Shown here in pieces: positions 1 through 64,000 of a stretch of 64,000 nt of DNA; position 1 is the stretch's first letter, and each line of letters starts with the position of its first letter. The DNA is from Pseudomonas sp. B6002 (GTDB taxonomy: Bacteria; Pseudomonadota; Gammaproteobacteria; Pseudomonadales; Pseudomonadaceae), in assembly GCF_013385985.1 (NCBI RefSeq), contig NZ_JACAOY010000002.1, forward strand, positions 62,001-126,000. The letters run 5' to 3'. The position numbers and the translations under genes are program-made. The notes below the pieces were generated by a model that was not told the origin of the DNA, ran no database searches, and saw only the letters and a list, made by a program, of their open reading frames with translations.

Positions 1-1060
<1,060 letters not shown>

Positions 1061-1078
1061 TTGGCTCTTCCCAAAATG

Positions 1079-1115
1079 GCTGCAAGGGCTTTACATTGGT
1101 GCTTGCAGCGGTTTT
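1079..1115 (+). terminator. Probable gmk terminator hairpin
   Basis: GCTGCAAG (1079-1086) and CTTGCAGC (1102-1109) form a perfect 8-bp stem with a 15-base loop, followed by GGTTTTA. It lies 18 bp after the gmk stop. The loop is long and the T-run short, so it may be a weak terminator or attenuator. Confidence 0.45.
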
Positions 1116-1132
1116 ACGAAGGCTCGCGAAAA

Positions 1133-1164
1133 ATCAGCGCTTCCCTAAACGCTGGTGATTTTTT
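1133..1164 (+). terminator. Second hairpin with T-run before rpoZ
   Basis: CAGCG (1135-1139) pairs with CGCTG (1150-1154) and is followed within a few bases by a run of six T. This looks like a small Rho-independent terminator between gmk and rpoZ, about 65 bp before the rpoZ start. Confidence 0.4.
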
Positions 1165-1227
1165 AAACTGCTCAGTCCGCTCGCCCAACCGGGCAGCGCG
1201 CATCTTGCATTCGCTCCGAGGAATACC

Positions 1228-1491
1228 ATGGCCCGCGTAACCGTTGAAGACTGCCTAGAACACGTGGATAACCGCTTTGAGCTGGTCATGCTCTCTACCA
1301 AGCGTGCCCGTCAACTGGCCACTGGCGGCAAAGAGCCCCTGGTCCAGTGGGAAAACGACAAGCCTACCGTTGTAGCCCTGCGTGAAATCGCTGAAGGCCT
1401 GATGAGCTACGAGTTCATCGCCAACGCTGAAATCGTTGAAGACGAACCGCTGTTTGCAGCGTTCGAGGACGAGTCCAACGAGGCCGTCTAA
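1228..1491 (+). CDS. rpoZ: RNA polymerase omega subunit
   Basis: An 87-aa protein starting [20 protein letters not shown], the typical omega opening. Omega binds the beta-prime subunit, helps RNA polymerase assembly and in proteobacteria forms part of a ppGpp-binding site. The motif [20 protein letters not shown] is the conserved contact region and the length is standard. The ATG has a GAGGAA Shine-Dalgarno (1217-1222). It sits directly before spoT, as in E. coli and Pseudomonas, and is probably cotranscribed with it. Confidence 0.98.
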
Positions 1492-1551
1492 GCCTATGCC
1501 TGGTCGACGTAGCACGGCGCGGGGTCACAGCCAACGGCAGGAGTTAACACT

Positions 1552-3657
1552 TTGCCGAGCATAGACGCCCTCGCCGATCGCTTATCGACCTACCTCGGCC
1601 CAGACCAGGTCAACCTGGTCCGCCGAGCGTATTTCTACGCCGAACAAGCCCACGACGGCCAGCGCCGCCGCAGCGGCGAGGCGTATGTCACCCATCCTCT
1701 TGCGGTGGCAAACATTCTTGCCGACATGCACATGGACCATCAGAGCCTGATGGCCGCGATGCTGCATGACGTGATTGAAGACACCGGCATCGCCAAGGAA
1801 GCGCTCAGCGCACAATTTGGCGAAACCGTAGCCGAACTGGTCGACGGGGTCAGCAAACTGACCCAGATGAACTTCGAGACCAAGGCCGAAGCCCAGGCGG
1901 AAAACTTCCAGAAGATGGCCATGGCCATGGCACGCGACATCCGCGTGATCCTGGTCAAGCTGGCCGACCGGCTGCATAACATGCGCACGCTGGAAGTGCT
2001 GTCCGGCGAAAAGCGCCGGCGCATCGCCAAGGAAACCCTGGAAATCTACGCGCCCATCGCCAACCGGCTGGGCATGCACGCCATTCGTATCGAATTCGAA
2101 GACCTCGGCTTCAAGGCCATGCACCCGATGCGCTCAGCGCGCATTTACCAGGCGGTCAAGCGCGCCCGGGGCAACCGCAAGGAAATCGTCAACAAGATCG
2201 AAGAGTCCCTGAGCCATTGCCTGGCGATCGACGAGATCGAGGGTGAGGTCAGTGGCCGACAGAAGCACATCTACGGCATCTATAAAAAGATGCGCGGCAA
2301 GCGCCGTGCCTTCAACGAGATCATGGACGTGTACGCGTTCCGGATCATCGTCGACAAGGTCGACACCTGCTACCGCGTGCTGGGTGCTGTACATAATTTG
2401 TACAAACCCCTGCCGGGCCGCTTCAAGGACTACATCGCGATTCCCAAGGCCAACGGCTACCAGTCGCTGCATACCACGCTGTTCGGTATGCATGGCGTGC
2501 CGATCGAGATCCAGATCCGCACCCGCGAAATGGAAGAGATGGCCAACAACGGCATCGCCGCCCATTGGCTGTACAAATCCAGCGGCGACGAGCAGCCAAA
2601 AGGCACCCATGCCCGCGCCCGCCAGTGGGTCAAGGGCGTGCTGGAAATGCAGCAACGTGCCGGCAACTCCCTCGAATTTATCGAAAGCGTGAAGATCGAC
2701 CTGTTCCCCGACGAGGTCTACGTGTTCACGCCCAAAGGCCGGATCATGGAGCTGCCCAAAGGCTCCACGGCGGTCGACTTCGCTTATGCGGTGCACACCG
2801 ACGTGGGCAACAGCTGCATCGCCTGTCGGATCAATCGTCGTCTCGCACCGCTGTCTGAACCGCTGCAAAGCGGCTCCACGGTCGAGATTGTCAGCGCACC
2901 GGGCGCACGCCCGAACCCGGCGTGGCTCAACTTCGTGGTCACCGGCAAGGCGCGCACGCACATTCGCCACGCCCTGAAACTGCAGCGCCGCTCCGAGTCC
3001 ATCAGCCTCGGCGAACGCCTGCTGAACAAGGTGCTCAACGGCTTCGACAGTGCCCTGGACAAGATCCCGGCCGAGCGCGTGCAAGCGATGCTCCACGAAT
3101 ATCGTCAGGAAACCATCGAGGACCTGCTGGAAGATATCGGCCTGGGTAACCGCATGGCCTACGTGGTCGCCCGTCGCCTGCTCGGCGAGGGTGAACAGTT
3201 GCCAAGCCCCGAAGGCCCGCTGGCGATTCGCGGCACCGAAGGCCTGGTGCTCAGCTACGCCAAGTGCTGCACGCCGATCCCGGGCGACCCGATTGTCGGT
3301 CACCTGTCGGCAGGCAAAGGCATGGTGGTGCACCTGGACAACTGCCGCAACATCACCGAAATCCGCCACAACCCGGAAAAATGCATCCAGCTCTCGTGGG
3401 CCAAGGATGTCACCGGCGAATTCAACGTCGAGCTGCGGGTGGAGCTGGAACACCAGCGTGGCCTGATCGCCCTGCTGGCCAGCAGCGTCAACGCGGCCGA
3501 CGGCAATATCGAGAAAATCAGCATGGACGAGCGCGATGGTCGCATCAGCGTGGTCCAGTTGGTGGTCAGCGTCCACGACCGCGTGCACCTGGCCCGCGTG
3601 ATCAAGAAACTGCGCGCCTTGACTGGTGTGATTCGTATCACCCGCATGCGTGCATAA
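1552..3657 (+). CDS. spoT: Bifunctional (p)ppGpp synthetase/hydrolase SpoT
   Basis: A 701-aa RelA/SpoT enzyme that hydrolyses and makes the alarmone (p)ppGpp. Order of domains: HD hydrolase (about residues 25-180, with H72-D73 in LHDVIEDTG, so hydrolysis should be active), synthetase (about 235-350, with GRQKHIYGIYKKM), TGS (about 385-445, VYVFTPKGRIMELPKGSTAV), a helical/zinc-finger-like part, and C-terminal ACT (about 625-700). The start is a TTG preceded by CAGGAG (1537-1542); no ATG fits. ridA follows after 24 bp, so the two are probably one transcript. Confidence 0.97.
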   Translation: MPSIDALADRLSTYLGPDQVNLVRRAYFYAEQAHDGQRRRSGEAYVTHPLAVANILADMHMDHQSLMAAMLHDVIEDTGIAKEALSAQFGETVAELVDGVSKLTQMNFETKAEAQAENFQKMAMAMARDIRVILVKLADRLHNMRTLEVLSGEKRRRIAKETLEIYAPIANRLGMHAIRIEFEDLGFKAMHPMRSARIYQAVKRARGNRKEIVNKIEESLSHCLAIDEIEGEVSGRQKHIYGIYKKMRGKRRAFNEIMDVYAFRIIVDKVDTCYRVLGAVHNLYKPLPGRFKDYIAIPKANGYQSLHTTLFGMHGVPIEIQIRTREMEEMANNGIAAHWLYKSSGDEQPKGTHARARQWVKGVLEMQQRAGNSLEFIESVKIDLFPDEVYVFTPKGRIMELPKGSTAVDFAYAVHTDVGNSCIACRINRRLAPLSEPLQSGSTVEIVSAPGARPNPAWLNFVVTGKARTHIRHALKLQRRSESISLGERLLNKVLNGFDSALDKIPAERVQAMLHEYRQETIEDLLEDIGLGNRMAYVVARRLLGEGEQLPSPEGPLAIRGTEGLVLSYAKCCTPIPGDPIVGHLSAGKGMVVHLDNCRNITEIRHNPEKCIQLSWAKDVTGEFNVELRVELEHQRGLIALLASSVNAADGNIEKISMDERDGRISVVQLVVSVHDRVHLARVIKKLRALTGVIRITRMRA

Positions 3658-3681
3658 CCTGTCTCTTACAAGGAGTCACTC

Positions 3682-4062
3682 ATGACCAAGACTGTTATCA
3701 CCAGCGACAAGGCCCCGGCGGCCATCGGCACCTACTCCCAGGCCATCAAGGCGGGCAACACCGTCTACATGTCCGGCCAGATCCCGCTGGACCCAAAGAC
3801 CATGGAACTGGTGGAAGGCTTCGAAGCCCAGACCGTACAAGTCTTCGAGAACCTCAAGTCTGTTGCCGAAGCCGCTGGCGGTTCGTTCAAGGACATCGTC
3901 AAGTTGAACATCTTCCTCACCGACCTGAGCCACTTCGCCAAGGTCAACGAGATCATGGGCAAATACTTCGAACAACCCTACCCAGCCCGCGCCGCCATCG
4001 GCGTTGCTGCCCTGCCAAAGGGCGCACAGGTTGAGATGGACGCGATTCTGGTCATCGAGTAA
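3682..4062 (+). CDS. ridA: RidA family reactive intermediate/imine deaminase
   Basis: A 126-aa YjgF/YER057c/UK114 protein that hydrolyses reactive enamine/imine intermediates, such as 2-aminoacrylate released by PLP enzymes. The signature near the C-terminus, [20 protein letters not shown], holds the conserved arginine and glutamate. SGQIPLDP and the length are standard. The start has AAGGAGT upstream. It follows spoT closely in the same direction and is closed by a strong terminator just after the stop. Confidence 0.96.
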
Positions 4063-4068
4063 AACATC

Positions 4069-4104
4069 CGGCGCAGCCCTTAAAAGGCTGCGCCGACTTT
4101 GTTT
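4069..4104 (+). terminator. Rho-independent terminator after ridA
   Basis: CGGCGCAGCC (4069-4078) and GGCTGCGCCG (4086-4095) form a perfect 10-bp GC-rich stem with a 7-base loop, followed by ACTTTGTTT. It closes the spoT-ridA transcript and lies immediately before the next gene. Confidence 0.85.
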
Positions 4105-4119
4105 CAGAAGGATTTCGTA

Positions 4120-4863
4120 ATGCGCAAAGCGCTTGTAGCCTCATCGTTGCTCGCCCTGTTGCTCGGCGGCTGCGCCAGCAACCCCGCCGACCTGGATGTG
4201 AGCGGCACCTGGATCAACCAGGTCGCCATCGATGCGGCAGCCAAGGGCGGCCCTTTGCGTGAAGCCCTGCAAACCTATGGCCCTAACCTTGAATGGGAAG
4301 TGAACACCAAGGCTTCGCAGGCACGCTACTACAACGGTTTTGAAGTAGCCGAAGGCAAGTTGCTCGGTGAGAAATCCGGCGCCTGGAGCGTGGATTTCTA
4401 CGGCAGCACGGCCACCGAACTCAAGCGCAAAGGCAAACAACTGCTGCAAGTGGCCAATGACAACGAGCCTGAGCAGCTGTTCGCCCGTGCCAAAGACCCT
4501 GCCCCGGAAGGCGCGCCACTGGGCGCCAACTTTGAACGGGCGCTGTATGCGGCCTACATGGGCGGCGACTGGAAGATCAAAGACGGCAACGGTGACGGCG
4601 CCACGGTCCAGTTCCAGGCCAATGGCCAGGTGGCTGGCCTGCCGGGTGTCGACCAGTATTCGCTGTGCTTGGCGGGCGACTGCGCCTCCATGAGCGGCGG
4701 TTACGACAGCATCTGGCTGCAACTGAACGGCAAGGGCAACCCGTGGATCTTTGCGCGCAAGGGCAAACAGCTGGAAATCTTCCAGGCGGTGAACACTGCG
4801 CAGGCGGATGAAGTGCCCTCGTTCACCCCAGGCCCCCGCCAGTGGCTGCTTGAAAAGCAGTAA
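4120..4863 (+). CDS. Putative lipoprotein, unknown function
   Basis: A 247-aa protein starting MRKALVASSLLALLLGGCAS: short positive n-region, hydrophobic stretch and lipobox LLGGC at residues 14-18, so it should be a lipid-anchored envelope protein. The ATG at 4120 has AGAAGGA upstream (4106-4112); an in-frame TTG at 4099 would add seven residues before the signal peptide and is not favoured. No catalytic motif is recognised. The body is rich in beta-prone, aromatic and glycine residues and has two cysteines (CLAGDC). A lipoprotein in this place after ridA is common in pseudomonads. Function unknown. Confidence 0.85.
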   Translation: MRKALVASSLLALLLGGCASNPADLDVSGTWINQVAIDAAAKGGPLREALQTYGPNLEWEVNTKASQARYYNGFEVAEGKLLGEKSGAWSVDFYGSTATELKRKGKQLLQVANDNEPEQLFARAKDPAPEGAPLGANFERALYAAYMGGDWKIKDGNGDGATVQFQANGQVAGLPGVDQYSLCLAGDCASMSGGYDSIWLQLNGKGNPWIFARKGKQLEIFQAVNTAQADEVPSFTPGPRQWLLEKQ

Positions 4864-4883
4864 TCCGCCTCACGAGAATCCAA

Positions 4884-4977
4884 ATGTAGGAGCTGGCTTG
4901 CCAGCGATGGCGGTGCCACATCCAATGCAGATGTGACTGACACACCGCTATCGCAGGCAAGCCAGCTCCCACATTTT
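4884..4977. repeat. REP palindrome pair (inverted)
   Basis: Two facing REP units: GTAGGAGCTGGCTTGCC at the left and GGCAAGCCAGCTCCCAC at the right, with outer arms AATGT/ACATT. It lies between the convergent ends of the lipoprotein gene and the SDR gene, so a transcript from either side could fold it into a long hairpin that stabilises or ends the mRNA. Confidence 0.85.
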
Positions 4978-4987
4978 TAACCGCGTT

Positions 4988-5839
4988 TCAGCCTTTGAGA
5001 ATCGCGGCATAGCCTTCGCGATACGTTGGATACGTCGGCTTCCAGCCCAACGCCTTGATCCGTGCATTGCTGCACTGCTTGCTCCCGGCCCGGCGCACAC
5101 TGGCGTCATCCGCCCACTCCGTCACACCCAGGTACTCACGCAACCACCCCACCACCTCGGCCAACGGTGCCGGCGCATCGTCGACGCCAATGTAGACCTT
5201 ATCCAACGCGCCGCCCTGCTCCACATGCCGCAACAAAAACGCCAGCAAGCCCGCCGCGTCATCCGCATGAATGCGGTTGCCATATAAAGGTGGATCGATT
5301 GCCACGCGATAGCCCTGGCGTACCTGGGTCAGCAGCCACTCTCGGCCCGGGCCGTAAATGCCCGTCAGGCGCACGATGCTCGCCGGTATGCCACTGTTGA
5401 GCGCTACTTGCTCCGCTTCGAGCATGACCTTCCCGGAATAACCCTGCGCTTGGGTGTCGGACGTTTCGTCGACCCACTCGCCATTCTGCTGCCCATACAC
5501 ACTGCTGCTGGACACAAACAGCAAGTGTTTCGGCGCCTGGCCATAGTCCAGCAGCCACTCCAACACATGCTGCAACCCTTGCACATAAGCGGCGCGATAG
5601 CCGGCTTCGTCGTGGTCGGTGGCCGCCGCGCAATACACCAGGTAATCCACCCCGCCGATTGGCCAGGTGTCGGGGCAGTCTTTCTTGAACAGGTCGCCGG
5701 CAATGCCAATCACCCCCTGCGGAAGCCGCGAAATATCGCGCCGCAGGCCGTGGACCTCCCATTTTGAGTCCAGCAATTGGCTGGCCAGACGACTACCCAC
5801 ATCACCGCAGCCGGCAATCACAACAGAGGGCGCAGACAT
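4988..5839 (-). CDS. SDR-type NAD(P)-dependent epimerase/dehydratase-like protein
   Basis: A 283-aa protein of the extended short-chain dehydrogenase/YeeZ-like group. The N-terminal VVIAGCGDVGSRLASQLL holds the GxxGxxG dinucleotide-binding motif. The active-site region has SSSSVYG (serine) and YSGKVMLEAE (Y-x-x-x-K pair), so the fold is likely catalytically competent. Substrate unknown. It is transcribed leftward, convergent with the lipoprotein gene and divergent from exbB, and appears to stand alone. Confidence 0.85.
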   Translation of the reverse strand: MSAPSVVIAGCGDVGSRLASQLLDSKWEVHGLRRDISRLPQGVIGIAGDLFKKDCPDTWPIGGVDYLVYCAAATDHDEAGYRAAYVQGLQHVLEWLLDYGQAPKHLLFVSSSSVYGQQNGEWVDETSDTQAQGYSGKVMLEAEQVALNSGIPASIVRLTGIYGPGREWLLTQVRQGYRVAIDPPLYGNRIHADDAAGLLAFLLRHVEQGGALDKVYIGVDDAPAPLAEVVGWLREYLGVTEWADDASVRRAGSKQCSNARIKALGWKPTYPTYREGYAAILKG

Positions 5840-6027
5840 TACAAAACTCCATGACTAAAGGCGCAGATTAGCCGCCGAAGATGACCAGCGGCCAGCAAAA
5901 GGACAAATTAAGTAACTGTATTACTTTTGTTAACAAGAATTACTTGCAATAATAACCGCCCATTTGTCCTCGACCCCCACGGGTCTGGCAGGACGATCAC
6001 TCATTTTTTCTCTCAGGTCCGGCCAGC

Positions 6028-7044
6028 ATGACACGTAATACAAACCCCGCTTCGCCAACCAAGCCTCACAGCCCATCCCGCGCCTGGCGCGCGATTGCTG
6101 CGTTGCTGTTCAGCGTAATGCTGGCACCGACCGCCGCATTCGCCGATGCCACTGCACCGTCTGCTGCTCCAGCTGCCGCAGCACAAACACCCGCAGCGCA
6201 CGTCGAACAAATAGCTGTGCCAAAAAACGCTGACGGCACCGTCGACGTTTCCAAGCTGCCGCCGGAACTCAAAAACGCGATCGACGGCATCAATGCCCTG
6301 GGTGAAGAAGCTCAAGCCGAACAGGACAACTCCCTGGGCATGGCCCACGACCTGTCCCCATGGGGCATGTACCAGAACGCAGACGTCGTGGTGAAAGCCG
6401 TGATGATCGGCCTGGCCATTGCCTCGATCATCACCTGGACCATCTGGATCGCCAAGGGCTTCGAGCTGCTGGGCGCCAAACGCCGCCTGCGCACTGAAAT
6501 CGTCCACCTGAAAAAAGCCACCACCCTCAAGGAAGCGAGTGAAACCGCGACCAAGAAGGGCACCCTGGCCAACTTGCTGGTCCACGACGCTCTGGAAGAA
6601 ATGCGCCTGTCGGCCAACACCCGCGAAAAAGAAGGCATCAAGGAACGCGTCAGCTTCCGCCTGGAGCGCCTGGTCGCTGCCTGCGGTCGCAACATGAGCA
6701 GCGGCACCGGCGTGCTGGCAACCATCGGTTCTACCGCGCCGTTCGTCGGCCTGTTCGGTACCGTGTGGGGCATCATGAACAGCTTCATCGGCATCGCCAA
6801 AACCCAGACCACCAACCTCGCAGTCGTTGCCCCAGGCATCGCTGAAGCCCTGCTGGCCACGGCCCTGGGCCTGGTTGCCGCGATTCCTGCGGTGGTGATC
6901 TACAACGTCTTCGCCCGTTCCATCGCCGGCTACAAGGCCCAGGTATCGGACGCGTCGGCAGAAGTCCTGCTGCTGGTCAGCCGTGACCTCGATCACCTGC
7001 CTACCGAGCGCAGCTCGCAACCGCACATGGTGAAAGTGGGGTAA
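6028..7044 (+). CDS. exbB: TonB-system proton channel ExbB
   Basis: A 338-aa inner-membrane protein of the MotA/TolQ/ExbB family; with ExbD it uses the proton gradient to energise TonB. It begins with a signal-peptide-like segment (ALLFSVMLAPTAAFADA, about residues 26-42) and an Ala/Pro-rich periplasmic stretch, the long form found in pseudomonads. The first channel helix follows at about 120-145. The signature APFVGLFGTVWGIMNSF begins at about 234, and the C-terminal pair of helices carries ALLATALGLVAAIPAVVIYN. exbD starts 6 bp after the stop. The AT-rich 5906-5962 region upstream is a plausible place for Fur control, but I could not align a convincing 19-bp box. Confidence 0.95.
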   Translation: MTRNTNPASPTKPHSPSRAWRAIAALLFSVMLAPTAAFADATAPSAAPAAAAQTPAAHVEQIAVPKNADGTVDVSKLPPELKNAIDGINALGEEAQAEQDNSLGMAHDLSPWGMYQNADVVVKAVMIGLAIASIITWTIWIAKGFELLGAKRRLRTEIVHLKKATTLKEASETATKKGTLANLLVHDALEEMRLSANTREKEGIKERVSFRLERLVAACGRNMSSGTGVLATIGSTAPFVGLFGTVWGIMNSFIGIAKTQTTNLAVVAPGIAEALLATALGLVAAIPAVVIYNVFARSIAGYKAQVSDASAEVLLLVSRDLDHLPTERSSQPHMVKVG

Positions 7045-7050
7045 TCGGCC

Positions 7051-7476
7051 ATGGGCCTGCATTTGAATCAAGGCGACGACGAACTCGTCGAGAACCACGA
7101 AATCAACGTCACGCCGTTTATCGACGTGATGCTGGTGCTGCTGATCATCTTCATGGTGGCAGCCCCCCTGGCGACCGTGGACATCAAGGTCGACCTGCCC
7201 GCGTCCAGCGCCAAGCCTGCGCCGCGGCCGGAAAAACCGATATTCCTCAGCGTGAAGGCGGACCAGCGCCTGTTCCTGGGCGAAGAAGAAGTCAAAGCTG
7301 AAACCTTGGGCCCGGTGCTCGACGCCAAGACCCAAGGCAAGAAAGACACGACCATCTTCTTCCAGGCCGACAAAGGCGTGGACTACGGCGACCTGATGAG
7401 CGTGATGGATGCCCTGCGGGCAGCCGGCTACCTCAAGGTAGGCCTGGTCGGACTTGAGACGGCAGCCAAGAAATGA
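7051..7476 (+). CDS. exbD: TonB-system subunit ExbD
   Basis: A 141-aa protein with one transmembrane helix near the N-terminus (VTPFIDVMLVLLIIFMVAA); the aspartate in PFIDVML is the conserved proton-carrying residue. The rest is the periplasmic domain that contacts TonB. It overlaps tonB by 4 bp and lies 6 bp after exbB, so all three are translated from one operon. Confidence 0.96.
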   Translation: MGLHLNQGDDELVENHEINVTPFIDVMLVLLIIFMVAAPLATVDIKVDLPASSAKPAPRPEKPIFLSVKADQRLFLGEEEVKAETLGPVLDAKTQGKKDTTIFFQADKGVDYGDLMSVMDALRAAGYLKVGLVGLETAAKK

Positions 7477-8222
7477 TCACGACGCGCCACAAACTGACGC
7501 GATATGGCACCAGCCTCGCCGTCGTACTGGGCGTGCATGCCGTCGCGATCGCTATCGCGCTTCATTGGTCAGCACCGCGTACGGTGCAGTTGCCACCGGC
7601 AGCCATGGTCATCGACCTGGCACCGATGCCAGCCCCGCCGCCGCCGGCACCGCCCAAGGTGATCACGCCGCCGCAACCGCCTGCACCGGTGGAAGAGCTG
7701 CCCCTGCCGAAGCTGGCCGAGGCACCCAAGCCAACGATCCAGGTGCCCAAGCCGGTCAAGCCAAAGCCTAAACCTCAGCCGCCCAAGCCCGTGGAAAAAA
7801 AGCCCGAGCCGCCCAAGGAGAAACCTTCCGAGGAACCGCCGAGCGAAACCCCACCGACCAACGCACCCGCTGAGAAGTCGGCCCAGCCCGTTCCTGGCCC
7901 GTCGCCTCAACAGGTTGCGGCCAAAGCGTCTTGGGAAGGCACCCTGCTGGCCCACTTGCAGAAGTACAAAAAGTACCCGCAAAGTGCCCAACAGCGTGGC
8001 AAGGAAGGCATGAACCGCCTGCGCTTTGTGGTCGATGCCGAAGGCAATGTATTGTCCTACGAACTGGTGGGCCGCTCCGGCAACGCCGACCTGGACCGTG
8101 CGACCCTGGAGATGATCCGTCGTGCCCAGCCACTGCCCAAGCCACCGGCCGATATGTTGAAGGGCGGCAGCGTCGAGATCGTCGCGCCGTTCGTTTACAA
8201 CATCGAGAAGCGTCGCCGCTAA
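7473..8222 (+). CDS. tonB: Energy transducer TonB
   Basis: A 249-aa protein that passes energy from ExbBD to outer-membrane receptors. One N-terminal membrane anchor (YGTSLAVVLGVHAVAIAIAL), then a proline/lysine-rich spacer (about 45-145, with PKPVKPKPKPQPPKPVEKK) able to cross the periplasm, then the globular C-terminal domain (about 165-245; YKKYPQSAQQRGKEG and VEIVAPFVYN). It is cotranslated with exbD through an ATGA overlap. With exbBD it serves uptake of ferric siderophores and similar ligands. Confidence 0.96.
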   Translation: MITTRHKLTRYGTSLAVVLGVHAVAIAIALHWSAPRTVQLPPAAMVIDLAPMPAPPPPAPPKVITPPQPPAPVEELPLPKLAEAPKPTIQVPKPVKPKPKPQPPKPVEKKPEPPKEKPSEEPPSETPPTNAPAEKSAQPVPGPSPQQVAAKASWEGTLLAHLQKYKKYPQSAQQRGKEGMNRLRFVVDAEGNVLSYELVGRSGNADLDRATLEMIRRAQPLPKPPADMLKGGSVEIVAPFVYNIEKRRR

Positions 8223-8226
8223 CAAC

Positions 8227-8327
8227 TGAAGCTGGTTTGTCGGATCGCCGCACCGCTGCGATAGCATCACCTCGGTGCGACTTAAGACCGAGGTGCCTGC
8301 ATCGCCGGCAAGCCAGCTCCTACATTG
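8227..8327. repeat. Degenerate REP pair after tonB
   Basis: The right half carries CGCCGGCAAGCCAGCTCCTA, a good REP unit; the left half GAAGCTGGTTTGTCGGATCG is a decayed facing copy. Between them CACCTCGGT and ACCGAGGTG form an inner stem. It probably ends or stabilises the exbBD-tonB transcript. Confidence 0.7.
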
Positions 8328-8445
8328 ATTTACTGCATCAGCAAAATCCTCCCTATTCCCCGCTCAATCCCCACCAAAGTTCTGATAACGTGCGTCTATC
8401 GATTGCAGCCGGTATGCTTGGCCCGCAACCTCATGGACGCTCGCT

Positions 8446-9366
8446 ATGACTCTTACAGAATTACGCTACATCGTGACCCTCGCCCAAGAGCAGCACTTCG
8501 GCCACGCGGCCGAGCGTTGCCATGTCAGCCAGCCGACGCTGTCGGTGGGTGTGAAAAAGCTTGAAGACGAACTCGGTGTGCTGATTTTCGAGCGCAGCAA
8601 GAGCGCCGTGCGCCTGACTCCGGTGGGCGAAGGCATCGTTGCCCAGGCCCAGAAGGTCCTGGAGCAAGCCCAAAGCATTCGCGAACTGGCCCAGGCCGGC
8701 AAAAACCAGCTGACGGCACCGCTCAAAGTCGGCGCCATCTACACCGTCGGCCCGTACCTGTTCCCGCACCTGATCCCGCAACTGCACCGCGTTGCGCCGC
8801 AGATGCCGCTGTATATCGAAGAAAACTTCACCCACGTGCTACGCGACAAACTGCGCAACGGCGAGCTGGACGCGATCATCATCGCCCTGCCGTTCAACGA
8901 GGCGGACGTACTCACCCTGCCGCTCTACGATGAGCCGTTCTACGTGCTGATGCCGGCCACCCACCCGTGGACGCAAAAAGACACCATCGACGCCGGCCTG
9001 CTCAACGACAAGAGCCTGCTACTGCTGGGCGAAGGCCACTGCTTCCGCGACCAGGTACTGGAAGCCTGCCCGACCCTGACCAAAGGCAACGACGGCGCCA
9101 AGCACACCACCGTGGAATCCAGCTCCCTGGAAACCATCCGCCACATGGTCGCCTCCGGCCTGGGCATTTCGATCCTGCCGCTCTCGGCAGTCGACAGCCA
9201 TCACTACGCCCCCGGCGTAATCGAAGTGCGCCCACTCACGCCACCCGTGCCATTCCGTACCGTGGCGATCGCCTGGCGTGCCAGCTTCCCACGGCCAAAG
9301 GCCATTGAGATCCTGGCCGACTCGATCCGCCTCTGCTCGGTGGCCAAGCCGACTGTTGCGAGCTGA
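8446..9366 (+). CDS. oxyR: Peroxide-sensing LysR-type regulator OxyR
   Basis: A 306-aa LysR-family regulator. The winged helix-turn-helix spans about residues 1-60 (AERCHVSQPTLSVGVKKLE). The redox switch is complete: C199 and C208 in GEGHCFRDQVLEACPTL, the exact numbering of E. coli OxyR. Oxidised OxyR activates catalase, alkyl hydroperoxide reductase and related genes. recG starts 8 bp after the stop, so the two are likely cotranscribed, as in other pseudomonads. Confidence 0.97.
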   Translation: MTLTELRYIVTLAQEQHFGHAAERCHVSQPTLSVGVKKLEDELGVLIFERSKSAVRLTPVGEGIVAQAQKVLEQAQSIRELAQAGKNQLTAPLKVGAIYTVGPYLFPHLIPQLHRVAPQMPLYIEENFTHVLRDKLRNGELDAIIIALPFNEADVLTLPLYDEPFYVLMPATHPWTQKDTIDAGLLNDKSLLLLGEGHCFRDQVLEACPTLTKGNDGAKHTTVESSSLETIRHMVASGLGISILPLSAVDSHHYAPGVIEVRPLTPPVPFRTVAIAWRASFPRPKAIEILADSIRLCSVAKPTVAS

Positions 9367-9374
9367 TTAGCCGT

Positions 9375-11450
9375 ATGACCGAGTTGTCACAGGTGTCGGT
9401 GACGGCACTCAAGGGTGTCGGTGAAGCCATGGCCGAGAAATTGGCCAAGGTCGGCCTGGAAAACCTCCAGGACGTACTCTTCCACCTGCCCCTGCGCTAT
9501 CAGGACCGCACCCGTGTGGTGCCCATCGGCCAGTTGCGCCCCGGGCAGGATGCGGTGGTCGAAGGCACCGTCAGCGGTGCCGACGTGGTGATGGGCAAGC
9601 GTCGCAGCCTGGTGGTGCGCCTGCAGGACGGTACCGGCGGCCTGAGCCTGCGCTTCTACCATTTCAGCAATGCTCAAAAGGAAGGCCTCAAGCGTGGCAC
9701 CCGCGTGCGCTGCTACGGCGAAGCCCGCCCGGGCGCGTCGGGCCTGGAGATCTACCACCCGGAATACCGCGCCATCACCGGCGACGAGCCGCCGCCGGTA
9801 GACACCACCCTCACCCCGATCTACCCACTCACCGAGGGCCTGACCCAACAGCGCTTGCGCCAGTTGTGCATGCAGACCCTGACCATGCTTGGCCCGAAAA
9901 GCCTGCCCGACTGGTTGCCCCTGGAACTGGCCCGCGACTACCAGCTGGCACCCCTGGCCGATGCAATCCGCTACCTGCATCACCCTCCGGCCGACGCCGA
10001 TGTCGATGAATTGGCATTGGGCCATCACTGGGCCCAGCATCGCTTGGCGTTTGAAGAGCTGCTGACTCACCAACTGTCCCAGCAACGCCTGCGTGAAAGC
10101 ATGCGCTCCCTGCGCGCGCCAGCCATGCCCAAGGCCACGAAACTGCCTGCGCAATACCTGGCCAACCTCGGCTTTGCGCCAACCGGTGCCCAACAGCGGG
10201 TGGGCAATGAGATCGCCTACGACCTCAGCCAGAAAGAACCGATGTTGCGGCTGATCCAGGGCGACGTGGGCGCGGGCAAGACCGTAGTCGCCGCCCTTGC
10301 CGCCCTGCAAGCGCTCGAAGCCGGTTACCAAGTGGCGCTGATGGCGCCCACCGAGATCCTCGCCGAGCAGCACTTCATCACCTTCAAGCGCTGGCTCGAA
10401 CCGCTGGGCCTGGACGTGGCGTGGCTGGCCGGCAAGCTCAAGGGCAAGAATCGCGCCGCCGCGCTGGAACAGATCGCCGGGGGCGCACCGATGGTGGTGG
10501 GCACTCACGCGCTGTTCCAGGACGAAGTGCAGTTCAAGAACCTGGCGCTGGTGATCATCGACGAACAGCACCGCTTCGGCGTGCAACAGCGCCTGGCCCT
10601 GCGCCAGAAAGGCGTGGGCGGGCGCATGAGCCCGCACCAGTTGATCATGACCGCCACGCCGATCCCGCGCACCCTGGCCATGAGCGCCTACGCCGACCTC
10701 GACACCTCGATCCTCGACGAACTGCCGCCCGGCCGTACACCGGTCAATACCGTGCTGGTCACCGACACCCGCCGCGTCGAAGTGATCGAACGCGTGCGCG
10801 GCGCCTGCGCTGAAGGCCGCCAGGCCTACTGGGTGTGCACGCTGATCGAAGAATCCGAAGAGCTGACCTGCCAGGCGGCCGAAACCACCTATGAAGACCT
10901 CACCAGCGCCCTGGGCGAGCTGAAGGTCGGGCTGATCCACGGCCGCATGAAGCCCGCCGAAAAAGCCGCAGTGATGGCCGAATTCAAGGCCGGCAACCTG
11001 CAACTGCTGGTGGCCACCACGGTGATCGAGGTGGGCGTGGACGTGCCCAATGCCAGCCTGATGATCATCGAAAACCCCGAGCGCCTGGGCCTGGCCCAAC
11101 TGCACCAGCTGCGCGGCCGCGTCGGTCGGGGCAGCGCCGCCAGCCACTGCGTGCTGCTGTACCACCCACCGCTGTCACAGATCGGCCGCCAGCGCCTGGG
11201 CATCATGCGTGAAACCAACGACGGTTTTGTCATCGCCGAAAAAGACCTCGAACTGCGCGGCCCCGGCGAAATGCTCGGCACCCGCCAGACCGGCCTGCTG
11301 CAATTCAAGGTCGCCGACCTGATGCGCGACGCCGACCTGCTGCCCGCCGTTCGCGACGCCGCCCAGGCCCTGCTCGAACGCTGGCCGGATCATGTCAGCC
11401 CGCTGCTCGACCGCTGGCTGCGCCACGGCCAACAATACGGCCAGGTCTGA
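9375..11450 (+). CDS. recG: ATP-dependent DNA helicase RecG
   Basis: A 691-aa branch-migration helicase that remodels stalled forks and D-loops. The wedge/OB domain is at about 50-190 (FHLPLRYQDRTRV). Helicase motif I is GDVGAGKT at 296-303, motif II is DEQH at 396-399 followed by RFGVQQR, and the TATPIPRTLAMS motif III follows. The C-terminal TRG region is present (LHQLRGRVGRG, DLELRGPGEMLGTRQ). The length matches the family. It sits immediately downstream of oxyR, which suggests peroxide stress and DNA repair share a transcript. Confidence 0.97.
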   Translation: MTELSQVSVTALKGVGEAMAEKLAKVGLENLQDVLFHLPLRYQDRTRVVPIGQLRPGQDAVVEGTVSGADVVMGKRRSLVVRLQDGTGGLSLRFYHFSNAQKEGLKRGTRVRCYGEARPGASGLEIYHPEYRAITGDEPPPVDTTLTPIYPLTEGLTQQRLRQLCMQTLTMLGPKSLPDWLPLELARDYQLAPLADAIRYLHHPPADADVDELALGHHWAQHRLAFEELLTHQLSQQRLRESMRSLRAPAMPKATKLPAQYLANLGFAPTGAQQRVGNEIAYDLSQKEPMLRLIQGDVGAGKTVVAALAALQALEAGYQVALMAPTEILAEQHFITFKRWLEPLGLDVAWLAGKLKGKNRAAALEQIAGGAPMVVGTHALFQDEVQFKNLALVIIDEQHRFGVQQRLALRQKGVGGRMSPHQLIMTATPIPRTLAMSAYADLDTSILDELPPGRTPVNTVLVTDTRRVEVIERVRGACAEGRQAYWVCTLIEESEELTCQAAETTYEDLTSALGELKVGLIHGRMKPAEKAAVMAEFKAGNLQLLVATTVIEVGVDVPNASLMIIENPERLGLAQLHQLRGRVGRGSAASHCVLLYHPPLSQIGRQRLGIMRETNDGFVIAEKDLELRGPGEMLGTRQTGLLQFKVADLMRDADLLPAVRDAAQALLERWPDHVSPLLDRWLRHGQQYGQV

Positions 11451-11456
11451 AATACC

Positions 11457-11484
11457 CTGTAGGAGCCGGCTTGCCGGCGATGGC
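11457..11484. repeat. Single REP unit after recG
   Basis: CTGTAGGAGCCGGCTTGCCG starts 9 bp after the recG stop. Only one clear unit is seen here, without the usual facing partner. Confidence 0.7.
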
Positions 11485-11598
11485 GTCAGGTAGAACAACC
11501 GCTTCCCATAGCCAACCACGTCACAAACCACAGTTAGTCGACCAACAGTTGTATCAAGCTGGTTATACTTCGGGAACTGTAAGAAATTGGATCAGGCC

Positions 11599-12999
11599 AT
11601 GTCAGAAGTAGCCCTCGCCACAGCCCCGCTGACCGCTCCGCCGGTTATTCGGGCTCTGCTCGCAAAGCTCGCCATCAGCTACACGGAAGTTGCCGAACAA
11701 CCTGGCCTGAATCCCGCACGAAAGGTCCAGGCGGTGCTGCTGGAAGATGCCGTCGGCGCACTCATGGTGCTGTTCCCCCAGAACCAGTTGCTCGACCTCA
11801 ACCGCCTCGCCGAACTCACTGGGCGCCGCCTCACCGCCGTTGCGCCGGAACGTGTCGAACGCATGCTGGGCAAACATGACCTGAGCCTGCTGCCGGGCCT
11901 GCCGGCACTGACCACCTCGCCGTGCCTGTACGAAGGCAGCCTGCTCAACGAGCCCAGCCTGCTGGTGCATTCGGGTGAAGCCGGCCTGCTGCTGGAAATC
12001 TCCAGCGACGACTTCAAGACCATGCTCACCAAGGCCAGCGCCGGTCACTTCGGCGAGCCGCTGAGCAATATCCGCCCCAACCTCGACCGCCCTAATGATG
12101 ACCGCGAGGAAATCACCCAGGCGATGCAGGCGTTCACCGCCCGCCGCATCCAGCAGCGCCTGGAAGCGACCATCGAGATCCCACCGCTGGCCGACACCGC
12201 GCAAAAGATCATCAAGCTGCGGGTCGACCCCAATGCCACCATTGATGACATCACCAGCGTGGTCGAGACCGACCCCGCGCTGGCCGCGCAAGTGGTGAGC
12301 TGGGCAGCGTCGCCGTACTACGCCTCGCCGGGCAAGATTCGTTCAGTTGAGGACGCCATCGTGCGCGTGCTGGGCTTCGACCTGGTGATCAACCTGGCAC
12401 TCGGCCTGGCCCTGGGCAAGACCCTGAGCCTGCCCAAGGACCACCCGCACCAGTCCACGCCCTACTGGCACCAGTCGATCTACACCGCCGCCGTGATCGA
12501 AGGCCTGACCCGCGCCATGCCGCGCGCCCAGCGCCCGGAAGCCGGCCTCACCTACCTGGCCGGCCTGCTGCACAACTTTGGCTACCTGCTGCTGGCTCAC
12601 GTGTTCCCGCCGCACTTTTCGCTGATCTGCCGTCACCTGGAGGTCAACCCGCACCTGTGCCACAGCTATGTGGAACAGCACCTGCTGGGGATCAGCCGTG
12701 AGCAGATCGGCGCGTGGTTGATGCGCTACTGGGATATGCCGGACGAGCTGTCCACCGCCCTGCGCTTCCAGCACGACCCGACCTACGACGGCCAATACGC
12801 CGAGTACCCGAACCTGGTGTGCCTGGCGGTGCGCCTGCTGCGCAGCCGTGGCATCGGTTCCGGGCCGGACGAAGCCATCCCCGACGCCATGCTTGAGCGC
12901 CTGGGGTTGAGCCGTGAAAAGGCTGAGGAAGTGGTGGGTAAAGTGTTGGATGCAGAAGTGCTGTTGCGCGAGCTGGCGTCCCAGTTCAGCCAGGGCTGA
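11599..12999 (+). CDS. YbaK-like/HDOD fusion protein, putative signalling protein
   Basis: A 466-aa protein with two parts. About residues 15-155 look like a YbaK/prolyl-tRNA-deacylase-type domain (LAKLAISYTEVAEQPG at the start, then LNRLAELTGRRL). About 190-385 are an HDOD domain (IPPLADTAQKIIKLRVDPNA, VVETDPALAAQVVSWA, LTYLAGLLHNFGYLLLAHV), a non-catalytic relative of HD-GYP used in bacterial signalling and motility control. I chose the ATG at 11599; upstream only GGATCAGG resembles a ribosome site, and an in-frame TTG at 11587 is the alternative. The domain assignments are by eye. It stands alone between two REP elements. Partner and output unknown. Confidence 0.8.
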   Translation: MSEVALATAPLTAPPVIRALLAKLAISYTEVAEQPGLNPARKVQAVLLEDAVGALMVLFPQNQLLDLNRLAELTGRRLTAVAPERVERMLGKHDLSLLPGLPALTTSPCLYEGSLLNEPSLLVHSGEAGLLLEISSDDFKTMLTKASAGHFGEPLSNIRPNLDRPNDDREEITQAMQAFTARRIQQRLEATIEIPPLADTAQKIIKLRVDPNATIDDITSVVETDPALAAQVVSWAASPYYASPGKIRSVEDAIVRVLGFDLVINLALGLALGKTLSLPKDHPHQSTPYWHQSIYTAAVIEGLTRAMPRAQRPEAGLTYLAGLLHNFGYLLLAHVFPPHFSLICRHLEVNPHLCHSYVEQHLLGISREQIGAWLMRYWDMPDELSTALRFQHDPTYDGQYAEYPNLVCLAVRLLRSRGIGSGPDEAIPDAMLERLGLSREKAEEVVGKVLDAEVLLRELASQFSQG

Positions 13000-13017
13000 C
13001 TCTTGAGCCAGTTAGAC

Positions 13018-13106
13018 CGCTATCGCAGGCAAGCCAGCTCCCACAGTTGACGGCATTCCAACGTTGGAACCCGGTCAACTGTGGGAGCTGGCTTGCCTGC
13101 GATGAA
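13018..13106. repeat. Long perfect REP inverted repeat (REPIN-like)
   Basis: Positions 13022-13051 and 13075-13104 are perfect 30-bp reverse complements, each containing AAGCCAGCTCCCACAG or its complement. The 23-base centre contains the palindrome TTCCAACGTTGGAA. It lies between the convergent ends of the HDOD gene and the next small gene and would form a very stable hairpin in either transcript. Confidence 0.92.
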
Positions 13107-13131
13107 TACCTCTCGGTCTACCTGAAAAACC

Positions 13132-13506
13132 CTACTTCTTTTTCTTCGGCTTCAGATACTTGGTCAACCCCTGGAACCAGATCACCAGCGCCGGGTTGCC
13201 CTTGATCTGGATCGTCTTGTCCTGAATCCCCGTCATGAACGCCAATTGCTTGTTCTTCGCCTGCATCGTGGCGAAGCCGAAGGCGGCATCCTTGAACGCA
13301 ATGGCGAACGCCGGCGAGGGGTGAACACCCGAGCGGCTGGTAATGCGCTGGTCTTTGACGATGAAGTGACGGGCAACCTTGCCGTCGAGGGTCTGCAACT
13401 GGAACGCCAGGTCTTTGTCACCCAACTGTTGCTGGAAGGCGGGATTGGTGCGGCTGGCTTTGCCCATCATCAGGCCCAGCACCCACAGGAGAAGACGAAA
13501 TTTCAT
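13132..13506 (-). CDS. Small exported or membrane-anchored protein, unknown function
   Basis: A 124-aa protein starting MKFRLLLWVLGLMMGKASR: one N-terminal hydrophobic segment (about 3-15) that could be a signal peptide or anchor. The body (GKVARHFIVKDQRI, FAFGFATM-like beta segments, MTGIQDKTIQIKGNPALV) faintly resembles small sterol-carrier (SCP2)-like lipid-binding proteins, but I would not assign that. The C-terminus is very lysine-rich (KYLKPKKKK). I chose the ATG at 13506, preceded on its strand by GGAG; a longer open frame adds 22 residues with no good start. As I recall, a hypothetical gene sits between the recG/HDOD pair and the HU gene in P. aeruginosa. Confidence 0.65.
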   Translation of the reverse strand: MKFRLLLWVLGLMMGKASRTNPAFQQQLGDKDLAFQLQTLDGKVARHFIVKDQRITSRSGVHPSPAFAIAFKDAAFGFATMQAKNKQLAFMTGIQDKTIQIKGNPALVIWFQGLTKYLKPKKKK

Positions 13507-13564
13507 GCACACGGCCTCGGTGTAATTATTGAGTGGCCGCAGCAGTGTAACGATTTGTCCGGGG

Positions 13565-13607
13565 AACGCCACCGATCTCGCGCTTTAGCAGGAGATCGGC
13601 TGGCGTT
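13565..13607. terminator. Strong hairpin downstream of tagQ
   Basis: AACGCCACCGATCTC (13565-13579) pairs with GAGATCGGCTGGCGTT (13592-13607) with a single bulged base and a 12-base loop. It is placed 24 bp after the tagQ stop at the end of the leftward T6SS operon. There is no long T-run on the minus strand, so it may act with Rho or protect the mRNA 3' end. Confidence 0.5.
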
Positions 13608-13630
13608 TAACGCTTATAGCAACATGTTAC

Positions 13631-14554
13631 TTAAACGTTAGGGCAAGGCACCGGCGCCCAGTCGGCCAGGTTTGGATCGCGGCAGGTGCCTTCGATCTGC
13701 GCTTTACCGGCGCTGGCCACTTGCTTGCTTTCAGCTTGCTTGGCCTGCACGGTCTGGATGCTCTTCTCGGTGGTCACCGCTTCTTTCGGCACGGTGGGCA
13801 GTGGCGGCTTCTTCGCAGGCTTCACGGCTTTCTTGCCCTTGGCCGGCGCAACCGGTGGCGTGGTGTCGGCTTGGGCCACGGTCACCACATCGGTACGCTG
13901 CACACCCACTTGCTGCAGGTCTTTCTCGTAGGCCTGGGTGTAGTTGTTCAGGTCTTCGCTGGCTTTGCCGTTGACCGCGACGATCAGGTCATTGGACTCT
14001 TTCAGGCCCGCGACGATTTCCGCCAGGCGCTTGCGGCCTTCAGTGTCGTTGACGGTCTTGGCCTTGCGGTCATTGACCAGCTTGGTGAATGCGCTCTGGT
14101 AGCACTGCTGCGACGCACGGGCGTAGGCGGTGCTGCGGTCGATGTCCGACGCGCTTTTGTTGAAGTCGGTGGAGTAGGACGCGATGCGCTGGTTGTCATC
14201 GCTGATCTGCTTCTGACGCTCGGTGTAGTAACCGGCAGCACCACCGGCCAAGGCGCCGCCCGCCGCACCGATGGCGGCGTTGCGGCCACGCTTGTCAGAG
14301 TCGCCGGTCAGGGCGCCCAGCAATGCACCACCCGCCGCACCCAGCGCCGCGCCGGTGACGACCGACTTGGTCATGTCCGAATCGGTGGCACGCAAGTGCT
14401 GCACGGGCTCGTAGCAGTTAGGGTAGTACTCGACCTTGGTGCTCGACGCGACCTTGGAGGTCGGCGACGTGGCGCAACCGGTCAGCACGGTGCTGAAGCC
14501 GGCCGCGATCAGCAGCAAGTGACGCTTGGAAACCGCCTTACGGGAAAAAAGCAT
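13631..14554 (-). CDS. tagQ: T6SS-associated outer-membrane lipoprotein TagQ
   Basis: A 307-aa lipoprotein: signal peptide with lipobox VLTGC (about residues 24-28), a glycine-zipper region (GAALGAAGGALLGAL and AAIGAAGGALAGGAAGYY), a coiled/helical middle and a Lys/Pro/Ala-rich C-terminal part (KGKKAVKPAKKPPLP) ending DWAPVPCPNV. In P. aeruginosa HSI-I, TagQ is an outer-membrane lipoprotein that recruits TagR in the pathway upstream of PpkA. Position as the last gene of the tagTSRQ block supports the call. I chose the ATG at 14554, which places the lipobox normally; a longer open frame reaches 14590. About 85 bp separate it from tagR. Confidence 0.85.
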   Translation of the reverse strand: MLFSRKAVSKRHLLLIAAGFSTVLTGCATSPTSKVASSTKVEYYPNCYEPVQHLRATDSDMTKSVVTGAALGAAGGALLGALTGDSDKRGRNAAIGAAGGALAGGAAGYYTERQKQISDDNQRIASYSTDFNKSASDIDRSTAYARASQQCYQSAFTKLVNDRKAKTVNDTEGRKRLAEIVAGLKESNDLIVAVNGKASEDLNNYTQAYEKDLQQVGVQRTDVVTVAQADTTPPVAPAKGKKAVKPAKKPPLPTVPKEAVTTEKSIQTVQAKQAESKQVASAGKAQIEGTCRDPNLADWAPVPCPNV

Positions 14555-14638
14555 AGGTGTGTTCTCTTTTAAGTTTGACTTGCCCAGCACGGCCCACCGC
14601 CGCCTGAGTCCCTTCCAAGCTCGCCATACAGCCAGCGA

Positions 14639-16348
14639 TCATCGCTGTCCGCTCGCTGCGAGCAATTCCTTCAAGATCGTTGCCGGGTCGGCCCGCTGTT
14701 GCTTGCGGTAATTGCCGACATGGCGAACGAACAGTGTTGCGCGCGTCACCAGGCTCTTGCCGAGCACTGGCTTGCGATCCAACTCTTCCTTGATCCGTTG
14801 AAACTGCGCCTGGATCACCGCATCGGTGTAACGCGTGCCGGTGGCCAGGTTGTCGATATAGATCGCCACCGCGCCATCCAGCGCGCTGCGGCCGTTGTCG
14901 ATGGCCGTGGCAAACAGCTGCGCGCTGGCCTCGTCCTTGTTGTCCAGGGCCTGCTGGCGGCTCTTCTGCAGGTTGGCCAGGCGAATGTTGTAGTTGCTGA
15001 TGGTTTCGGCCACCAACGCGGCCGACTGGATCAGGTTGCCCGCCGCTTCTTCGCGCTGCTGGGCGATCAGCGAGACGTTGCGCTTGAGCTCTTCGTTGAC
15101 CAGCCCCAGCTCGGCTTGCAGCTTGGGGTCGACACTGGCGGCGATGATGCTGTCCAGGCGCTTGGTCGGGTCCTGGGCGTCGTCGATCGCGTCGGTCAGC
15201 GAGGCCAGGCGGCCCTCTTTCTGCCACTGGGCGAACAGCTCCTTGTAGCGCGAACGCGGCGCCGACAGCGCACCAATCGCCACGCGGAAACCGGTGGTCT
15301 CGTTGCTTTGCTCGGTGCCATCGGCGGCGAACAGCGGGTACTCGCGGCGCATGCCGGTGAACAACGTGCCCTCGCCTTCCAGGTAGTTGCCGCCCTTGAC
15401 CACAAAGCCGCCGTAGGTGCCCTGACGGCGACCGGCGTGGACCAGCTGGAAGGATTCCTGGACCATTTCTGCGGCGTTGCCGATCACATCAAACATACCG
15501 ATGGGGTTGGGCAACTTGGTGCCGATGGGCATCAGGCGAGCAGCCTGGCCGGTGCCACCGGCAACCTGGTTGAACACCGCGTAATCGGCCAGCGGGCCGT
15601 CGGTTTCACTGCCCTCGGCGCGGCGAGGAAACAGGCGCCCTTCCAGGTCCTGGCGACTCACCGCCTGGCCACCGCGTGCGGCGAACTCCCATTCCACTTC
15701 GGTGGGCAGGCGCACAAAGCCCAGGCCGCCGTCTTCGGCAGAGGAACCACGCCCGCTCACGGGCAGCAGGTCGCGGTGGTATTTCATCAGCCAGGCGCTG
15801 TACACCGCCGAGAAGCGCTCGGCTTCGAAGCGCGACAGCTTCACCTTGGGCAAACGTGCCGCCATGCCCGTCGGCGCATCACACGCCGGGGCCGGCTCGC
15901 CGCTGGCCAGGGACTGCGCCTGGGACATCACTTGCGCGTACTGGCGCGTGGTCACTTCGTACTTGCCGATGAAGTAGAGCATCGGCTTGAGCGGGGTCTT
16001 CGCGTCGGTCTTGGGCATCAACGGCGCGATGACTTTGTTCCAGTCCTTGGGCAGGTCCTTGAGGGTGAATTGGCCGTTGATGAAGTCGCGGCGGTAGCCG
16101 GAAATGAACGACTGCTGATAACCCGCCTCGCCTTCGGCAAAGGGGTAGCCGAGGCTGATCTCGCGGTCATCCAGGGTGCCCTGGGCCAGCACGTAGGCGT
16201 AGCGGAACAGCATGTTGCCGTCGCACGGCAGCGGCAGGCTGACGTCGCCTTCCAACGGCTTGGGGTTGTCCAGCTTGTCGCTCGCCTCATCGGCCCAGGC
16301 CATCGAGGCCAGGCTCAGCGCCACACAGGCGCCCAGTAACTTATACAT
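14639..16348 (-). CDS. tagR: T6SS signalling protein TagR (FGE/sulfatase-modifying-factor-like)
   Basis: A 569-aa periplasmic protein with a cleavable signal peptide (MYKLLGACVALSLASMAWA). The domain at about 110-340 is of formylglycine-generating-enzyme type (FIGKYEVTTRQYAQVM, LPTEVEWEFAARGG, FDVIGNAAEMVQESF, FVVKGGNYLEGEG). The C-terminal 200 residues are helical. In P. aeruginosa TagR is needed for PpkA activation together with TagQST. Its role is believed to be protein contact rather than sulfatase modification (family knowledge). The ATG at 16348 overlaps the end of tagS by 8 bp, showing translational coupling. Confidence 0.88.
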   Translation of the reverse strand: MYKLLGACVALSLASMAWADEASDKLDNPKPLEGDVSLPLPCDGNMLFRYAYVLAQGTLDDREISLGYPFAEGEAGYQQSFISGYRRDFINGQFTLKDLPKDWNKVIAPLMPKTDAKTPLKPMLYFIGKYEVTTRQYAQVMSQAQSLASGEPAPACDAPTGMAARLPKVKLSRFEAERFSAVYSAWLMKYHRDLLPVSGRGSSAEDGGLGFVRLPTEVEWEFAARGGQAVSRQDLEGRLFPRRAEGSETDGPLADYAVFNQVAGGTGQAARLMPIGTKLPNPIGMFDVIGNAAEMVQESFQLVHAGRRQGTYGGFVVKGGNYLEGEGTLFTGMRREYPLFAADGTEQSNETTGFRVAIGALSAPRSRYKELFAQWQKEGRLASLTDAIDDAQDPTKRLDSIIAASVDPKLQAELGLVNEELKRNVSLIAQQREEAAGNLIQSAALVAETISNYNIRLANLQKSRQQALDNKDEASAQLFATAIDNGRSALDGAVAIYIDNLATGTRYTDAVIQAQFQRIKEELDRKPVLGKSLVTRATLFVRHVGNYRKQQRADPATILKELLAASGQR

Positions 16349-17525
16349 CTCTGATTCCTTCAGAAGCCTGGATACGCGCCACTCGCCAACCCCCACAGGC
16401 CGCCGCCACGGCGCTTACGCCCAGGACAGCAACCAGGGCCAGGCCGTAATGACGCGCCAGCAGGTGGCTGGCGTATTCGCCCGGCACCTGCACAAAGAGT
16501 TGATTCAAACCCGCCTCGGCCACGCCATACAGCGCGGCACTGAGCACGGCGGCGGCACCTGCGCTGTACAGCGCCTGCACCACCACAAACAGCAACAGCC
16601 CACCGGTGGAAAACCCCAACAGGCGCAACACCGACAATTCCCGCCGCTTGCGCGCCACGGCAGCCAACGCCCCGGCGAAGATCGCCGCAAACGCCCCCAC
16701 CCACGCCACTCCGGCAATCACCCAGAACACAATCGACAGGTTGCGGCTCAACGACTGCACCTGCGCGATGGTCTGCGCCTGGGTCGAGACCAACAGGTTC
16801 TGCCCGGCAAAAAACACCCGCAGCGGCTCCACATCGCTGAGGGTACGGGCGTACAAGCGAAACGCCGGGTACACCCGCTGCTCATTCGCGCCAGCCGCCT
16901 CACCGTCCCAACCCAGCGCCGGCACTGCACGGCCGTCGCGATAATCTTCCGCCGCTTCCAGCAAGCCCAGGTCGGCAAACAAACCGTCTCGGGCGAAAGC
17001 TTCCAGCGGCAACACTGCCAGCACTTGCAAGCGTGTGCGCCGGGCTTCGACGCGACCCGCCACTTGCCGGGCAAAGCTTGCGTCCAACCAATCGCCAGGC
17101 CGTGCCGCCAGCTTTTCAGCGGCGGTGTGGCTCAGCACAATCTGCTCCAGCCCCTTGGGCATCGGCAGGCCGTTCAATAACGGGTCACCCGCGGCCGTCG
17201 GCAGCATTTCCAGGGTCAAGGTGCCCACCTGCGCGGTCGCCGCAATCTGCCGCGTACGCGGTACGGCAAACGCCACATCACCACGCTCGCCAAGCTGCTG
17301 GATAAATGCGCTGCTGAATCGACCACCGCCCAACGGAATAATTTCACGGGTGGCGGGGTCGGTCTCCAAACGTTCGGTCAAACTGCTAACCAGTCCAAAC
17401 TTCAGGCCGAATAACACCAGCAGCGGCGCGATCACCGCCACCAGCGCCAGCACTGAACAGGCCGACAACCAGGCGTCATTGCGATAGTCCTGCCAGGCCA
17501 GCGACGCCACCAGACCGATACGCAT
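16341..17525 (-). CDS. tagS: T6SS ABC-type permease TagS
   Basis: A 394-aa FtsX/LolC-like integral membrane protein: one N-terminal helix (CSVLALVAVIAPLLVLFGLKF), a large periplasmic domain (about 45-255), then three helices at the C-terminus (IVFWVIAGVAWVGAFAAIF, LLLFVVVQALYSAGAAAVL, YGLALVAVLGVSAVAAACGG). With TagT it forms a transporter-like complex that senses an envelope signal upstream of PpkA. The start ATG at 17525 overlaps the tagT stop as TGATG; a GTG at 17531 is the alternative. Confidence 0.87.
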   Translation of the reverse strand: MRIGLVASLAWQDYRNDAWLSACSVLALVAVIAPLLVLFGLKFGLVSSLTERLETDPATREIIPLGGGRFSSAFIQQLGERGDVAFAVPRTRQIAATAQVGTLTLEMLPTAAGDPLLNGLPMPKGLEQIVLSHTAAEKLAARPGDWLDASFARQVAGRVEARRTRLQVLAVLPLEAFARDGLFADLGLLEAAEDYRDGRAVPALGWDGEAAGANEQRVYPAFRLYARTLSDVEPLRVFFAGQNLLVSTQAQTIAQVQSLSRNLSIVFWVIAGVAWVGAFAAIFAGALAAVARKRRELSVLRLLGFSTGGLLLFVVVQALYSAGAAAVLSAALYGVAEAGLNQLFVQVPGEYASHLLARHYGLALVAVLGVSAVAAACGGWRVARIQASEGIRDV

Positions 17526-18229
17526 CAGCACGCCTCCCCGAGGGTCGCCGTAACGCCGCCGTCGGTATCACGACGGCAACTGATGCGCCTTACCTGCAAG
17601 CCACTGGCACGGGCCAGAGGTTCGTCATGGGTGGCGATCACACAGGCGGCACGGTGCTCGCGGGCCTGGGCCAGCAGCGCCTGCATCACCCGTTCTGCGT
17701 TCAGCGGATCGAGGGAGGCGGTTGGCTCATCGGCCAACACCAATTGCGGTGCATGGGCCAAGGCGCGGGCACAGCTCACGCGCTGGCGTTGGCCCACCGA
17801 CAGGGCGGCGGGTTTCTTGGCCAATTGGTCGCTGATCTCCAACTGCTCGGCCAGGCGCGTCACGCTGCCGTCGTCCTTCAAGCCCAGCAGTTGGCGCGAC
17901 AACGCAATATTGCTGCGCACATCGAGAAAGCCCAGCAAGCCACCGGTTTGCAGCACATACCCGAGGTGCTGGCTGCGCAAGGCGGCCAACGTGGTTTGCT
18001 GATCACCGCGCCACAACCCGGCGATGTCGTGCTGATGGAATTCAAACTGCCCGACCTGATCGGGCGCCAACACCAGCGCCAGCAAATCCAGCAAAGTGCT
18101 CTTGCCGCAACCGCTGGGGCCAACGATTGCCAATTGCTCGCCCGCACGCAGCGCCAGCGCCGGGATCACCAGGCTATAGCGCTGGCTACCGACGCCTCGG
18201 CTCTTGTGCACCGCGCTCAGACTCAACAT
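17525..18229 (-). CDS. tagT: T6SS ABC-type ATPase TagT
   Basis: A 234-aa ATP-binding protein of the LolD/MacB type. Walker A GPSGCGKS is at about 37-44, the signature LSVGQRQRV is present, and Walker B is LVLADEPTASLDPLNAE followed by the conserved H in VIATHDEP. It pairs with TagS next door. The start ATG at 18229 overlaps the ppkA stop (TGATG), so its translation depends on ppkA; a GTG at 18232 is possible. Confidence 0.9.
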   Translation of the reverse strand: MLSLSAVHKSRGVGSQRYSLVIPALALRAGEQLAIVGPSGCGKSTLLDLLALVLAPDQVGQFEFHQHDIAGLWRGDQQTTLAALRSQHLGYVLQTGGLLGFLDVRSNIALSRQLLGLKDDGSVTRLAEQLEISDQLAKKPAALSVGQRQRVSCARALAHAPQLVLADEPTASLDPLNAERVMQALLAQAREHRAACVIATHDEPLARASGLQVRRISCRRDTDGGVTATLGEAC

Positions 18230-21207
18230 CACGGCAACGTCGACAACGGCACGCGGTACAACGCATCGCCCGGCTCGGCATCGCCGAAACGGACCCAGTT
18301 GGCCACGTCATTGTGGAAGGTTTCGTAGAGGCGGATTTTCGAATCCAGCTCATCGATAAAGTCTTCCTGCTCGGCCACGCTCAACGACAACCACAGGTCC
18401 TGGGTCATGTTCAACGACTTGCTGCGGTACGGCAGGCCTTCCAGGTATTCGCCGAGGATGCCACCGTCGGCCAGGTTGCCGCCCTTGCGCAAAGCTTGTG
18501 GGTCACGGCTCATGTAGGCCGAGGCGCTGGCGATTTCCTGGAAGAAATCCTTGGGGGAAGTCTGAGTCTTGCGCGCGGCATCGACGATCAGTTTCAGCGA
18601 CTGCTGCAAGTCGTTGAGCTGCAACTTGGTGAGCATCACGCACACCTGGAACGCCGGCAGCGCCGGGTTGGTGAGGTCACGGTCGGCGGTCCAGGCGCTG
18701 ACCAGCTGCGGCGCCTGGCTCGCAGTCTTGCGACCGAGGAAGTCCATGTGCATCGCATAACCCACCGCCGCCGACTTGTCCGCCAGGCTCGGCGCACTGC
18801 TCAGCAACGGCACCGGTTGCGGCGTGTTGCTGCGCACCTGGTGCACGAGGTTGGCGAACACGCTGCCGATCTCATCCACGCGCTCACCCAGCTTGTGTAC
18901 ATCGCCACCCGGCACCGGCGTGTACAGGTCGCCGATCTGCGGGTTGGCGTCGGCCGTAAGGATGCGGTACTGGCTCTCGGCGCCGGCGTGGGTTTTCTTG
19001 CCGGCATCGGTGCGCAAGTGCAGGGCGTAGATCTTGATCTGCTTGCCCAGTGCCGCCTGGCGCACCTCGGCTTCGTTCATCTGGGTGGCGGCAAACGGGT
19101 CGTTCTTGCGCAACGCACCCGCATCGGTGACCAAAAGGATGATGCGCCCGCCGTAGCCGGACCAGTCCATGCCATCCACTGCCTGCATCACACCGGCGAA
19201 GGCATCTTCGTTGAAGGAATGGCTGGACACGGTCGACGCCTTGACCTGACGCGCCATGTCGAGGAAGCGTTGCGGGTCGCGGCCCTGATCGAGGGTGATC
19301 AAGGTCTTGGCCACATACTCAAGGCCCGGGGTTTTCTTCGTGCTGTTACGGAACCCCACCAAGCCAAAACTCACGCTGTCCAGCTCGCCGCGCTCGGCGA
19401 TGCGGGTTTGCAGCTCGTGCACCACGTCGCGCACCTGGTCAATGTACGGCTGCATCGACACGGTGGTGTCCACCACCAGCACCACGGCAGTCCGGAAGGC
19501 GTCGGCGTTGGCGCTGATCACCGGCGTAGCGGGCTTGGCCGCCGCGCTGCCGGGGTCGATGGACGCCACATTGAGCAGCTGCACCGGCTGGCCGTTTTCG
19601 TCGAAGCTCTCTTTGGAATCGAAGATCGGCAACAGGTAGAACTGGTTCTGCGGCACCGCGCTGGCCGTGGGTTCCAGGGCCAGCACCTGGCCGTTGTCGT
19701 CACTGTTTTTCTGCGCCTTGGCCAATACGCCTTTGGCGGCTGCCGGGTCAGCCAGCAGCTTTTCCACCTCAGCGGATTGGCGCAGGAACATCACCGGTGC
19801 CCGGCCCGAGCGTTCGGTGAACTTGAGCACCAGGCTCTGCTTCCAGTCACTGACCTGGGCCGCAGGCAGCCAGCCATCGCTGCGCCCATCGGTGGCGGCA
19901 CCGACGCGTACCCACGGGCTGCCGTCGACGTCTTTGCGCTGGTAGACATACAGCACGGAAAACGCCGGCAACGCCTTGCCCGGCGCACTGCCCGCCTCGG
20001 CCGAAAGTTTGGTCCCCGGCTTGCTCAGGACCCGCTGGAACAAGGTCTTCTTGCCCGCCATTAGCAACGGGCGCTGACCGCCATCCACTTCGGCCACCGC
20101 TGGCGCAGGCGGTGGTGTGACCGTCGGCACCACGGCAGCCGGTGGCTTGGCGGCAGGTGTATCGCTGCCACTCAACCACCAGTAACTGGCCCCACCGATG
20201 GCCAATGCAACCGCCACCGCAACAGCGGCCAGTGCCAACACCGGCCCTCGCCGCTGTTCACTGTGTTGGGTGGGCGGCACCACTGGCTGGCGCACCGGCT
20301 GGGGTTTATCAGTGGGGATCTCGATGGACTCTGGCGTGATGCCGGCCAGGTCGAAACTGACTGGGGTCGGAACGGGAATCGGCAACGGCCGCACCAGCGT
20401 TGCTTCCGGCGAATCCACCGGCAGTTGATCCAACGCACGCAGCAAGGCCGCCGCATCCGGAAAGCGTTCTGCCGGGTCCTTGGCCAACAGCTTGCGCAGC
20501 ACGTCCTGATAACGGCCGTGGTGCACCGGCAATTCCGGCAGGGGTTCGGTCAGGTGCGCCAGCGCGGTGGAAAGCGCATCGGTGCCGGTGTACGGCAGCT
20601 TGCCCACCAGGATTTCGTAGAGCACCACGCCCAACGCGTACAGGTCGGCGCGGCCATCGATCTCCTGGCCCCGCGCCTGTTCCGGGCTCATGTAGCTCGG
20701 CGTGCCCACGGCAAACCCGGCCTGGGTGAACTGGGTGCGGTCGTCCAGGGACTTGGCAATGCCGAAGTCCGACAACACCGCCGTGCCATCGGCGCGGAAC
20801 AGGATGTTTGCCGGCTTCACGTCGCGATGCACCAAGCCTTGGGCGTGGGCATAACCCAGTGCCGAGGCGATCTGGCGGATCAGCGTCACGCCCTGCTCCG
20901 GGGTCATGCCGGCGGCAATGCGCTCCTTGAGCGTACCGTTGGGCAGGTACTCCATGGCCATGTAATACAGCTCACCGACATTGCCGATGTCATGGATGGT
21001 CACGGTGTGCGGGTGGGACAGACGCGCCAGGGTCTTGCCCTCGCGTAAAAAGCGTTCGCAGAAGGTCGGATCCGCCGCCAGGGCCGCCGCCATCACTTTC
21101 AGCGCCACCTTGCGCTCCAGCGAGCGCTGGGTCGCCAGGTACACGCTGGCCATGGCGCCTTCGCCGATCTCGCCGTCGATGTCATAACCCGGGATCACGA
21201 TGTTCAT
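18229..21207 (-). CDS. ppkA: T6SS serine/threonine protein kinase PpkA
   Basis: A 992-aa membrane kinase. Kinase domain at about 7-265: glycine loop GEIGEGAMASVY, K37 in VALKVM, catalytic HRDVKPAN with D129, DFG at 147-149, and SPEQARG. One transmembrane helix (VLALAAVAVAVALAIGG, about 325-342) follows a Pro-rich linker. The periplasmic part has an SH3/MNB-like stretch and a von Willebrand A domain (about 580-770) whose metal site reads DTTVS, a D-x-T-x-S variant of DxSxS. In P. aeruginosa PpkA phosphorylates Fha1 and switches the secretion machine on. It overlaps pppA by 4 bp. Confidence 0.94.
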   Translation of the reverse strand: MNIVIPGYDIDGEIGEGAMASVYLATQRSLERKVALKVMAAALAADPTFCERFLREGKTLARLSHPHTVTIHDIGNVGELYYMAMEYLPNGTLKERIAAGMTPEQGVTLIRQIASALGYAHAQGLVHRDVKPANILFRADGTAVLSDFGIAKSLDDRTQFTQAGFAVGTPSYMSPEQARGQEIDGRADLYALGVVLYEILVGKLPYTGTDALSTALAHLTEPLPELPVHHGRYQDVLRKLLAKDPAERFPDAAALLRALDQLPVDSPEATLVRPLPIPVPTPVSFDLAGITPESIEIPTDKPQPVRQPVVPPTQHSEQRRGPVLALAAVAVAVALAIGGASYWWLSGSDTPAAKPPAAVVPTVTPPPAPAVAEVDGGQRPLLMAGKKTLFQRVLSKPGTKLSAEAGSAPGKALPAFSVLYVYQRKDVDGSPWVRVGAATDGRSDGWLPAAQVSDWKQSLVLKFTERSGRAPVMFLRQSAEVEKLLADPAAAKGVLAKAQKNSDDNGQVLALEPTASAVPQNQFYLLPIFDSKESFDENGQPVQLLNVASIDPGSAAAKPATPVISANADAFRTAVVLVVDTTVSMQPYIDQVRDVVHELQTRIAERGELDSVSFGLVGFRNSTKKTPGLEYVAKTLITLDQGRDPQRFLDMARQVKASTVSSHSFNEDAFAGVMQAVDGMDWSGYGGRIILLVTDAGALRKNDPFAATQMNEAEVRQAALGKQIKIYALHLRTDAGKKTHAGAESQYRILTADANPQIGDLYTPVPGGDVHKLGERVDEIGSVFANLVHQVRSNTPQPVPLLSSAPSLADKSAAVGYAMHMDFLGRKTASQAPQLVSAWTADRDLTNPALPAFQVCVMLTKLQLNDLQQSLKLIVDAARKTQTSPKDFFQEIASASAYMSRDPQALRKGGNLADGGILGEYLEGLPYRSKSLNMTQDLWLSLSVAEQEDFIDELDSKIRLYETFHNDVANWVRFGDAEPGDALYRVPLSTLP

Positions 21208-21923
21208 GGCGAGACCTTCACGACAATGGCGGTGATGTTGTCCGGTGCGCCCCGGTTAAGCCCCAGGTGCACCAGGCTGCGCACGATTTCGTCGGGGGCG
21301 TCGTGGCTCAGCACTTCGCGGATTTCATGGTCTTCGACGGTCTTGTTCAGGCCATCGCTGCACAACAGGTAGCTGTCACCGGGGGCGATCAGCAGGTCGG
21401 TCACGGCCAGGTCCAGCTGTGCCTCCACCCCGATGGCGCGGGTGACGATGTTGGCGCGCGGGTGTACGCGGGCGTCGGCTTCGCTGAGCAGGCCGCTGTC
21501 TTGCAGGTCCTGCACGTAGCTGTGATCACGGGAGACGCCTTCCAGCACGCCATCGCGCAGGCGGTACAAGCGGCTGTCGCCGGCCCACAGGCACACGCCT
21601 CGCAGGCCACGCGCCGCCAGCACCACGACGGTGCTGCCCATCAGGCTCACGCCACGGTTGGCGGTTTCTTCGCGCACGGCGGCGTTGATGCGGACCAGGT
21701 CGTTGCGCAGGGCGGCCGAGTACTCGTCCAGGGAACGCCCCACCGGCACGCCGCGCAGGCTGTCGACGATCAGGCTGCTGACATAGTCGCCTGCCGCATG
21801 CCCGCCCATGCCGTCGGCCACCACCCACAGGCGGTTCTCCGGCAGGTCCAGGCACGCGTCTTCGTTGACCTGGCGGACCATGCCCACATGGCTTTTGCTC
21901 GCGGATTTGAACGTCGACCCCAT
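21204..21923 (-). CDS. pppA: T6SS PP2C-type protein phosphatase PppA
   Basis: A 239-aa PP2C (PPM) phosphatase that reverses PpkA phosphorylation of the FHA protein. Metal-binding motifs are intact: NEDA (20-23), VVADGMGGH with D37-G38, and LLCSDGLNKTV plus APDNITAIVV near the end. It has no membrane segment, so it is cytosolic. It overlaps ppkA by 4 bp and abuts tagF, so kinase and phosphatase are made together. Confidence 0.94.
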   Translation of the reverse strand: MGSTFKSASKSHVGMVRQVNEDACLDLPENRLWVVADGMGGHAAGDYVSSLIVDSLRGVPVGRSLDEYSAALRNDLVRINAAVREETANRGVSLMGSTVVVLAARGLRGVCLWAGDSRLYRLRDGVLEGVSRDHSYVQDLQDSGLLSEADARVHPRANIVTRAIGVEAQLDLAVTDLLIAPGDSYLLCSDGLNKTVEDHEIREVLSHDAPDEIVRSLVHLGLNRGAPDNITAIVVKVSP

Positions 21924-22577
21924 CTACACCACACCTTCTTGTCCGAGCAAAAACTGCGCAAAATCGCCGGCGGCAGGCAGGCCCTGACACCGTAATAAAC
22001 CAGGGGAAATCTGTTGCGAACCGCGGCCCCACCACAGGCTCGCCCCTTCGCAGGCCTGTTCGGCCAGCGCGGCCAGGCGCCCGTGGGGCACGGTGGCGGC
22101 CACCCGTTGCAGGCCGGCGAAACGGCTGTCCACCGCGCGGGGTTCACTGCCCGGCAGGCCCAGGTTGTCGACGCCCTCGTTGAAACTTTCGAAGGTCGCG
22201 CCCGCGTCCAGCGTGCTCAGCAGCAGTTCTTCAGCTTGCTCGAACCAGGTGTCCGGCCCGCCGACCAGGGATGCAGGGTTGGTGTCGTGATCGAGCAACA
22301 TGACCACCGCCAGCGGAAAATAACGCCCGACCCGGTCAATACTCGGCATCACCACACCCGCTGCGGCGTCCGGCCCGCACACGCCCGGCGCCAGCACAAA
22401 ACGCCACAGCGGGCTGACCAGGTAGGTGTTGAGCCAGTCACCGCCGAGGCTGTTCTGGCTGGCGAGCAAACCTGCGGCCAGCCAGCTGTCCCACGGGCCG
22501 ATAAAGCTCTGGGGCAAGGCGCGGCTGACAAAGTCACCCCGGCTGGCCAACTTGCCGTAGAAACCCAACGTCGTCAT
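21924..22577 (-). CDS. tagF: T6SS-associated protein TagF
   Basis: A 217-aa TagF-domain protein starting MTTLGFYGKLASRGDFVSR, which is highly characteristic of the family (GKLPxxGDF). In P. aeruginosa TagF restrains the T6SS post-translationally, apparently by binding the FHA protein, independently of the TPP kinase route. The ATG at 22577 overlaps the tssM stop by 4 bp. The longer open frame upstream (to 22844) is only tssM read in another frame. Here TagF and PppA are separate genes, not fused as in some species. Confidence 0.9.
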   Translation of the reverse strand: MTTLGFYGKLASRGDFVSRALPQSFIGPWDSWLAAGLLASQNSLGGDWLNTYLVSPLWRFVLAPGVCGPDAAAGVVMPSIDRVGRYFPLAVVMLLDHDTNPASLVGGPDTWFEQAEELLLSTLDAGATFESFNEGVDNLGLPGSEPRAVDSRFAGLQRVAATVPHGRLAALAEQACEGASLWWGRGSQQISPGLLRCQGLPAAGDFAQFLLGQEGVV

Positions 22578-25500
22578 AGCCGCTCCGGCAGGCTGAAACC
22601 GCTGAGCACCCGGCTCTTGAACGGGTTGAACGCGCTGTTGGCGCGCAACTCGTAGGCGATGCTCGCCCCGTCGACCCGCAGGCGCAGGTTGAAGCGGTCC
22701 GGCGAGTTGCCGGCCGTAAGGTCCGATTGCTCCAGCAGGCGGAACCAGGCCCACGGCCCGTCCAGGGTCACGCCGGAACGGCCACTGGCCGACGGCGGCA
22801 TGATGGAAATCCGCACCACACCAATGCTGCCGGGGTTCGGCCATTGCATGGCCACCGGGCGGCTGGGGCCGTGGTCGTAGCTCAATTGCTGGCCGTCCAG
22901 ATCCAGCAGGAACTGGGTGATGGTCGGGTCCATCGACACCGGCTTGAGTTCAAAACGCACAATGGGCTGGGTGCCCCCAGCGCGGAAAAACGCATCCCGG
23001 ATCGCCGCCGCACGCTGGAAGGTTTGCAGCACGCCCGGGGCAATCCCGAGCTTCTGCGCCGCGCCCGGCTGCCAGCGCCAGGTCTGGGCGGAGGTGTCCA
23101 CGTAAGGCTGCAGGTATTTGCGGAAGTAGTTGTCCATCACCCCGCCCACCCCGAAGAACTGGCCGAAGTCATCCAGGGTGGCATCCCGCGCACTGCCCGG
23201 CGCCATCGGGTAACGCCCGGCCAGGGACTGGCGATACACGTTGACCACTTCGCTGACCCACGCCGCGTTCAACTGGTTACGCACCCCGCCCATCATGGTG
23301 TTGGTGGTGGAGTTGACCACCGACTTGACCATGCCTTGCACCAGCGGTGGCTGACGCTCGGCATTCAGGCTGACCCGCGTGGCCGCAGCCGCCGCCTGGT
23401 TCTTCGCCTCGCCGAGCAAGGCGTCGCCACTGGCACCGACCATGGCACTGACCTGCACGTACAGCGCATTCATGTCGGACAGCAAGCCATCGATGGCCGC
23501 TGGCTCACCTTCGTTTTTGCTGACGATGCTGTTGAGCTCGGCAAAGTGCGCGGTCACCGGATCATCCGCAGCAGCGGGCGCGCTGGCCGCCGGTTGCTCC
23601 TGGCCGAGCAGGCTGCCCAGGCGCTCTTTGAGCTTGTCCACGCCGCCTTCTACCGGCACACCTTTGGCGGCCAGTTGGCGTTCTTCGGCTTGCAGGTCGG
23701 TTTCCTTGGCCACCGCCACCAGCAGTTTTTTCAGCGGCGAGGTCGGGCCGGAGATCACCCGCAGCACGTCGGCCGCCTGGGCCACGCTGGTGATCGGCAC
23801 AAAGTCGATGTCTGCCAGCAGCGCGTCCCACTGACGCTGATAGTCCTGGAAGTACAAACGGCGCACATCACCGGCCAGGCTCACCACGTTTTGCTGATCC
23901 GCCTGTTCGCGGCCCAGCACCCATTGCTCTTCGGCCAGGGTGCCGGTCTGGTTCAGGCTGCTGAGCAAGAACGCCTGGCGGTAGCCCTTGGCGGTGAAGA
24001 AACCACTCAACGGCTCGCCCAACGGCTTGCCGCTTTTGCGGCTGAACACCAGCGCCGCGTCACGGCCAGCGGCTTCGTTAATGCGAAAGTCCGGGATGCC
24101 TTCCGGCAGCTTCTGACGCTTGACCCTGTCATACACACGCTGCGCCACCGGCAGTTGTTGCAGTTGCCGGCGCAAGTCGTCGATCAAGCGTGGGTCCAGG
24201 CGCGCACTTGGCGGGTGGCGTTCGAACAGCGCCTGCAAATGCCCGCTCAGGGCCTGGCGCTGATCGGCCGGCAGGTCGCGTGGCAGGTTGCGGTCCCAGT
24301 CGAGGGCGATCCAGGCCTTGATGAAGTCCGGGTCGTAATGCTCGCTGTCGGCCAGCATCAGGTAGGCCTTGAGGCCTTCGTAGAGGAAGTCGGAATTGCC
24401 GCCGCCATGCAGTTGCTCTTCGATGCGCGTCACCAAACGTGGCGCGAACACCGCGATCAACAGCTTGCGGTAGACACTGGCCGACTCGGCTTCGAGCATG
24501 TCGCCCTGATACAGCCCCAGCCCTTCGGACCAGCTCGGCGAATCCCCCGCCAAGTGCTTCACCGCGTTGAGCAATGGCAGCACGGCGAGGACTTCGCGCT
24601 GCGCCGGGCTCAGGCTCTGTACCGCCTGCCCCAGCGGCGCGACCTTCTGGTCAACCTGGGCGATGTAGGCCTGGTTGGCGCGATAACTCACCCACCACAG
24701 GCCACTGACCACCACGACCACCGCCACGGTGGCCGCCAGCACGCCACGCGCAATCCACTTGCGTCGACGTTCGACCTTGGGGTTCACGCCCACCAACCCG
24801 CGTTCGGCAAACGCCACGGCGGTGAAGAGCTTTTCGATGAAGTAACTGCGCCCGGTGCCGCTCTGGCGCGCCAGTTGTTGGCGGTCCAGGTTCATGCTCT
24901 GGGCCATGGCGCCGATCAGGCGATCAATCGGGCTGCCCTCCTGGGTGCCGCTGGTGAAATACACACCGCGCAGCAACACGCGCTCTTCAAAGGCATTGGG
25001 TTTGAACACGCCTTCGAGGAAGCTTTGCAGGCAATCTTTCAACGCGCCGAACTGCTGCGGGAAACCGTAGATCAGGTCGCGGCGCGCCGGGTCGCGCTCC
25101 TGTTGCAAGCGCTCCACCAGGCGTTCGTTGAGGCGCTGTTCCAGCCCGGCGAATTCGCTTTGCAGGTGCGCCAGCGGGCTGTCGCTGTTTTTGCCGTCGT
25201 CCAGGGCAAAGGTCATGCCCCACACCTGGGCGCGGTCTTCCTTGCTCAGGTTGTCGAAGAACTCCATGAAGCCCGGCACCAGGTCGAGCTTGGTCAGCAT
25301 CAGGTAGATCGGGAAGCGTACGCCCAGTTGGGTGTACAGCTCCTGGATACGCAGGCGGATGGCGGCCGCGTGGGCGGCACGTTCCGCGTCGGTGCCCAGC
25401 AGCAAATCCGACAGGCTGATGGCGATAAACGCGCCATCGATGGGGCGGCGCGAACGCTGCTTTTTCAGCAGGTCAAGAAAGCCCAGCCACGCGGCCTTGT

Positions 25501-26074
25501 CCACCGTGGAGTTGCTGTCCTGGGTGGTGTAGCGGCCCGCCGTGTCGAGCAGAACCGCTTGGTCGGTGAACCACCAATCGCAGTTGCGCGTACCGCCAAC
25601 GCCGCGCACGGCACCCGCGCCCAACTGGGCCGCCAATGGGAAATGCAAGCCAGAGTTGACCAGCGCGGTGGTCTTGCCCGAACCCGGTGGGCCGATGATC
25701 ACGTACCACGGCAGCTCGTAGAGGTTGCGGCGTTCATCGCCACCCAGCTTGGCCTTTTTCAGCAGCGCCAGGGCCTCGTCCATGCGCTGGCGCAGGGTGG
25801 AAAGTTCTTCGGCGGTGGCGACACTGTTGGGGTCGGCCGGGGTTTCGGCGGCCAGGCTGCGCATCACTTCGGCAGCCTGGCGACGGGCCTGGATGATGCG
25901 GAACACGCGGTAGGCGATCCACACCGCGAACACCAGGATGATCAGCGCCCAGCGGCGGCCTTCCGGTACCAAGGCATCGAGCAACGGCCCGACAAACCAG
26001 ATGATCAGGCTCAAGGCGATCAAGCCCAGCACCGGGATCACCCAGCGAATCATGAAACTGAAAAACGCCTTCAC
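22574..26074 (-). CDS. tssM: T6SS inner-membrane complex protein TssM (IcmF)
   Basis: A 1166-aa IcmF-family protein. Two N-terminal transmembrane helices (about 11-32 and 43-61), a cytoplasmic NTPase-like domain with Walker A GPPGSGKT at 128-135 (LVNSGL after it), a third helix at about 445-465 (VAVVVVVSGLWWVSYRA), then a large periplasmic domain with the DotU-associated and C-terminal beta-rich parts that contact TssJ. It forms the trans-envelope complex with TssL and TssJ. It overlaps tssL and tagF by 4 bp each. The Walker motif is intact, which is not true in every T6SS. Confidence 0.95.
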   Translation of the reverse strand: MKAFFSFMIRWVIPVLGLIALSLIIWFVGPLLDALVPEGRRWALIILVFAVWIAYRVFRIIQARRQAAEVMRSLAAETPADPNSVATAEELSTLRQRMDEALALLKKAKLGGDERRNLYELPWYVIIGPPGSGKTTALVNSGLHFPLAAQLGAGAVRGVGGTRNCDWWFTDQAVLLDTAGRYTTQDSNSTVDKAAWLGFLDLLKKQRSRRPIDGAFIAISLSDLLLGTDAERAAHAAAIRLRIQELYTQLGVRFPIYLMLTKLDLVPGFMEFFDNLSKEDRAQVWGMTFALDDGKNSDSPLAHLQSEFAGLEQRLNERLVERLQQERDPARRDLIYGFPQQFGALKDCLQSFLEGVFKPNAFEERVLLRGVYFTSGTQEGSPIDRLIGAMAQSMNLDRQQLARQSGTGRSYFIEKLFTAVAFAERGLVGVNPKVERRRKWIARGVLAATVAVVVVVSGLWWVSYRANQAYIAQVDQKVAPLGQAVQSLSPAQREVLAVLPLLNAVKHLAGDSPSWSEGLGLYQGDMLEAESASVYRKLLIAVFAPRLVTRIEEQLHGGGNSDFLYEGLKAYLMLADSEHYDPDFIKAWIALDWDRNLPRDLPADQRQALSGHLQALFERHPPSARLDPRLIDDLRRQLQQLPVAQRVYDRVKRQKLPEGIPDFRINEAAGRDAALVFSRKSGKPLGEPLSGFFTAKGYRQAFLLSSLNQTGTLAEEQWVLGREQADQQNVVSLAGDVRRLYFQDYQRQWDALLADIDFVPITSVAQAADVLRVISGPTSPLKKLLVAVAKETDLQAEERQLAAKGVPVEGGVDKLKERLGSLLGQEQPAASAPAAADDPVTAHFAELNSIVSKNEGEPAAIDGLLSDMNALYVQVSAMVGASGDALLGEAKNQAAAAATRVSLNAERQPPLVQGMVKSVVNSTTNTMMGGVRNQLNAAWVSEVVNVYRQSLAGRYPMAPGSARDATLDDFGQFFGVGGVMDNYFRKYLQPYVDTSAQTWRWQPGAAQKLGIAPGVLQTFQRAAAIRDAFFRAGGTQPIVRFELKPVSMDPTITQFLLDLDGQQLSYDHGPSRPVAMQWPNPGSIGVVRISIMPPSASGRSGVTLDGPWAWFRLLEQSDLTAGNSPDRFNLRLRVDGASIAYELRANSAFNPFKSRVLSGFSLPERL

Positions 26075-27360
26075 TCGACGCCCTCCGCCAATACAGTGAT
26101 TTCAACCCGACGATTGCGGGCGCGGCCTTCGGCTGTGCTGTTGGTGGCCACAGGCTCCGTGTCGCTGCGGCCTTCGGCGCTGAAGCGCTCGGCCTGGCCA
26201 GTCTTGGCCGCCAGGATCTCCAGCACCGACTTGGCCCGCGCTTCCGACAGCGCCCAGTTGGACGGGAAGCGCAACGTGGCAATCGGCCGGTTGTCGCTGT
26301 GCCCGGTGACACGCACCTGGCCCTTCACTTTGCGAATGGCGTCAGCGATGCGCAGCATCAGCGGCTGGTAGTCATCGACAATGCTGGAACTGGCGGACGC
26401 AAACAGCTCGTCGCCCCGGATGGTCACCACCGAACGGTCCACGGCATCTTCCACGGCCACGCGGCCGGCCTTGATGTCTTCCACCAGGAAGCCCGCCAGG
26501 CGGGGTCGCTCAATCACCTTGGGCTGCGCCACCGGGCGGTCTATGGCTTGCACCGGGATCTCGCCCAGGGCATGGATATTCTTGAACACCGGCTCCGCGT
26601 CGGACGCCAGCTTGAGGCGCAGGCCGAACAGCAATGCCAGCAACAGCGCAACGCCGATGGCCACCGCGATCCATGGCGGCATGAATTGCGCCAGGCGATC
26701 GCGGGCCACGGTCACACCGCGCCAGTGCGGCGACAGTTCGCGCTCGTGTTCGCCACGGGCGCTGCGAATCGCAGCGGCGGTACGTTCGCGCAACGCTTCC
26801 AGCTGGCTACGACCGTCGTTCATCACGCGGTAGCGGCCTTCGAAACCCAGGCACATGCACAGGTACAACAGCTCCAGCAGGTACAGGCGTTCCCGTGGGC
26901 TTTGCAGGCAGTGGTCGAGCAACTGGAAGACCTTTTCGCCGCCCCAGGCCTCGTTGTGCACGGTGATCAACAGGCTCTGCTTGCCCCAATCGCTGGTGCT
27001 GCCCCACGGCGTGCTCAACACCGCTTCATCCAGGGCAGTGCACAACGCGTAGCGCGCCAACAGCACTTCATTGCGCGCAATACCGGCGGCTTCGGCGCGC
27101 TCTTCGAACTGGCGCAGGTACGCCAGCAACTGCGCACGCAAGCTGGCGGGCGCCGGGTGGGCGATGGTGTTGCGCAGACGCGTCAGCAGCGCCAGCAACG
27201 GGCCAGCCGCGCTTTCCAGCGGGTTGAGGCCCTGGCTCTTGCCGGTGAGCATCGGCGCGGCCGGCATCGACAAAGGCGCGGGTTCGGCACGCGCAGGTTC
27301 TGGCGCACGGCCACCCGGGCGCGGCATGAACTGGGTGCGGTCGTCATCATTGGGATGCAT
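26071..27360 (-). CDS. tssL: T6SS protein TssL (DotU) with OmpA-like C-terminus
   Basis: A 429-aa protein: DotU domain at about 45-225 (ARYALCTALDEAVLSTPWG is the family signature), one transmembrane helix at 229-248, and an OmpA/MotB peptidoglycan-binding domain at about 305-429 (VRVTGHSDNRPIATLRFPSN, LSEARAKSVLEIL). This extended TssL carries its own wall-anchoring domain, so a separate TagL is not needed. It overlaps tssM by 4 bp. Confidence 0.95.
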   Translation of the reverse strand: MHPNDDDRTQFMPRPGGRAPEPARAEPAPLSMPAAPMLTGKSQGLNPLESAAGPLLALLTRLRNTIAHPAPASLRAQLLAYLRQFEERAEAAGIARNEVLLARYALCTALDEAVLSTPWGSTSDWGKQSLLITVHNEAWGGEKVFQLLDHCLQSPRERLYLLELLYLCMCLGFEGRYRVMNDGRSQLEALRERTAAAIRSARGEHERELSPHWRGVTVARDRLAQFMPPWIAVAIGVALLLALLFGLRLKLASDAEPVFKNIHALGEIPVQAIDRPVAQPKVIERPRLAGFLVEDIKAGRVAVEDAVDRSVVTIRGDELFASASSSIVDDYQPLMLRIADAIRKVKGQVRVTGHSDNRPIATLRFPSNWALSEARAKSVLEILAAKTGQAERFSAEGRSDTEPVATNSTAEGRARNRRVEITVLAEGVE

Positions 27361-27366
27361 CGCGGA

Positions 27367-28701
27367 TTATCCTCGGATCGCCCAGAAGGCCAGGTTCAAG
27401 CCCGGGAACTGCCCGGCGATGTGGAAGGCAAACCCACCGGAATTGCTCAACTGCTGCCAGTGCTCGCTGCCCCGGTCCAGTTCGTAATAGGTGCTGCCCG
27501 CGTGGTAAGGGATCTGCCGTGGCGCCACCGGCAACGGCAGCAGGCCGATGCCCGGCAGCTGCAGGTTGACCATGTCGCGGATGTGCTCCACCGAGCCGAC
27601 CTTGCTCTGCTGGCCGAAGCGCGCACGCAGGGTCTCGCCGGGCACATCGGCGCGCACCACGAGGATGAAGCTGGCGGTGTCGATCAGGGTCTTGTCGGCC
27701 AGCATCGCCACGTGGATGCCGTAGGCTTTCTCGACAATCGGGATCGGCGTGGCCTTGCTGTCGATCAGCATCGACAGGGCCTCGCGCAGCGCCGCCATCA
27801 CCGGGGCAAAGCTCAGGGCCAGGTCGTCGTGCTGGTAGTGCGGGTATTCCTGGGGGCGCCGGCCGGTGGTGGAAAAGGTGGAGAATTCGCCGGCCAGGCT
27901 CACCAGCTCGCTGAAAAAACGCTCCGGGTGCAGCGGGCTCAACTGGCTGAAATGCTGGATCAGCGGCTGGGCGCGGTTGACCAGTTGCAGCAGCATGAAG
28001 TCGGCAATCTCCGACGCGCCCCCGGCGCCCGAGGCGACCACGCGGCCAGCCAGGGCTTCGCCACGCTGGTGCAGCAAGCCCAGCAGTTCACTGCGAAACG
28101 CCGTGAGCGGTTTACTGGCGGCCACGTCCAGCACGGGCGGGATGTAGGTGTCGTCGAGCACCAGCGCGCGGTCGGCACGTTTTTCCTTGATGCGCACCAG
28201 GCCCACGGCGGCGTAATCGCTGATGCCATCTTGGGCGGTCAGCAAGCGCAGGGCCCGGGAGCCCACGGCCACTGGCGCACGGTTTTCGAACGGCGCGTTG
28301 TCATCACGCACTTCGCGCACCTGGCTCACATAGCGCGCGGCGCCAAGGGCTTCGCCTTCGTCGACGGTGTCGCGCGCGCCTGCACGCTTGAGCGGCAAGG
28401 CCAGGTACACCAGGCCGTCGCGCAGGTTGTCGTCGATGTTCAGCGGGCTCGGCGCCAGGTCGTCCTGGGGGATATTGAATGGCGTGCCGTCGGGCAACAG
28501 GCCGCGTGCAGACACGATGGCCAGCTTGCCCTGAGCCAACAGGCCCTGGTCGATCAGCAATTCGGAAAAACCCCAGCTGCCTGCAGACAATGGACGGCTG
28601 CGGGCATCAATGAGGTTTTCCAGGTAACGGTCATGCTGCTGGAAGTGCTGCGTTCCGATGAACATGCCTTCCGACCAGACCACGCGATTGTTCCAGGACA
28701 T
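27367..28701 (-). CDS. tssK: T6SS baseplate-membrane adaptor TssK
   Basis: A 444-aa cytosolic TssK (VasE/ImpJ) protein starting MSWNNRVVWSEGMFIGTQHF, the typical opening (W-x-E-G-M-F/L-x-x-x-Q-H-F). It links the baseplate (TssEFG-VgrG) to TssLM. The length is standard. It starts 18 bp after tssJ and ends 6 bp before tssL. Confidence 0.96.
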   Translation of the reverse strand: MSWNNRVVWSEGMFIGTQHFQQHDRYLENLIDARSRPLSAGSWGFSELLIDQGLLAQGKLAIVSARGLLPDGTPFNIPQDDLAPSPLNIDDNLRDGLVYLALPLKRAGARDTVDEGEALGAARYVSQVREVRDDNAPFENRAPVAVGSRALRLLTAQDGISDYAAVGLVRIKEKRADRALVLDDTYIPPVLDVAASKPLTAFRSELLGLLHQRGEALAGRVVASGAGGASEIADFMLLQLVNRAQPLIQHFSQLSPLHPERFFSELVSLAGEFSTFSTTGRRPQEYPHYQHDDLALSFAPVMAALREALSMLIDSKATPIPIVEKAYGIHVAMLADKTLIDTASFILVVRADVPGETLRARFGQQSKVGSVEHIRDMVNLQLPGIGLLPLPVAPRQIPYHAGSTYYELDRGSEHWQQLSNSGGFAFHIAGQFPGLNLAFWAIRG

Positions 28702-28719
28702 GGGGGCTCCGATTGCTTC

Positions 28720-29229
28720 TTATCTGGCAGGGCTGGATGGGGGAACCACGACGTCGGCGCGCACGGCACGCACATCGAGGCTGATCTGGTATTCGGTGTA
28801 TTGGCGCGCCGGCACGTTGATCACCGTGCGCCATTGCGCGCGGTCGAGCTCGCGATAACCCACCAGCAAGCCGATCTGGCGGGTGGACGGGTCGAGGTCG
28901 CGCTGAATGCTCAATTGCTGGCCGGGCTGCACCATCACTTCGTCCTGGTCGAGCAGGTCCAGGCCGAGGGTGGATTGCGCACGGTCAGCCAAGGCGAAGT
29001 AATCGGAACGACCGAAGGTGGCGGCGTTTTTCAGCTCGAAGATGCGCACCCGCACCGGTGCGGCCTGGCCGTTGGCACCGGGGTTGAGCCCGGCAATCGC
29101 GTGGAAGTGCAATTCGACGGCGGCGGTGTCGGCTTCAGCCTCGGCCGGTGCGTCGGGTTTGGCGGCATCCGTGGCACACGCCGTCAGCAGAAGCGCCGTG
29201 GCGGCTGCGAGTAAAAACCTGGGAATCAT
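28720..29229 (-). CDS. tssJ: T6SS outer-membrane lipoprotein TssJ
   Basis: A 169-aa lipoprotein with signal MIPRFLLAAATALLLTACAT (lipobox LLTAC, cysteine about residue 18). The body shows the TssJ/SciN beta-sandwich pattern (VRVRIFELKNAATFGRSDYF, VMVQPGQQLSIQRDLD, LLVGYRELDRAQWRTVI). It anchors the TssM periplasmic domain to the outer membrane. It lies between fha and tssK in the same operon, with a 51-bp gap to fha. Confidence 0.94.
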   Translation of the reverse strand: MIPRFLLAAATALLLTACATDAAKPDAPAEAEADTAAVELHFHAIAGLNPGANGQAAPVRVRIFELKNAATFGRSDYFALADRAQSTLGLDLLDQDEVMVQPGQQLSIQRDLDPSTRQIGLLVGYRELDRAQWRTVINVPARQYTEYQISLDVRAVRADVVVPPSSPAR

Positions 29230-29280
29230 CCTGCGTCCTCAATGACGTACTTAGCTATCCGTTAATCCATGTACTGCGTG

Positions 29281-30615
29281 TCAGCGTCGCTGTCGGGCGC
29301 TGTGTTCTTCGTAGGCTCGGCTGAATTCGCGGCCGAACAGGTCCTGGAAGTCTTCCTGGGCCTCGCGGGAAATATTGCTGTAGAGCTCGGTGAACTGTTG
29401 CCAGTACTGGGCCTGGCGCGAACCGTTGAACAGGCTGGAGAGCCCGCCCGGCTTGCCCATGCGTTCTTCCAGCTGGGCCGGTTCAAAGCGCTTGAGCAGG
29501 TGCTTGATGGCGGCTTCCACCCCGGCCATCACTGCCAGCTGGTGGGCGCGCAAGTCGTCGAAACTGTCGCGCACCGCCGCGTCCGGCGCCATAAACGCCT
29601 GGTTGCCGTGGCGAAGCAGCAGCAGTAACGCTTCATCGGCATTCGGGGCGAATTTCAACGGGTTGTTTTCGGCGGGCTGGATCATCGTCTGCTGCATGCG
29701 GAACTCGCCCTTGAGGCTGGCCCGGGCACGCAACACATCGATCAGGCCTTCGACCATCAGGCGGTAGCTACGGCCGATGTTTTCCATCTGGGCGCAGGCG
29801 TCGGCCTTGTCCAGGCGCAGCTGGTCCAGGCCGGCACCGCGCAGGAAGGCTTGCAGCAGGTCGGGTTGCGCGGTATCGGCAAGCACCGGCGGCGCGATGA
29901 CGGGCGCAGGGGGCGGCTCAGGCGTGGCGACTGGTACGGGCGTGGCCACCACAGACGCGGGCGCGGGCGTGTCGCCGAACAGGTCCCAGTCCTCGGGGAT
30001 CACCGAGCCGGACACCACGGGTTTTTCGACCACGGGGACCGCCACGGGCGTCGGCGGACGGAAATCGTGCTGCTCGGAAGGCACATGGTCCGCCACGGTC
30101 GGCGGCGGCACGGCGGTGGGGCTGAGAAAGTCGAACAGGTCGGGCAAGGTGTCCATCGAGGACGCGCCCTGGAATTGCGGGGCGATCACCGGCACGGGGG
30201 TCGGCGTGGGCGTGCTCACCACGGCACCCATCAGCGCTTCGAAGCTGTTGGGTGAATCTCCGACAAACGGCTGGCTGTCGACGGCCTGCACGTTGAAGTC
30301 GATGCGGGCCTGGATCTCGTAATCGCCGATGCGGATCAGCTCGCCGTCCTGCAGGGGCTCGCTGTTGCCCCGGCGCAAACGAATACCGGCGTTAACCAAC
30401 TCCACGCCGTTGGTGCTGTTATCGGTTAAATAATAACGGCCATCTTTGTATTGAATAACACAGTGTTGCGAAGAAACCAGACGCTCAGGATCAGGCAATA
30501 CCCAGTCATTATCCGAGCTGCGGCCAATAGCCATCGAGCCCTGGTTCAAGGACTTTTCCGGACACTGCCCAGGGGTAATCTTGTGATAACTAGTGATAGT
30601 CAAACACAGCGACAT
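29281..30615 (-). CDS. fha1: T6SS FHA-domain protein (Fha1/TagH)
   Basis: A 444-aa cytosolic protein. The N-terminal FHA domain (about 27-105: MAIGRSSDNDWVLPDPERLV, SSQHCVIQYKDGRYYLTDNS) binds phosphothreonine peptides. A long Pro/Val/Ala linker follows (about 125-265) and then a helical TagH C-terminal domain (about 270-440). In P. aeruginosa Fha1 is the PpkA substrate that promotes assembly. The ATG has a strong GGAGG site. It is the first gene of the leftward operon. Confidence 0.94.
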   Translation of the reverse strand: MSLCLTITSYHKITPGQCPEKSLNQGSMAIGRSSDNDWVLPDPERLVSSQHCVIQYKDGRYYLTDNSTNGVELVNAGIRLRRGNSEPLQDGELIRIGDYEIQARIDFNVQAVDSQPFVGDSPNSFEALMGAVVSTPTPTPVPVIAPQFQGASSMDTLPDLFDFLSPTAVPPPTVADHVPSEQHDFRPPTPVAVPVVEKPVVSGSVIPEDWDLFGDTPAPASVVATPVPVATPEPPPAPVIAPPVLADTAQPDLLQAFLRGAGLDQLRLDKADACAQMENIGRSYRLMVEGLIDVLRARASLKGEFRMQQTMIQPAENNPLKFAPNADEALLLLLRHGNQAFMAPDAAVRDSFDDLRAHQLAVMAGVEAAIKHLLKRFEPAQLEERMGKPGGLSSLFNGSRQAQYWQQFTELYSNISREAQEDFQDLFGREFSRAYEEHSARQRR

Positions 30616-30842
30616 CTTGCCTCCTTGCTGATACTTCGCGCGCGGTCAACTCCCGGGACAGCGTTTCCCGGGAGGTCCCCACCAGGTCGTGCAATCGACC
30701 TTCAAAACCTGCTTTTGTCAGCATGATCGCTGATCTTAACTGGCCTCTATGACAAAAATCCTGTCCTGGTGCGCCGCTAGACCCACCAGTCGCGCAGGTT
30801 GTTAAGCACCGCACATCTGTCACAGAGGGCGAATAGCTTACC

Positions 30843-30872
30843 TTGACAAGGCATAAGTACTACACCAAAAAT
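30843..30872 (+). promoter_or_regulatory. Candidate sigma-70 promoter for the tssA operon
   Basis: A perfect -35 box TTGACA (30843-30848) is followed 18 bp later by AAAAAT (30867-30872), a 4-of-6 match to the -10 consensus. This would give an mRNA leader of about 140 nt before tssA. The weak -10 suggests activator dependence. Confidence 0.4.
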
Positions 30873-30981
30873 GCACAACTTCTTGAATACCAGTGATGGC
30901 ACTTTGAAATCAACTTGAGTTCAAAGTTCCAATATGACCAAGAAAACATGCCTAGTTCCTCGCGCAACTAATGCATGCATT

Positions 30982-31008
30982 GCCCGCCATCTAACGGGCT
31001 GATAGGGA
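30982..31008 (+). promoter_or_regulatory. tssA leader hairpin and AGGGA (possible RsmA/CsrA site)
   Basis: GCCCG (30982-30986) pairs with CGGGC (30995-30999), directly followed by AGGGA (31004-31008), which also serves as the ribosome site for the GTG start at 31020. ANGGA next to a hairpin at the ribosome site is the usual RsmA/CsrA target form, and H1-type T6SS mRNAs are known Gac/Rsm targets in P. aeruginosa. The motif here is in the stem flank, not in a loop, so this is tentative. Confidence 0.35.
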
Positions 31009-31019
31009 GATCAATTTCA

Positions 31020-32039
31020 GTGGATGTGCCGTTGCTGCTCACCGCCGTTTCCGCGACTTCGCCCTGTGGCGAAGACATGGAATATGACGCGGATTTTCTC
31101 CACTTGGAGCGTGCCGCCAAGGGGCAACCCGAGCGCAGCATGGGCGACTCGATCCTGCCCGCCGAACCTCCGGAATGGCGCAGCATCCAGCAGCAAAGCC
31201 TCGACTTGCTGGCGCGCAGCAAAGACCTGCGCATCACCCACTTTCTGGTGCAAAGCTCGCTCGCCCTGCAAGGCGTTGCCGGGTTTGCCGAAGCCCTTTC
31301 GCTGATCAACGCGCTGTTGCGCGACTACTGGGCCGAGCTGCACCCGCGCCTGGACGCCGACGACGATAACGACCCCACCGTGCGCATCAACGCCCTCACC
31401 GGCCTGACCTGCGATACGAACATTCGCCTGCTGCGCGAAAGCATCCTCACGCGCTCGCGCACCTTCGGTCCCGTGAGCCTGCGCGCCGCGCTCAACGCCA
31501 GCGGCCTGCAGAGCTTTGCCGATGAGCAACTGGGTGCCCAGCAACTCAACGCCGCCTTCCTCGACAGTGACCCCGAGCAACTGCAAGCCACGCGCGATGC
31601 CTTGAGCGCAGCGCGTGCGGCCTGCGAAGCCATCGAGCAACAGGTCAACGATCAAGTCGGTTCCGCCCAGGGCGTGGACCTCAGTGCCCTGAAGCAGCCG
31701 CTCAAGCAAGCGCTGCAGATACTCAACCAAGCGGTGCCCGGCACCGACAGCAGCAGCGAACCCGAGGCCGTCAGTGACGACAATGCCCCCTCGGCCGACT
31801 TCGCTGCCGCGCCCGCAGTACAGCGTCCGGTCGGCGATATCGCCAGCCGCGACGACGTGCTGCGCAGCCTCGACAAGATCCTTGCGTACTACACCCGGCA
31901 CGAGCCTTCGAGCCCGCTGCCGGTGCTGTTGAACCGGGCGAAGAATCTGGTGCACGCCGACTTCGCGGCCATCGTGCGCAACCTGATTCCCGACGGCATG
32001 TCCCAATTTGAAAACCTGCGCGGTCCGGACGGCGAGTAA
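31020..32039 (+). CDS. tssA: T6SS protein TssA
   Basis: A 339-aa ImpA-family protein that caps the growing sheath and helps baseplate assembly. The ImpA_N region (about 10-110) includes SPCGEDMEYDADFLHLE, the family signature, and WRSIQQQSLDLLARSKDLRI. The C-terminal region has PVLLNRAKNLVHADFAAIVRNLIPDG. I chose GTG at 31020 (MDVPLLL) because AGGGAGA lies 10 bp upstream and nothing upstream of it resembles TssA; an in-frame ATG at 30975 would add 15 unlikely residues. First gene of the rightward operon. Confidence 0.93.
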   Translation: MDVPLLLTAVSATSPCGEDMEYDADFLHLERAAKGQPERSMGDSILPAEPPEWRSIQQQSLDLLARSKDLRITHFLVQSSLALQGVAGFAEALSLINALLRDYWAELHPRLDADDDNDPTVRINALTGLTCDTNIRLLRESILTRSRTFGPVSLRAALNASGLQSFADEQLGAQQLNAAFLDSDPEQLQATRDALSAARAACEAIEQQVNDQVGSAQGVDLSALKQPLKQALQILNQAVPGTDSSSEPEAVSDDNAPSADFAAAPAVQRPVGDIASRDDVLRSLDKILAYYTRHEPSSPLPVLLNRAKNLVHADFAAIVRNLIPDGMSQFENLRGPDGE

Positions 32040-32093
32040 GCCGCCCGACTGTGCAGTAACAACACCGTCGCTCAAGCGACCAGGAGCAGCAAC

Positions 32094-32600
32094 GTGGCGA
32101 AGCAAAGTTCTCAGAAATTCATCGCGCGCAACCGTGCGCCTCGAGTGCAGATCGAGTACGACGTCGAGCTCTACGGCGCCGAGAAAAAGGTCCAGCTGCC
32201 CTTCGTGATGGGCGTGATGGCCGACCTCGCCGGCAAGCCTGCCGAACCGCTCGCGCCCGTGGCCGACCGCAAGTTCCTTGAAGTGGACGTCGACAATTTC
32301 GACTCGCGCCTCAAGGCCATGCAGCCGCGCGTGGCGTTCCACGTACCGAACGAGCTAACCGGTGAAGGCAACCTGAGCCTGGACATCACCTTCGAAAGCA
32401 TGGACGACTTCAGCCCGGCCGCCGTGGCCCGCAAGGTCGACTCGCTGAACCAACTGCTCGAAGCCCGCACCCAGCTGGCCAACCTGCTGACCTACATGGA
32501 CGGCAAGACCGGCGCTGAAGAAATCATCATGAAGGCGATCAAGGACCCGGCACTGCTGCAAGCACTTGCCAGTGCGCCCAAGCCTGCAGGGGACCAGTAA
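32094..32600 (+). CDS. tssB: T6SS contractile sheath small subunit TssB (VipA)
   Basis: A 168-aa sheath protein with the typical opening SSQKFIARNRAPRVQIEYDV and the core motif LPFVMGVMADLAGK. TssB and TssC form the contractile tube, which ClpV dismantles by gripping the TssC N-terminus. The start is a GTG with AGGAGCAG upstream. tssC follows after 2 bp. Confidence 0.97.
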   Translation: MAKQSSQKFIARNRAPRVQIEYDVELYGAEKKVQLPFVMGVMADLAGKPAEPLAPVADRKFLEVDVDNFDSRLKAMQPRVAFHVPNELTGEGNLSLDITFESMDDFSPAAVARKVDSLNQLLEARTQLANLLTYMDGKTGAEEIIMKAIKDPALLQALASAPKPAGDQ

Positions 32601-32602
32601 TC

Positions 32603-34099
32603 ATGACTGACAATACCGCACGCGAAGGCGCCCCGATCCTGGGCGCTACCGAAGAAGCCAGCGAGTTCGCGAACCTGCTGCTGCAAGAATTCAAACCCAA
32701 GACCGAGCGTGCCCGCGAAGCCGTGGAAACCGCCGTGCGCACCTTGGCCGAACAGGCCCTGGCGCAAACCGACCTGGTGTCCAACGACGCGATCAAGTCG
32801 ATCGAATCGATCATCGCCGCCATCGACGCCAAGCTGACGGCCCAGGTCAACCAGATCATCCACCACCAGGATTTCCAGCAGCTGGAAAGCGCCTGGCGTG
32901 GCTTGCACTACCTGGTCAACAACACCGAGAGCGATGAGCAGCTCAAGATCCGCGTGCTCAACATCTCCAAGCCGGACCTGCACAAGACCCTGAAGAAGTT
33001 CAAGGGCACCGCGTGGGACCAGAGCCCGATCTTCAAGAAGATGTACGAAGAAGAATACGGCCAGTTCGGTGGCGAACCGTACGGCTGCCTGGTGGGCGAC
33101 TACTACTTCGACCAGTCACCTCCCGACGTGGAGCTGTTGGGCGAGCTGTCGAAAGTCTGCGCCGCCATGCACTCCCCGTTCATCGCCGCCGCTTCGCCGA
33201 CCGTGATGGGCATGGGTTCGTGGCAGGAACTGTCGAACCCACGCGACCTGACCAAGATCTTCACCACCCCGGAATACGCCGGCTGGCGCTCCCTGCGTGA
33301 ATCGGAAGACTCGCGCTACATCGGCCTGACCATGCCGCGCTTCCTGGCGCGCCTGCCGTACGGCGCCAAGACCGACCCGGTGGAAGCCTTCGCCTTCGAA
33401 GAAAACACCGACGGCGCCGACAGCTCCAAGTACACCTGGGCCAACGCCGCCTACGCGATGGCAGTGAACATCAACCGTTCGTTCAAGCATTACGGCTGGT
33501 GCTCGCGCATCCGTGGCGTGGAATCTGGCGGTGAAGTGGAAAACCTGCCGGCCCACACGTTCCCGACCGATGACGGTGGCGTGGACATGAAGTGCCCGAC
33601 CGAAATCGCCATCAGCGACCGCCGTGAAGCGGAGCTGGCGAAGAACGGTTTCATGCCGCTGCTGCACAAGAAAAACACCGACTTCGCCGCGTTCATCGGC
33701 GCCCAGTCGTTGCAGAAACCGGCCGAATACGACGACCCGGACGCCACCGCCAACGCCAACCTGGCCGCGCGCCTGCCGTACCTGTTCGCCACCTGCCGTT
33801 TCGCCCACTACTTGAAGTGCATCGTGCGCGACAAGATCGGTTCCTTCAAAGAGAAGGACGAGATGCAGCGCTGGTTGCAGGACTGGATCCTCAACTACGT
33901 GGACGGTGACCCTGCGCACTCCACCGAAACCACCAAGGCCCAGCACCCGTTGGCGGCGGCGGAAGTGATCGTGGAAGAAGTCGAAGGCAACCCGGGTTAC
34001 TACAACTCCAAGTTCTACCTGCGCCCGCACTACCAGCTTGAAGGGCTGACAGTGTCGCTGCGTCTGGTATCGAAGCTGCCTTCGGCCAAGAGCGCGTAA
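32603..34099 (+). CDS. tssC: T6SS contractile sheath large subunit TssC (VipB)
   Basis: A 498-aa sheath protein with the highly conserved phrases AWRGLHYLVNNTESDEQLKI, YGCLVGDYYFDQSPPDVELL and FAHYLKCIVRDKIGSF. The length is standard. It directly follows tssB and is separated from hcp by a 172-bp gap holding a REP hairpin. Confidence 0.98.
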   Translation: MTDNTAREGAPILGATEEASEFANLLLQEFKPKTERAREAVETAVRTLAEQALAQTDLVSNDAIKSIESIIAAIDAKLTAQVNQIIHHQDFQQLESAWRGLHYLVNNTESDEQLKIRVLNISKPDLHKTLKKFKGTAWDQSPIFKKMYEEEYGQFGGEPYGCLVGDYYFDQSPPDVELLGELSKVCAAMHSPFIAAASPTVMGMGSWQELSNPRDLTKIFTTPEYAGWRSLRESEDSRYIGLTMPRFLARLPYGAKTDPVEAFAFEENTDGADSSKYTWANAAYAMAVNINRSFKHYGWCSRIRGVESGGEVENLPAHTFPTDDGGVDMKCPTEIAISDRREAELAKNGFMPLLHKKNTDFAAFIGAQSLQKPAEYDDPDATANANLAARLPYLFATCRFAHYLKCIVRDKIGSFKEKDEMQRWLQDWILNYVDGDPAHSTETTKAQHPLAAAEVIVEEVEGNPGYYNSKFYLRPHYQLEGLTVSLRLVSKLPSAKSA

Positions 34100-34114
34100 G
34101 TAGCTGTTGAACCG

Positions 34115-34216
34115 GCTCTTCTGTGGGAGCCGGGCTTGCCCGCGATGCAGGCGGCGCGGTCCGGCAGGCAGACCGCGGTGATGCAATCGCAGGCAAGCCA
34201 GCTCCCACAGAAGAGC
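34115..34216. repeat. REP inverted repeat between tssC and hcp
   Basis: GCTCTTCTGTGGGAGC (34115-34130) and GCTCCCACAGAAGAGC (34201-34216) are perfect reverse complements, with REP cores GGGCTTGCC and GGCAAGCC inside. It sits between sheath genes and hcp and may protect the tssBC mRNA 3' end or let hcp be expressed separately. Confidence 0.88.
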
Positions 34217-34271
34217 AAAGCCCCATTGGGCTTAACCAAATTTCGTGGCCTGGGCCACACAGGGAGAAAAC

Positions 34272-34760
34272 ATGGCTGTTGATATTTTCATCAAGATCGG
34301 CGACATCAAGGGCGAGTCCATGGACAAGGCCCACAAGGACGAAATCGACGTGCTGAACTGGAGCTGGGGCATGGCCCAGTCCGGCAACATGCACGTGGGC
34401 GGCGGCGGCGGCGCGGGCAAGGTCAATATCCAGGACCTGTCGCTGACCAAGTACGTCGACAAAGCCTCGCCGAACCTGATGATGCACTGCGCCAGCGGCA
34501 AACACATCGACAAGGTCAAGCTCACCGTGCGCAAGGCCGGTGGCGAAAGCCAGGTCGAGTACATGGTGATCAACCTGGAAGAAGTGCTGGTGACCTCGCT
34601 GAGCACTGGCGGTTCGGGCACCGATGACCGCCTGACCGAGAACGTCACCCTGAACTTCGCCCAAGTGATGGTCGACTACCAGCCGCAGAAAGCCGACGGC
34701 ACCAAAGACGGCGGTGCGATCAAGTTTGGCTGGAACATCCGCTCCAACACCAAGCGCTGA
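34272..34760 (+). CDS. hcp: T6SS tube protein Hcp
   Basis: A 162-aa Hcp starting MAVDIFIKIGDIKGESMDKA, with the family core VLNWSWGMAQSGNMHVGGG and LTKYVDKASPNLM. Hexameric rings stack into the inner tube and carry small effectors. The ATG at 34272 has AGGGAGAA upstream. No extension or toxin domain is present. Confidence 0.98.
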   Translation: MAVDIFIKIGDIKGESMDKAHKDEIDVLNWSWGMAQSGNMHVGGGGGAGKVNIQDLSLTKYVDKASPNLMMHCASGKHIDKVKLTVRKAGGESQVEYMVINLEEVLVTSLSTGGSGTDDRLTENVTLNFAQVMVDYQPQKADGTKDGGAIKFGWNIRSNTKR

Positions 34761-34835
34761 TAGCCCTTGAGGCCGTGGCTTCGCGCCACGGCCACTGCCC
34801 GATTGTCCCTCTCACACCCCGTCCGTGGAGCCGCT

Positions 34836-35354
34836 TTGGTGGTCACTGAAATCGCTTCCCGCGACCGTCTGCAACCGTCCCTGCTGGACCGGTTGACCGA
34901 CGACGATCCGACCAATCCGAAGGAAAGCGCCGACAAACGCGTGCTGTCCCTGACCCAATTGAAAGCCTCGGTGCTGCGTGACCTGGCGTGGCTGCTCAAC
35001 ACCACGTCGTTGCTCGATGCCGATGCGACGCTGCACACCCCGGCCGGTACGTCGGTGGTCAATTACGGCCTGCCGGCGCTGGCGGGCAACAGTGTTTCCA
35101 GCGTGGACATCAAGGCCCTGGAGGCGTTGATCTACCAGGCCATCGCCACCTTTGAGCCGCGTATCCTGCGCCACACCCTGCGCGTCAAAGCCCGCGTCGG
35201 CCATGGCGAGATGAACCACAACGCGCTGAGTTTCGAGATCGAAGGCGACCTGTGGGCACAGCCGGTGCCGTTGCGCCTGTTGCTGCAAACCGACCTGGAC
35301 CTGGAGTCCGGCCACGTGCGCGTGGTCAATGCCGACCAGCGGAGACGCCCATGA
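34836..35354 (+). CDS. tssE: T6SS baseplate protein TssE
   Basis: A 172-aa protein of the gp25/GpW lysozyme-like family, a wedge component of the baseplate. Motifs: [15 protein letters not shown] at the start, [25 protein letters not shown], and [13 protein letters not shown]. The start is uncertain: TTG 34836 or GTG 34839, both 6-9 bp after GGAG (34826-34829). An upstream extension to 34767 is out of keeping with the family. tssF begins within its stop (4-bp overlap). There is no tagJ between hcp and this gene. Confidence 0.9.
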
Positions 35355-37210
35355 ACCCGCGCCTGCTGGAGCTGTACAACCAGGAACTGCATCACGTGCG
35401 CGAAAGCGCCGCCGAGTTCGCCAAGGAATATCCGAAGATCGCCAGTCGGCTGACCCTGTCCGGCATGGACTGCGCCGACCCGTACGTTGAGCGCTTGCTC
35501 GAAGGTTTTGCCTACCTCACCGCCCGCGTGCAGCTCAAGCTCGACGCCGAGTACCCGACCTTCACCCACAACCTGCTGGAAATTGCCTACCCGCATTACC
35601 TGGCGCCGACGCCGTCGATGACCGTGGTGCAATTGCAGACCGACCCGGACGAAGGCTCCCTGGCCAGCGGGTTCCCGCTGCCCCGCGACAGCGTATTGCG
35701 GGCCGCGTTGGGCCGCGAAACCCAGACCTGCTGCGAGTACCGCACTGCCCAACCGGTGACGTTGTGGCCGTTGCAAGTGGCCAATGCCGAATACTTCGGT
35801 AACCCCGCTGCCGTGCTCGGGCGTTTGGCCGCCAGCGAGCCGAAAGCCAAGGCCGGCTTGCGCCTGACCCTGCGCACGGGCGCCGAATTGCCGTTCAACA
35901 GCCTCGACCTCGACAGCCTGCCGCTGTACCTCAGCGGCGCCGACGAGCAGCCGTTTCGCCTCTACGAACAACTGCTGGGCAATGCCTGCGCGGTGTTCGC
36001 ACGCAAGCCAGGCGACGATTGGGTCGAGCGCCTGCCCCAGGATGCCTTGCGCTCCCGTGGCTTCGACGATGCAGACGCCGCCATGCCGGTGGTGGCGCGG
36101 GCGTTCCAGGGTTATCGCCTGCTGCAGGAATACTTCGCCCTGCCCCACCGCTTCCTGTTCGTCGAGTTCGCCGAACTGAGCCGTGCGGTCAAGCGCTGCG
36201 ACGGCCAGGAGCTGGAGCTGATCGTGCTGTTCGACCGCCATGAGCCGAGCCTGGAAGGCAGCGTCGGCGCGGCGCAGTTCCTGCCGTTCTGCACGCCGGC
36301 GATCAACCTGTTTCCCAAGCGGGTGGACCGCATCCACCTGTCTGACCGGGTCAACGAACACCATGTAATCGCCGACCGCACGCGGCCGATGGATTTCGAG
36401 ATTCACTCGTTGAGCGGCATCACTGGCCACGGCACCGGGCCGGAGCAGCCATTCCTGCCGTTCTACGCGGTGCGCGATCCGTCGCGGTACGGCCGCGACC
36501 AGGCCTACTACACCGTGCGCCGTGAGCCACGTGTGCTGTCCAGCGACCAGCGTCGCAACGGCCCGCGCTCCACCTACGTGGGCAGCGAGACCTTTGTCAG
36601 CCTGGTCGACAGCCGGCAGGCGCCTTACGGCCACGACCTGCGCCAGCTCGGCGTGACCGCGCTGTGCACCAACCGCGACCTGCCCCTGTTCATGAGCGTG
36701 GGCAATGGCAAGACCGACTTCACCCTGGCCGACAGCGCGCCGGTATTGGCCGTGCGCTGCGTGACCGGCCCGAGCCGCCCACGCGCCAGCCATGCCCACG
36801 ACGCCAAGGCCTGGCGCCTGATCAGCCAACTCTCGCTCAACTATTTGTCGTTGAGCGAGCAAGGCCAGGGCGCCGGCGCCTTGCGCGAACTGCTGCGCCT
36901 GTACGGCGACAGCAACGACGCCGCCCTGCAATTGCAGATCGAAGGCCTGCGTGAAGTCAGCAGCAAGGCCGTGACCCGACGCCTGCCAATGCCCGGCCCG
37001 ATCGTGTTTGGCCGTGGCCTGGAAATCACCTTGGAATTCGATGAAAACGCGTTTCGCGGCACCGGCGTGTTCCTGCTCGGTGCCGTGCTGGAACGTTTCC
37101 TGGCGCGCTACGTGTCGATCAACAGTTTTACCGAGACGGTGATCCGTACCACCGAACGCGGCGAGATCATGCGATGGAAAGCCAAGCCCGGACGGCGTCC
37201 GACCCTGTGA
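35351..37210 (+). CDS. tssF: T6SS baseplate protein TssF
   Basis: A 619-aa VasA/ImpG-family protein starting [20 protein letters not shown], followed by the conserved [19 protein letters not shown]. It forms the wedge with TssE, TssG and TssK. The length is standard. It overlaps tssE by 4 bp and tssG by up to 37 bp. Confidence 0.96.
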
Positions 37211-38217
37211 ACACACTGGATGCGATGCATCAGGAACCCTGGGAATACGATTTCTTCCAGGCGCTGCGCCGTCTCGAGTGCGAATCGCCGGAGCTGCCGC
37301 GCCTGGGCCACTCCCTGCGCCTGGCCGATGACCCGTTGCGCCTGGGCCAACAGGCCGATTGCACCTTTGCCCCGGCCACCCTGGCGTCGGTCGACCCCGG
37401 TGGTGACGGCAAGCCGGCGCGCCTGGAGCAGTTCTTCTTCGGCCTTGGCGGCCCCAATGGCCCGCTGCCGCTGCACATCACCGAGTACGTGCGCGAACGC
37501 CAGCGCAACAACGCCGACAGCACCAGCAAACAGTTTTTGGATGTGTTCCACCATCGCCTGCTCAGCCTGTTCTACCGGGCCTGGGCCGAGGCGCGGCCGA
37601 CGGTCAGCCACGACCGCCCGGACGACGACTACTGGTCGGCACGCCTCGCCGCCCTGAGCGGTCGCGGCATGCCGAGCCTGCTCAATCAGGGGCTCATCCC
37701 GGATACCGCGAAGCTGCATTACAGCGGCCACCTGTCGGCGCAAACCCGCTACCCGGACGGCCTGAAAGCCATTCTCGGCGAGTACTTCGGCCTGCCGGTG
37801 CAGATCGAAGAGTATGTCGGCCAATGGCTCGAATTGCCCGAACGCAGCCGCGTCAGCGTGAGCGCCAACCGCTTGGGCGTGGACTTTTGCCTGGGCAGCT
37901 TCGTGTGGGACCGCCAGCACAAATTCCGCATCCGCCTCGGTCCGCTCAAGCTTGATGACTACATGAGCATGCTGCCCGGCCAGCAGCCGTTCAACGAGCT
38001 GGTGGCGTGGGTGGCCGAGTACCTGGGCCATGAACTGGACTGGGACCTGAACCTGGTCCTGCAACAGCCCGAAGTCCCGGCGCTGCAACTCAACGGCCAG
38101 TTTCGCCTGGGCTTCAACACCTGGCTCGGCCAGCCCGAGCGAGACGCCAACGACCTAATTCTGGCCCGGCATTACGCCGATCAGGCCACCACCTCAAGGA
38201 ATCCAGAGCATGGGTGA
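37174..38217 (+). CDS. tssG: T6SS baseplate protein TssG
   Basis: A 347-aa ImpH/VasB-family protein with the typical opening region EPWEYDFFQALRRLECESPE and FFFGLGGPNGPLPLHITEYV. I used the ATG at 37174 inside tssF; a GTG at 37207 overlapping the tssF stop (GTGA) would give a protein 11 residues shorter and is equally credible. clpV begins 8 bp before its end. Confidence 0.94.
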   Translation: MESQARTASDPVNTLDAMHQEPWEYDFFQALRRLECESPELPRLGHSLRLADDPLRLGQQADCTFAPATLASVDPGGDGKPARLEQFFFGLGGPNGPLPLHITEYVRERQRNNADSTSKQFLDVFHHRLLSLFYRAWAEARPTVSHDRPDDDYWSARLAALSGRGMPSLLNQGLIPDTAKLHYSGHLSAQTRYPDGLKAILGEYFGLPVQIEEYVGQWLELPERSRVSVSANRLGVDFCLGSFVWDRQHKFRIRLGPLKLDDYMSMLPGQQPFNELVAWVAEYLGHELDWDLNLVLQQPEVPALQLNGQFRLGFNTWLGQPERDANDLILARHYADQATTSRNPEHG

Positions 38218-40873
38218 AATCAGTCGCGCCGCACTGTTCGGCAAACTCAACAGCGTGGCCTACAAGGCCATCGAAGCCGCCACCGTGTTCTGCAAGTTGC
38301 GGGGCAACCCGTATGTGGAACTGGCCCACTGGTTTCACCAGTTGCTGCAACTGCAGGACTCGGACCTGCACCGCATCATCCGCCAGTTCAACGTGGAGCC
38401 GGCGCGCCTGGCCCGTGACCTGACCGAAGCCCTGGACCGCCTGCCGCGAGGCTCGACCTCGATCACCGACCTGTCCTCCCATGTGGAAGAAGCCGTGGAA
38501 CGCGGCTGGGTGTACGGCAGCCTGATGTTTGGCGAAAGCCAGGTGCGTACCGGCTACCTGGTGCTGGGTATCCTGAAGACGCCAAGCCTGCGCCATGCAC
38601 TGCTGGGTTTGTCTTCGGAGTTCGACAAGATCAAGGCCGAAGCCCTGAGCGAACGCTTTGACGAATACGTCGGCGACTCGCCGGAGAACGCGTTGAGTGC
38701 CAGCGATGGTTTCAACGCCGGCGCCGTACCGGGCGAAGCCAGCGGGGCCATGGCGCCGAGCGCGATGGGCAAGCAGGAAGCCCTCAAGCGCTTCACCGTG
38801 GATCTGACCGAACAGGCGCGCAGCGGCAAGCTCGACCCCATCGTGGGCCGCGATGAAGAGATCCGCCAACTGGTGGATATCCTCATGCGCCGTCGCCAGA
38901 ACAACCCGATCCTCACCGGTGAAGCCGGTGTGGGCAAGACCGCCGTGGTCGAAGGTTTCGCCCTGCGCATCGTCGCCGGTGACGTGCCGCCGGCGCTCAA
39001 GGACGTGGAGCTGCGCAGCCTGGACGTGGGCCTGTTGCAGGCCGGCGCCAGCATGAAGGGCGAGTTCGAACAGCGCCTGCGCCAGGTCATCGAAGACGTG
39101 CAGGCCTCGCCCAAGCCGATCATCCTGTTCATCGACGAAGCGCATACGCTGGTGGGTGCCGGCGGCGCTGCGGGCACGGGCGATGCGGCCAACCTGCTCA
39201 AGCCAGCCCTGGCACGCGGCACCTTGCGCACCGTGGCGGCGACCACCTGGGCCGAGTACAAGAAGCACATCGAGAAAGACCCGGCCCTGACTCGCCGCTT
39301 CCAGGTGGTACAAGTGGCCGAGCCGTCGGAAGACAAGGCGCTGCTGATGATGCGCGGCGTGGCCTCGACCATGGAGAAACACCATCAGGTGCAGATCCTT
39401 GACGAAGCCCTGGAAGCCTCGGTGAAGCTGTCTCACCGCTACATCCCGGCGCGTCAGTTGCCGGACAAATCCGTGAGCCTGCTGGACACCGCCTGCGCCC
39501 GCGTCGCCATCAGCCTGCACGCGGTACCGGCCGAAGTGGACGACAGCCGCCGCCGCATCGAGGCGCTGGAAACCGAGCTGCAAATCATCGCCCGCGAGCA
39601 TGCCATCGGTATTGCGATTGGCGCGCGCCAGACCAACACCGAAGCGCTGTTGAGCGCTGAGCGTGAGCGTCTTGCGACCCTGGAAAGCCGTTGGGCTGAA
39701 GAGAAAGCCTTGGTGGATGAACTGCTCGCCACCCGCGCAACCTTGCGCGAAACCGCAGGCGTGGTCGATAGCGGCAACGACGAACTGCGTGCCCAACTGG
39801 TCGACCTGCAACAGCGCCTCAGCGCCCTGCAAGGCGAAACCCCGCTGATCCTGCCGACCGTGGATTACCAGGCCGTGGCCTCGGTGGTCGCTGACTGGAC
39901 CGGCATCCCGGTGGGCCGCATGGCGCGCAACGAGCTGGAGACGGTGCTCAACCTCGACCAGCACCTGAAAAAACGCATCATCGGCCAGGACCATGCCCTG
40001 CAGATGATCGCCAAGCGCATCCAGACCTCCCGCGCCGGCCTCGACAACCCGAGCAAGCCGATTGGCGTGTTCATGCTGGCCGGCACCTCCGGCGTGGGTA
40101 AGACCGAAACCGCCCTGGCCCTGGCCGAAGCCATGTACGGCGGCGAGCAGAACGTCATCACCATCAACATGAGCGAGTTCCAGGAAGCCCACACGGTGTC
40201 GACCCTCAAGGGCGCGCCACCGGGTTATATCGGCTATGGCGAAGGCGGCGTGCTGACCGAAGCCGTGCGCCGTAAACCCTACAGCGTGGTGCTGCTGGAC
40301 GAGGTGGAAAAAGCCCACCCGGACGTGCATGAGATCTTCTTCCAGGTGTTCGACAAGGGCGTGATGGAAGACGGCGAGGGCCGGGTGATCGACTTCAAGA
40401 ACACCCTGATCCTGCTGACCACCAACGCCGGTACCGAACTGATTTCCCACGTGTGCAAAGACCCGGCGAACGTGCCGGAGCCGGAAGAGATCGCCAAGGC
40501 GCTGCGCCAGCCGCTGCTGGAAATCTTCCCGCCGGCCTTGCTCGGCCGCCTGGTGACCATTCCGTACTACCCGCTCAGCGACGAGATGCTCAAGGCGATC
40601 ACCCGCCTGCAGCTCAACCGCATCAAGAAGCGCGTGGAGAGTACCCACAAGGTGGCCTTCGATTACGACGACGCGGTGGTCGACCTGATCGTCTCGCGGT
40701 GCACCGAGACCGAAAGCGGTGGGCGCATGATCGACACCATCCTCACCAACAGCCTGCTGCCGGACATGAGCCGTGAGTTCCTCACGCGCATGCTGGAAGG
40801 CAAGGCGTTGGCGGGGGTGCGGATCAGCAGCCGGGATAACGAATTGCACTACGACTTCAGCGACGCCAACTGA
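38210..40873 (+). CDS. clpV: T6SS sheath-recycling ATPase ClpV (TssH)
   Basis: An 887-aa Clp/Hsp100 AAA+ protein that disassembles contracted sheaths. N-terminal domain about 1-160 (binds TssC), first AAA module with GEAGVGKT at 237-244, a middle coiled coil (about 435-540), and second AAA module with GTSGVGKT at 625-632. It opens MGEISRAALFGKLNSVAYKA, as in T6SS ClpV and not ClpB. It overlaps tssG by 8 bp. Confidence 0.97.
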   Translation: MGEISRAALFGKLNSVAYKAIEAATVFCKLRGNPYVELAHWFHQLLQLQDSDLHRIIRQFNVEPARLARDLTEALDRLPRGSTSITDLSSHVEEAVERGWVYGSLMFGESQVRTGYLVLGILKTPSLRHALLGLSSEFDKIKAEALSERFDEYVGDSPENALSASDGFNAGAVPGEASGAMAPSAMGKQEALKRFTVDLTEQARSGKLDPIVGRDEEIRQLVDILMRRRQNNPILTGEAGVGKTAVVEGFALRIVAGDVPPALKDVELRSLDVGLLQAGASMKGEFEQRLRQVIEDVQASPKPIILFIDEAHTLVGAGGAAGTGDAANLLKPALARGTLRTVAATTWAEYKKHIEKDPALTRRFQVVQVAEPSEDKALLMMRGVASTMEKHHQVQILDEALEASVKLSHRYIPARQLPDKSVSLLDTACARVAISLHAVPAEVDDSRRRIEALETELQIIAREHAIGIAIGARQTNTEALLSAERERLATLESRWAEEKALVDELLATRATLRETAGVVDSGNDELRAQLVDLQQRLSALQGETPLILPTVDYQAVASVVADWTGIPVGRMARNELETVLNLDQHLKKRIIGQDHALQMIAKRIQTSRAGLDNPSKPIGVFMLAGTSGVGKTETALALAEAMYGGEQNVITINMSEFQEAHTVSTLKGAPPGYIGYGEGGVLTEAVRRKPYSVVLLDEVEKAHPDVHEIFFQVFDKGVMEDGEGRVIDFKNTLILLTTNAGTELISHVCKDPANVPEPEEIAKALRQPLLEIFPPALLGRLVTIPYYPLSDEMLKAITRLQLNRIKKRVESTHKVAFDYDDAVVDLIVSRCTETESGGRMIDTILTNSLLPDMSREFLTRMLEGKALAGVRISSRDNELHYDFSDAN

Positions 40874-40890
40874 CGCAACACCATTAAAAC

Positions 40891-41011
40891 TGTAGGAGCC
40901 GGCTTGTGTGGGAGCTGGCTTGCCTGCGATAGCATCACCAAGGTGTGACTGACACACCGAGGTGCATGCATCGCGGGCAAGCCCCGCTCCCACACAAGCC
41001 AGCGCCTACAG
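40891..41011. repeat. Nested double REP hairpin between clpV and vgrG
   Basis: Four REP units in a nested order: outer arms CTGTAGG and CCTACAG with GCCGGCTTGTG, inner arms TGTGGGAGCTGGCTTGCC and GGGCAAGCCCCGCTCCCACA. The outer and inner pairs share the CTTGTGTGGGAGC junction. It is larger than the other copies here and looks like one REP pair inserted inside another. Confidence 0.85.
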
Positions 41012-41054
41012 GGGTTCGGTTTCGTCAGGTACAACGACATTTACGGGTTAACCG

Positions 41055-42995
41055 ATGCTATTCAACCAAGCCTCACGCCTTGCCAAAGTCACCAGCCCCC
41101 TCGGGCCGGATGTGCTGCTGCTCAATGAAATGGGCGGCGGTGAAGAGCTGGGCAGGCTGTTCAACTATGAGCTGCAACTGACGTCCCTGGACGCCAACAT
41201 CGACCTCAACCAATTGCTCGGCAAACCCATGAGCGTGGGCCTGCAATTGGCGGATGGCGGTGAGCGGCACTTCCACGGCATCGTCGCGCGGTGCAGCCAG
41301 AACATCGACCAGGGCCAGTTCGCCAGCTATCAGGTGACCCTGCGCCCTTGGCTGTGGCTGCTGAGCCGTACCTCGGACTGTCGGATTTTCCAGAACCTGA
41401 GCATCCCGCAGATCATCAAGCAGGTGTTCCGCGACCTGGGGTTTTCCGACTTTGAGGACGCCCTGAGCCGGCCGTACCGCGAGTGGGAATACTGCGTGCA
41501 GTACCGCGAGACCAGCTTCGATTTCGTCAGCCGCCTGATGGAACAGGAAGGGATCTACTACTTCTTCCGCCATGAGCAGGACCGCCATGTGCTGGTGCTG
41601 GCCGATGCCTACGGTGCCCACACCACGGTGCCGGGCTACGCGTCGATCCCGTACTATCCCAAGGACGAGCAGCAGCGCGAACGCGACCATATGCACAACT
41701 GGCACCTGGCGCACGAGGTGCAGCCGGGGTCGCTGGAGCTCAACGACTACGACTTCCAGCGTCCCAGCGCCAGCATCGATGTGCGTTCGGCGATGCCGCG
41801 CCCACACACCGCCGGCGATTATCCGCTGTACGACTACCCCGGCACCTACGTGCAGAGCGAAGACGGCGAACACTACGCACGCACCCGCATCGAAGCCCTG
41901 CAAACCCTGCATGAGCAGATCGAGTTCAGCGGTAATGCGCGGGGCTTGGGCTCCGGCCATTTGTTCAGCCTCACCGGCTTCAGCCGCCAGGACCAGAACC
42001 GCGAATACCTGATCGTCGGCTGCCGCTACTACATCGTGCAGGAAAGCCTGGAAAGCGGCGGCGGCTCGGGTTCGGCACAGTTTGAAAGCAGCCTCACCTG
42101 TATCGACGCCCAACAGAGCTTCCGCCCGCTGGCCAATACGCATCGGCCTATCGTCAAGGGCCCGCAAACCGCCTTGGTGGTGGGCCCCAAGGGCGAGGAA
42201 ATCTGGACCGACCAGTACGGCCGCGTGAAGGTGCATTTCTATTGGGACCGCCATGACCAATCCAACGAAAACAGCTCGTGCTGGATTCGTGTGTCGCAGT
42301 CCTGGGCCGGCAAGAACTGGGGCTCGATGCAGATCCCACGGATCGGCCAGGAAGTGATTGTTAGCTTCCTTGAGGGTGACCCCGACCGGCCGATCATCAC
42401 CGGCCGCGTCTACAACGCCGAACAGACCGTGCCCTACGACCTGCCGGAAAACGCGACCCAGAGCGGCATGAAAAGCCGTTCGAGCAAAGGCGGCACGCCG
42501 GCCAACTTCAATGAAATCCGCATGGAGGACAAGAAGGGGTTGGAGCAGCTGTATATCCACGCCGAGCGCAACCAGGACATCGTGGTCGAGGTGGATGAGA
42601 GCCATTCGGTGGGGCATGACCGCAACAAGAGCATCGGCCACAACGAGACAGTGACCATCGGCAACAACCGCCTGCGCATCGTCAAGCAGGAAGACATCCT
42701 CTCGGTGGGCCAGAGGAAGACCGACAGCATCAGCCAGAGCTATGTCATCGAAGTCGGCGAAAATCTGCGCCTGGTCTGCGGCGAAAGCATTCTGGAGTTG
42801 AACGCCAGCGGGCAGATCAACCTCACCGGCGTGCAGATCAGCTTCTATGCCAGCGGCGATGCCGAGTTCAACACGGGTGGCGTACTGCACCTGAACAACG
42901 GCGGCGGCCCCGGTGCCACGCCCGATGGCCAGGGCCAGAAAGGCGCCATCGACGCCAATATCAAAGCCGCGTTCCCCGCGCCTAAAAGCTCCTGA
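41055..42995 (+). CDS. vgrG: T6SS spike protein VgrG
   Basis: A 646-aa VgrG: gp27-like base (about 1-380; FNYELQLTSLDANIDLNQLL, YREWEYCVQYRETSFDFVSR), gp5-like OB fold (VKVHFYWDRHDQSNENSSCW, IGQEVIVSFLEGDPDRPIIT) and a C-terminal beta-helix needle (about 500-620). It has no C-terminal effector domain. It caps the Hcp tube and should carry the downstream PAAR-Rhs protein, since the Eag chaperone and Rhs genes follow directly. Confidence 0.97.
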   Translation: MLFNQASRLAKVTSPLGPDVLLLNEMGGGEELGRLFNYELQLTSLDANIDLNQLLGKPMSVGLQLADGGERHFHGIVARCSQNIDQGQFASYQVTLRPWLWLLSRTSDCRIFQNLSIPQIIKQVFRDLGFSDFEDALSRPYREWEYCVQYRETSFDFVSRLMEQEGIYYFFRHEQDRHVLVLADAYGAHTTVPGYASIPYYPKDEQQRERDHMHNWHLAHEVQPGSLELNDYDFQRPSASIDVRSAMPRPHTAGDYPLYDYPGTYVQSEDGEHYARTRIEALQTLHEQIEFSGNARGLGSGHLFSLTGFSRQDQNREYLIVGCRYYIVQESLESGGGSGSAQFESSLTCIDAQQSFRPLANTHRPIVKGPQTALVVGPKGEEIWTDQYGRVKVHFYWDRHDQSNENSSCWIRVSQSWAGKNWGSMQIPRIGQEVIVSFLEGDPDRPIITGRVYNAEQTVPYDLPENATQSGMKSRSSKGGTPANFNEIRMEDKKGLEQLYIHAERNQDIVVEVDESHSVGHDRNKSIGHNETVTIGNNRLRIVKQEDILSVGQRKTDSISQSYVIEVGENLRLVCGESILELNASGQINLTGVQISFYASGDAEFNTGGVLHLNNGGGPGATPDGQGQKGAIDANIKAAFPAPKSS

Positions 42996-43010
42996 CGAGA
43001 CCTGTTTGCC

Positions 43011-43445
43011 ATGACGTACCGCATCAACGAATTCCAGTTTCAACTGCCGGCCAGTGAGCTGCAGGACGCCTCGATCAATATCCTCAAGTTCCCTGAACTG
43101 GGGACTTCACTGATCGTCAGCCGCAGCCTGCTCGCCGAGGGTGAAACCCTGCACAGCAACTTCAATGACCAACTCCAGCGCCTGGAAAAACAGGTGCAGG
43201 ATTTACGCTATCAACCCGGTGTCGACGTGCGTTTGGGCGCGGCCCAAGAGGTGGAAGGCATTGAGCTGCGCAGCCAATTCAACAAGGGCAATGACAAGGT
43301 GTTCCAGTATCAACTGGCACTGGTGCTACCGGGTACGCGCAAGATGCTCGCCTTGAGTTACGTGAAGGCCGACAAGCTTGGGGATGCCGAGGCGGCGCAC
43401 TGGGCGTTGATCAAAAACTCGCTGTCGTTCGACGCTGTTTCCTGA
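43011..43445 (+). CDS. eagR: Eag-type effector chaperone (DUF1795/DcrB-like)
   Basis: A 144-aa protein (MTYRINEFQFQLPASELQDA) of the DUF1795 family. Such chaperones shield the N-terminal membrane helices of PAAR/Rhs effectors and load them onto VgrG. It lies 15 bp after vgrG and 12 bp before the rhs gene, the standard vgrG-eag-rhs order. Small soluble fold without signal peptide. Confidence 0.9.
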   Translation: MTYRINEFQFQLPASELQDASINILKFPELGTSLIVSRSLLAEGETLHSNFNDQLQRLEKQVQDLRYQPGVDVRLGAAQEVEGIELRSQFNKGNDKVFQYQLALVLPGTRKMLALSYVKADKLGDAEAAHWALIKNSLSFDAVS

Positions 43446-43457
43446 TGAGCTGCCTGC

Positions 43458-46400
43458 ATGTCTGACGCGTTATGGGCAGCCCGTATGGGCGATGCGCTCT
43501 CCCACACCTCGATGATGGCCGACATTCTCGGCGGTGTGCTGGAGGTCGCGGCCAACATCGCGATCACGGCCGTGGCCACGGCTGCCGTGGTCGCGGCCAC
43601 CGGGATTACCGTGGCCACCGGCGGGCTCGGCTGCTTCCTGCTGGGGGCCGTGGTGGGCACGATCGTCGGCCTGGCCATGAGCAAGACCGGGGCGGACAAA
43701 GGCCTGACGAATTTATGCGATAGCTTCAGCAACGCGCTATTCCCGCCCACGGTGCAGGCGAACATTCTCACCGGTTCCACCGACACCCTCACCAACAACC
43801 TTCCCGCGGCCCGCGCAGCCGGTGCGATCAGCTCCCATGTCGCGCCAGCGGGCACCGAGCTGGAAGCACCCGCGCCAGAACCCAGCTACCTGGACATGGC
43901 CGAGAGCTTCTTCTCGCAGATGTGGCGCCCTACCGTCGCGACGCCTGCGCCAGGTGCAGTGCCCAAGCCGCTGGACCTGGTCACGTGCATGAAGCACCCG
44001 CCGATGCCGCCGCAGTTTCTGGCCGAGGGCTCGGACAAGGTCACCGTCAACGGCCAGCCCGCCGTGCGCAGCGGCGACCGCAGCACGTGCGATGCGACGG
44101 TGGTGTCGTCGGGGCTGATTTCTTCCAACGTGACCATCGGTGGCGGTTCGGTGGTGGTGCGTGAGATCCGCAGTGGCAAGACCCCGGGCGTCGGCCTGGC
44201 GGTCACGGCGCTGTTGATGCTCAAGGGTGGCAAGGGCAAGTTCTTCAGCAAGTTGCCGTGCATGCTGATCGGCGGGGCCACGTCGATGGCGGTCAGCAGC
44301 GCGATGGGGGCCGTGGCGAACGCAGCGATGGGTTCATCGAATCCGGTGCATGCGGCCACGGGCGCGAAGGTGCTGGGCAATGCCGAGGAACTGGATTTTG
44401 TGCTGCCCGGCATCCTGCCGATCGACTGGCAGCGCTTCTACAACAGCCGCGATGAGCGCCCGCGCGGAATGTTGGGCGCAGGCTGGAGCGTCCCATATGA
44501 AGTGTGCGTCGAGATCCTGCCCCATTCAGAGGGCGGTGAAACGCTGATTTATACCGATGAGCAAGGTCGGCCTATCGACATGGGCTCGATTCCCTTGGGC
44601 GGCGCGGTATTCAGCGCCGGTGAAGGGCTCGCGGTGCGGCGTCACCTCAATGGGCAGTTGCTAATCGAGAGCGATGACGGCCTGTATCGCTTGCTTGAAC
44701 CCTCCGCCAACCCGTCGCTGCTGCGCCTTACTCAATTGGGCGACCGAAACGACAACCGCATCTATATCGATTATGACGAAGCCGGGCACATGGTGCGGCT
44801 ACGCGACACATTCGACCTGGTGCAGGTTGAGTTGATCCGTGATCAGGGCCAGTTGGCGCGCATCGAACGTCTGTACCCTGATCAGCGCCGAGAAGTGCTG
44901 GTCAGCTATGGCTTCGACGCGCAGGGCAACCTGGCTGAAGTGCGCGATGCGACGGGCCAGGTTCAGCGTCGTTTTGCCTACGACAGCGGTCGCAGGATGG
45001 TGGAGCATCAACTGCCGACCGGGCTTCGTTGCTTCTACGAATGGTCTTTGGTTGAAGGTTTGGAATGGCGCGTGGTACGGCACTGGACCGATGAGGGCGA
45101 CGCTTACCAGTTCGACTATGACTTGCAGGTCGGTATCACCCGTATTACCGACGGCTTGCAACGCGTCAGTACCCGGCATTGGAACACCCAACACCAGATC
45201 ATTCGTTACAGCGACAACCTTGACCACACCTGGCTGTTCGAATGGAACGACGAGCGCCAGTTGCTCAGCGCCACCGACCCGCTGGGCGGGCGCTTTGAAT
45301 ACAGCTACGACGAGGCCGGCAACCTGATCGGCGAAACCGACCCGCTGGGTCGCAGCGATTCGACGCTGTGGTTGGAACATTGGGCCTTGCCCCTGGTGGA
45401 AACCGACGCCGCCGAAAGCAGCTGGCAATATCGCTATGACTCACGCGGCAACTGCATCGCCGAAACCGATCCACTGGGCTACGTCACGCGCTATCGTTAT
45501 GACGCCCACGGCCAGCCCGTGGAAATTATTGACGCCACTGGCAAAAGCAAAAAGCTGCGCTGGAACCCGTTCGGACAACTGGTCGAGCACATCGACTGCT
45601 CAGGTTACCCGACGCGATTCAGCTACGACGAGCGCGGCTATCTGCAGGTCATTACCGATGCCCTGGGTGAGCGTACCCAATTCAGCTATGACGCCCAGGG
45701 CCGTCTGCTCACCACCCAATTGCCGGACGGCCGTACTGAGCAGTACCAGCGCGCGGTCAGCGGCCAATTGGTGGGCTACACCGACCCGGCCGGGCATACG
45801 ACGCTCTATCAACATAATCGCCGTGGCCTAGTCAGCCAGCGCATCGACGCCCATGGCCGGCAGGTGCAGTTCGGCTATGACAGCTATGGACGGCTGCAAG
45901 CGCTGATCAACGAAAACGACGAGCGTTATCGTTTTGCCTGGGATGCTGGCGACCGTCTGGTTGAACAGCAGGACCTCGACGGCAGCGTCAAGCACTACAG
46001 CTATGACCCGCTGGATAACGTCACGGCGGTGACTGCCGTGCCGGCGCCTTACGGAAACGGTCTGGCCCTGGTGCCCGAAACGCCGCCCGCGCCTATCGTC
46101 CATCGATTGGAACGCGATGCAGTGGGCCGGCTGATTGCCAAGACCACCGACGATGGCCGCACCGACTACAGCTACGACGCAGTGGACCAGCTCACGGCTG
46201 TCACCTTCACCGATTCGCAGGGCAACGTCCAAACCCTGGGCTTTGCCTACGATGCCCTCGGCCAACTGCTTTGCGAGCAGAGTTCGGCGGGCAACCTGCA
46301 ACACCACTACGACGAACTCGGCAACCTGATCCAGACCCAACTGCCGGACGGCCGCTGGCTCAATCGCCTGTATTACGGCAGCGGCCATCTGCACCAGATC

Positions 46401-47837
46401 AACCTCGACGGCCAGGTCGTCAGCGACTTTGAGCGTGACCGCCTGCACCGCGAAGTACTGCGCACCCAGGGCCAACTCACCACCCGCAGCGAATACGACC
46501 GTAGTGGCCGCCTGCGTTCGCGCCAACGCCGCTTGGCAAGTCAGCCATCGTTGATGCCGGCGGCTGCGCAAAAGCAGTTCGAATACGATCCCGCCGACAA
46601 CCTGATCGGCAAACTCGACCAACAACCCGCCGCACAGCACCGCCAACTGCTGCACTACGACGCCACCGGCCGCATCATCGCCAGCCAAGACAGCCTGCAC
46701 GGCCAGCGCGAAACCTTCGCCTACGACGCCGCCGCCAACCTGCTGGACGGCCCGCAGGCGGGTGCCGGGTTGGTGGTGCATAACAAGTTGCTGACCTATC
46801 AGGACAAGCGTTATTGCTACGATGCGTTTGGGCGGATGATCGAAAAACGCAGCGCCAAACGGGGCGTGCAGCGGTTTGCCTACGATGCTGAAAGCCGCTT
46901 GATTGAAGTGCGTAACGATGACGGCAGCGTCGTGCGAATGGCCTACGACCCGCTGGGCCGACGCATCGAAAAAACCCAGCATGGCAGTGACGGGTATCCG
47001 CTGGGAGGAACGCAGTTTGTGTGGGATGGACTGCGGTTGTTGCAGGAGCATAAACACAGCCAGACCAGCCTCTTTGTTTACGACGATGACGGCTATGAAC
47101 TGCTGGCCCGCGTCGATGGCATGGGCCCGTTGCAGAAGATTCGTTACTACCACAACGATCTAAATGGGTTGCCGGAACAACTGACCGAGGCCGATGGGCA
47201 CAGCGTCTGGCAGGCGACTTACCGTGTGTGGGGCAACACGCTGGAGGAGGTGCGCGAGCCTTATTACATTGAAGAGCAGAATCTGCGGTTCCAGGGGCAG
47301 TATCTGGATCGGGAGACGGGGCTGCATTTCAATACGTTCAGGTTTTATGATCCGGATGTGGGGCGGTTTACGACGCCGGATCCGATTGGGTTGCTGGGTG
47401 GCCTGAACCTCTACTCGTACGGTGCAAACCCTATTACCTGGCTGGATCCACTAGGCTGGACCCCAACGCCCCTAAACAAACCTGGTTTCTATGTTTACGG
47501 GCTCTACGCCCCCGGTGCTAAAACGCCTTACTACATCGGTCACACCGAGCAGGATCCTGCGGCGCGTGAAAGTCAGCACGACAGGTCCACGCGGCTTGGA
47601 AAAGGAGAGCTGCGTGTGTTGAAAGGTCAGGACGGCAAGATGACTTACTCTCAAGCCAAAGGTTACGAACAGGCCTACCGAGAGAAATACAAAACAAAAG
47701 GCAAATTCCCCGGCAACGTCATCGAACCCATCAATAAAAGCCGCACTGATGCACGGGGCAAAAGTCACTATAAAAACTACAGGGCTGCGGCCAAAGCGCT
47801 GGGCATCAAGCCGAGCAAAATCAAATCTTGTACCTAA
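43458..47837 (+). CDS. rhs: PAAR-Rhs effector with GIY-YIG-like nuclease tip
   Basis: A 1459-aa polymorphic toxin. The N-terminus has the pre-PAAR motif AARMGDALSHTS and two hydrophobic segments (about 27-75) for the Eag chaperone; a PAAR-type region (about 165-245); then Rhs/YD repeats (about 290-1290) forming a cocoon. The conserved end motif runs from YDPDVGRF to DPLGW (W1334), where the toxin is self-cleaved. The 125-residue tip has VYGLY (1346-1350), YYIGHT (1358-1363), R1370, H1374 and a glutamate in GYEQAY (E1404), the pattern of GIY-YIG nucleases; this is my reading by eye. The tip is more AT-rich than the rest, as for swapped tips. Confidence 0.9.
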   Translation: MSDALWAARMGDALSHTSMMADILGGVLEVAANIAITAVATAAVVAATGITVATGGLGCFLLGAVVGTIVGLAMSKTGADKGLTNLCDSFSNALFPPTVQANILTGSTDTLTNNLPAARAAGAISSHVAPAGTELEAPAPEPSYLDMAESFFSQMWRPTVATPAPGAVPKPLDLVTCMKHPPMPPQFLAEGSDKVTVNGQPAVRSGDRSTCDATVVSSGLISSNVTIGGGSVVVREIRSGKTPGVGLAVTALLMLKGGKGKFFSKLPCMLIGGATSMAVSSAMGAVANAAMGSSNPVHAATGAKVLGNAEELDFVLPGILPIDWQRFYNSRDERPRGMLGAGWSVPYEVCVEILPHSEGGETLIYTDEQGRPIDMGSIPLGGAVFSAGEGLAVRRHLNGQLLIESDDGLYRLLEPSANPSLLRLTQLGDRNDNRIYIDYDEAGHMVRLRDTFDLVQVELIRDQGQLARIERLYPDQRREVLVSYGFDAQGNLAEVRDATGQVQRRFAYDSGRRMVEHQLPTGLRCFYEWSLVEGLEWRVVRHWTDEGDAYQFDYDLQVGITRITDGLQRVSTRHWNTQHQIIRYSDNLDHTWLFEWNDERQLLSATDPLGGRFEYSYDEAGNLIGETDPLGRSDSTLWLEHWALPLVETDAAESSWQYRYDSRGNCIAETDPLGYVTRYRYDAHGQPVEIIDATGKSKKLRWNPFGQLVEHIDCSGYPTRFSYDERGYLQVITDALGERTQFSYDAQGRLLTTQLPDGRTEQYQRAVSGQLVGYTDPAGHTTLYQHNRRGLVSQRIDAHGRQVQFGYDSYGRLQALINENDERYRFAWDAGDRLVEQQDLDGSVKHYSYDPLDNVTAVTAVPAPYGNGLALVPETPPAPIVHRLERDAVGRLIAKTTDDGRTDYSYDAVDQLTAVTFTDSQGNVQTLGFAYDALGQLLCEQSSAGNLQHHYDELGNLIQTQLPDGRWLNRLYYGSGHLHQINLDGQVVSDFERDRLHREVLRTQGQLTTRSEYDRSGRLRSRQRRLASQPSLMPAAAQKQFEYDPADNLIGKLDQQPAAQHRQLLHYDATGRIIASQDSLHGQRETFAYDAAANLLDGPQAGAGLVVHNKLLTYQDKRYCYDAFGRMIEKRSAKRGVQRFAYDAESRLIEVRNDDGSVVRMAYDPLGRRIEKTQHGSDGYPLGGTQFVWDGLRLLQEHKHSQTSLFVYDDDGYELLARVDGMGPLQKIRYYHNDLNGLPEQLTEADGHSVWQATYRVWGNTLEEVREPYYIEEQNLRFQGQYLDRETGLHFNTFRFYDPDVGRFTTPDPIGLLGGLNLYSYGANPITWLDPLGWTPTPLNKPGFYVYGLYAPGAKTPYYIGHTEQDPAARESQHDRSTRLGKGELRVLKGQDGKMTYSQAKGYEQAYREKYKTKGKFPGNVIEPINKSRTDARGKSHYKNYRAAAKALGIKPSKIKSCT

Positions 47838-47850
47838 AAGAGGCTGCTGT

Positions 47851-48420
47851 ATGAAAACCCTCAAGGCACCCAAGCCGGGTGATCTTTTCTACATCCCAGC
47901 CCTCAACGCTTCAGATGAGCCTGGCTTTGTGATTGCACGCTATATCGAGATGATTCCTCCTGCGCTGGGACATCTGATTGAGGTTTTTGAGAAATTCTAT
48001 ACACAAATCCCAACCTCGATCAGCGAGGTGGACACCTCAAAACGTTTGTTTCGACCGATTTTCTGCAGCATGCGTTTTTCAGATCTCCCTCGCTGGAAGA
48101 TTCTTTTCAGTGACCCCGACTACACAAAATCCACCTCTGGTTATGACAGAATTCAATTCGCGTTTGAGTCAGAAATCTGGACCGGCGGCGTAAGCAAGCC
48201 CGCATCTGAGGAACAGTTGGTAAATATTGAACCCTCAATTTGCTGGCGTATGCATCACATAATTTTCAGAGTAATTGCCCATCTGCGTGGAGCGCTAACA
48301 GAGGACGAGGTCATGGACTATGAGCACACACCCGACGACTTACGCATTGATAGCGTTACCGCTTCAGAGCGCGTAAACAAGGCAGTCCGGAATACGCAAG
48401 AATTGTTTGACTCCAAATAA
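47851..48420 (+). CDS. Probable immunity protein for the Rhs tip (Imm26-like)
   Basis: A 189-aa protein placed 13 bp after the rhs stop, where the cognate immunity protein is always found. It opens MKTLKAPKPGDLFYIPALNA and continues FVIARYIEM, which resembles the G-D-x-F-x-I-P-L start of Imm26-type proteins; this match is by eye. The C-terminal third has a helix pair (WRMHHIIFRVIAHLRGALT). The ATG has GAGG 7 bp upstream. The gene is AT-rich with codon use unlike the T6SS core, as expected for a horizontally moved tip-immunity cassette. No signal peptide, so it should act on a cytoplasmic toxin. Confidence 0.7.
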   Translation: MKTLKAPKPGDLFYIPALNASDEPGFVIARYIEMIPPALGHLIEVFEKFYTQIPTSISEVDTSKRLFRPIFCSMRFSDLPRWKILFSDPDYTKSTSGYDRIQFAFESEIWTGGVSKPASEEQLVNIEPSICWRMHHIIFRVIAHLRGALTEDEVMDYEHTPDDLRIDSVTASERVNKAVRNTQELFDSK

Positions 48421-48516
48421 AAATAGACCGCTTACTCAACGATAAAGGCGATGGCGATAAAGGGGACGGGTCTATTTACTCCAAACAGGGACTATAAATA
48501 AATCTGACCCCTTTAT
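48421..48516. repeat. Small inverted-repeat element at the Rhs cassette junction
   Basis: Two 22-bp arms (48457-48478 and 48495-48516) are imperfect reverse complements (about 18 of 22); one contains AAAGGGGACGGGTCTATTT and the other AAATAAATCTGACCCCTTT. A third copy of the AAATAGACC end (48421-48429) faces the first arm. No ORF is present. It looks like a MITE-like or REP-like mobile hairpin. It ends exactly where Rhs homology resumes. Confidence 0.6.
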
Positions 48517-49029
48517 CTTTATGACCCCGATATCGGCAGATTCACTACAGAAGACCCGGTTGGATTGCTGGGCGGCATTAACCTCTATCAGTACACCACC
48601 AACCCTCTGGGCTGGAGTGACCCACTGGGCTGGTGCTCGACGAAGCTAGGCAAGAACATGGGGGCTCGCAAAGGTGACGGTATGGCCAACCATCACCTGA
48701 TACCCGAGGAGCTGATCAAACACAAAGAGTTCGGCAAAATGTTCTCCAGGCTGAAAAAGATAGGTTGGGACCCGGATGGCGCCTCCAACGGTGCTTTCCT
48801 GCCAGGATCAAAAGACCTTGCCGCCAAAACGCAGCTTCCTGGACATTGGTCGAACCATAACAAGTACACCGATGCTGTCAGGGACAGGCTCAGGGGCTTG
48901 AACAAACAACAAGTCGGGTTATCTGATATGGACCTCGCACTGGAAGTCTCGAACATCCAAAAATGGGCGAGCGGCGGGCTGCAGAATGGCCTCTTCAAAG
49001 CTGATGCAGTTACAGGACGACTTTTATGA
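48517..49029 (+). pseudogene. Displaced Rhs C-terminal tip with AHH-type nuclease domain
   Basis: The frame opens right after a stop codon and the inverted-repeat element and has no Rhs start. It begins LYDPDIGRFTTEDPVGLL and reaches DPLGW, matching the end of the Rhs core (about 36 codons), then a new tip of about 125 residues. The tip has MANHHLIPEELIKH, NGAFLPG and HWSNHNKYTDAV, the layout of AHH-type HNH/endonuclease VII nucleases. A free-standing nuclease could start at ATG 48658 or TTG 48565. It overlaps the next gene by 4 bp. It is best read as an orphan tip kept as a spare toxin cassette. Confidence 0.8.
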
Positions 49030-49652
49030 CCGGCGCCAGCGCTGATTTTTTCATCGTGAACTACCACACCAACGGGGCGGATGCGCCCAGCTTCTTTGAG
49101 TCGGACTGGACTCCTGGCGTCCCGGAGTTTCATTACCCTTCAGAAACACCGGATGAGAGTCAGTTTGCTAGCGCTTATAAAGTCAAAGCCAAGATCAAGG
49201 AGTTGAAAGCGGACCTCATGATTGAGGAGTTGCTGGCGACAGATGCCGTCTTGAACATCTGCGCAACGCTCGAAATTCCTCATATCACGCGTCAGGTCGA
49301 GATAGAGTTAAAAGGAAAAAAAACACCTGAAAAACGCTACAACCTTTTCGTTCCGACCGCCCGACTCAGCCTGCTTGATCTTGAGCATTCGGTATTCACC
49401 ATCGACCGCGACAAATACACCGGCAAACTCAAGACACCAGAAGAAAGTGATGTACCCGCTATCGTTTTTGAGTCCATCGAATCATTCAAGATAAAACCAG
49501 GCATTCATCAACACCTGTTTCTATGCACGGATATTAACGAAACGGTCTGTTCGGCTGAGTTCAAGGCGATGTTCGAATCCAAGGCGCTCTTTGGGCTAGC
49601 GTTCACACCGTTGGATGCCACTTATAAATTTGATCCTTGGGGGGAGTTGTAA
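49026..49652 (+). CDS. Probable immunity protein of the orphan tip (Imm11/DUF1629-like)
   Basis: A 208-aa protein whose ATG overlaps the orphan-tip stop (ATGA), so it is translationally coupled to the toxin fragment. The opening (SADFFIVNYHTNG) and the later FVPTARLSLLDLEHSVFTID and FLCTDINETVCSAEFKAMFE resemble the DUF1629/Imm11 group of immunity proteins; this match is by eye. AT-rich with unlike codon use, no signal peptide. It should neutralise the AHH-type nuclease if the tip is ever made, or protect against sister cells that carry it. Confidence 0.7.
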   Translation: MTGASADFFIVNYHTNGADAPSFFESDWTPGVPEFHYPSETPDESQFASAYKVKAKIKELKADLMIEELLATDAVLNICATLEIPHITRQVEIELKGKKTPEKRYNLFVPTARLSLLDLEHSVFTIDRDKYTGKLKTPEESDVPAIVFESIESFKIKPGIHQHLFLCTDINETVCSAEFKAMFESKALFGLAFTPLDATYKFDPWGEL

Positions 49653-49690
49653 CCGGGAGGTTACTACTGGCCTGACATTCTCCAGCCTAC

Positions 49691-49733
49691 AAAAAATGGG
49701 CACCCGACCCAGTCGGCGTGCCCATTCTTTTTA
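49691..49733. terminator. Bidirectional terminator between immunity gene and HU gene
   Basis: AATGGGCAC (49695-49703) pairs with GTGCCCATT (49718-49726), extended by CCGAC/GTCGG inside. A-run on the left and T-run (CTTTTT) on the right make it work for both strands: the rightward Rhs module and the leftward HU gene. Confidence 0.85.
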
Positions 49734-49765
49734 CCGCCCCGCCTCCCTTCGAGACGGTGTCGCTG

Positions 49766-50041
49766 TTACGGGTTGACGCTGTCTTTGAGCGACTTGCCCG
49801 GCTTGAACGCAACGGTGTTGCTGGCCTTGATCTTCACAGGCTCACCGGTTTGCGGGTTTTTGCCGGTGCGGGCGCCACGGTGGCGTTGCAGGAAGGTGCC
49901 GAAGCCAACCAGGGTGACGCTGTCCTTGCGATGCAGGGCGCCGGTGATTTCTTCGAGAACGGCGTTGAGTACACGGTTGGCCTGTTCTTTGGTGAGATCT
50001 GCTTTTTCAGCAATGGCGGCTGCGAGTTCTGGTTTACGCAT
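49766..50041 (-). CDS. hupA: HU family DNA-binding protein
   Basis: A 91-aa nucleoid protein (MRKPELAAAIAEKADLTKEQ) with the HU signature GFGTFLQRHRGARTGKNPQT and the DNA-minor-groove proline in the arm. It bends DNA and compacts the nucleoid. Pseudomonads have several HU genes; the copy next to rubredoxin reductase is named hupA in P. putida as far as I recall, so the symbol is tentative. Upstream (50042-50232) is a 190-bp gap that should hold its promoter. Confidence 0.93.
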   Translation of the reverse strand: MRKPELAAAIAEKADLTKEQANRVLNAVLEEITGALHRKDSVTLVGFGTFLQRHRGARTGKNPQTGEPVKIKASNTVAFKPGKSLKDSVNP

Positions 50042-50232
50042 AAGTGAAGCCTCTTTGACGGTTTTTTGTTGTTATGTCCGTGCTGCTCTCTGCTGGAGCA
50101 GCGCCCAAGGCGCCGCAGGCTCTACTCTGCGGCAGACGGGAGTGAGGATGGCATGCCCTCGCACGCTCCGCCAGTCTCGCGGCGACCTTTCTAGGGGTAA
50201 GACCGTGCTGATTCCGACAGAACGACAGGTAT

Positions 50233-51381
50233 TTACGCCAGCAACGGCGGAAGTTCTTTGTTCAGGGCCAGTTTTTCCATGACGGCGGTGCCGGTCAGCG
50301 CGTAACCCAACAGGCGCCCGCCTGCGTCGCGGCACAGGGCCTTGATGTCGGCGCCCTGGCCTTCAACGCTCCACACACCTTCGGTGCCCCGTGGCGGTGG
50401 CGAGACCACCAGCGGGCACACCGGCGTCTTCACGGTGACCGGCATCGGCCCATAGCTGACGGCCGTGGCGTTGCCGGCCAGGGTCTGGGCCAGCGCACGG
50501 GCGCAGCTCATCAGCGGCATCACGTACAGCAGGTTCAGGCCGTCGACCTCGGCGCAGTCGCCCAGGGCGTAGATATTGGCGTGGGAGGTCTTGAGGTGGC
50601 GGTCTACCGTGATCCCACGGTTGGTTTGCAGGCCTGCAGCGGCCGCCAGGTCGACTCGCGGGCGCAGGCCGATGGCCGAGACGACTAGGTCGCAGTGCAC
50701 CACTGCGCCGTCGGACAGGTGCGCTTCCAGGCCGTCCGCCGTGCGCTGCAAGCGGTTGAGTACAGGGCCCAGGTGGAAGCGCGCGCCGAGGCCTTCGAGC
50801 CCGGCCTGGACGGCAGCGGCGGCCGCCGGGTGCAGCAGGGTCGGCATGACTTGCTCGCACGGTGCCACCAGGTCGATTTCGTAGCCGCCGAGGATCAGGT
50901 CATTGGCAAACTCGCAGCCGATCAGGCCGGCGCCGAGCAGCAACACGCGGCGTTTGCCCGCAGCCGCCGCGCGAAAACGCGCATAGTCTTCGAGGTCGTT
51001 GATCGGGAAAATCAGCTCGGCGGCGTCACCTTCGACCGGTACGCGCACGGTCTCGGCGCCCCAGGCCAAGACCAGGTCGCGGTAGGCCACCGCTTCCTCG
51101 CCGATCCACAGGCGCTTGTGGCCGGGGTCGATGCCGCTGACGCGGGTGTGGGTGCGCACTTCGGCCTTGAGTTGCTCGGCCATCGCGCCGGGTTCAGCCA
51201 TGCTCAGGCCATCGGCTTCCTTGTTCTTGCCAAAGCCGGTGGAGAGCATGGGCTTGGAGTAGGAGCGCCCGTCATCCGCGGTGATCAGCAGCAATGGGGT
51301 CTCGCTGTCGAGCTTGCGAAACTCCCGGGCCACGTTGTAACCGGCCAATCCTGTGCCGATGATCACGACAGGTGCGTTCAT
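50233..51381 (-). CDS. rubB: Rubredoxin-NAD(+) reductase
   Basis: A 382-aa FAD-dependent oxidoreductase. N-terminal dinucleotide motif [17 protein letters not shown], second GxGxxG in [16 protein letters not shown] (NADH site), and the FAD-closing [20 protein letters not shown]. It passes electrons from NADH to rubredoxin, supporting alkane hydroxylation or oxygen/ROS removal. The rubredoxin gene lies just upstream on the same strand, so they form one unit. Confidence 0.93.
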
Positions 51382-51417
51382 TCCTTTCTCCTTGTAGTAC
51401 GGTTCTTAAAATTCAGA

Positions 51418-51585
51418 TCAGCCGATTTCGATCATTTCGAAATCCATCTTGCCCACGCCGCAGTCCGGGCACAGCCAGTCTTCCGGGACGTCTTCCCAAC
51501 GGGTGCCAGGCAGGATTCCGTCATCTGGCCAACCGTCTTTCTCGTCATAGATCAGGCCGCAGACTACACATTGCCACTTCTTCAT
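51418..51585 (-). CDS. rubA: Rubredoxin
   Basis: A 55-aa iron protein ([20 protein letters not shown]) with both CxxCG knuckles: C6/C9 and C39/C42 (LCPDCG), which bind one Fe. The length is typical. It is the electron carrier for the reductase encoded 36 bp downstream. P. aeruginosa carries two tandem rubredoxin genes at this place as I recall; only one is seen here. The gene is too short for most ORF cut-offs but the four cysteines and fold pattern make it certain. Confidence 0.97.
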
Positions 51586-51781
51586 TTACTTGCTTCCTCA
51601 GGGTCCAGGCATCTTGGCCGACGGTCGATAGACCAACGTTGCCGTGCGGCTCAGGGCGTTTTGTACTGATCGGGGCCGGCAGATGCAAGCATGATCGACG
51701 CATGGGGCCGGTTCGGCCCGGCAAAAGTTCAAGACGCCATGGTAAGCTCGCCGCCTCTTTTGCTGCCAATACTGACTCACC

Positions 51782-52345
51782 GTGCCGCACTCAATCGCCC
51801 GTCCCGATGCTTGCCAATGGCTGACCCAGAGCCTTCTGAGCCCCTTGCCCACGCCCCTGACCCTCAATTGGCTGTTCAACGAAGACTCGCTGACGCGACG
51901 GCTGACGTGGCTGTCCAACGACGGTTTCAGCGTGACGCCGCTGTTCGAAGGCTGGCAGCCGCTGCGCGATGACGAGTGCGCGGCCCTGGGCCTGCCCGCG
52001 GCCACCATCGGCTGGGTGCGTGAGGTGTACCTGCGTGGGCACGGCCAGCCGTGGGTGTTCGCCCGCAGCGTGGCGTCGCGCGGTGCCTTGCAAGGCGACG
52101 GCCTGCACATGGACGAACTGGGCAGCCGTTCGCTGGGCGAGCTGCTGTTTTGCGATCAGGCGTTCACCCGCCAAGCCATTGAAGTGTGCCATTACCCAAG
52201 GGACTGGCTGCCTGCGGCGGACAAGGCTGAGGGGTTGTGGGGGCGCCGTTCGCGCTTCGACCGTGGGGCGCTGAGTGTGCTGGTGGCGGAAATCTTCTTG
52301 CCGAGTTTCTGGCACGCGCTGCACGACCACCCGGAGAACTGCTGA
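51782..52345 (+). CDS. ubiC: Chorismate lyase UbiC
   Basis: A 187-aa enzyme that splits chorismate into 4-hydroxybenzoate and pyruvate, the first step of ubiquinone synthesis. The fold markers [24 protein letters not shown] and the late [10 protein letters not shown] (conserved glutamate) are present. Start is a GTG. Its stop overlaps the ubiA start (TGATG), giving coupled translation with the next enzyme in the pathway. Confidence 0.94.
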
Positions 52346-53235
52346 TGTATCAACGTGTGCTCAAGTCCTTGAACCACCTGAACCCCAGGGCCTGGGACTT
52401 CATTCAGCTGACCCGCATGGACAAGCCGATCGGCATCTACCTGCTGCTGTGGCCGACATTGTGGGCACTGTGGATTGCCGGCAAGGGCTCGCCTTCCCTG
52501 ATCAACATCGTGATTTTCGTGCTGGGTGTGGTGCTGACCCGCGCCGGTGGTTGCGTGATCAATGACTGGGCCGACCGCAAGGTCGATGGCCATGTAAAGC
52601 GCACCGAGCAACGCCCGCTGGTCAGCGGCAAGATCAGCTCAAAAGAGGCGCTGGTGTTTTTTGCAGTGCTGATGGGCATCAGTTTCCTGCTGGTATTGCT
52701 GACCAACGCCACCACCATCCTGCTGTCCCTGGGCGGCCTGGCCCTGGCGGCGAGCTACCCGTTCATGAAGCGCTACACCTATTACCCGCAAGTGGTGCTG
52801 GGTGCAGCGTTTTCCTGGGGCATGCCGATGGCGTTCACCGCAGAAACCGGCCACCTGCCGGCCACGGCGTGGCTTCTCTATATTGCCAACCTGCTGTGGA
52901 CGGTGGGCTACGACACCTATTACGCGATGACTGACCGTGACGACGACTTGAAGATCGGTGTGAAATCCACCGCCATTCTGTTCGGCGATGCCGACCGCGT
53001 GATCATCCTCACCTTGCAGGGGCTGTCGCTGGTGTGCCTGTTGCTGGCGGGGGCACGGTTCGAACTGGGAGGCTGGTTCCATTTGGGACTGTTGGCCGCA
53101 GCGGGCTGTTTTGCCTGGGAGTTCTGGTACACCCGGGACAAGGACCGCTTGAAGTGCTTCAAGGCGTTCCTGCATAACCATTGGGCTGGGTTGGCGATCT
53201 TTGTCGGGATTGTGGCGGACTACGCGTTTCGCTGA
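52345..53235 (+). CDS. ubiA: 4-hydroxybenzoate octaprenyltransferase UbiA
   Basis: A 296-aa polytopic membrane enzyme that prenylates 4-hydroxybenzoate. Both aspartate-rich sites are present: [15 protein letters not shown] (binds the prenyl diphosphate through Mg2+) and [17 protein letters not shown]. About eight or nine membrane helices are visible. I chose the ATG at 52345; upstream sequence in this frame is ubiC read out of frame. Convergent with the next gene across a REP pair. Confidence 0.97.
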
Positions 53236-53261
53236 AGTTTCGTAGCGGCTGGTCTGGCGCC

Positions 53262-53332
53262 TTCGCGGGCAAGCCCGCTCCCACATTTGGAATGCATTCC
53301 CCTGTAGGAGCCGGCTTGCCGGCGATAGCGGT
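53262..53332. repeat. REP pair between ubiA and the small exported protein gene
   Basis: TCGCGGGCAAGCCCGCTCCC and CTGTAGGAGCCGGCTTGCCG face outward around a short spacer with the palindrome GGAATGCATTCC. The two units are of slightly different REP subtypes. It lies between convergent genes. Confidence 0.8.
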
Positions 53333-53335
53333 GTA

Positions 53336-53716
53336 TCAAGGTTTGGCGACTTTCCAGGCGCCGTCCATTTTGCCGTCACCGGTCATGTCCCCCGCCTTCT
53401 TGTCCATCACGAAGGTGTAGAGCGGCTTGCCGTCATAGGCCCATTGGCTTTTCTGATCATCGCGGGTGATCACCGTCCATTTGCCTGAAGACTTGTCAGT
53501 CGAGGCGGCCGTCAACGGTGGCCAGTTGGTCGCGCACTTGTCGTTGCACACCGACTTGCCGTCAGCATCCTTGGCGAAGGTATAGAGCGTCATGCCCTTG
53601 TGATCCACCAGCATCCCGTCTTTCGTCATCGCGGGGTCCGCCGCGAAGGCCAGCGTCGGCAGCGTCAACGCCGCCGTGACCAGCAGGGCTTTCCAGGAAA
53701 CACTGTTGATAGCCAT
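53336..53716 (-). CDS. Secreted YxFxxD-repeat protein (COG4315-like)
   Basis: A 126-aa protein with a signal peptide (ALLVTAALTLPTLAFAADP). The body holds two repeats of the pattern Y-T-F/Y-x-x-x-D (LYTFAKDADGKSVCNDKCAT and PLYTFVMDKKAGDMTGDGK), typical of the COG4315/DUF1311-neighbour family of unknown periplasmic proteins. Two cysteines (CNDKC) may bond. I chose the ATG at 53716, preceded on its strand by AAGGAAGG; a longer frame adds 33 residues without a start. It is divergent from phoB; the Pho box between them sits about 85 bp from its start. Confidence 0.85.
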   Translation of the reverse strand: MAINSVSWKALLVTAALTLPTLAFAADPAMTKDGMLVDHKGMTLYTFAKDADGKSVCNDKCATNWPPLTAASTDKSSGKWTVITRDDQKSQWAYDGKPLYTFVMDKKAGDMTGDGKMDGAWKVAKP

Positions 53717-53798
53717 CGGAACCTTCCTTTTGTGGTTGTAAGGATTCGGACCCAAAGCGTAGTCCAGAGAGGCGCGAATTGCCCAAGCGACTAAATTA

Positions 53799-53816
53799 CT
53801 GTCACACGACTGCAAT
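53799..53816 (+). promoter_or_regulatory. Pho box upstream of phoB
   Basis: CTGTCAC (53799-53805), four bases ACGA, and CTGCAAT (53810-53816) match the 7-4-7 PhoB target (consensus CTGTCAT-N4-CTGTCAT). It lies 54 bp before the phoB start with a -10-like TATCTA about 10 bp downstream, as expected for PhoB autoregulation. Confidence 0.75.
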
Positions 53817-53869
53817 AATTCCGTTATCTAATGCGGCGCAAGACAGTTAAATGACAAGAGGATTTAGGC

Positions 53870-54559
53870 ATGGTTGGCAGGAGCATTCTGATCGTTGACG
53901 ACGAAGCGCCCATTCGCGAGATGATCGCCGTTGCGTTGGAAATGGCCGGCTATGACTGCCTGGAGGCGGAGAACTCCCAGCAGGCCCATGCCATTATCGT
54001 CGACCGCAAGCCGGACCTGATCCTGCTGGACTGGATGCTGCCCGGCACCTCCGGCATCGAGCTGGCCCGTCGCCTCAAGCGTGACGAGCTGACCGGGGAC
54101 ATCCCGATCATCATGCTCACCGCCAAGGGCGAAGAGGACAACAAGATCCAGGGCCTGGAAGTGGGCGCCGATGACTACATCACCAAACCTTTTTCCCCAC
54201 GTGAGCTGGTCGCGCGTCTGAAGGCCGTATTGCGCCGCGCTGGCCCGACCGACGGTGAAGCACCAATCGAAGTCGACGGCCTGATCCTGGACCCGATCAG
54301 CCACCGCGTGACCATCGACGGCAAGCCGGCCGAGATGGGCCCGACCGAATACCGCCTGCTGCAATTTTTCATGACCCACCAGGAACGCGCCTACACCCGT
54401 GGCCAACTGCTGGACCAGGTCTGGGGCGGCAACGTGTACGTGGAAGAACGCACCGTGGACGTGCACATCCGTCGCCTGCGCAAAGCCTTGGGCGATGCCT
54501 ACGAGAATCTGGTACAAACCGTGCGCGGCACTGGCTATCGCTTTTCTACCAAAGGCTGA
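53870..54559 (+). CDS. phoB: Phosphate-response regulator PhoB
   Basis: A 229-aa OmpR-class regulator. Receiver domain about 3-120 with D10/D11, phospho-acceptor D54 ([10 protein letters not shown]) and K105 region; C-terminal winged helix (about 130-229; [20 protein letters not shown]). When phosphorylated by PhoR in low phosphate it activates the Pho regulon, including pst and its own operon through the Pho box upstream. phoR follows 45 bp downstream. Confidence 0.98.
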
Positions 54560-54604
54560 GCCAGCCCTTTCCTTCCTTAACAGCTGACAAGGACGCATGT
54601 TTAA

Positions 54605-55927
54605 GTGAACCAGAACTGGCATGGCACCCTGATCCGCCACATGCTTCTGTTGATCACCGGCTGCCTGTTGGTGGGCCTGGTCAGCGGTTATTACGGCTGG
54701 AGCCTGGCCGTCGGTATCGGCCTGTACCTGGGCTGGACCCTCAAGCAACTGTTGCGCCTGCATGAATGGCTGCGCCAGCACAAACCCGATGAAGCGCCAC
54801 CCGACGGCTACGGCCTGTGGGGCGAGGTGTTCGACAGCATCTACCACCTGCAACGCCGCGACCAACGGGTCCGCGGGCGCCTGCAAGCGGTGATCGACCG
54901 CGTGCAAGAGTCCACTGCCGCGCTCAAAGACGCGGTGATCATGCTCGACAGCGACGGCAACCTGGAATGGTGGAACCGCGCCGCCGAGACCTTGCTGGGC
55001 CTCAAGACACCCCAGGACAGCGGCCAACCGGTGACCAACCTGGTGCGCCACCCGCGCTTCAAGGAGTACTTCGAACAGGAGAACTACGAAGAAGCCCTGG
55101 AAATCCCCTCGCCCACCAACGACCGCGTGCGCATCCAGCTGTACCTGACGCGCTACGGCAACAATGAACACTTGATGCTGGTGCGCGATGTCACCCGCAT
55201 CCACCAGCTTGAGCAGATGCGCAAAGACTTCGTCGCCAACGTTTCCCACGAACTGCGCACGCCGTTGACGGTGATCTGCGGTTACCTGGAGACGCTGCTG
55301 GACAACGTCGACGAGATCAACCCGCGCTGGAGCCGTGCCCTGCAGCAAATGCAGCAGCAAGGTTCACGCATGCAGACCCTGCTCAACGACCTGCTGTTGC
55401 TGGCCAAGCTGGAGGCCACCGATTACCCGTCGGACAACCACCCGGTGGCCGTGCAAAGCCTGTTGCAGACCATCAAGAACGACGCCCAGGCCCTTTCCGG
55501 CCAGCGCGGACAACAGATCACCCTGGAGGCCGACCCGGCCGTGCTGCTCAAAGGCAGTGAAGGCGAGTTGCGCAGCGCTTTTTCCAACCTGGTGTTCAAC
55601 GCCGTGAAATACACCCAGGACAAGGGCAATATCCGCATCCGCTGGTGGGCCGACGAGCACGGCGCGCACCTCAGCGTGCAGGATTCGGGTATCGGCATCG
55701 ACGCCAAGCACCTGCCGCGCCTGACCGAGCGTTTCTACCGTGTGGACTCCAGCCGCAACTCCAACACCGGCGGCACCGGGCTCGGCCTGGCCATCGTCAA
55801 GCACGTGTTGCTGCGCCACCGTGCGCGCCTGGAGATCAGCAGCGTGCTGGGCCATGGCAGTACCTTTACCTGCCACTTTCCCCCGGTGCAGATGACCCGT
55901 TCGCGGCTGGTCGAAAATGATGAATAA
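54605..55927 (+). CDS. phoR: Phosphate-regulon sensor kinase PhoR
   Basis: A 440-aa membrane histidine kinase: two N-terminal helices (about 11-42), a PAS-like region (about 95-190), HisKA with phospho-acceptor H215 in FVANVSHELRTPLTVI, and an ATPase domain (N, G1, G2 boxes; GTGLGLAIVKHVL). The start is a GTG with AAGGA 11 bp upstream; no ATG fits. It partners PhoB and is restrained by the Pst-PhoU complex when phosphate is plentiful. Confidence 0.96.
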   Translation: MNQNWHGTLIRHMLLLITGCLLVGLVSGYYGWSLAVGIGLYLGWTLKQLLRLHEWLRQHKPDEAPPDGYGLWGEVFDSIYHLQRRDQRVRGRLQAVIDRVQESTAALKDAVIMLDSDGNLEWWNRAAETLLGLKTPQDSGQPVTNLVRHPRFKEYFEQENYEEALEIPSPTNDRVRIQLYLTRYGNNEHLMLVRDVTRIHQLEQMRKDFVANVSHELRTPLTVICGYLETLLDNVDEINPRWSRALQQMQQQGSRMQTLLNDLLLLAKLEATDYPSDNHPVAVQSLLQTIKNDAQALSGQRGQQITLEADPAVLLKGSEGELRSAFSNLVFNAVKYTQDKGNIRIRWWADEHGAHLSVQDSGIGIDAKHLPRLTERFYRVDSSRNSNTGGTGLGLAIVKHVLLRHRARLEISSVLGHGSTFTCHFPPVQMTRSRLVENDE

Positions 55928-55947
55928 CCTGAAGTAACAGTTGCCCG

Positions 55948-56040
55948 GTGTGGGAGCTGGCTTGCCTGCGATGACATTGGCACAGCCAATAGAGAGCTCG
56001 CCTGACACTCCGCTATCGCCGGCAAGCCAGCTCCTACAGG
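55948..56040. repeat. REP pair after phoR
   Basis: GTGTGGGAGCTGGCTTGCCT and GCCGGCAAGCCAGCTCCTAC face each other with about 50 bp between. It ends the phoBR transcript region. Confidence 0.85.
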
Positions 56041-56186
56041 GGTTCGGCTATACGACTTTCCACGTCCCACCCGGCAGCGGGCACTAGGCAAGCGCCCCGT
56101 CAGCCGCTACATTGGCCGACTTGCGCCCGCCTTTGCGGCCCACCTGCCACCCCTTATTGAACACACGGAACCTGCAAAACCCCATC

Positions 56187-57527
56187 ATGGACCCTTCCCC
56201 TGGTATCACCCTCGCCACACTCTTCGCCGACTTCGGCATGATTCTTTTTGCACTGATCCTGGTACTGCTCAACGGTTTCTTCGTTGCGGCGGAATTTGCC
56301 ATGGTCAAACTGCGTGCCACCCGGGTCGAGGCCATTGCCCACAAGAACGGTTGGCGCGGGCAGATCCTGCGCACCGTGCACAGCCAGCTCGACGCTTACC
56401 TGTCGGCCTGCCAGTTGGGTATCACCCTCGCCTCCCTGGGCCTGGGCTGGGTCGGTGAGCCGGCCTTCGCGCACATCCTCGAGCCGCTGCTGGGCGCCGT
56501 CGGTGTGCAATCGCCGGAAGTGATCAAGGGCGTGTCGTTCTTTGCGGCGTTCTTCGTGATTTCCTACCTGCACATCGTGGTCGGCGAGTTGGCGCCCAAA
56601 TCCTGGGCCATCCGCAAACCCGAGTTGCTGTCGCTGTGGACGGCGGTGCCGCTGTACCTGTTCTACTGGGCCATGTACCCGGCGATCTACCTGCTCAATG
56701 CCAGCGCCAACGCGATCCTGCGCATTGCCGGCCAGGGTGAGCCTGGCCCGCACCATGAACACCATTACAGCCGCGAAGAACTCAAGCTGATCCTGCACTC
56801 CAGCCGTGGCCAGGACCCGAGCGACCAAGGCATGCGCGTGCTGGCCTCGGCCGTGGAAATGGGCGAACTGGAAGTGGTGGACTGGGCTAATTCCCGGGAA
56901 GACCTGGTAACCCTGGATTTCAACGCCCCGCTCAAGGAAATCCTCGCGCTGTTCCGTCGCCACAAATTCAGCCGCTATCCGGTGTACGACGCCGATCGCA
57001 ACGAATTCGTGGGCCTGTTGCATATCAAGGACCTGCTGCTGGAACTGGCCGCTCTGGACCACATTCCCGAGTCGTTCAACCTGGCCGAGCTGACCCGCCC
57101 GCTGGAGCGTGTATCGCGGCATATGCCGCTGTCGCAACTGCTGGAGCAGTTCCGCAAAGGCGGCGCGCACTTCGCCCTGGTGGAAGAGGCCGACGGCAAG
57201 ATCATCGGCTACCTCACCATGGAAGACGTGCTGGAAGTGCTGGTGGGCGATATCCAGGACGAACATCGCAAGGCCGAACGCGGCATCCTGGCGTACCAGC
57301 CGGGCAAGTTGCTGGTGCGCGGCGACACGCCGCTGTTCAAGGTGGAGCGCCTGCTGGGCGTGGACCTGGACCACATCGAAGCCGAAACCCTGGCCGGCCT
57401 GATCTACGACACGCTCAAGCGCGTGCCGGAAGAGGAAGAAGTGCTGGAAGTGGAAGGCCTGCGCATCATCATCAAGAAGATGAAAGGCCCGAAAATTGTG
57501 CTGGCCAAGGTCCTGCTGCTCGACTAA
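56187..57527 (+). CDS. CNNM/CorC-type membrane protein with CBS domains
   Basis: A 446-aa protein: a DUF21/CNNM membrane part with about four helices (about 15-200; NGFFVAAEFAMVKLRATRVE is the family signature), two CBS domains (about 220-345), and the CorC/HlyC C-terminal domain (about 360-440). Such proteins act in Mg2+/cobalt balance or as hemolysin-like transporters; the substrate here is unknown. I chose the ATG at 56187; upstream in frame there is no Shine-Dalgarno. Not clearly tied to phoR. Confidence 0.9.
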   Translation: MDPSPGITLATLFADFGMILFALILVLLNGFFVAAEFAMVKLRATRVEAIAHKNGWRGQILRTVHSQLDAYLSACQLGITLASLGLGWVGEPAFAHILEPLLGAVGVQSPEVIKGVSFFAAFFVISYLHIVVGELAPKSWAIRKPELLSLWTAVPLYLFYWAMYPAIYLLNASANAILRIAGQGEPGPHHEHHYSREELKLILHSSRGQDPSDQGMRVLASAVEMGELEVVDWANSREDLVTLDFNAPLKEILALFRRHKFSRYPVYDADRNEFVGLLHIKDLLLELAALDHIPESFNLAELTRPLERVSRHMPLSQLLEQFRKGGAHFALVEEADGKIIGYLTMEDVLEVLVGDIQDEHRKAERGILAYQPGKLLVRGDTPLFKVERLLGVDLDHIEAETLAGLIYDTLKRVPEEEEVLEVEGLRIIIKKMKGPKIVLAKVLLLD

Positions 57528-57533
57528 ACACCC

Positions 57534-57623
57534 CCTGTAGGAGCCCGGCTTGCTGGCGATAGCGACCGTGGAAACAGTGATGTTCTCACTGGCCCCATCG
57601 CCGGCAAGCCGGGCTCCTACAGG
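57534..57623. repeat. REP pair running into the M23 peptidase stop codon
   Basis: CCTGTAGGAGCCCGGCTTGC (57534-57553) and GCAAGCCGGGCTCCTACAGG (57604-57623) are perfect reverse complements, a 20-bp arm length. The right arm contains the last codons and stop of the minus-strand M23 peptidase gene. Confidence 0.9.
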
Positions 57624-58288
57624 CCTGCTGCAAAATTGGGCAGCGTGCCCACCGGCTGGTTGAATTCATACGGAATCGATACCAGCCCCGCCTCCGTGGC
57701 GCGCTGCACCACAAAATGCAGGTGCGGCCCGCTGCTGTTGCCAGTATTGCCCGACAGCGCCAGTGGGCTTCCCACACTCACACGCTGCCCTACCCGGACA
57801 CTCACCGAACCTTGCTTAAGGTGCAGGTACACTGCCTCGCTGCCGTCGTCATGGCGCACCCGTACAAAATTCCCCGACGCATCATTGCCACGCCCGACTT
57901 GCTCGTTCTCGGTTTTCACCACCATGCCATTGCGCGCCGCAATGATCGGCGTGCCTTCGGGCATGGCGATGTCCATGGCGTAGCGGCTTTTGGCGTCGGT
58001 ATGGCTGAAGCTGCCGTTGGGCCCTTGGGTGAGGCGAAACGGGCCACCACGCCAGGGCAGCGGGTAGCGGTAGGCTTGTGGTGAATAAGTCGGCTTGGGC
58101 ACTCCAGGCATCGGGGGTTTCACGCGTTCAACCCTGCGCTCCTGGATCACAAACGCTTGGGCGCCCGGGGTATGCCGGTCACTGAAGAACACCACGCCAT
58201 TGGCATCGGTGGATTTGTAGAGGGTCATGGCTTGGGCCGACAAAGCGACCGTCGCCAGCCCACTGCACAGCAATAAGCGCACGAGCAT
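57617..58288 (-). CDS. M23-family (LytM) metallopeptidase with DUF4124
   Basis: A 223-aa secreted protein: signal peptide (LVRLLLCSGLATVALSAQAM), a small DUF4124 domain (TLYKSTDANGVVFFSDRHTP, about 20-50) and a LytM/M23 domain at about 95-215 with H-x-x-x-D (HTDAKSRYAMD) and the HLHFV motif (SSGPHLHFVVQ) for zinc. It would cut peptidoglycan cross-bridges. The last few residues and the stop lie in a REP arm. Confidence 0.92.
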   Translation of the reverse strand: MLVRLLLCSGLATVALSAQAMTLYKSTDANGVVFFSDRHTPGAQAFVIQERRVERVKPPMPGVPKPTYSPQAYRYPLPWRGGPFRLTQGPNGSFSHTDAKSRYAMDIAMPEGTPIIAARNGMVVKTENEQVGRGNDASGNFVRVRHDDGSEAVYLHLKQGSVSVRVGQRVSVGSPLALSGNTGNSSGPHLHFVVQRATEAGLVSIPYEFNQPVGTLPNFAAGL

Positions 58289-58348
58289 AGCGTGAACCTG
58301 CCGAGATGACTGAGCGGCAGGTTAGCGCGGTTTGATGACAACTTTTGT

Positions 58349-58648
58349 TTAGGCTGGCAGCCCGTTGAAACAGATATCCACGTTCATTTGCGCAGCCGCC
58401 GATAGATTGACCAAGGCGTCCAGAGAGAGCTTGTCGATCTTGCCAGTGAGGACGTCGTTAAGTCGGGGCTGGCTGATGCCCAATCTGTGTGCCGCATCTT
58501 TTTGAGAAAGCTCCCAGCTGCGAATGACCTGGCACAGCTCCAACAGCAATTTTGAACGCAGCCGCATATTGGCAGCTTGCTGGGGCGTATCTTCCAGCGC
58601 GTCCCAAACACAGCTGAAACGCTCACCGTAAACTTTTTGATTGGTCAT
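58349..58648 (-). CDS. higA: HigA-like antitoxin (XRE family)
   Basis: A 99-aa protein with a helix-turn-helix in the middle (ELSQKDAAHRLGISQPRLND, about 46-65), as in MqsA/HigA-type antitoxins of the RelE partner group. It is 4 bp downstream of the toxin gene, the usual HigBA order (toxin first). It should bind and silence the toxin and repress the operon. Confidence 0.88.
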   Translation of the reverse strand: MTNQKVYGERFSCVWDALEDTPQQAANMRLRSKLLLELCQVIRSWELSQKDAAHRLGISQPRLNDVLTGKIDKLSLDALVNLSAAAQMNVDICFNGLPA

Positions 58649-58652
58649 GGGC

Positions 58653-58976
58653 TCAACCTAACTCCTGCAACCTGGCGCGAGCCAGCTCGATATCTCGCCC
58701 TTCGGTTTTTTGTGTGGTCTTGCGCAGCGCGTGCAGCACATAGATGGCCTCTGGCCGGTTGACCACATAAAACACTCGAAAAGCTCCTGATTCCTCAGTG
58801 ATCCGAATTTCGCTGACCCCCCTCCCGATAGTCTTCATCGGTTTGCAATCAAAAGGCTGTTCACCCTGCTGCAATAGATCCAACTGAAAGCCGGCAGCCC
58901 TTCGGGCGTCGAGAGGGAATTCTTTGAGATCCTTGAGCGAGCTGCCTAGAAACACCACATCCTTGTGCCTTGGCAT
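58653..58976 (-). CDS. higB: HigB-like toxin (phage Gp49/RelE superfamily)
   Basis: A 107-aa RelE-superfamily mRNA interferase of the Gp49-like group. Motifs: MPRHKDVVFLGSSLKDLKEF, then ISEIRITEESGAFRVFYVV-type core and LHALRKTTQKT near the end, matching HigB/Gp49. The start has a strong AAAGGAG site. First gene of the toxin-antitoxin pair; stands apart from its neighbours, consistent with acquisition. Confidence 0.9.
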   Translation of the reverse strand: MPRHKDVVFLGSSLKDLKEFPLDARRAAGFQLDLLQQGEQPFDCKPMKTIGRGVSEIRITEESGAFRVFYVVNRPEAIYVLHALRKTTQKTEGRDIELARARLQELG

Positions 58977-59163
58977 TGACTTCTCCTTTCCTGGAAAGAA
59001 GAAGCCTAATCAACGATTCAACCAGAGGCGGTGCGGGTGTGTTTCAAGGCATAGCAAAAGCTCGAAAACACTGACGCGTTATCGGGAGGCTATATCGAAA
59101 CAGATATAAATCAAGCGACCTTACGGGAATCAGACGGTCGGTCGATTCCCTTGATTCAGGCGA

Positions 59164-60072
59164 TCAAGCGCCCGGCACGAAGTGCTTTTGCGCCGTGCCG
59201 CGTGCGATCAGGCGGGAGATGTAGTCGAGCTTCTGCGCGTCCTGGTCGATGAAGCGGAAGGTCAGTTGCAGCCAGTCGCTGTCGGGCTTGGGCTCGTAGG
59301 CGACGATAGCGTGCAGGTAGCCGTTGAGGCGCGCCACTTCGGCGTTGTCACCTTGCTCAAGGTCGAGCACCGCGCTTTCCAGTACCTGAGGCAGGACTTC
59401 ACCACGGCGTACCACCAGCAGCGCTTCCTTGATGCTCAGCGCCTTGATCACGCATTGCTGGTTGCCGCTGGACAAGCGCAGTTGGCCTTGGCCACGACCG
59501 CCCGCCGGCGCGGCAGCAGGTGCCTGGACCGGTGGGCTGTTGAGCAGGCCTTTGCTCGGTGCGGGTGCCGCTGCGGCCACCGGTGCCGGGCGTACTGCTT
59601 CGGGCTTGCCGCCGGTCAGGGCGCTCAAGGAGTCGTTACCGAAAGCCGAGCTCATCTTGGTCGGGGCACTGGCGATCAGGGCGTCGAGGCGGCCGATCTT
59701 GTGCAGGGCCTGCTTGACCTTGTTCAACAATTGCTCGTTGGTGAACGGCTTGCTGACGTAGCCGGAGACGCCGGCCTGAATCGCCTGGACCACGTTTTCC
59801 TTGTCGCCACGGCTGGTCACCATCACGAAAGGCATGGCCTTGAGATGGGCTTGCTCACGGCACCAGGTCAGCAGCTCCAGGCCCGACATTTCCGGCATTT
59901 CCCAGTCGCACAGCACCAGGTCGAAGGTCTCGCGCATCAGGATGGCCTGGGCCTTTTTGCCGTTTACCGCATCTTCAATCTTGATCCCGGGGAAGTAGTT
60001 GCGCAGGCACTTCTTCACCAGGTCGCGGATAAACGAGGCGTCATCCACCACCAATACACTGACTTTACTCAT
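59164..60072 (-). CDS. CheY-like response regulator with extra C-terminal domain
   Basis: A 302-aa protein: CheY receiver at about 1-125 with D10/D11 and phospho-site D56 (LVLCDWEMP), T-x-S and K at the expected places, an Ala/Pro-rich linker (about 160-200), and a C-terminal domain (about 200-300; QCVIKALSIKEALLVVRRGE, LQLTFRFIDQDAQKLDYISR) resembling a PilZ-type fold. No kinase is adjacent. The output is unknown; a link to c-di-GMP or phosphate signalling is possible but unproved. Confidence 0.85.
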   Translation of the reverse strand: MSKVSVLVVDDASFIRDLVKKCLRNYFPGIKIEDAVNGKKAQAILMRETFDLVLCDWEMPEMSGLELLTWCREQAHLKAMPFVMVTSRGDKENVVQAIQAGVSGYVSKPFTNEQLLNKVKQALHKIGRLDALIASAPTKMSSAFGNDSLSALTGGKPEAVRPAPVAAAAPAPSKGLLNSPPVQAPAAAPAGGRGQGQLRLSSGNQQCVIKALSIKEALLVVRRGEVLPQVLESAVLDLEQGDNAEVARLNGYLHAIVAYEPKPDSDWLQLTFRFIDQDAQKLDYISRLIARGTAQKHFVPGA

Positions 60073-60194
60073 CGACCCTTCACCCTATAAACGGCACGCA
60101 AGACGCCTGACTGATGGCATTTTGCCAAAACTCGGTAGTCACAGTCGGACTTTATTACCCCGGCTGCGCAAAAAATTCATGTGCCACAAACAAA

Positions 60195-60219
60195 AACGCC
60201 CGGCCTGAGGCCGGGCGTT
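60195..60219 (-). terminator. Rho-independent terminator after phoU
   Basis: AACGCCCGGCC (60195-60205) and GGCCGGGCGTT (60209-60219) form a perfect 11-bp stem with a 3-base loop. On the minus strand it is followed by TTTTTGTTTG, closing the pst-phoU operon. Confidence 0.9.
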
Positions 60220-60235
60220 AATTTCTCGGGCAACC

Positions 60236-60997
60236 TTACTTATCGTCAGGTTCGCCCGGAACATTAGGGATTTGGTCGGCTGTGCCTTCAACTTCGGCTT
60301 TCATGCGCTTGAGGCCCATGTGCCGCACGTCGGTGCCGCGCACCAGGTAGATCACCAGCTCAGAGATGTTGCGCGCGTGGTCGCCGATACGCTCCAGGGA
60401 ACGCAGCACCCAGATAATGTTCAAGACCCGCGAGATAGAGCGTGGGTCTTCCATCATGTAGGTGGCCAGCTCACGCAACGCCGTCTTGTATTCGCGGTCA
60501 ATGATCTTGTCGTACTGCGCCACCGACAACGCCAGTTCGGCGTCGAAGCGGGCAAACGCGTCCAGAGCATCGCGCACCATGTTGCGCACCTGGTCGCCGA
60601 TATGGCGCACTTCCACATAACCGCGCGGGGCTTCGCCTTCTTCGCACAGCTGGATGGCACGGCGGGCGATCTTGGTGGCTTCGTCGCCGATGCGCTCCAG
60701 GTCGATCACCGACTTGGAGATGCTGATGATCAAACGCAGGTCGGAGGCCGCTGGTTGGCGACGGGCCAGAATGCGCAGGCACTCTTCGTCGATGTTGCGC
60801 TCCATCTGGTTGATCTGGTCATCGATCTCGCGCACTTGCTGGGCCAGGCCCGAGTCGGCCTCGATCAGCGCGGTGACGGCGTCGTTGACTTGCTTCTCCA
60901 CCAGCCCGCCCATCGCCAGGAGGTGGCTGCGCACTTCCTCAAGCTCGGCGTTGAACTGCGCGGAGATGTGATGGGTAAGGCCTTCTTTGCTAATCAT
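60236..60997 (-). CDS. phoU: Phosphate-signalling protein PhoU
   Basis: A 253-aa all-helical protein with the two repeated PhoU modules (each with the E-x-x-x-D metal motif; e.g. RIGDEATKIARRAIQL and RIGDHARNISELVIYL). It mediates between Pst and PhoR to turn the Pho response off. The ATG at 60997 has AAGGACAC upstream on its strand; longer upstream frame is pstB read otherwise. Last gene of the operon before the terminator. Confidence 0.95.
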   Translation of the reverse strand: MISKEGLTHHISAQFNAELEEVRSHLLAMGGLVEKQVNDAVTALIEADSGLAQQVREIDDQINQMERNIDEECLRILARRQPAASDLRLIISISKSVIDLERIGDEATKIARRAIQLCEEGEAPRGYVEVRHIGDQVRNMVRDALDAFARFDAELALSVAQYDKIIDREYKTALRELATYMMEDPRSISRVLNIIWVLRSLERIGDHARNISELVIYLVRGTDVRHMGLKRMKAEVEGTADQIPNVPGEPDDK

Positions 60998-61068
60998 GTG
61001 GGTGTCCTTGGAGCGTCCGGTAAGGTGCGGAGAACCGCAGCATTCAGTGCAATCAGAACCAGCGTGCT

Positions 61069-61902
61069 CTAGCCATAGCGACCGGTGATGTAGTCTTCGG
61101 TCTGCTTCTTGGCCGGGTTGGTGAACAGAGTATCGGTGTCGCCGAATTCCACCAGCTTGCCCATGTACATGAACGCGGTGTAGTCGGAAACCCGTGCCGC
61201 CTGTTGCATGTTGTGGGTCACGATCACAATGGTGAACTTGGACTTGAGCTCGTAGATCAGTTCTTCGACTTTCAGCGTAGAGATCGGGTCGAGTGCCGAG
61301 CACGGTTCGTCGAGCAGCAATACTTCCGGCTCCACGGCGATGGTACGGGCGATCACCAGACGTTGCTGCTGGCCACCGGACAGACCGAGTGCCGAGTCGT
61401 GCAGACGGTCCTTGACCTCGTCCCACAGCGCCGCACCTTTCAACGCCCACTCAACGGCTTCGTCGAGGATGCGTTTCTTGTTGATGCCCTGGATGCGCAG
61501 GCCGTAGACCACGTTTTCGTAGATGGTCTTGGGGAACGGGTTGGGCTTCTGGAACACCATGCCCACGCGGCGACGCAGCTCGGCCACGTCTTCGCCCTTA
61601 CGGTAGATGTTGCTGCCGTAGAGGTTGATGGCGCCTTCCACACGGCAACCGTCCACCAAGTCGTTCATGCGGTTGAAGGTACGCAGCAGCGTGGACTTGC
61701 CGCAGCCCGACGGGCCGATGAAGGCGGTCACGCGCTGCTTGGGGATGTTCATGCTGACGTCGAACAGCGCCTGCTTTTCACCGTAGAACAGGCTCAGGCC
61801 CGGGACTTCGATGGCCACGGTTTCCTGGGCCAGGCTCAGGCTCTGCTTGTCGCGACCCAGGGCAGACATGTTGATGCCGTGGGTAGGGGTTTCGTGTTGC
61901 AT
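61069..61902 (-). CDS. pstB: Phosphate ABC transporter ATPase PstB
   Basis: A 277-aa ATPase: Walker A GPSGCGKS in [20 protein letters not shown], signature [20 protein letters not shown], Walker [17 protein letters not shown], switch histidine in [19 protein letters not shown]. It drives Pst phosphate uptake. phoU follows after 71 bp; a 133-bp gap with a REP hairpin separates it from pstA. Confidence 0.97.
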
Positions 61903-61922
61903 GGGATGCTCCCTGTGCTGTT

Positions 61923-62012
61923 GTGTGGGAGGGGGCTTGCCCCCGATGGCAGTGTGTCAGTCAGCACATCTGTTTCTGATCCGCCGCTATCGGGGGCAAG
62001 CCCCCTCCCACA
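61923..62012. repeat. REP hairpin between pstA and pstB
   Basis: TGTGGGAGGGGGCTTGCCCC and GGGGCAAGCCCCCTCCCACA are perfect reverse complements. This is a GGGGGCTTGCC subtype, different from most REP copies in the window. It may set the pstA/pstB expression ratio by protecting the upstream mRNA. Confidence 0.88.
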
Positions 62013-62035
62013 TTTATTCTGCGTTGACTTATAAA

Positions 62036-63706
62036 TCAGCTATCCAGCGCTTTGTATTTCTCGCGCAGGTGGTTACGAATCCACACTGCCGACAGGTTAA
62101 GCGTGGCGATCACCAGCACCAGCAGCAAGGCGGTGGCGTACACCAGTGGCCGTGCGGCTTCGACGTTCGGGCTCTGGAAGCCGACGTCATAAATATGGAA
62201 GCCCAAGTGCATGATCTTCTGGTCCAGGTGCAGGTACGGGTAGTTGCCATCCAGCGGCAGCGACGGCGCCAGCTTCACCACACCGACCAGCATCAGCGGC
62301 GCCACTTCACCGGCGGCACGGGCCACGGCGAGGATCATGCCGGTCATCATTGCCGGGCTGGCCATCGGCAGCACGATTTTCCACAGCGTTTCCGCCTTGG
62401 TCGCGCCCAATGCCAGGGAGCCTTCACGCACGGTGCGAGGAATTCGCGCCAGGCCTTCTTCAGTGGCCACGATCACCACCGGCACTGCCAGCAGCGCCAG
62501 GGTCAGTGAAGCCCACAACAGGCCCGGGGTACCGAAGGTCGGTGCCGGCAAGGCTTCGGCGAAGAACAGGCGGTCAACCGAACCACCCAGTACATACACG
62601 AAGAAGCCCAGGCCGAACACGCCGTAGACGATGGCCGGTACGCCCGCCAGGTTGTTCACCGCAATGCGGATAACCCGCGTCAGGGTGTTCTGCTTGGCGT
62701 ATTCACGCAGGTACACCGCCGCCAGTACGCCGAACGGGGTCACGATCATCGCCATGATCAAGGTCATCATCACGGTACCGAAGATGGCCGGGAAGATCCC
62801 GCCTTCGGTGTTGGCTTCCCGCGGGTCGTCGCTGAGGAACTCCCAGACCTTGCTGAAGTAGAAGCCGATCTTGGTCATGGTGCCCATGGCGTTCGGCTGG
62901 TAGGCGTGCACCACTTTGCCGATGCCGATTTCCACTTCCTTGCCGTTGCCATCGCGGGCCGTCAGCGAGTCGCGGTTGAACTGGGTGTGCAGGTCAGCCA
63001 GGCGCGCTTCGATCTCTTTATAGCGGTTGTTCAGCTCGGCACGGCCAGTGTCCATGTCGGCCTGGGCGGTGGCGTCGAGCTTGCCTTCCAGCTCCAGCTT
63101 GCGACCGTGCAGGCGGATGCGCTCCAGCCCGGCGTTGATCGCGCCGATATCGGTTTTTTCCAGGCTTTTGAGCTGGGCCGCCAGCTTGTTCACACGGTCG
63201 ACACGCGCCTGCAGCTCAGGCCATGCGGCCTCGCCTTCAGCAATGACCTTGCCGTCCTGCTTGACGTTGACCAGGGTGCCGTAGAAGTTGCCCCACTCGC
63301 GACGCTCGATGGCCATCAACTCGACCGGCTTGGTCTGGTCCTTCAACCATTCGCCGACGATCCAGGTGAAGTCGTTGCCGTTCAGGTCCCGGTTACCGAC
63401 CTTGATCAGCTCGCGGGTCATGAATTCCGGGCCTTGCTCCGGCACAGGCAGGCCAGCGCTTTTCAGGCGCTCGCGCGGCACTTCTTCCTTCTGCACCACT
63501 TCGCCGATGACGATATGGTTTTCCAGACCCGGCACGCTGTAGTTGGCCTGGATCAGGTCGGCCGGCCAGAAGTGGCCGAGGCCACGCACGGCAATCACCG
63601 CCAGCAAACCAATGGTCATGATGACCGCGATGGACACCGCGCCACCGCTGATCCAGACGCCGGGGGCGCCGCTCTTGAACCATCCATTCAGGGAGTTCTG
63701 TTTCAC
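62036..63706 (-). CDS. pstA: Phosphate ABC transporter permease PstA (long form)
   Basis: A 556-aa permease, about 260 residues longer than E. coli PstA. One helix near the N-terminus (AVSIAVIMTIGLLAVIAVRG, about 22-41), a large inserted periplasmic domain (about 45-285; DUF3333-like with coiled-coil features such as ELNNRYKEIEARLADLHTQ), then the usual permease core (about 300-550; TLIMAMIVTPFGVLAAVYLR and the EAA loop ARIPRTVREGSLALGATKAE). The long form is usual for pseudomonads. It overlaps nothing; pstC ends 15 bp upstream. Confidence 0.95.
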   Translation of the reverse strand: MKQNSLNGWFKSGAPGVWISGGAVSIAVIMTIGLLAVIAVRGLGHFWPADLIQANYSVPGLENHIVIGEVVQKEEVPRERLKSAGLPVPEQGPEFMTRELIKVGNRDLNGNDFTWIVGEWLKDQTKPVELMAIERREWGNFYGTLVNVKQDGKVIAEGEAAWPELQARVDRVNKLAAQLKSLEKTDIGAINAGLERIRLHGRKLELEGKLDATAQADMDTGRAELNNRYKEIEARLADLHTQFNRDSLTARDGNGKEVEIGIGKVVHAYQPNAMGTMTKIGFYFSKVWEFLSDDPREANTEGGIFPAIFGTVMMTLIMAMIVTPFGVLAAVYLREYAKQNTLTRVIRIAVNNLAGVPAIVYGVFGLGFFVYVLGGSVDRLFFAEALPAPTFGTPGLLWASLTLALLAVPVVIVATEEGLARIPRTVREGSLALGATKAETLWKIVLPMASPAMMTGMILAVARAAGEVAPLMLVGVVKLAPSLPLDGNYPYLHLDQKIMHLGFHIYDVGFQSPNVEAARPLVYATALLLVLVIATLNLSAVWIRNHLREKYKALDS

Positions 63707-63721
63707 AGACTTCTACCTTTC

Positions 63722-64000
63722 TTAAAGCGACGAGTATTTCTTGCGCAGACGCTGACGGATCAGCTCGGCGAGGGTGTTCATGATGAAGGTGAACAGCAGC
63801 AGTACCAGTGCCGAGAGGAACAGCACACGGTAGTGACTACCGCCCACTTCCGATTCCGGCATCTCGACCGCCACGTTGGCCGCCAGGGTGCGCAGGCCTT
63901 CGAACAGGTTCATCTCCATCACCGGGGTGTTACCGGTGGCCATCAGCACGATCATGGTTTCGCCGACCGCACGGCCCATGCCGATCATCAGCGCCGAGAA
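63722..64000 (-). CDS. pstC: Phosphate ABC transporter permease PstC, C-terminal part
   Basis: The frame is open to the window end, so the N-terminal part is outside; 92 residues are visible. The EAA-like loop (MGRAVGETMIVLMATGNTPV) and the last transmembrane helix (VLFLSALVLLLFTFIMNTLA) match PstC. Directly upstream of pstA in the same operon, which supports the call over a second pstA. Confidence 0.92.
   Translation of the reverse strand, partial: FSALMIGMGRAVGETMIVLMATGNTPVMEMNLFEGLRTLAANVAVEMPESEVGGSHYRVLFLSALVLLLFTFIMNTLAELIRQRLRKKYSSL

Follow-up and report, generated by a model that had tools for sequence, protein, structure and literature searches.

A type VI secretion system (T6SS) effector of the Rhs type, with a DNA-cutting GIY-YIG tip against which an Imm26-like neighbour would protect, is the best explanation of the locus described here, and very probably the right one. 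The locus lies in a 64,000-nucleotide stretch of Pseudomonas sp. B6002 (contig NZ_JACAOY010000002.1), here called the window. The reading is carried by the order of the genes, the conservation of signature residues, the resemblance of the predicted fold and the recurrence of Imm26-type neighbours.

Organization of the Rhs locus

The genes from the T6SS cluster to the predicted immunity gene are as follows.

32094..34760, + strand: T6SS genes tssB, tssC and hcp (PF05591, PF05943, PF05638)
41055..42995, + strand: VgrG spike protein (Phage_GPD, E=4e-108; Gp5_trimer_C, E=2.6e-33)
43011..43445, + strand: DcrB-family protein, likely Eag-type chaperone of the Rhs effector (PF08786, E=1.6e-18)
43458..47837, + strand: PAAR-Rhs effector, 1459 aa (PAAR_motif, E=9.5e-11; RHS_repeat, E=1.4e-81; Rhs_assc_core, E=2e-25, last residue 1333)
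47460..47834, + strand: C-terminal tip, residues 1335-1459, predicted GIY-YIG (Tox-URI1-like) nuclease (invariant columns; PF01541 in relatives; AlphaFold model and PDB matches)
47851..48420, + strand: Imm26-like protein, 189 aa, predicted cognate immunity (PF15428, E=0.014, under the cutoff)

The effector has the traits of T6SS Rhs effectors, namely a PAAR domain, an Rhs shell and, upstream, vgrG and the gene of a likely Eag-type chaperone. The latter belongs to the DcrB family (PF08786), which we take to be the Pfam family of Eag chaperones. Because tssB, tssC and hcp are present at 32094..34760, the effector adjoins a T6SS cluster, whose genes upstream of it comprise ImpA_N, tssB, tssC, hcp and tssG on the + strand and IcmF on the − strand. 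Three VipB-type sheath genes are found in this genome (6.68 Mb, 51 contigs), one of them within the window. The prePAAR motif scores 10.4 bits in the effector against a cutoff of 25. The order vgrG-eagR-rhs is that of the P. protegens rhsA locus as described in PMC8765631. The 125-residue tip that the first-pass annotation placed after DPLGW is borne out by the open reading frame, and the boundary sequence PITWLDPLGW fits PxxxxDPxGL, given in PMC8636562 as the shell–toxin boundary motif of T6SS Rhs effectors, with tryptophan replacing the final leucine.

In the mechanism that we propose, a GIY-YIG (URI-fold) endonuclease would be the swappable tip of a T6SS-delivered Rhs effector. VgrG and the Eag-type chaperone would load the effector, and the Rhs shell would enclose the tip until aspartyl autoproteolysis near PITWLDPLGW frees it. 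The freed tip would then cut the DNA of an unprotected neighbour cell, by metal-dependent cleavage via the GIY and YIG tyrosines, R1370, H1374 and E1404, while the 189-aa Imm26-like protein would bind the tip and shield the producer. Loading by Eag and VgrG, the shell, aspartyl autoproteolysis and action in the target cell belong to the established mechanism of T6SS Rhs effectors, as set out in PMC8765631 and PMC8636562; for the present locus delivery, cleavage, DNA as the substrate, toxicity and neutralisation of the putative toxin are predicted.

Signature residues of the tip

Tip residue n corresponds to Rhs residue 1334+n. The predicted active residues, Y1347, Y1359, G1361, R1370, H1374 and E1404, are invariant in all eight aligned tips (the window and seven relatives, 29-92% identical to it), and again in 9/9 tips of a second alignment (A5), two of which come from other families of the phylum. 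The A5 alignment leaves aside the orphan tip L011, and the B. paludis tip (L004) was kept out of the tip alignments because it is frameshifted. From the sequence the first-pass annotation had read VYGLY...YYIGHT followed by R1370, H1374 and E1404. The last three residues stand, while not all letters of VYGLY and YYIGHT are conserved. The GIY tyrosine is Y1347, of 'YVY', and not Y1350, the last tyrosine of VYGLY, which is phenylalanine or threonine in four relatives. The invariance across the aligned tips therefore upholds the key residues first named, apart from the identity of the GIY tyrosine.

Among 200,000 shuffled versions of the tip the ordered signature recurs once, for a pattern composed after the tip had been seen. 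A looser regular expression, modelled on the published Tox-URI1 motif, matches the tip and also 5323 of 200,000 shuffles, so a match to that motif alone is weak. The tip is AT-richer than the core, as first noted: third-position GC is 0.76 in the core, 0.58 in the tip and 0.53 in the next gene.

Could the tip be a degenerate or inactive GIY-YIG domain, retained for immunity or as a decoy? The window tip is so divergent that the Pfam model misses it; against this, the predicted catalytic residues are retained both in the window and in the 92% relative, the tip frame is open, and so is the neighbouring gene. We regard an inactive tip as very improbable.

At the C-terminus, a cysteine (tip residue 124, 47829-47831) is invariant in 9/9 A5 tips; it is not general, because it is absent from the Bernardetia tip (L034) and is not terminal in the orphan L011. 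Tip residues 104-124 (47769-47831) weakly resemble NUMOD1 (E=0.061 in the window), a module with which homing endonucleases bind DNA. This helix is seen in 2/8 tips with a best E of 0.021, a weak hint.

Relatives and predicted fold of the tip

Family-level sequence evidence, the off-target matches of the tip profile and the predicted fold all point to a GIY-YIG tip. PF01541 matches 9 of the 11 scanned tips at E<=1, and both scanned off-target matches of the tip profile are standalone GIY-YIG proteins. The window tip itself has no PF01541 match at E<=1, direct sequence searches with it in Pfam, NCBIfam and the PDB return no GIY-YIG match, and neither does a profile of eight tips searched against the PDB. 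As to the fold comparison that the first-pass annotation had suggested, the AlphaFold model of the tip does resemble UvrC, Slx1 and R.Eco29kI, and it does so at moderate confidence and with weak Foldseek E-values, most of the listed structures sharing one fold. Helices are predicted in this model at tip residues 33-41 and 63-77; in GIY-YIG nucleases the arginine sits on the helix after the motif tyrosines and the glutamate on a later one.

A chance resemblance within some other fold would account for the weak Foldseek E-values and for the lack of a direct Pfam or PDB sequence match to the tip. It sits poorly with the family-level Pfam matches, the invariant residues and a structure list with one dominant fold, and we consider it hardly credible.

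Relatives of the tip are present in 8/299 genomes of the genus, a count that includes the genome of the window, and at three further contig loci, two of which are Burkholderia; L002 (Pseudomonas sp. K2I15) and G095 were treated as one relative. Besides the window's genome, a profile search of the phylum finds true tips in 2/397 genomes, plus one weak match, and a search of the class finds true tips in 0/368, with four weak standalone matches. Around the two distant phylum genomes, one profile search yields no new tip in 248 genomes, and a second yields none in 249, with three weak matches. Plasmid records hold two tip relatives; no relative was found in phage records (E<=0.01) or viral contigs. 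The B. paludis relative (L004, 3617-4074) is split over two frames, and the gene downstream of it is open. Separately, a 364-aa open frame at L029 (1447-2538) carries YVGIT-R-EH-EQ-NKINS at its end and is possibly a more typical Tox-URI1 toxin.

The Imm26-like neighbour and the substrate of the tip

The 189-aa reading frame begins 13 bases past the stop codon of the tip. Its Imm26-like features, pointed out in the first reading, hold up as a weak match (E=0.014, 16.1 bits against a cutoff of 23.3) and as a recurring association, since the gene after the tip matches Imm26 at E<=1 in 9/12 scanned loci (the window, L002, L014, L015, L016, L017, L018, L026 and L034). In the other three (L003, L004 and L025) that gene has no Imm26 match at E<=1; the neighbour proteins of L003 and L004 share 31% and 29% identity with that of the window. 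All six proteins of alignment A2 match PF15428 at E<=1, the best relative at E=6e-11, and hhalign relates A2 to alignment A4 at 99.7%, the window protein being common to both alignments. The AlphaFold model of the 189-aa protein (pLDDT 79.6) has no clear match in the PDB.

Nothing in the sequence decides the substrate, and a tip with the GIY-YIG fold might cut RNA or another nucleic acid instead of chromosomal DNA. UvrC, R.Eco29kI and Slx1, all of which act on DNA, are nevertheless among its structure matches. Imm26 is described as typical of RNase toxin systems in a Salmonella paper (PMC11669294), but TipC, an Imm26 protein set beside the present one by description only, neutralises the DNase TepC (PMC10833071), and TkeA, an Rhs protein annotated as GIY-YIG and set beside the tip by annotation only, degrades lambda DNA (PMC12302616). 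On balance we find a substrate other than chromosomal DNA unlikely, and retain DNA as the predicted one.

An orphan cassette and the history of the locus

Past the immunity gene lie a palindrome and a second cassette.

48457..48517, no strand: imperfect palindrome between the cassettes (arms 48459-48477 and 48496-48514)
48518..49029, + strand: orphan Rhs 3' end, displaced from the main gene and bearing an AHH nuclease tip (AHH, PF14412, E=4e-16)
49026..49652, + strand: Imm11-like protein, predicted immunity partner of the AHH orphan (PF07791, E=0.0028, 17.4 bits, cutoff 22.1)
Further palindrome copies: L013, ~6511-6571 and ~8702-8762

The AHH orphan and the end of the core (47344-47459) are identical in 82 of 117 alignment columns. 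Syntenic relatives (loci L013 and L016; genomes G017 and G209) show tip replacement at this one locus. The flanks of the locus are common to the window and G209, and BLAST of window 47422-49691 against G209 gives no match; in G209 a different GIY-YIG tip is fused to the Rhs core. That tip recurs in G017 as a displaced cassette, truncated at its start, within sequence that matches G209 at 94% identity. Recombination between main and orphan rhs ends has been shown in Salmonella, and rhs tip exchange is ascribed to recombination within the conserved core, both according to PMC3967940.

A palindrome at cassette junctions

The homology between the window and G017 ends at the right end of the palindrome, 48517, and a second copy in G017 adjoins the truncated orphan tip. 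With <=1 mismatch allowed, the window's genome has a single occurrence of the 19-base arm; exact copies are found in 122/299 genomes of the genus, where a reversed control pattern gives 0 in every row.

Eight regions with clustered copies were taken, with genes listed in four and the other four scanned for motifs. In each of the four gene-listed regions, palindrome copies lie among the small genes 3' of a large CdiA- or Rhs-type gene; in the four motif-scanned regions two Y1-type motifs were found, and no Rhs end. For one of the gene-listed regions Pfam gives the order CdiA (ribonuclease tip), Barstar, palindromes, GH-E toxin, SUFU, palindrome. Around palindrome copies, a reading frame with a Y1-transposase motif is present in 5/31 small loci (L039, L046, L055, L059 and L061), a lax match in L063 being left uncounted, and the single Y1-motif frame that was scanned is PF01797.

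For association with toxin genes, the first listed copy was taken in 29 of the 122 genomes, other than G017 and the window's genome, and compared with 35 control positions hand-chosen in 15 of the same 29 genomes. Linkage was scored by homology, and a regular-expression classifier, which recognised 1/6 calibration loci, was dropped. Four of the 29 sampled regions supplied query proteins, each region's own query being excluded, and five were shortened by contig ends, some to 4.6-10.9 kb. A CdiA or Rhs homologue lies within ~10 kb of 15/29 copies versus 0/35 control positions (Fisher p=5e-7); the remaining 14 copies have no such neighbour. Median GC is 0.45 around linked copies, 0.47 around unlinked copies and 0.62 in control windows, and because the copies sit in low-GC DNA, a preference for AT may account for part of the association. 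Against the seven control regions that hold a low-GC stretch, the comparison is 15/29 versus 0/7 (p=0.027).

The palindrome gives a lead: it stands at cassette junctions, and its sampled copies lie near CdiA or Rhs genes more often than control positions do, with low GC as a confounder. If the lead holds, an element at Rhs and CdiA cassette junctions would offer a second route of tip exchange. That tip, immunity gene and palindrome form one mobile unit, in which a palindrome related to RAYT-like Y1 transposases aids the exchange or stacking of Rhs and CdiA cassettes, is a conjecture that we hold to be rather doubtful; were it true, toxin swapping would not depend on core homology alone. A narrow literature search returned, among the matches listed, no title tying palindromes, REP or RAYT elements to CDI or Rhs, and three T-variant palindrome strings matched none of the papers searched (the window's own is the A variant). 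RAYT genes flanked by REP elements are described in a Pseudomonas genomics paper in which a search for 'Rhs' gave no match (PMC3390384).

Comparison with known toxins

The first-pass annotation left it undecided whether this tip family had been described. It has been in kind, as Tox-URI1 with Imm26 (PMC3482391). In that account (Zhang et al. 2012), Tox-URI1 has the motif Y, YxG, R, [RK]xxE, N, RHS repeats and T6SS linkage, and Imm26 is one of the immunity partners listed for it. The tip shares with Tox-URI1 (PMC3482391) the URI/GIY-YIG fold, which for the tip is a prediction, the order of the motif, the RHS repeats, the T6SS link and an Imm26-like neighbour as probable partner; at the locus itself, RHS repeats are present, and Imm26 is below cutoff in the window and at E<=1 in 9/12 loci. 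It differs in having no direct PF01541 match, and the 2012 members are compared by description only. The tip and three relatives lack an insert that the other subgroup carries after the N[KR] position.

Other Rhs toxins resemble it in part. TkeA of Yersinia pseudotuberculosis, likened to the tip by description, is likewise a T6SS-secreted Rhs protein annotated as GIY-YIG; it is toxic in E. coli, is relieved by TkiA, the product of the next gene, and acts as a DNase in vitro, but its critical residue is an aspartate, D186 (PMC12302616). Nte4 of Neisseria cinerea, also likened by description, is another Rhs protein that ends in a GIY-YIG tip, and its toxicity in E. coli is relieved by its own immunity protein; PAAR, according to that study, is confined to Nte1 and Nte2 (PMC8263058). 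The Salmonella SPI-6 PAAR-RhsA-GIY-YIG protein combines PAAR-Rhs with a predicted GIY-YIG tip (PMC10469887, PMC11669294), and its adjoining gene is named CdiI, not Imm26 (PMC10469887). Bae2 of Bacteroides acidifaciens is also of the PAAR-Rhs type, with a toxin domain similar to GIY-YIG endonucleases, but it belongs to a Bacteroidales T6SS and is likened by description (PMC12694586). In another phylum, the Rhs locus of a Bernardetia plasmid (NZ_CP147019.1, L034) repeats the arrangement of a GIY-YIG tip and Imm26 followed by AHH and an immunity gene, with the differences that the two pairs are separated by a DUF4259 gene and that the AHH partner is Imm43 and not Imm11-like.

The window tip is a new, divergent member of the Tox-URI1/Imm26-like kind already described. 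In sum, the effector contributes a divergent GIY-YIG/Imm26 pair, which the Pfam model misses when it is scanned by itself, to an antibacterial toxin class that is already known.
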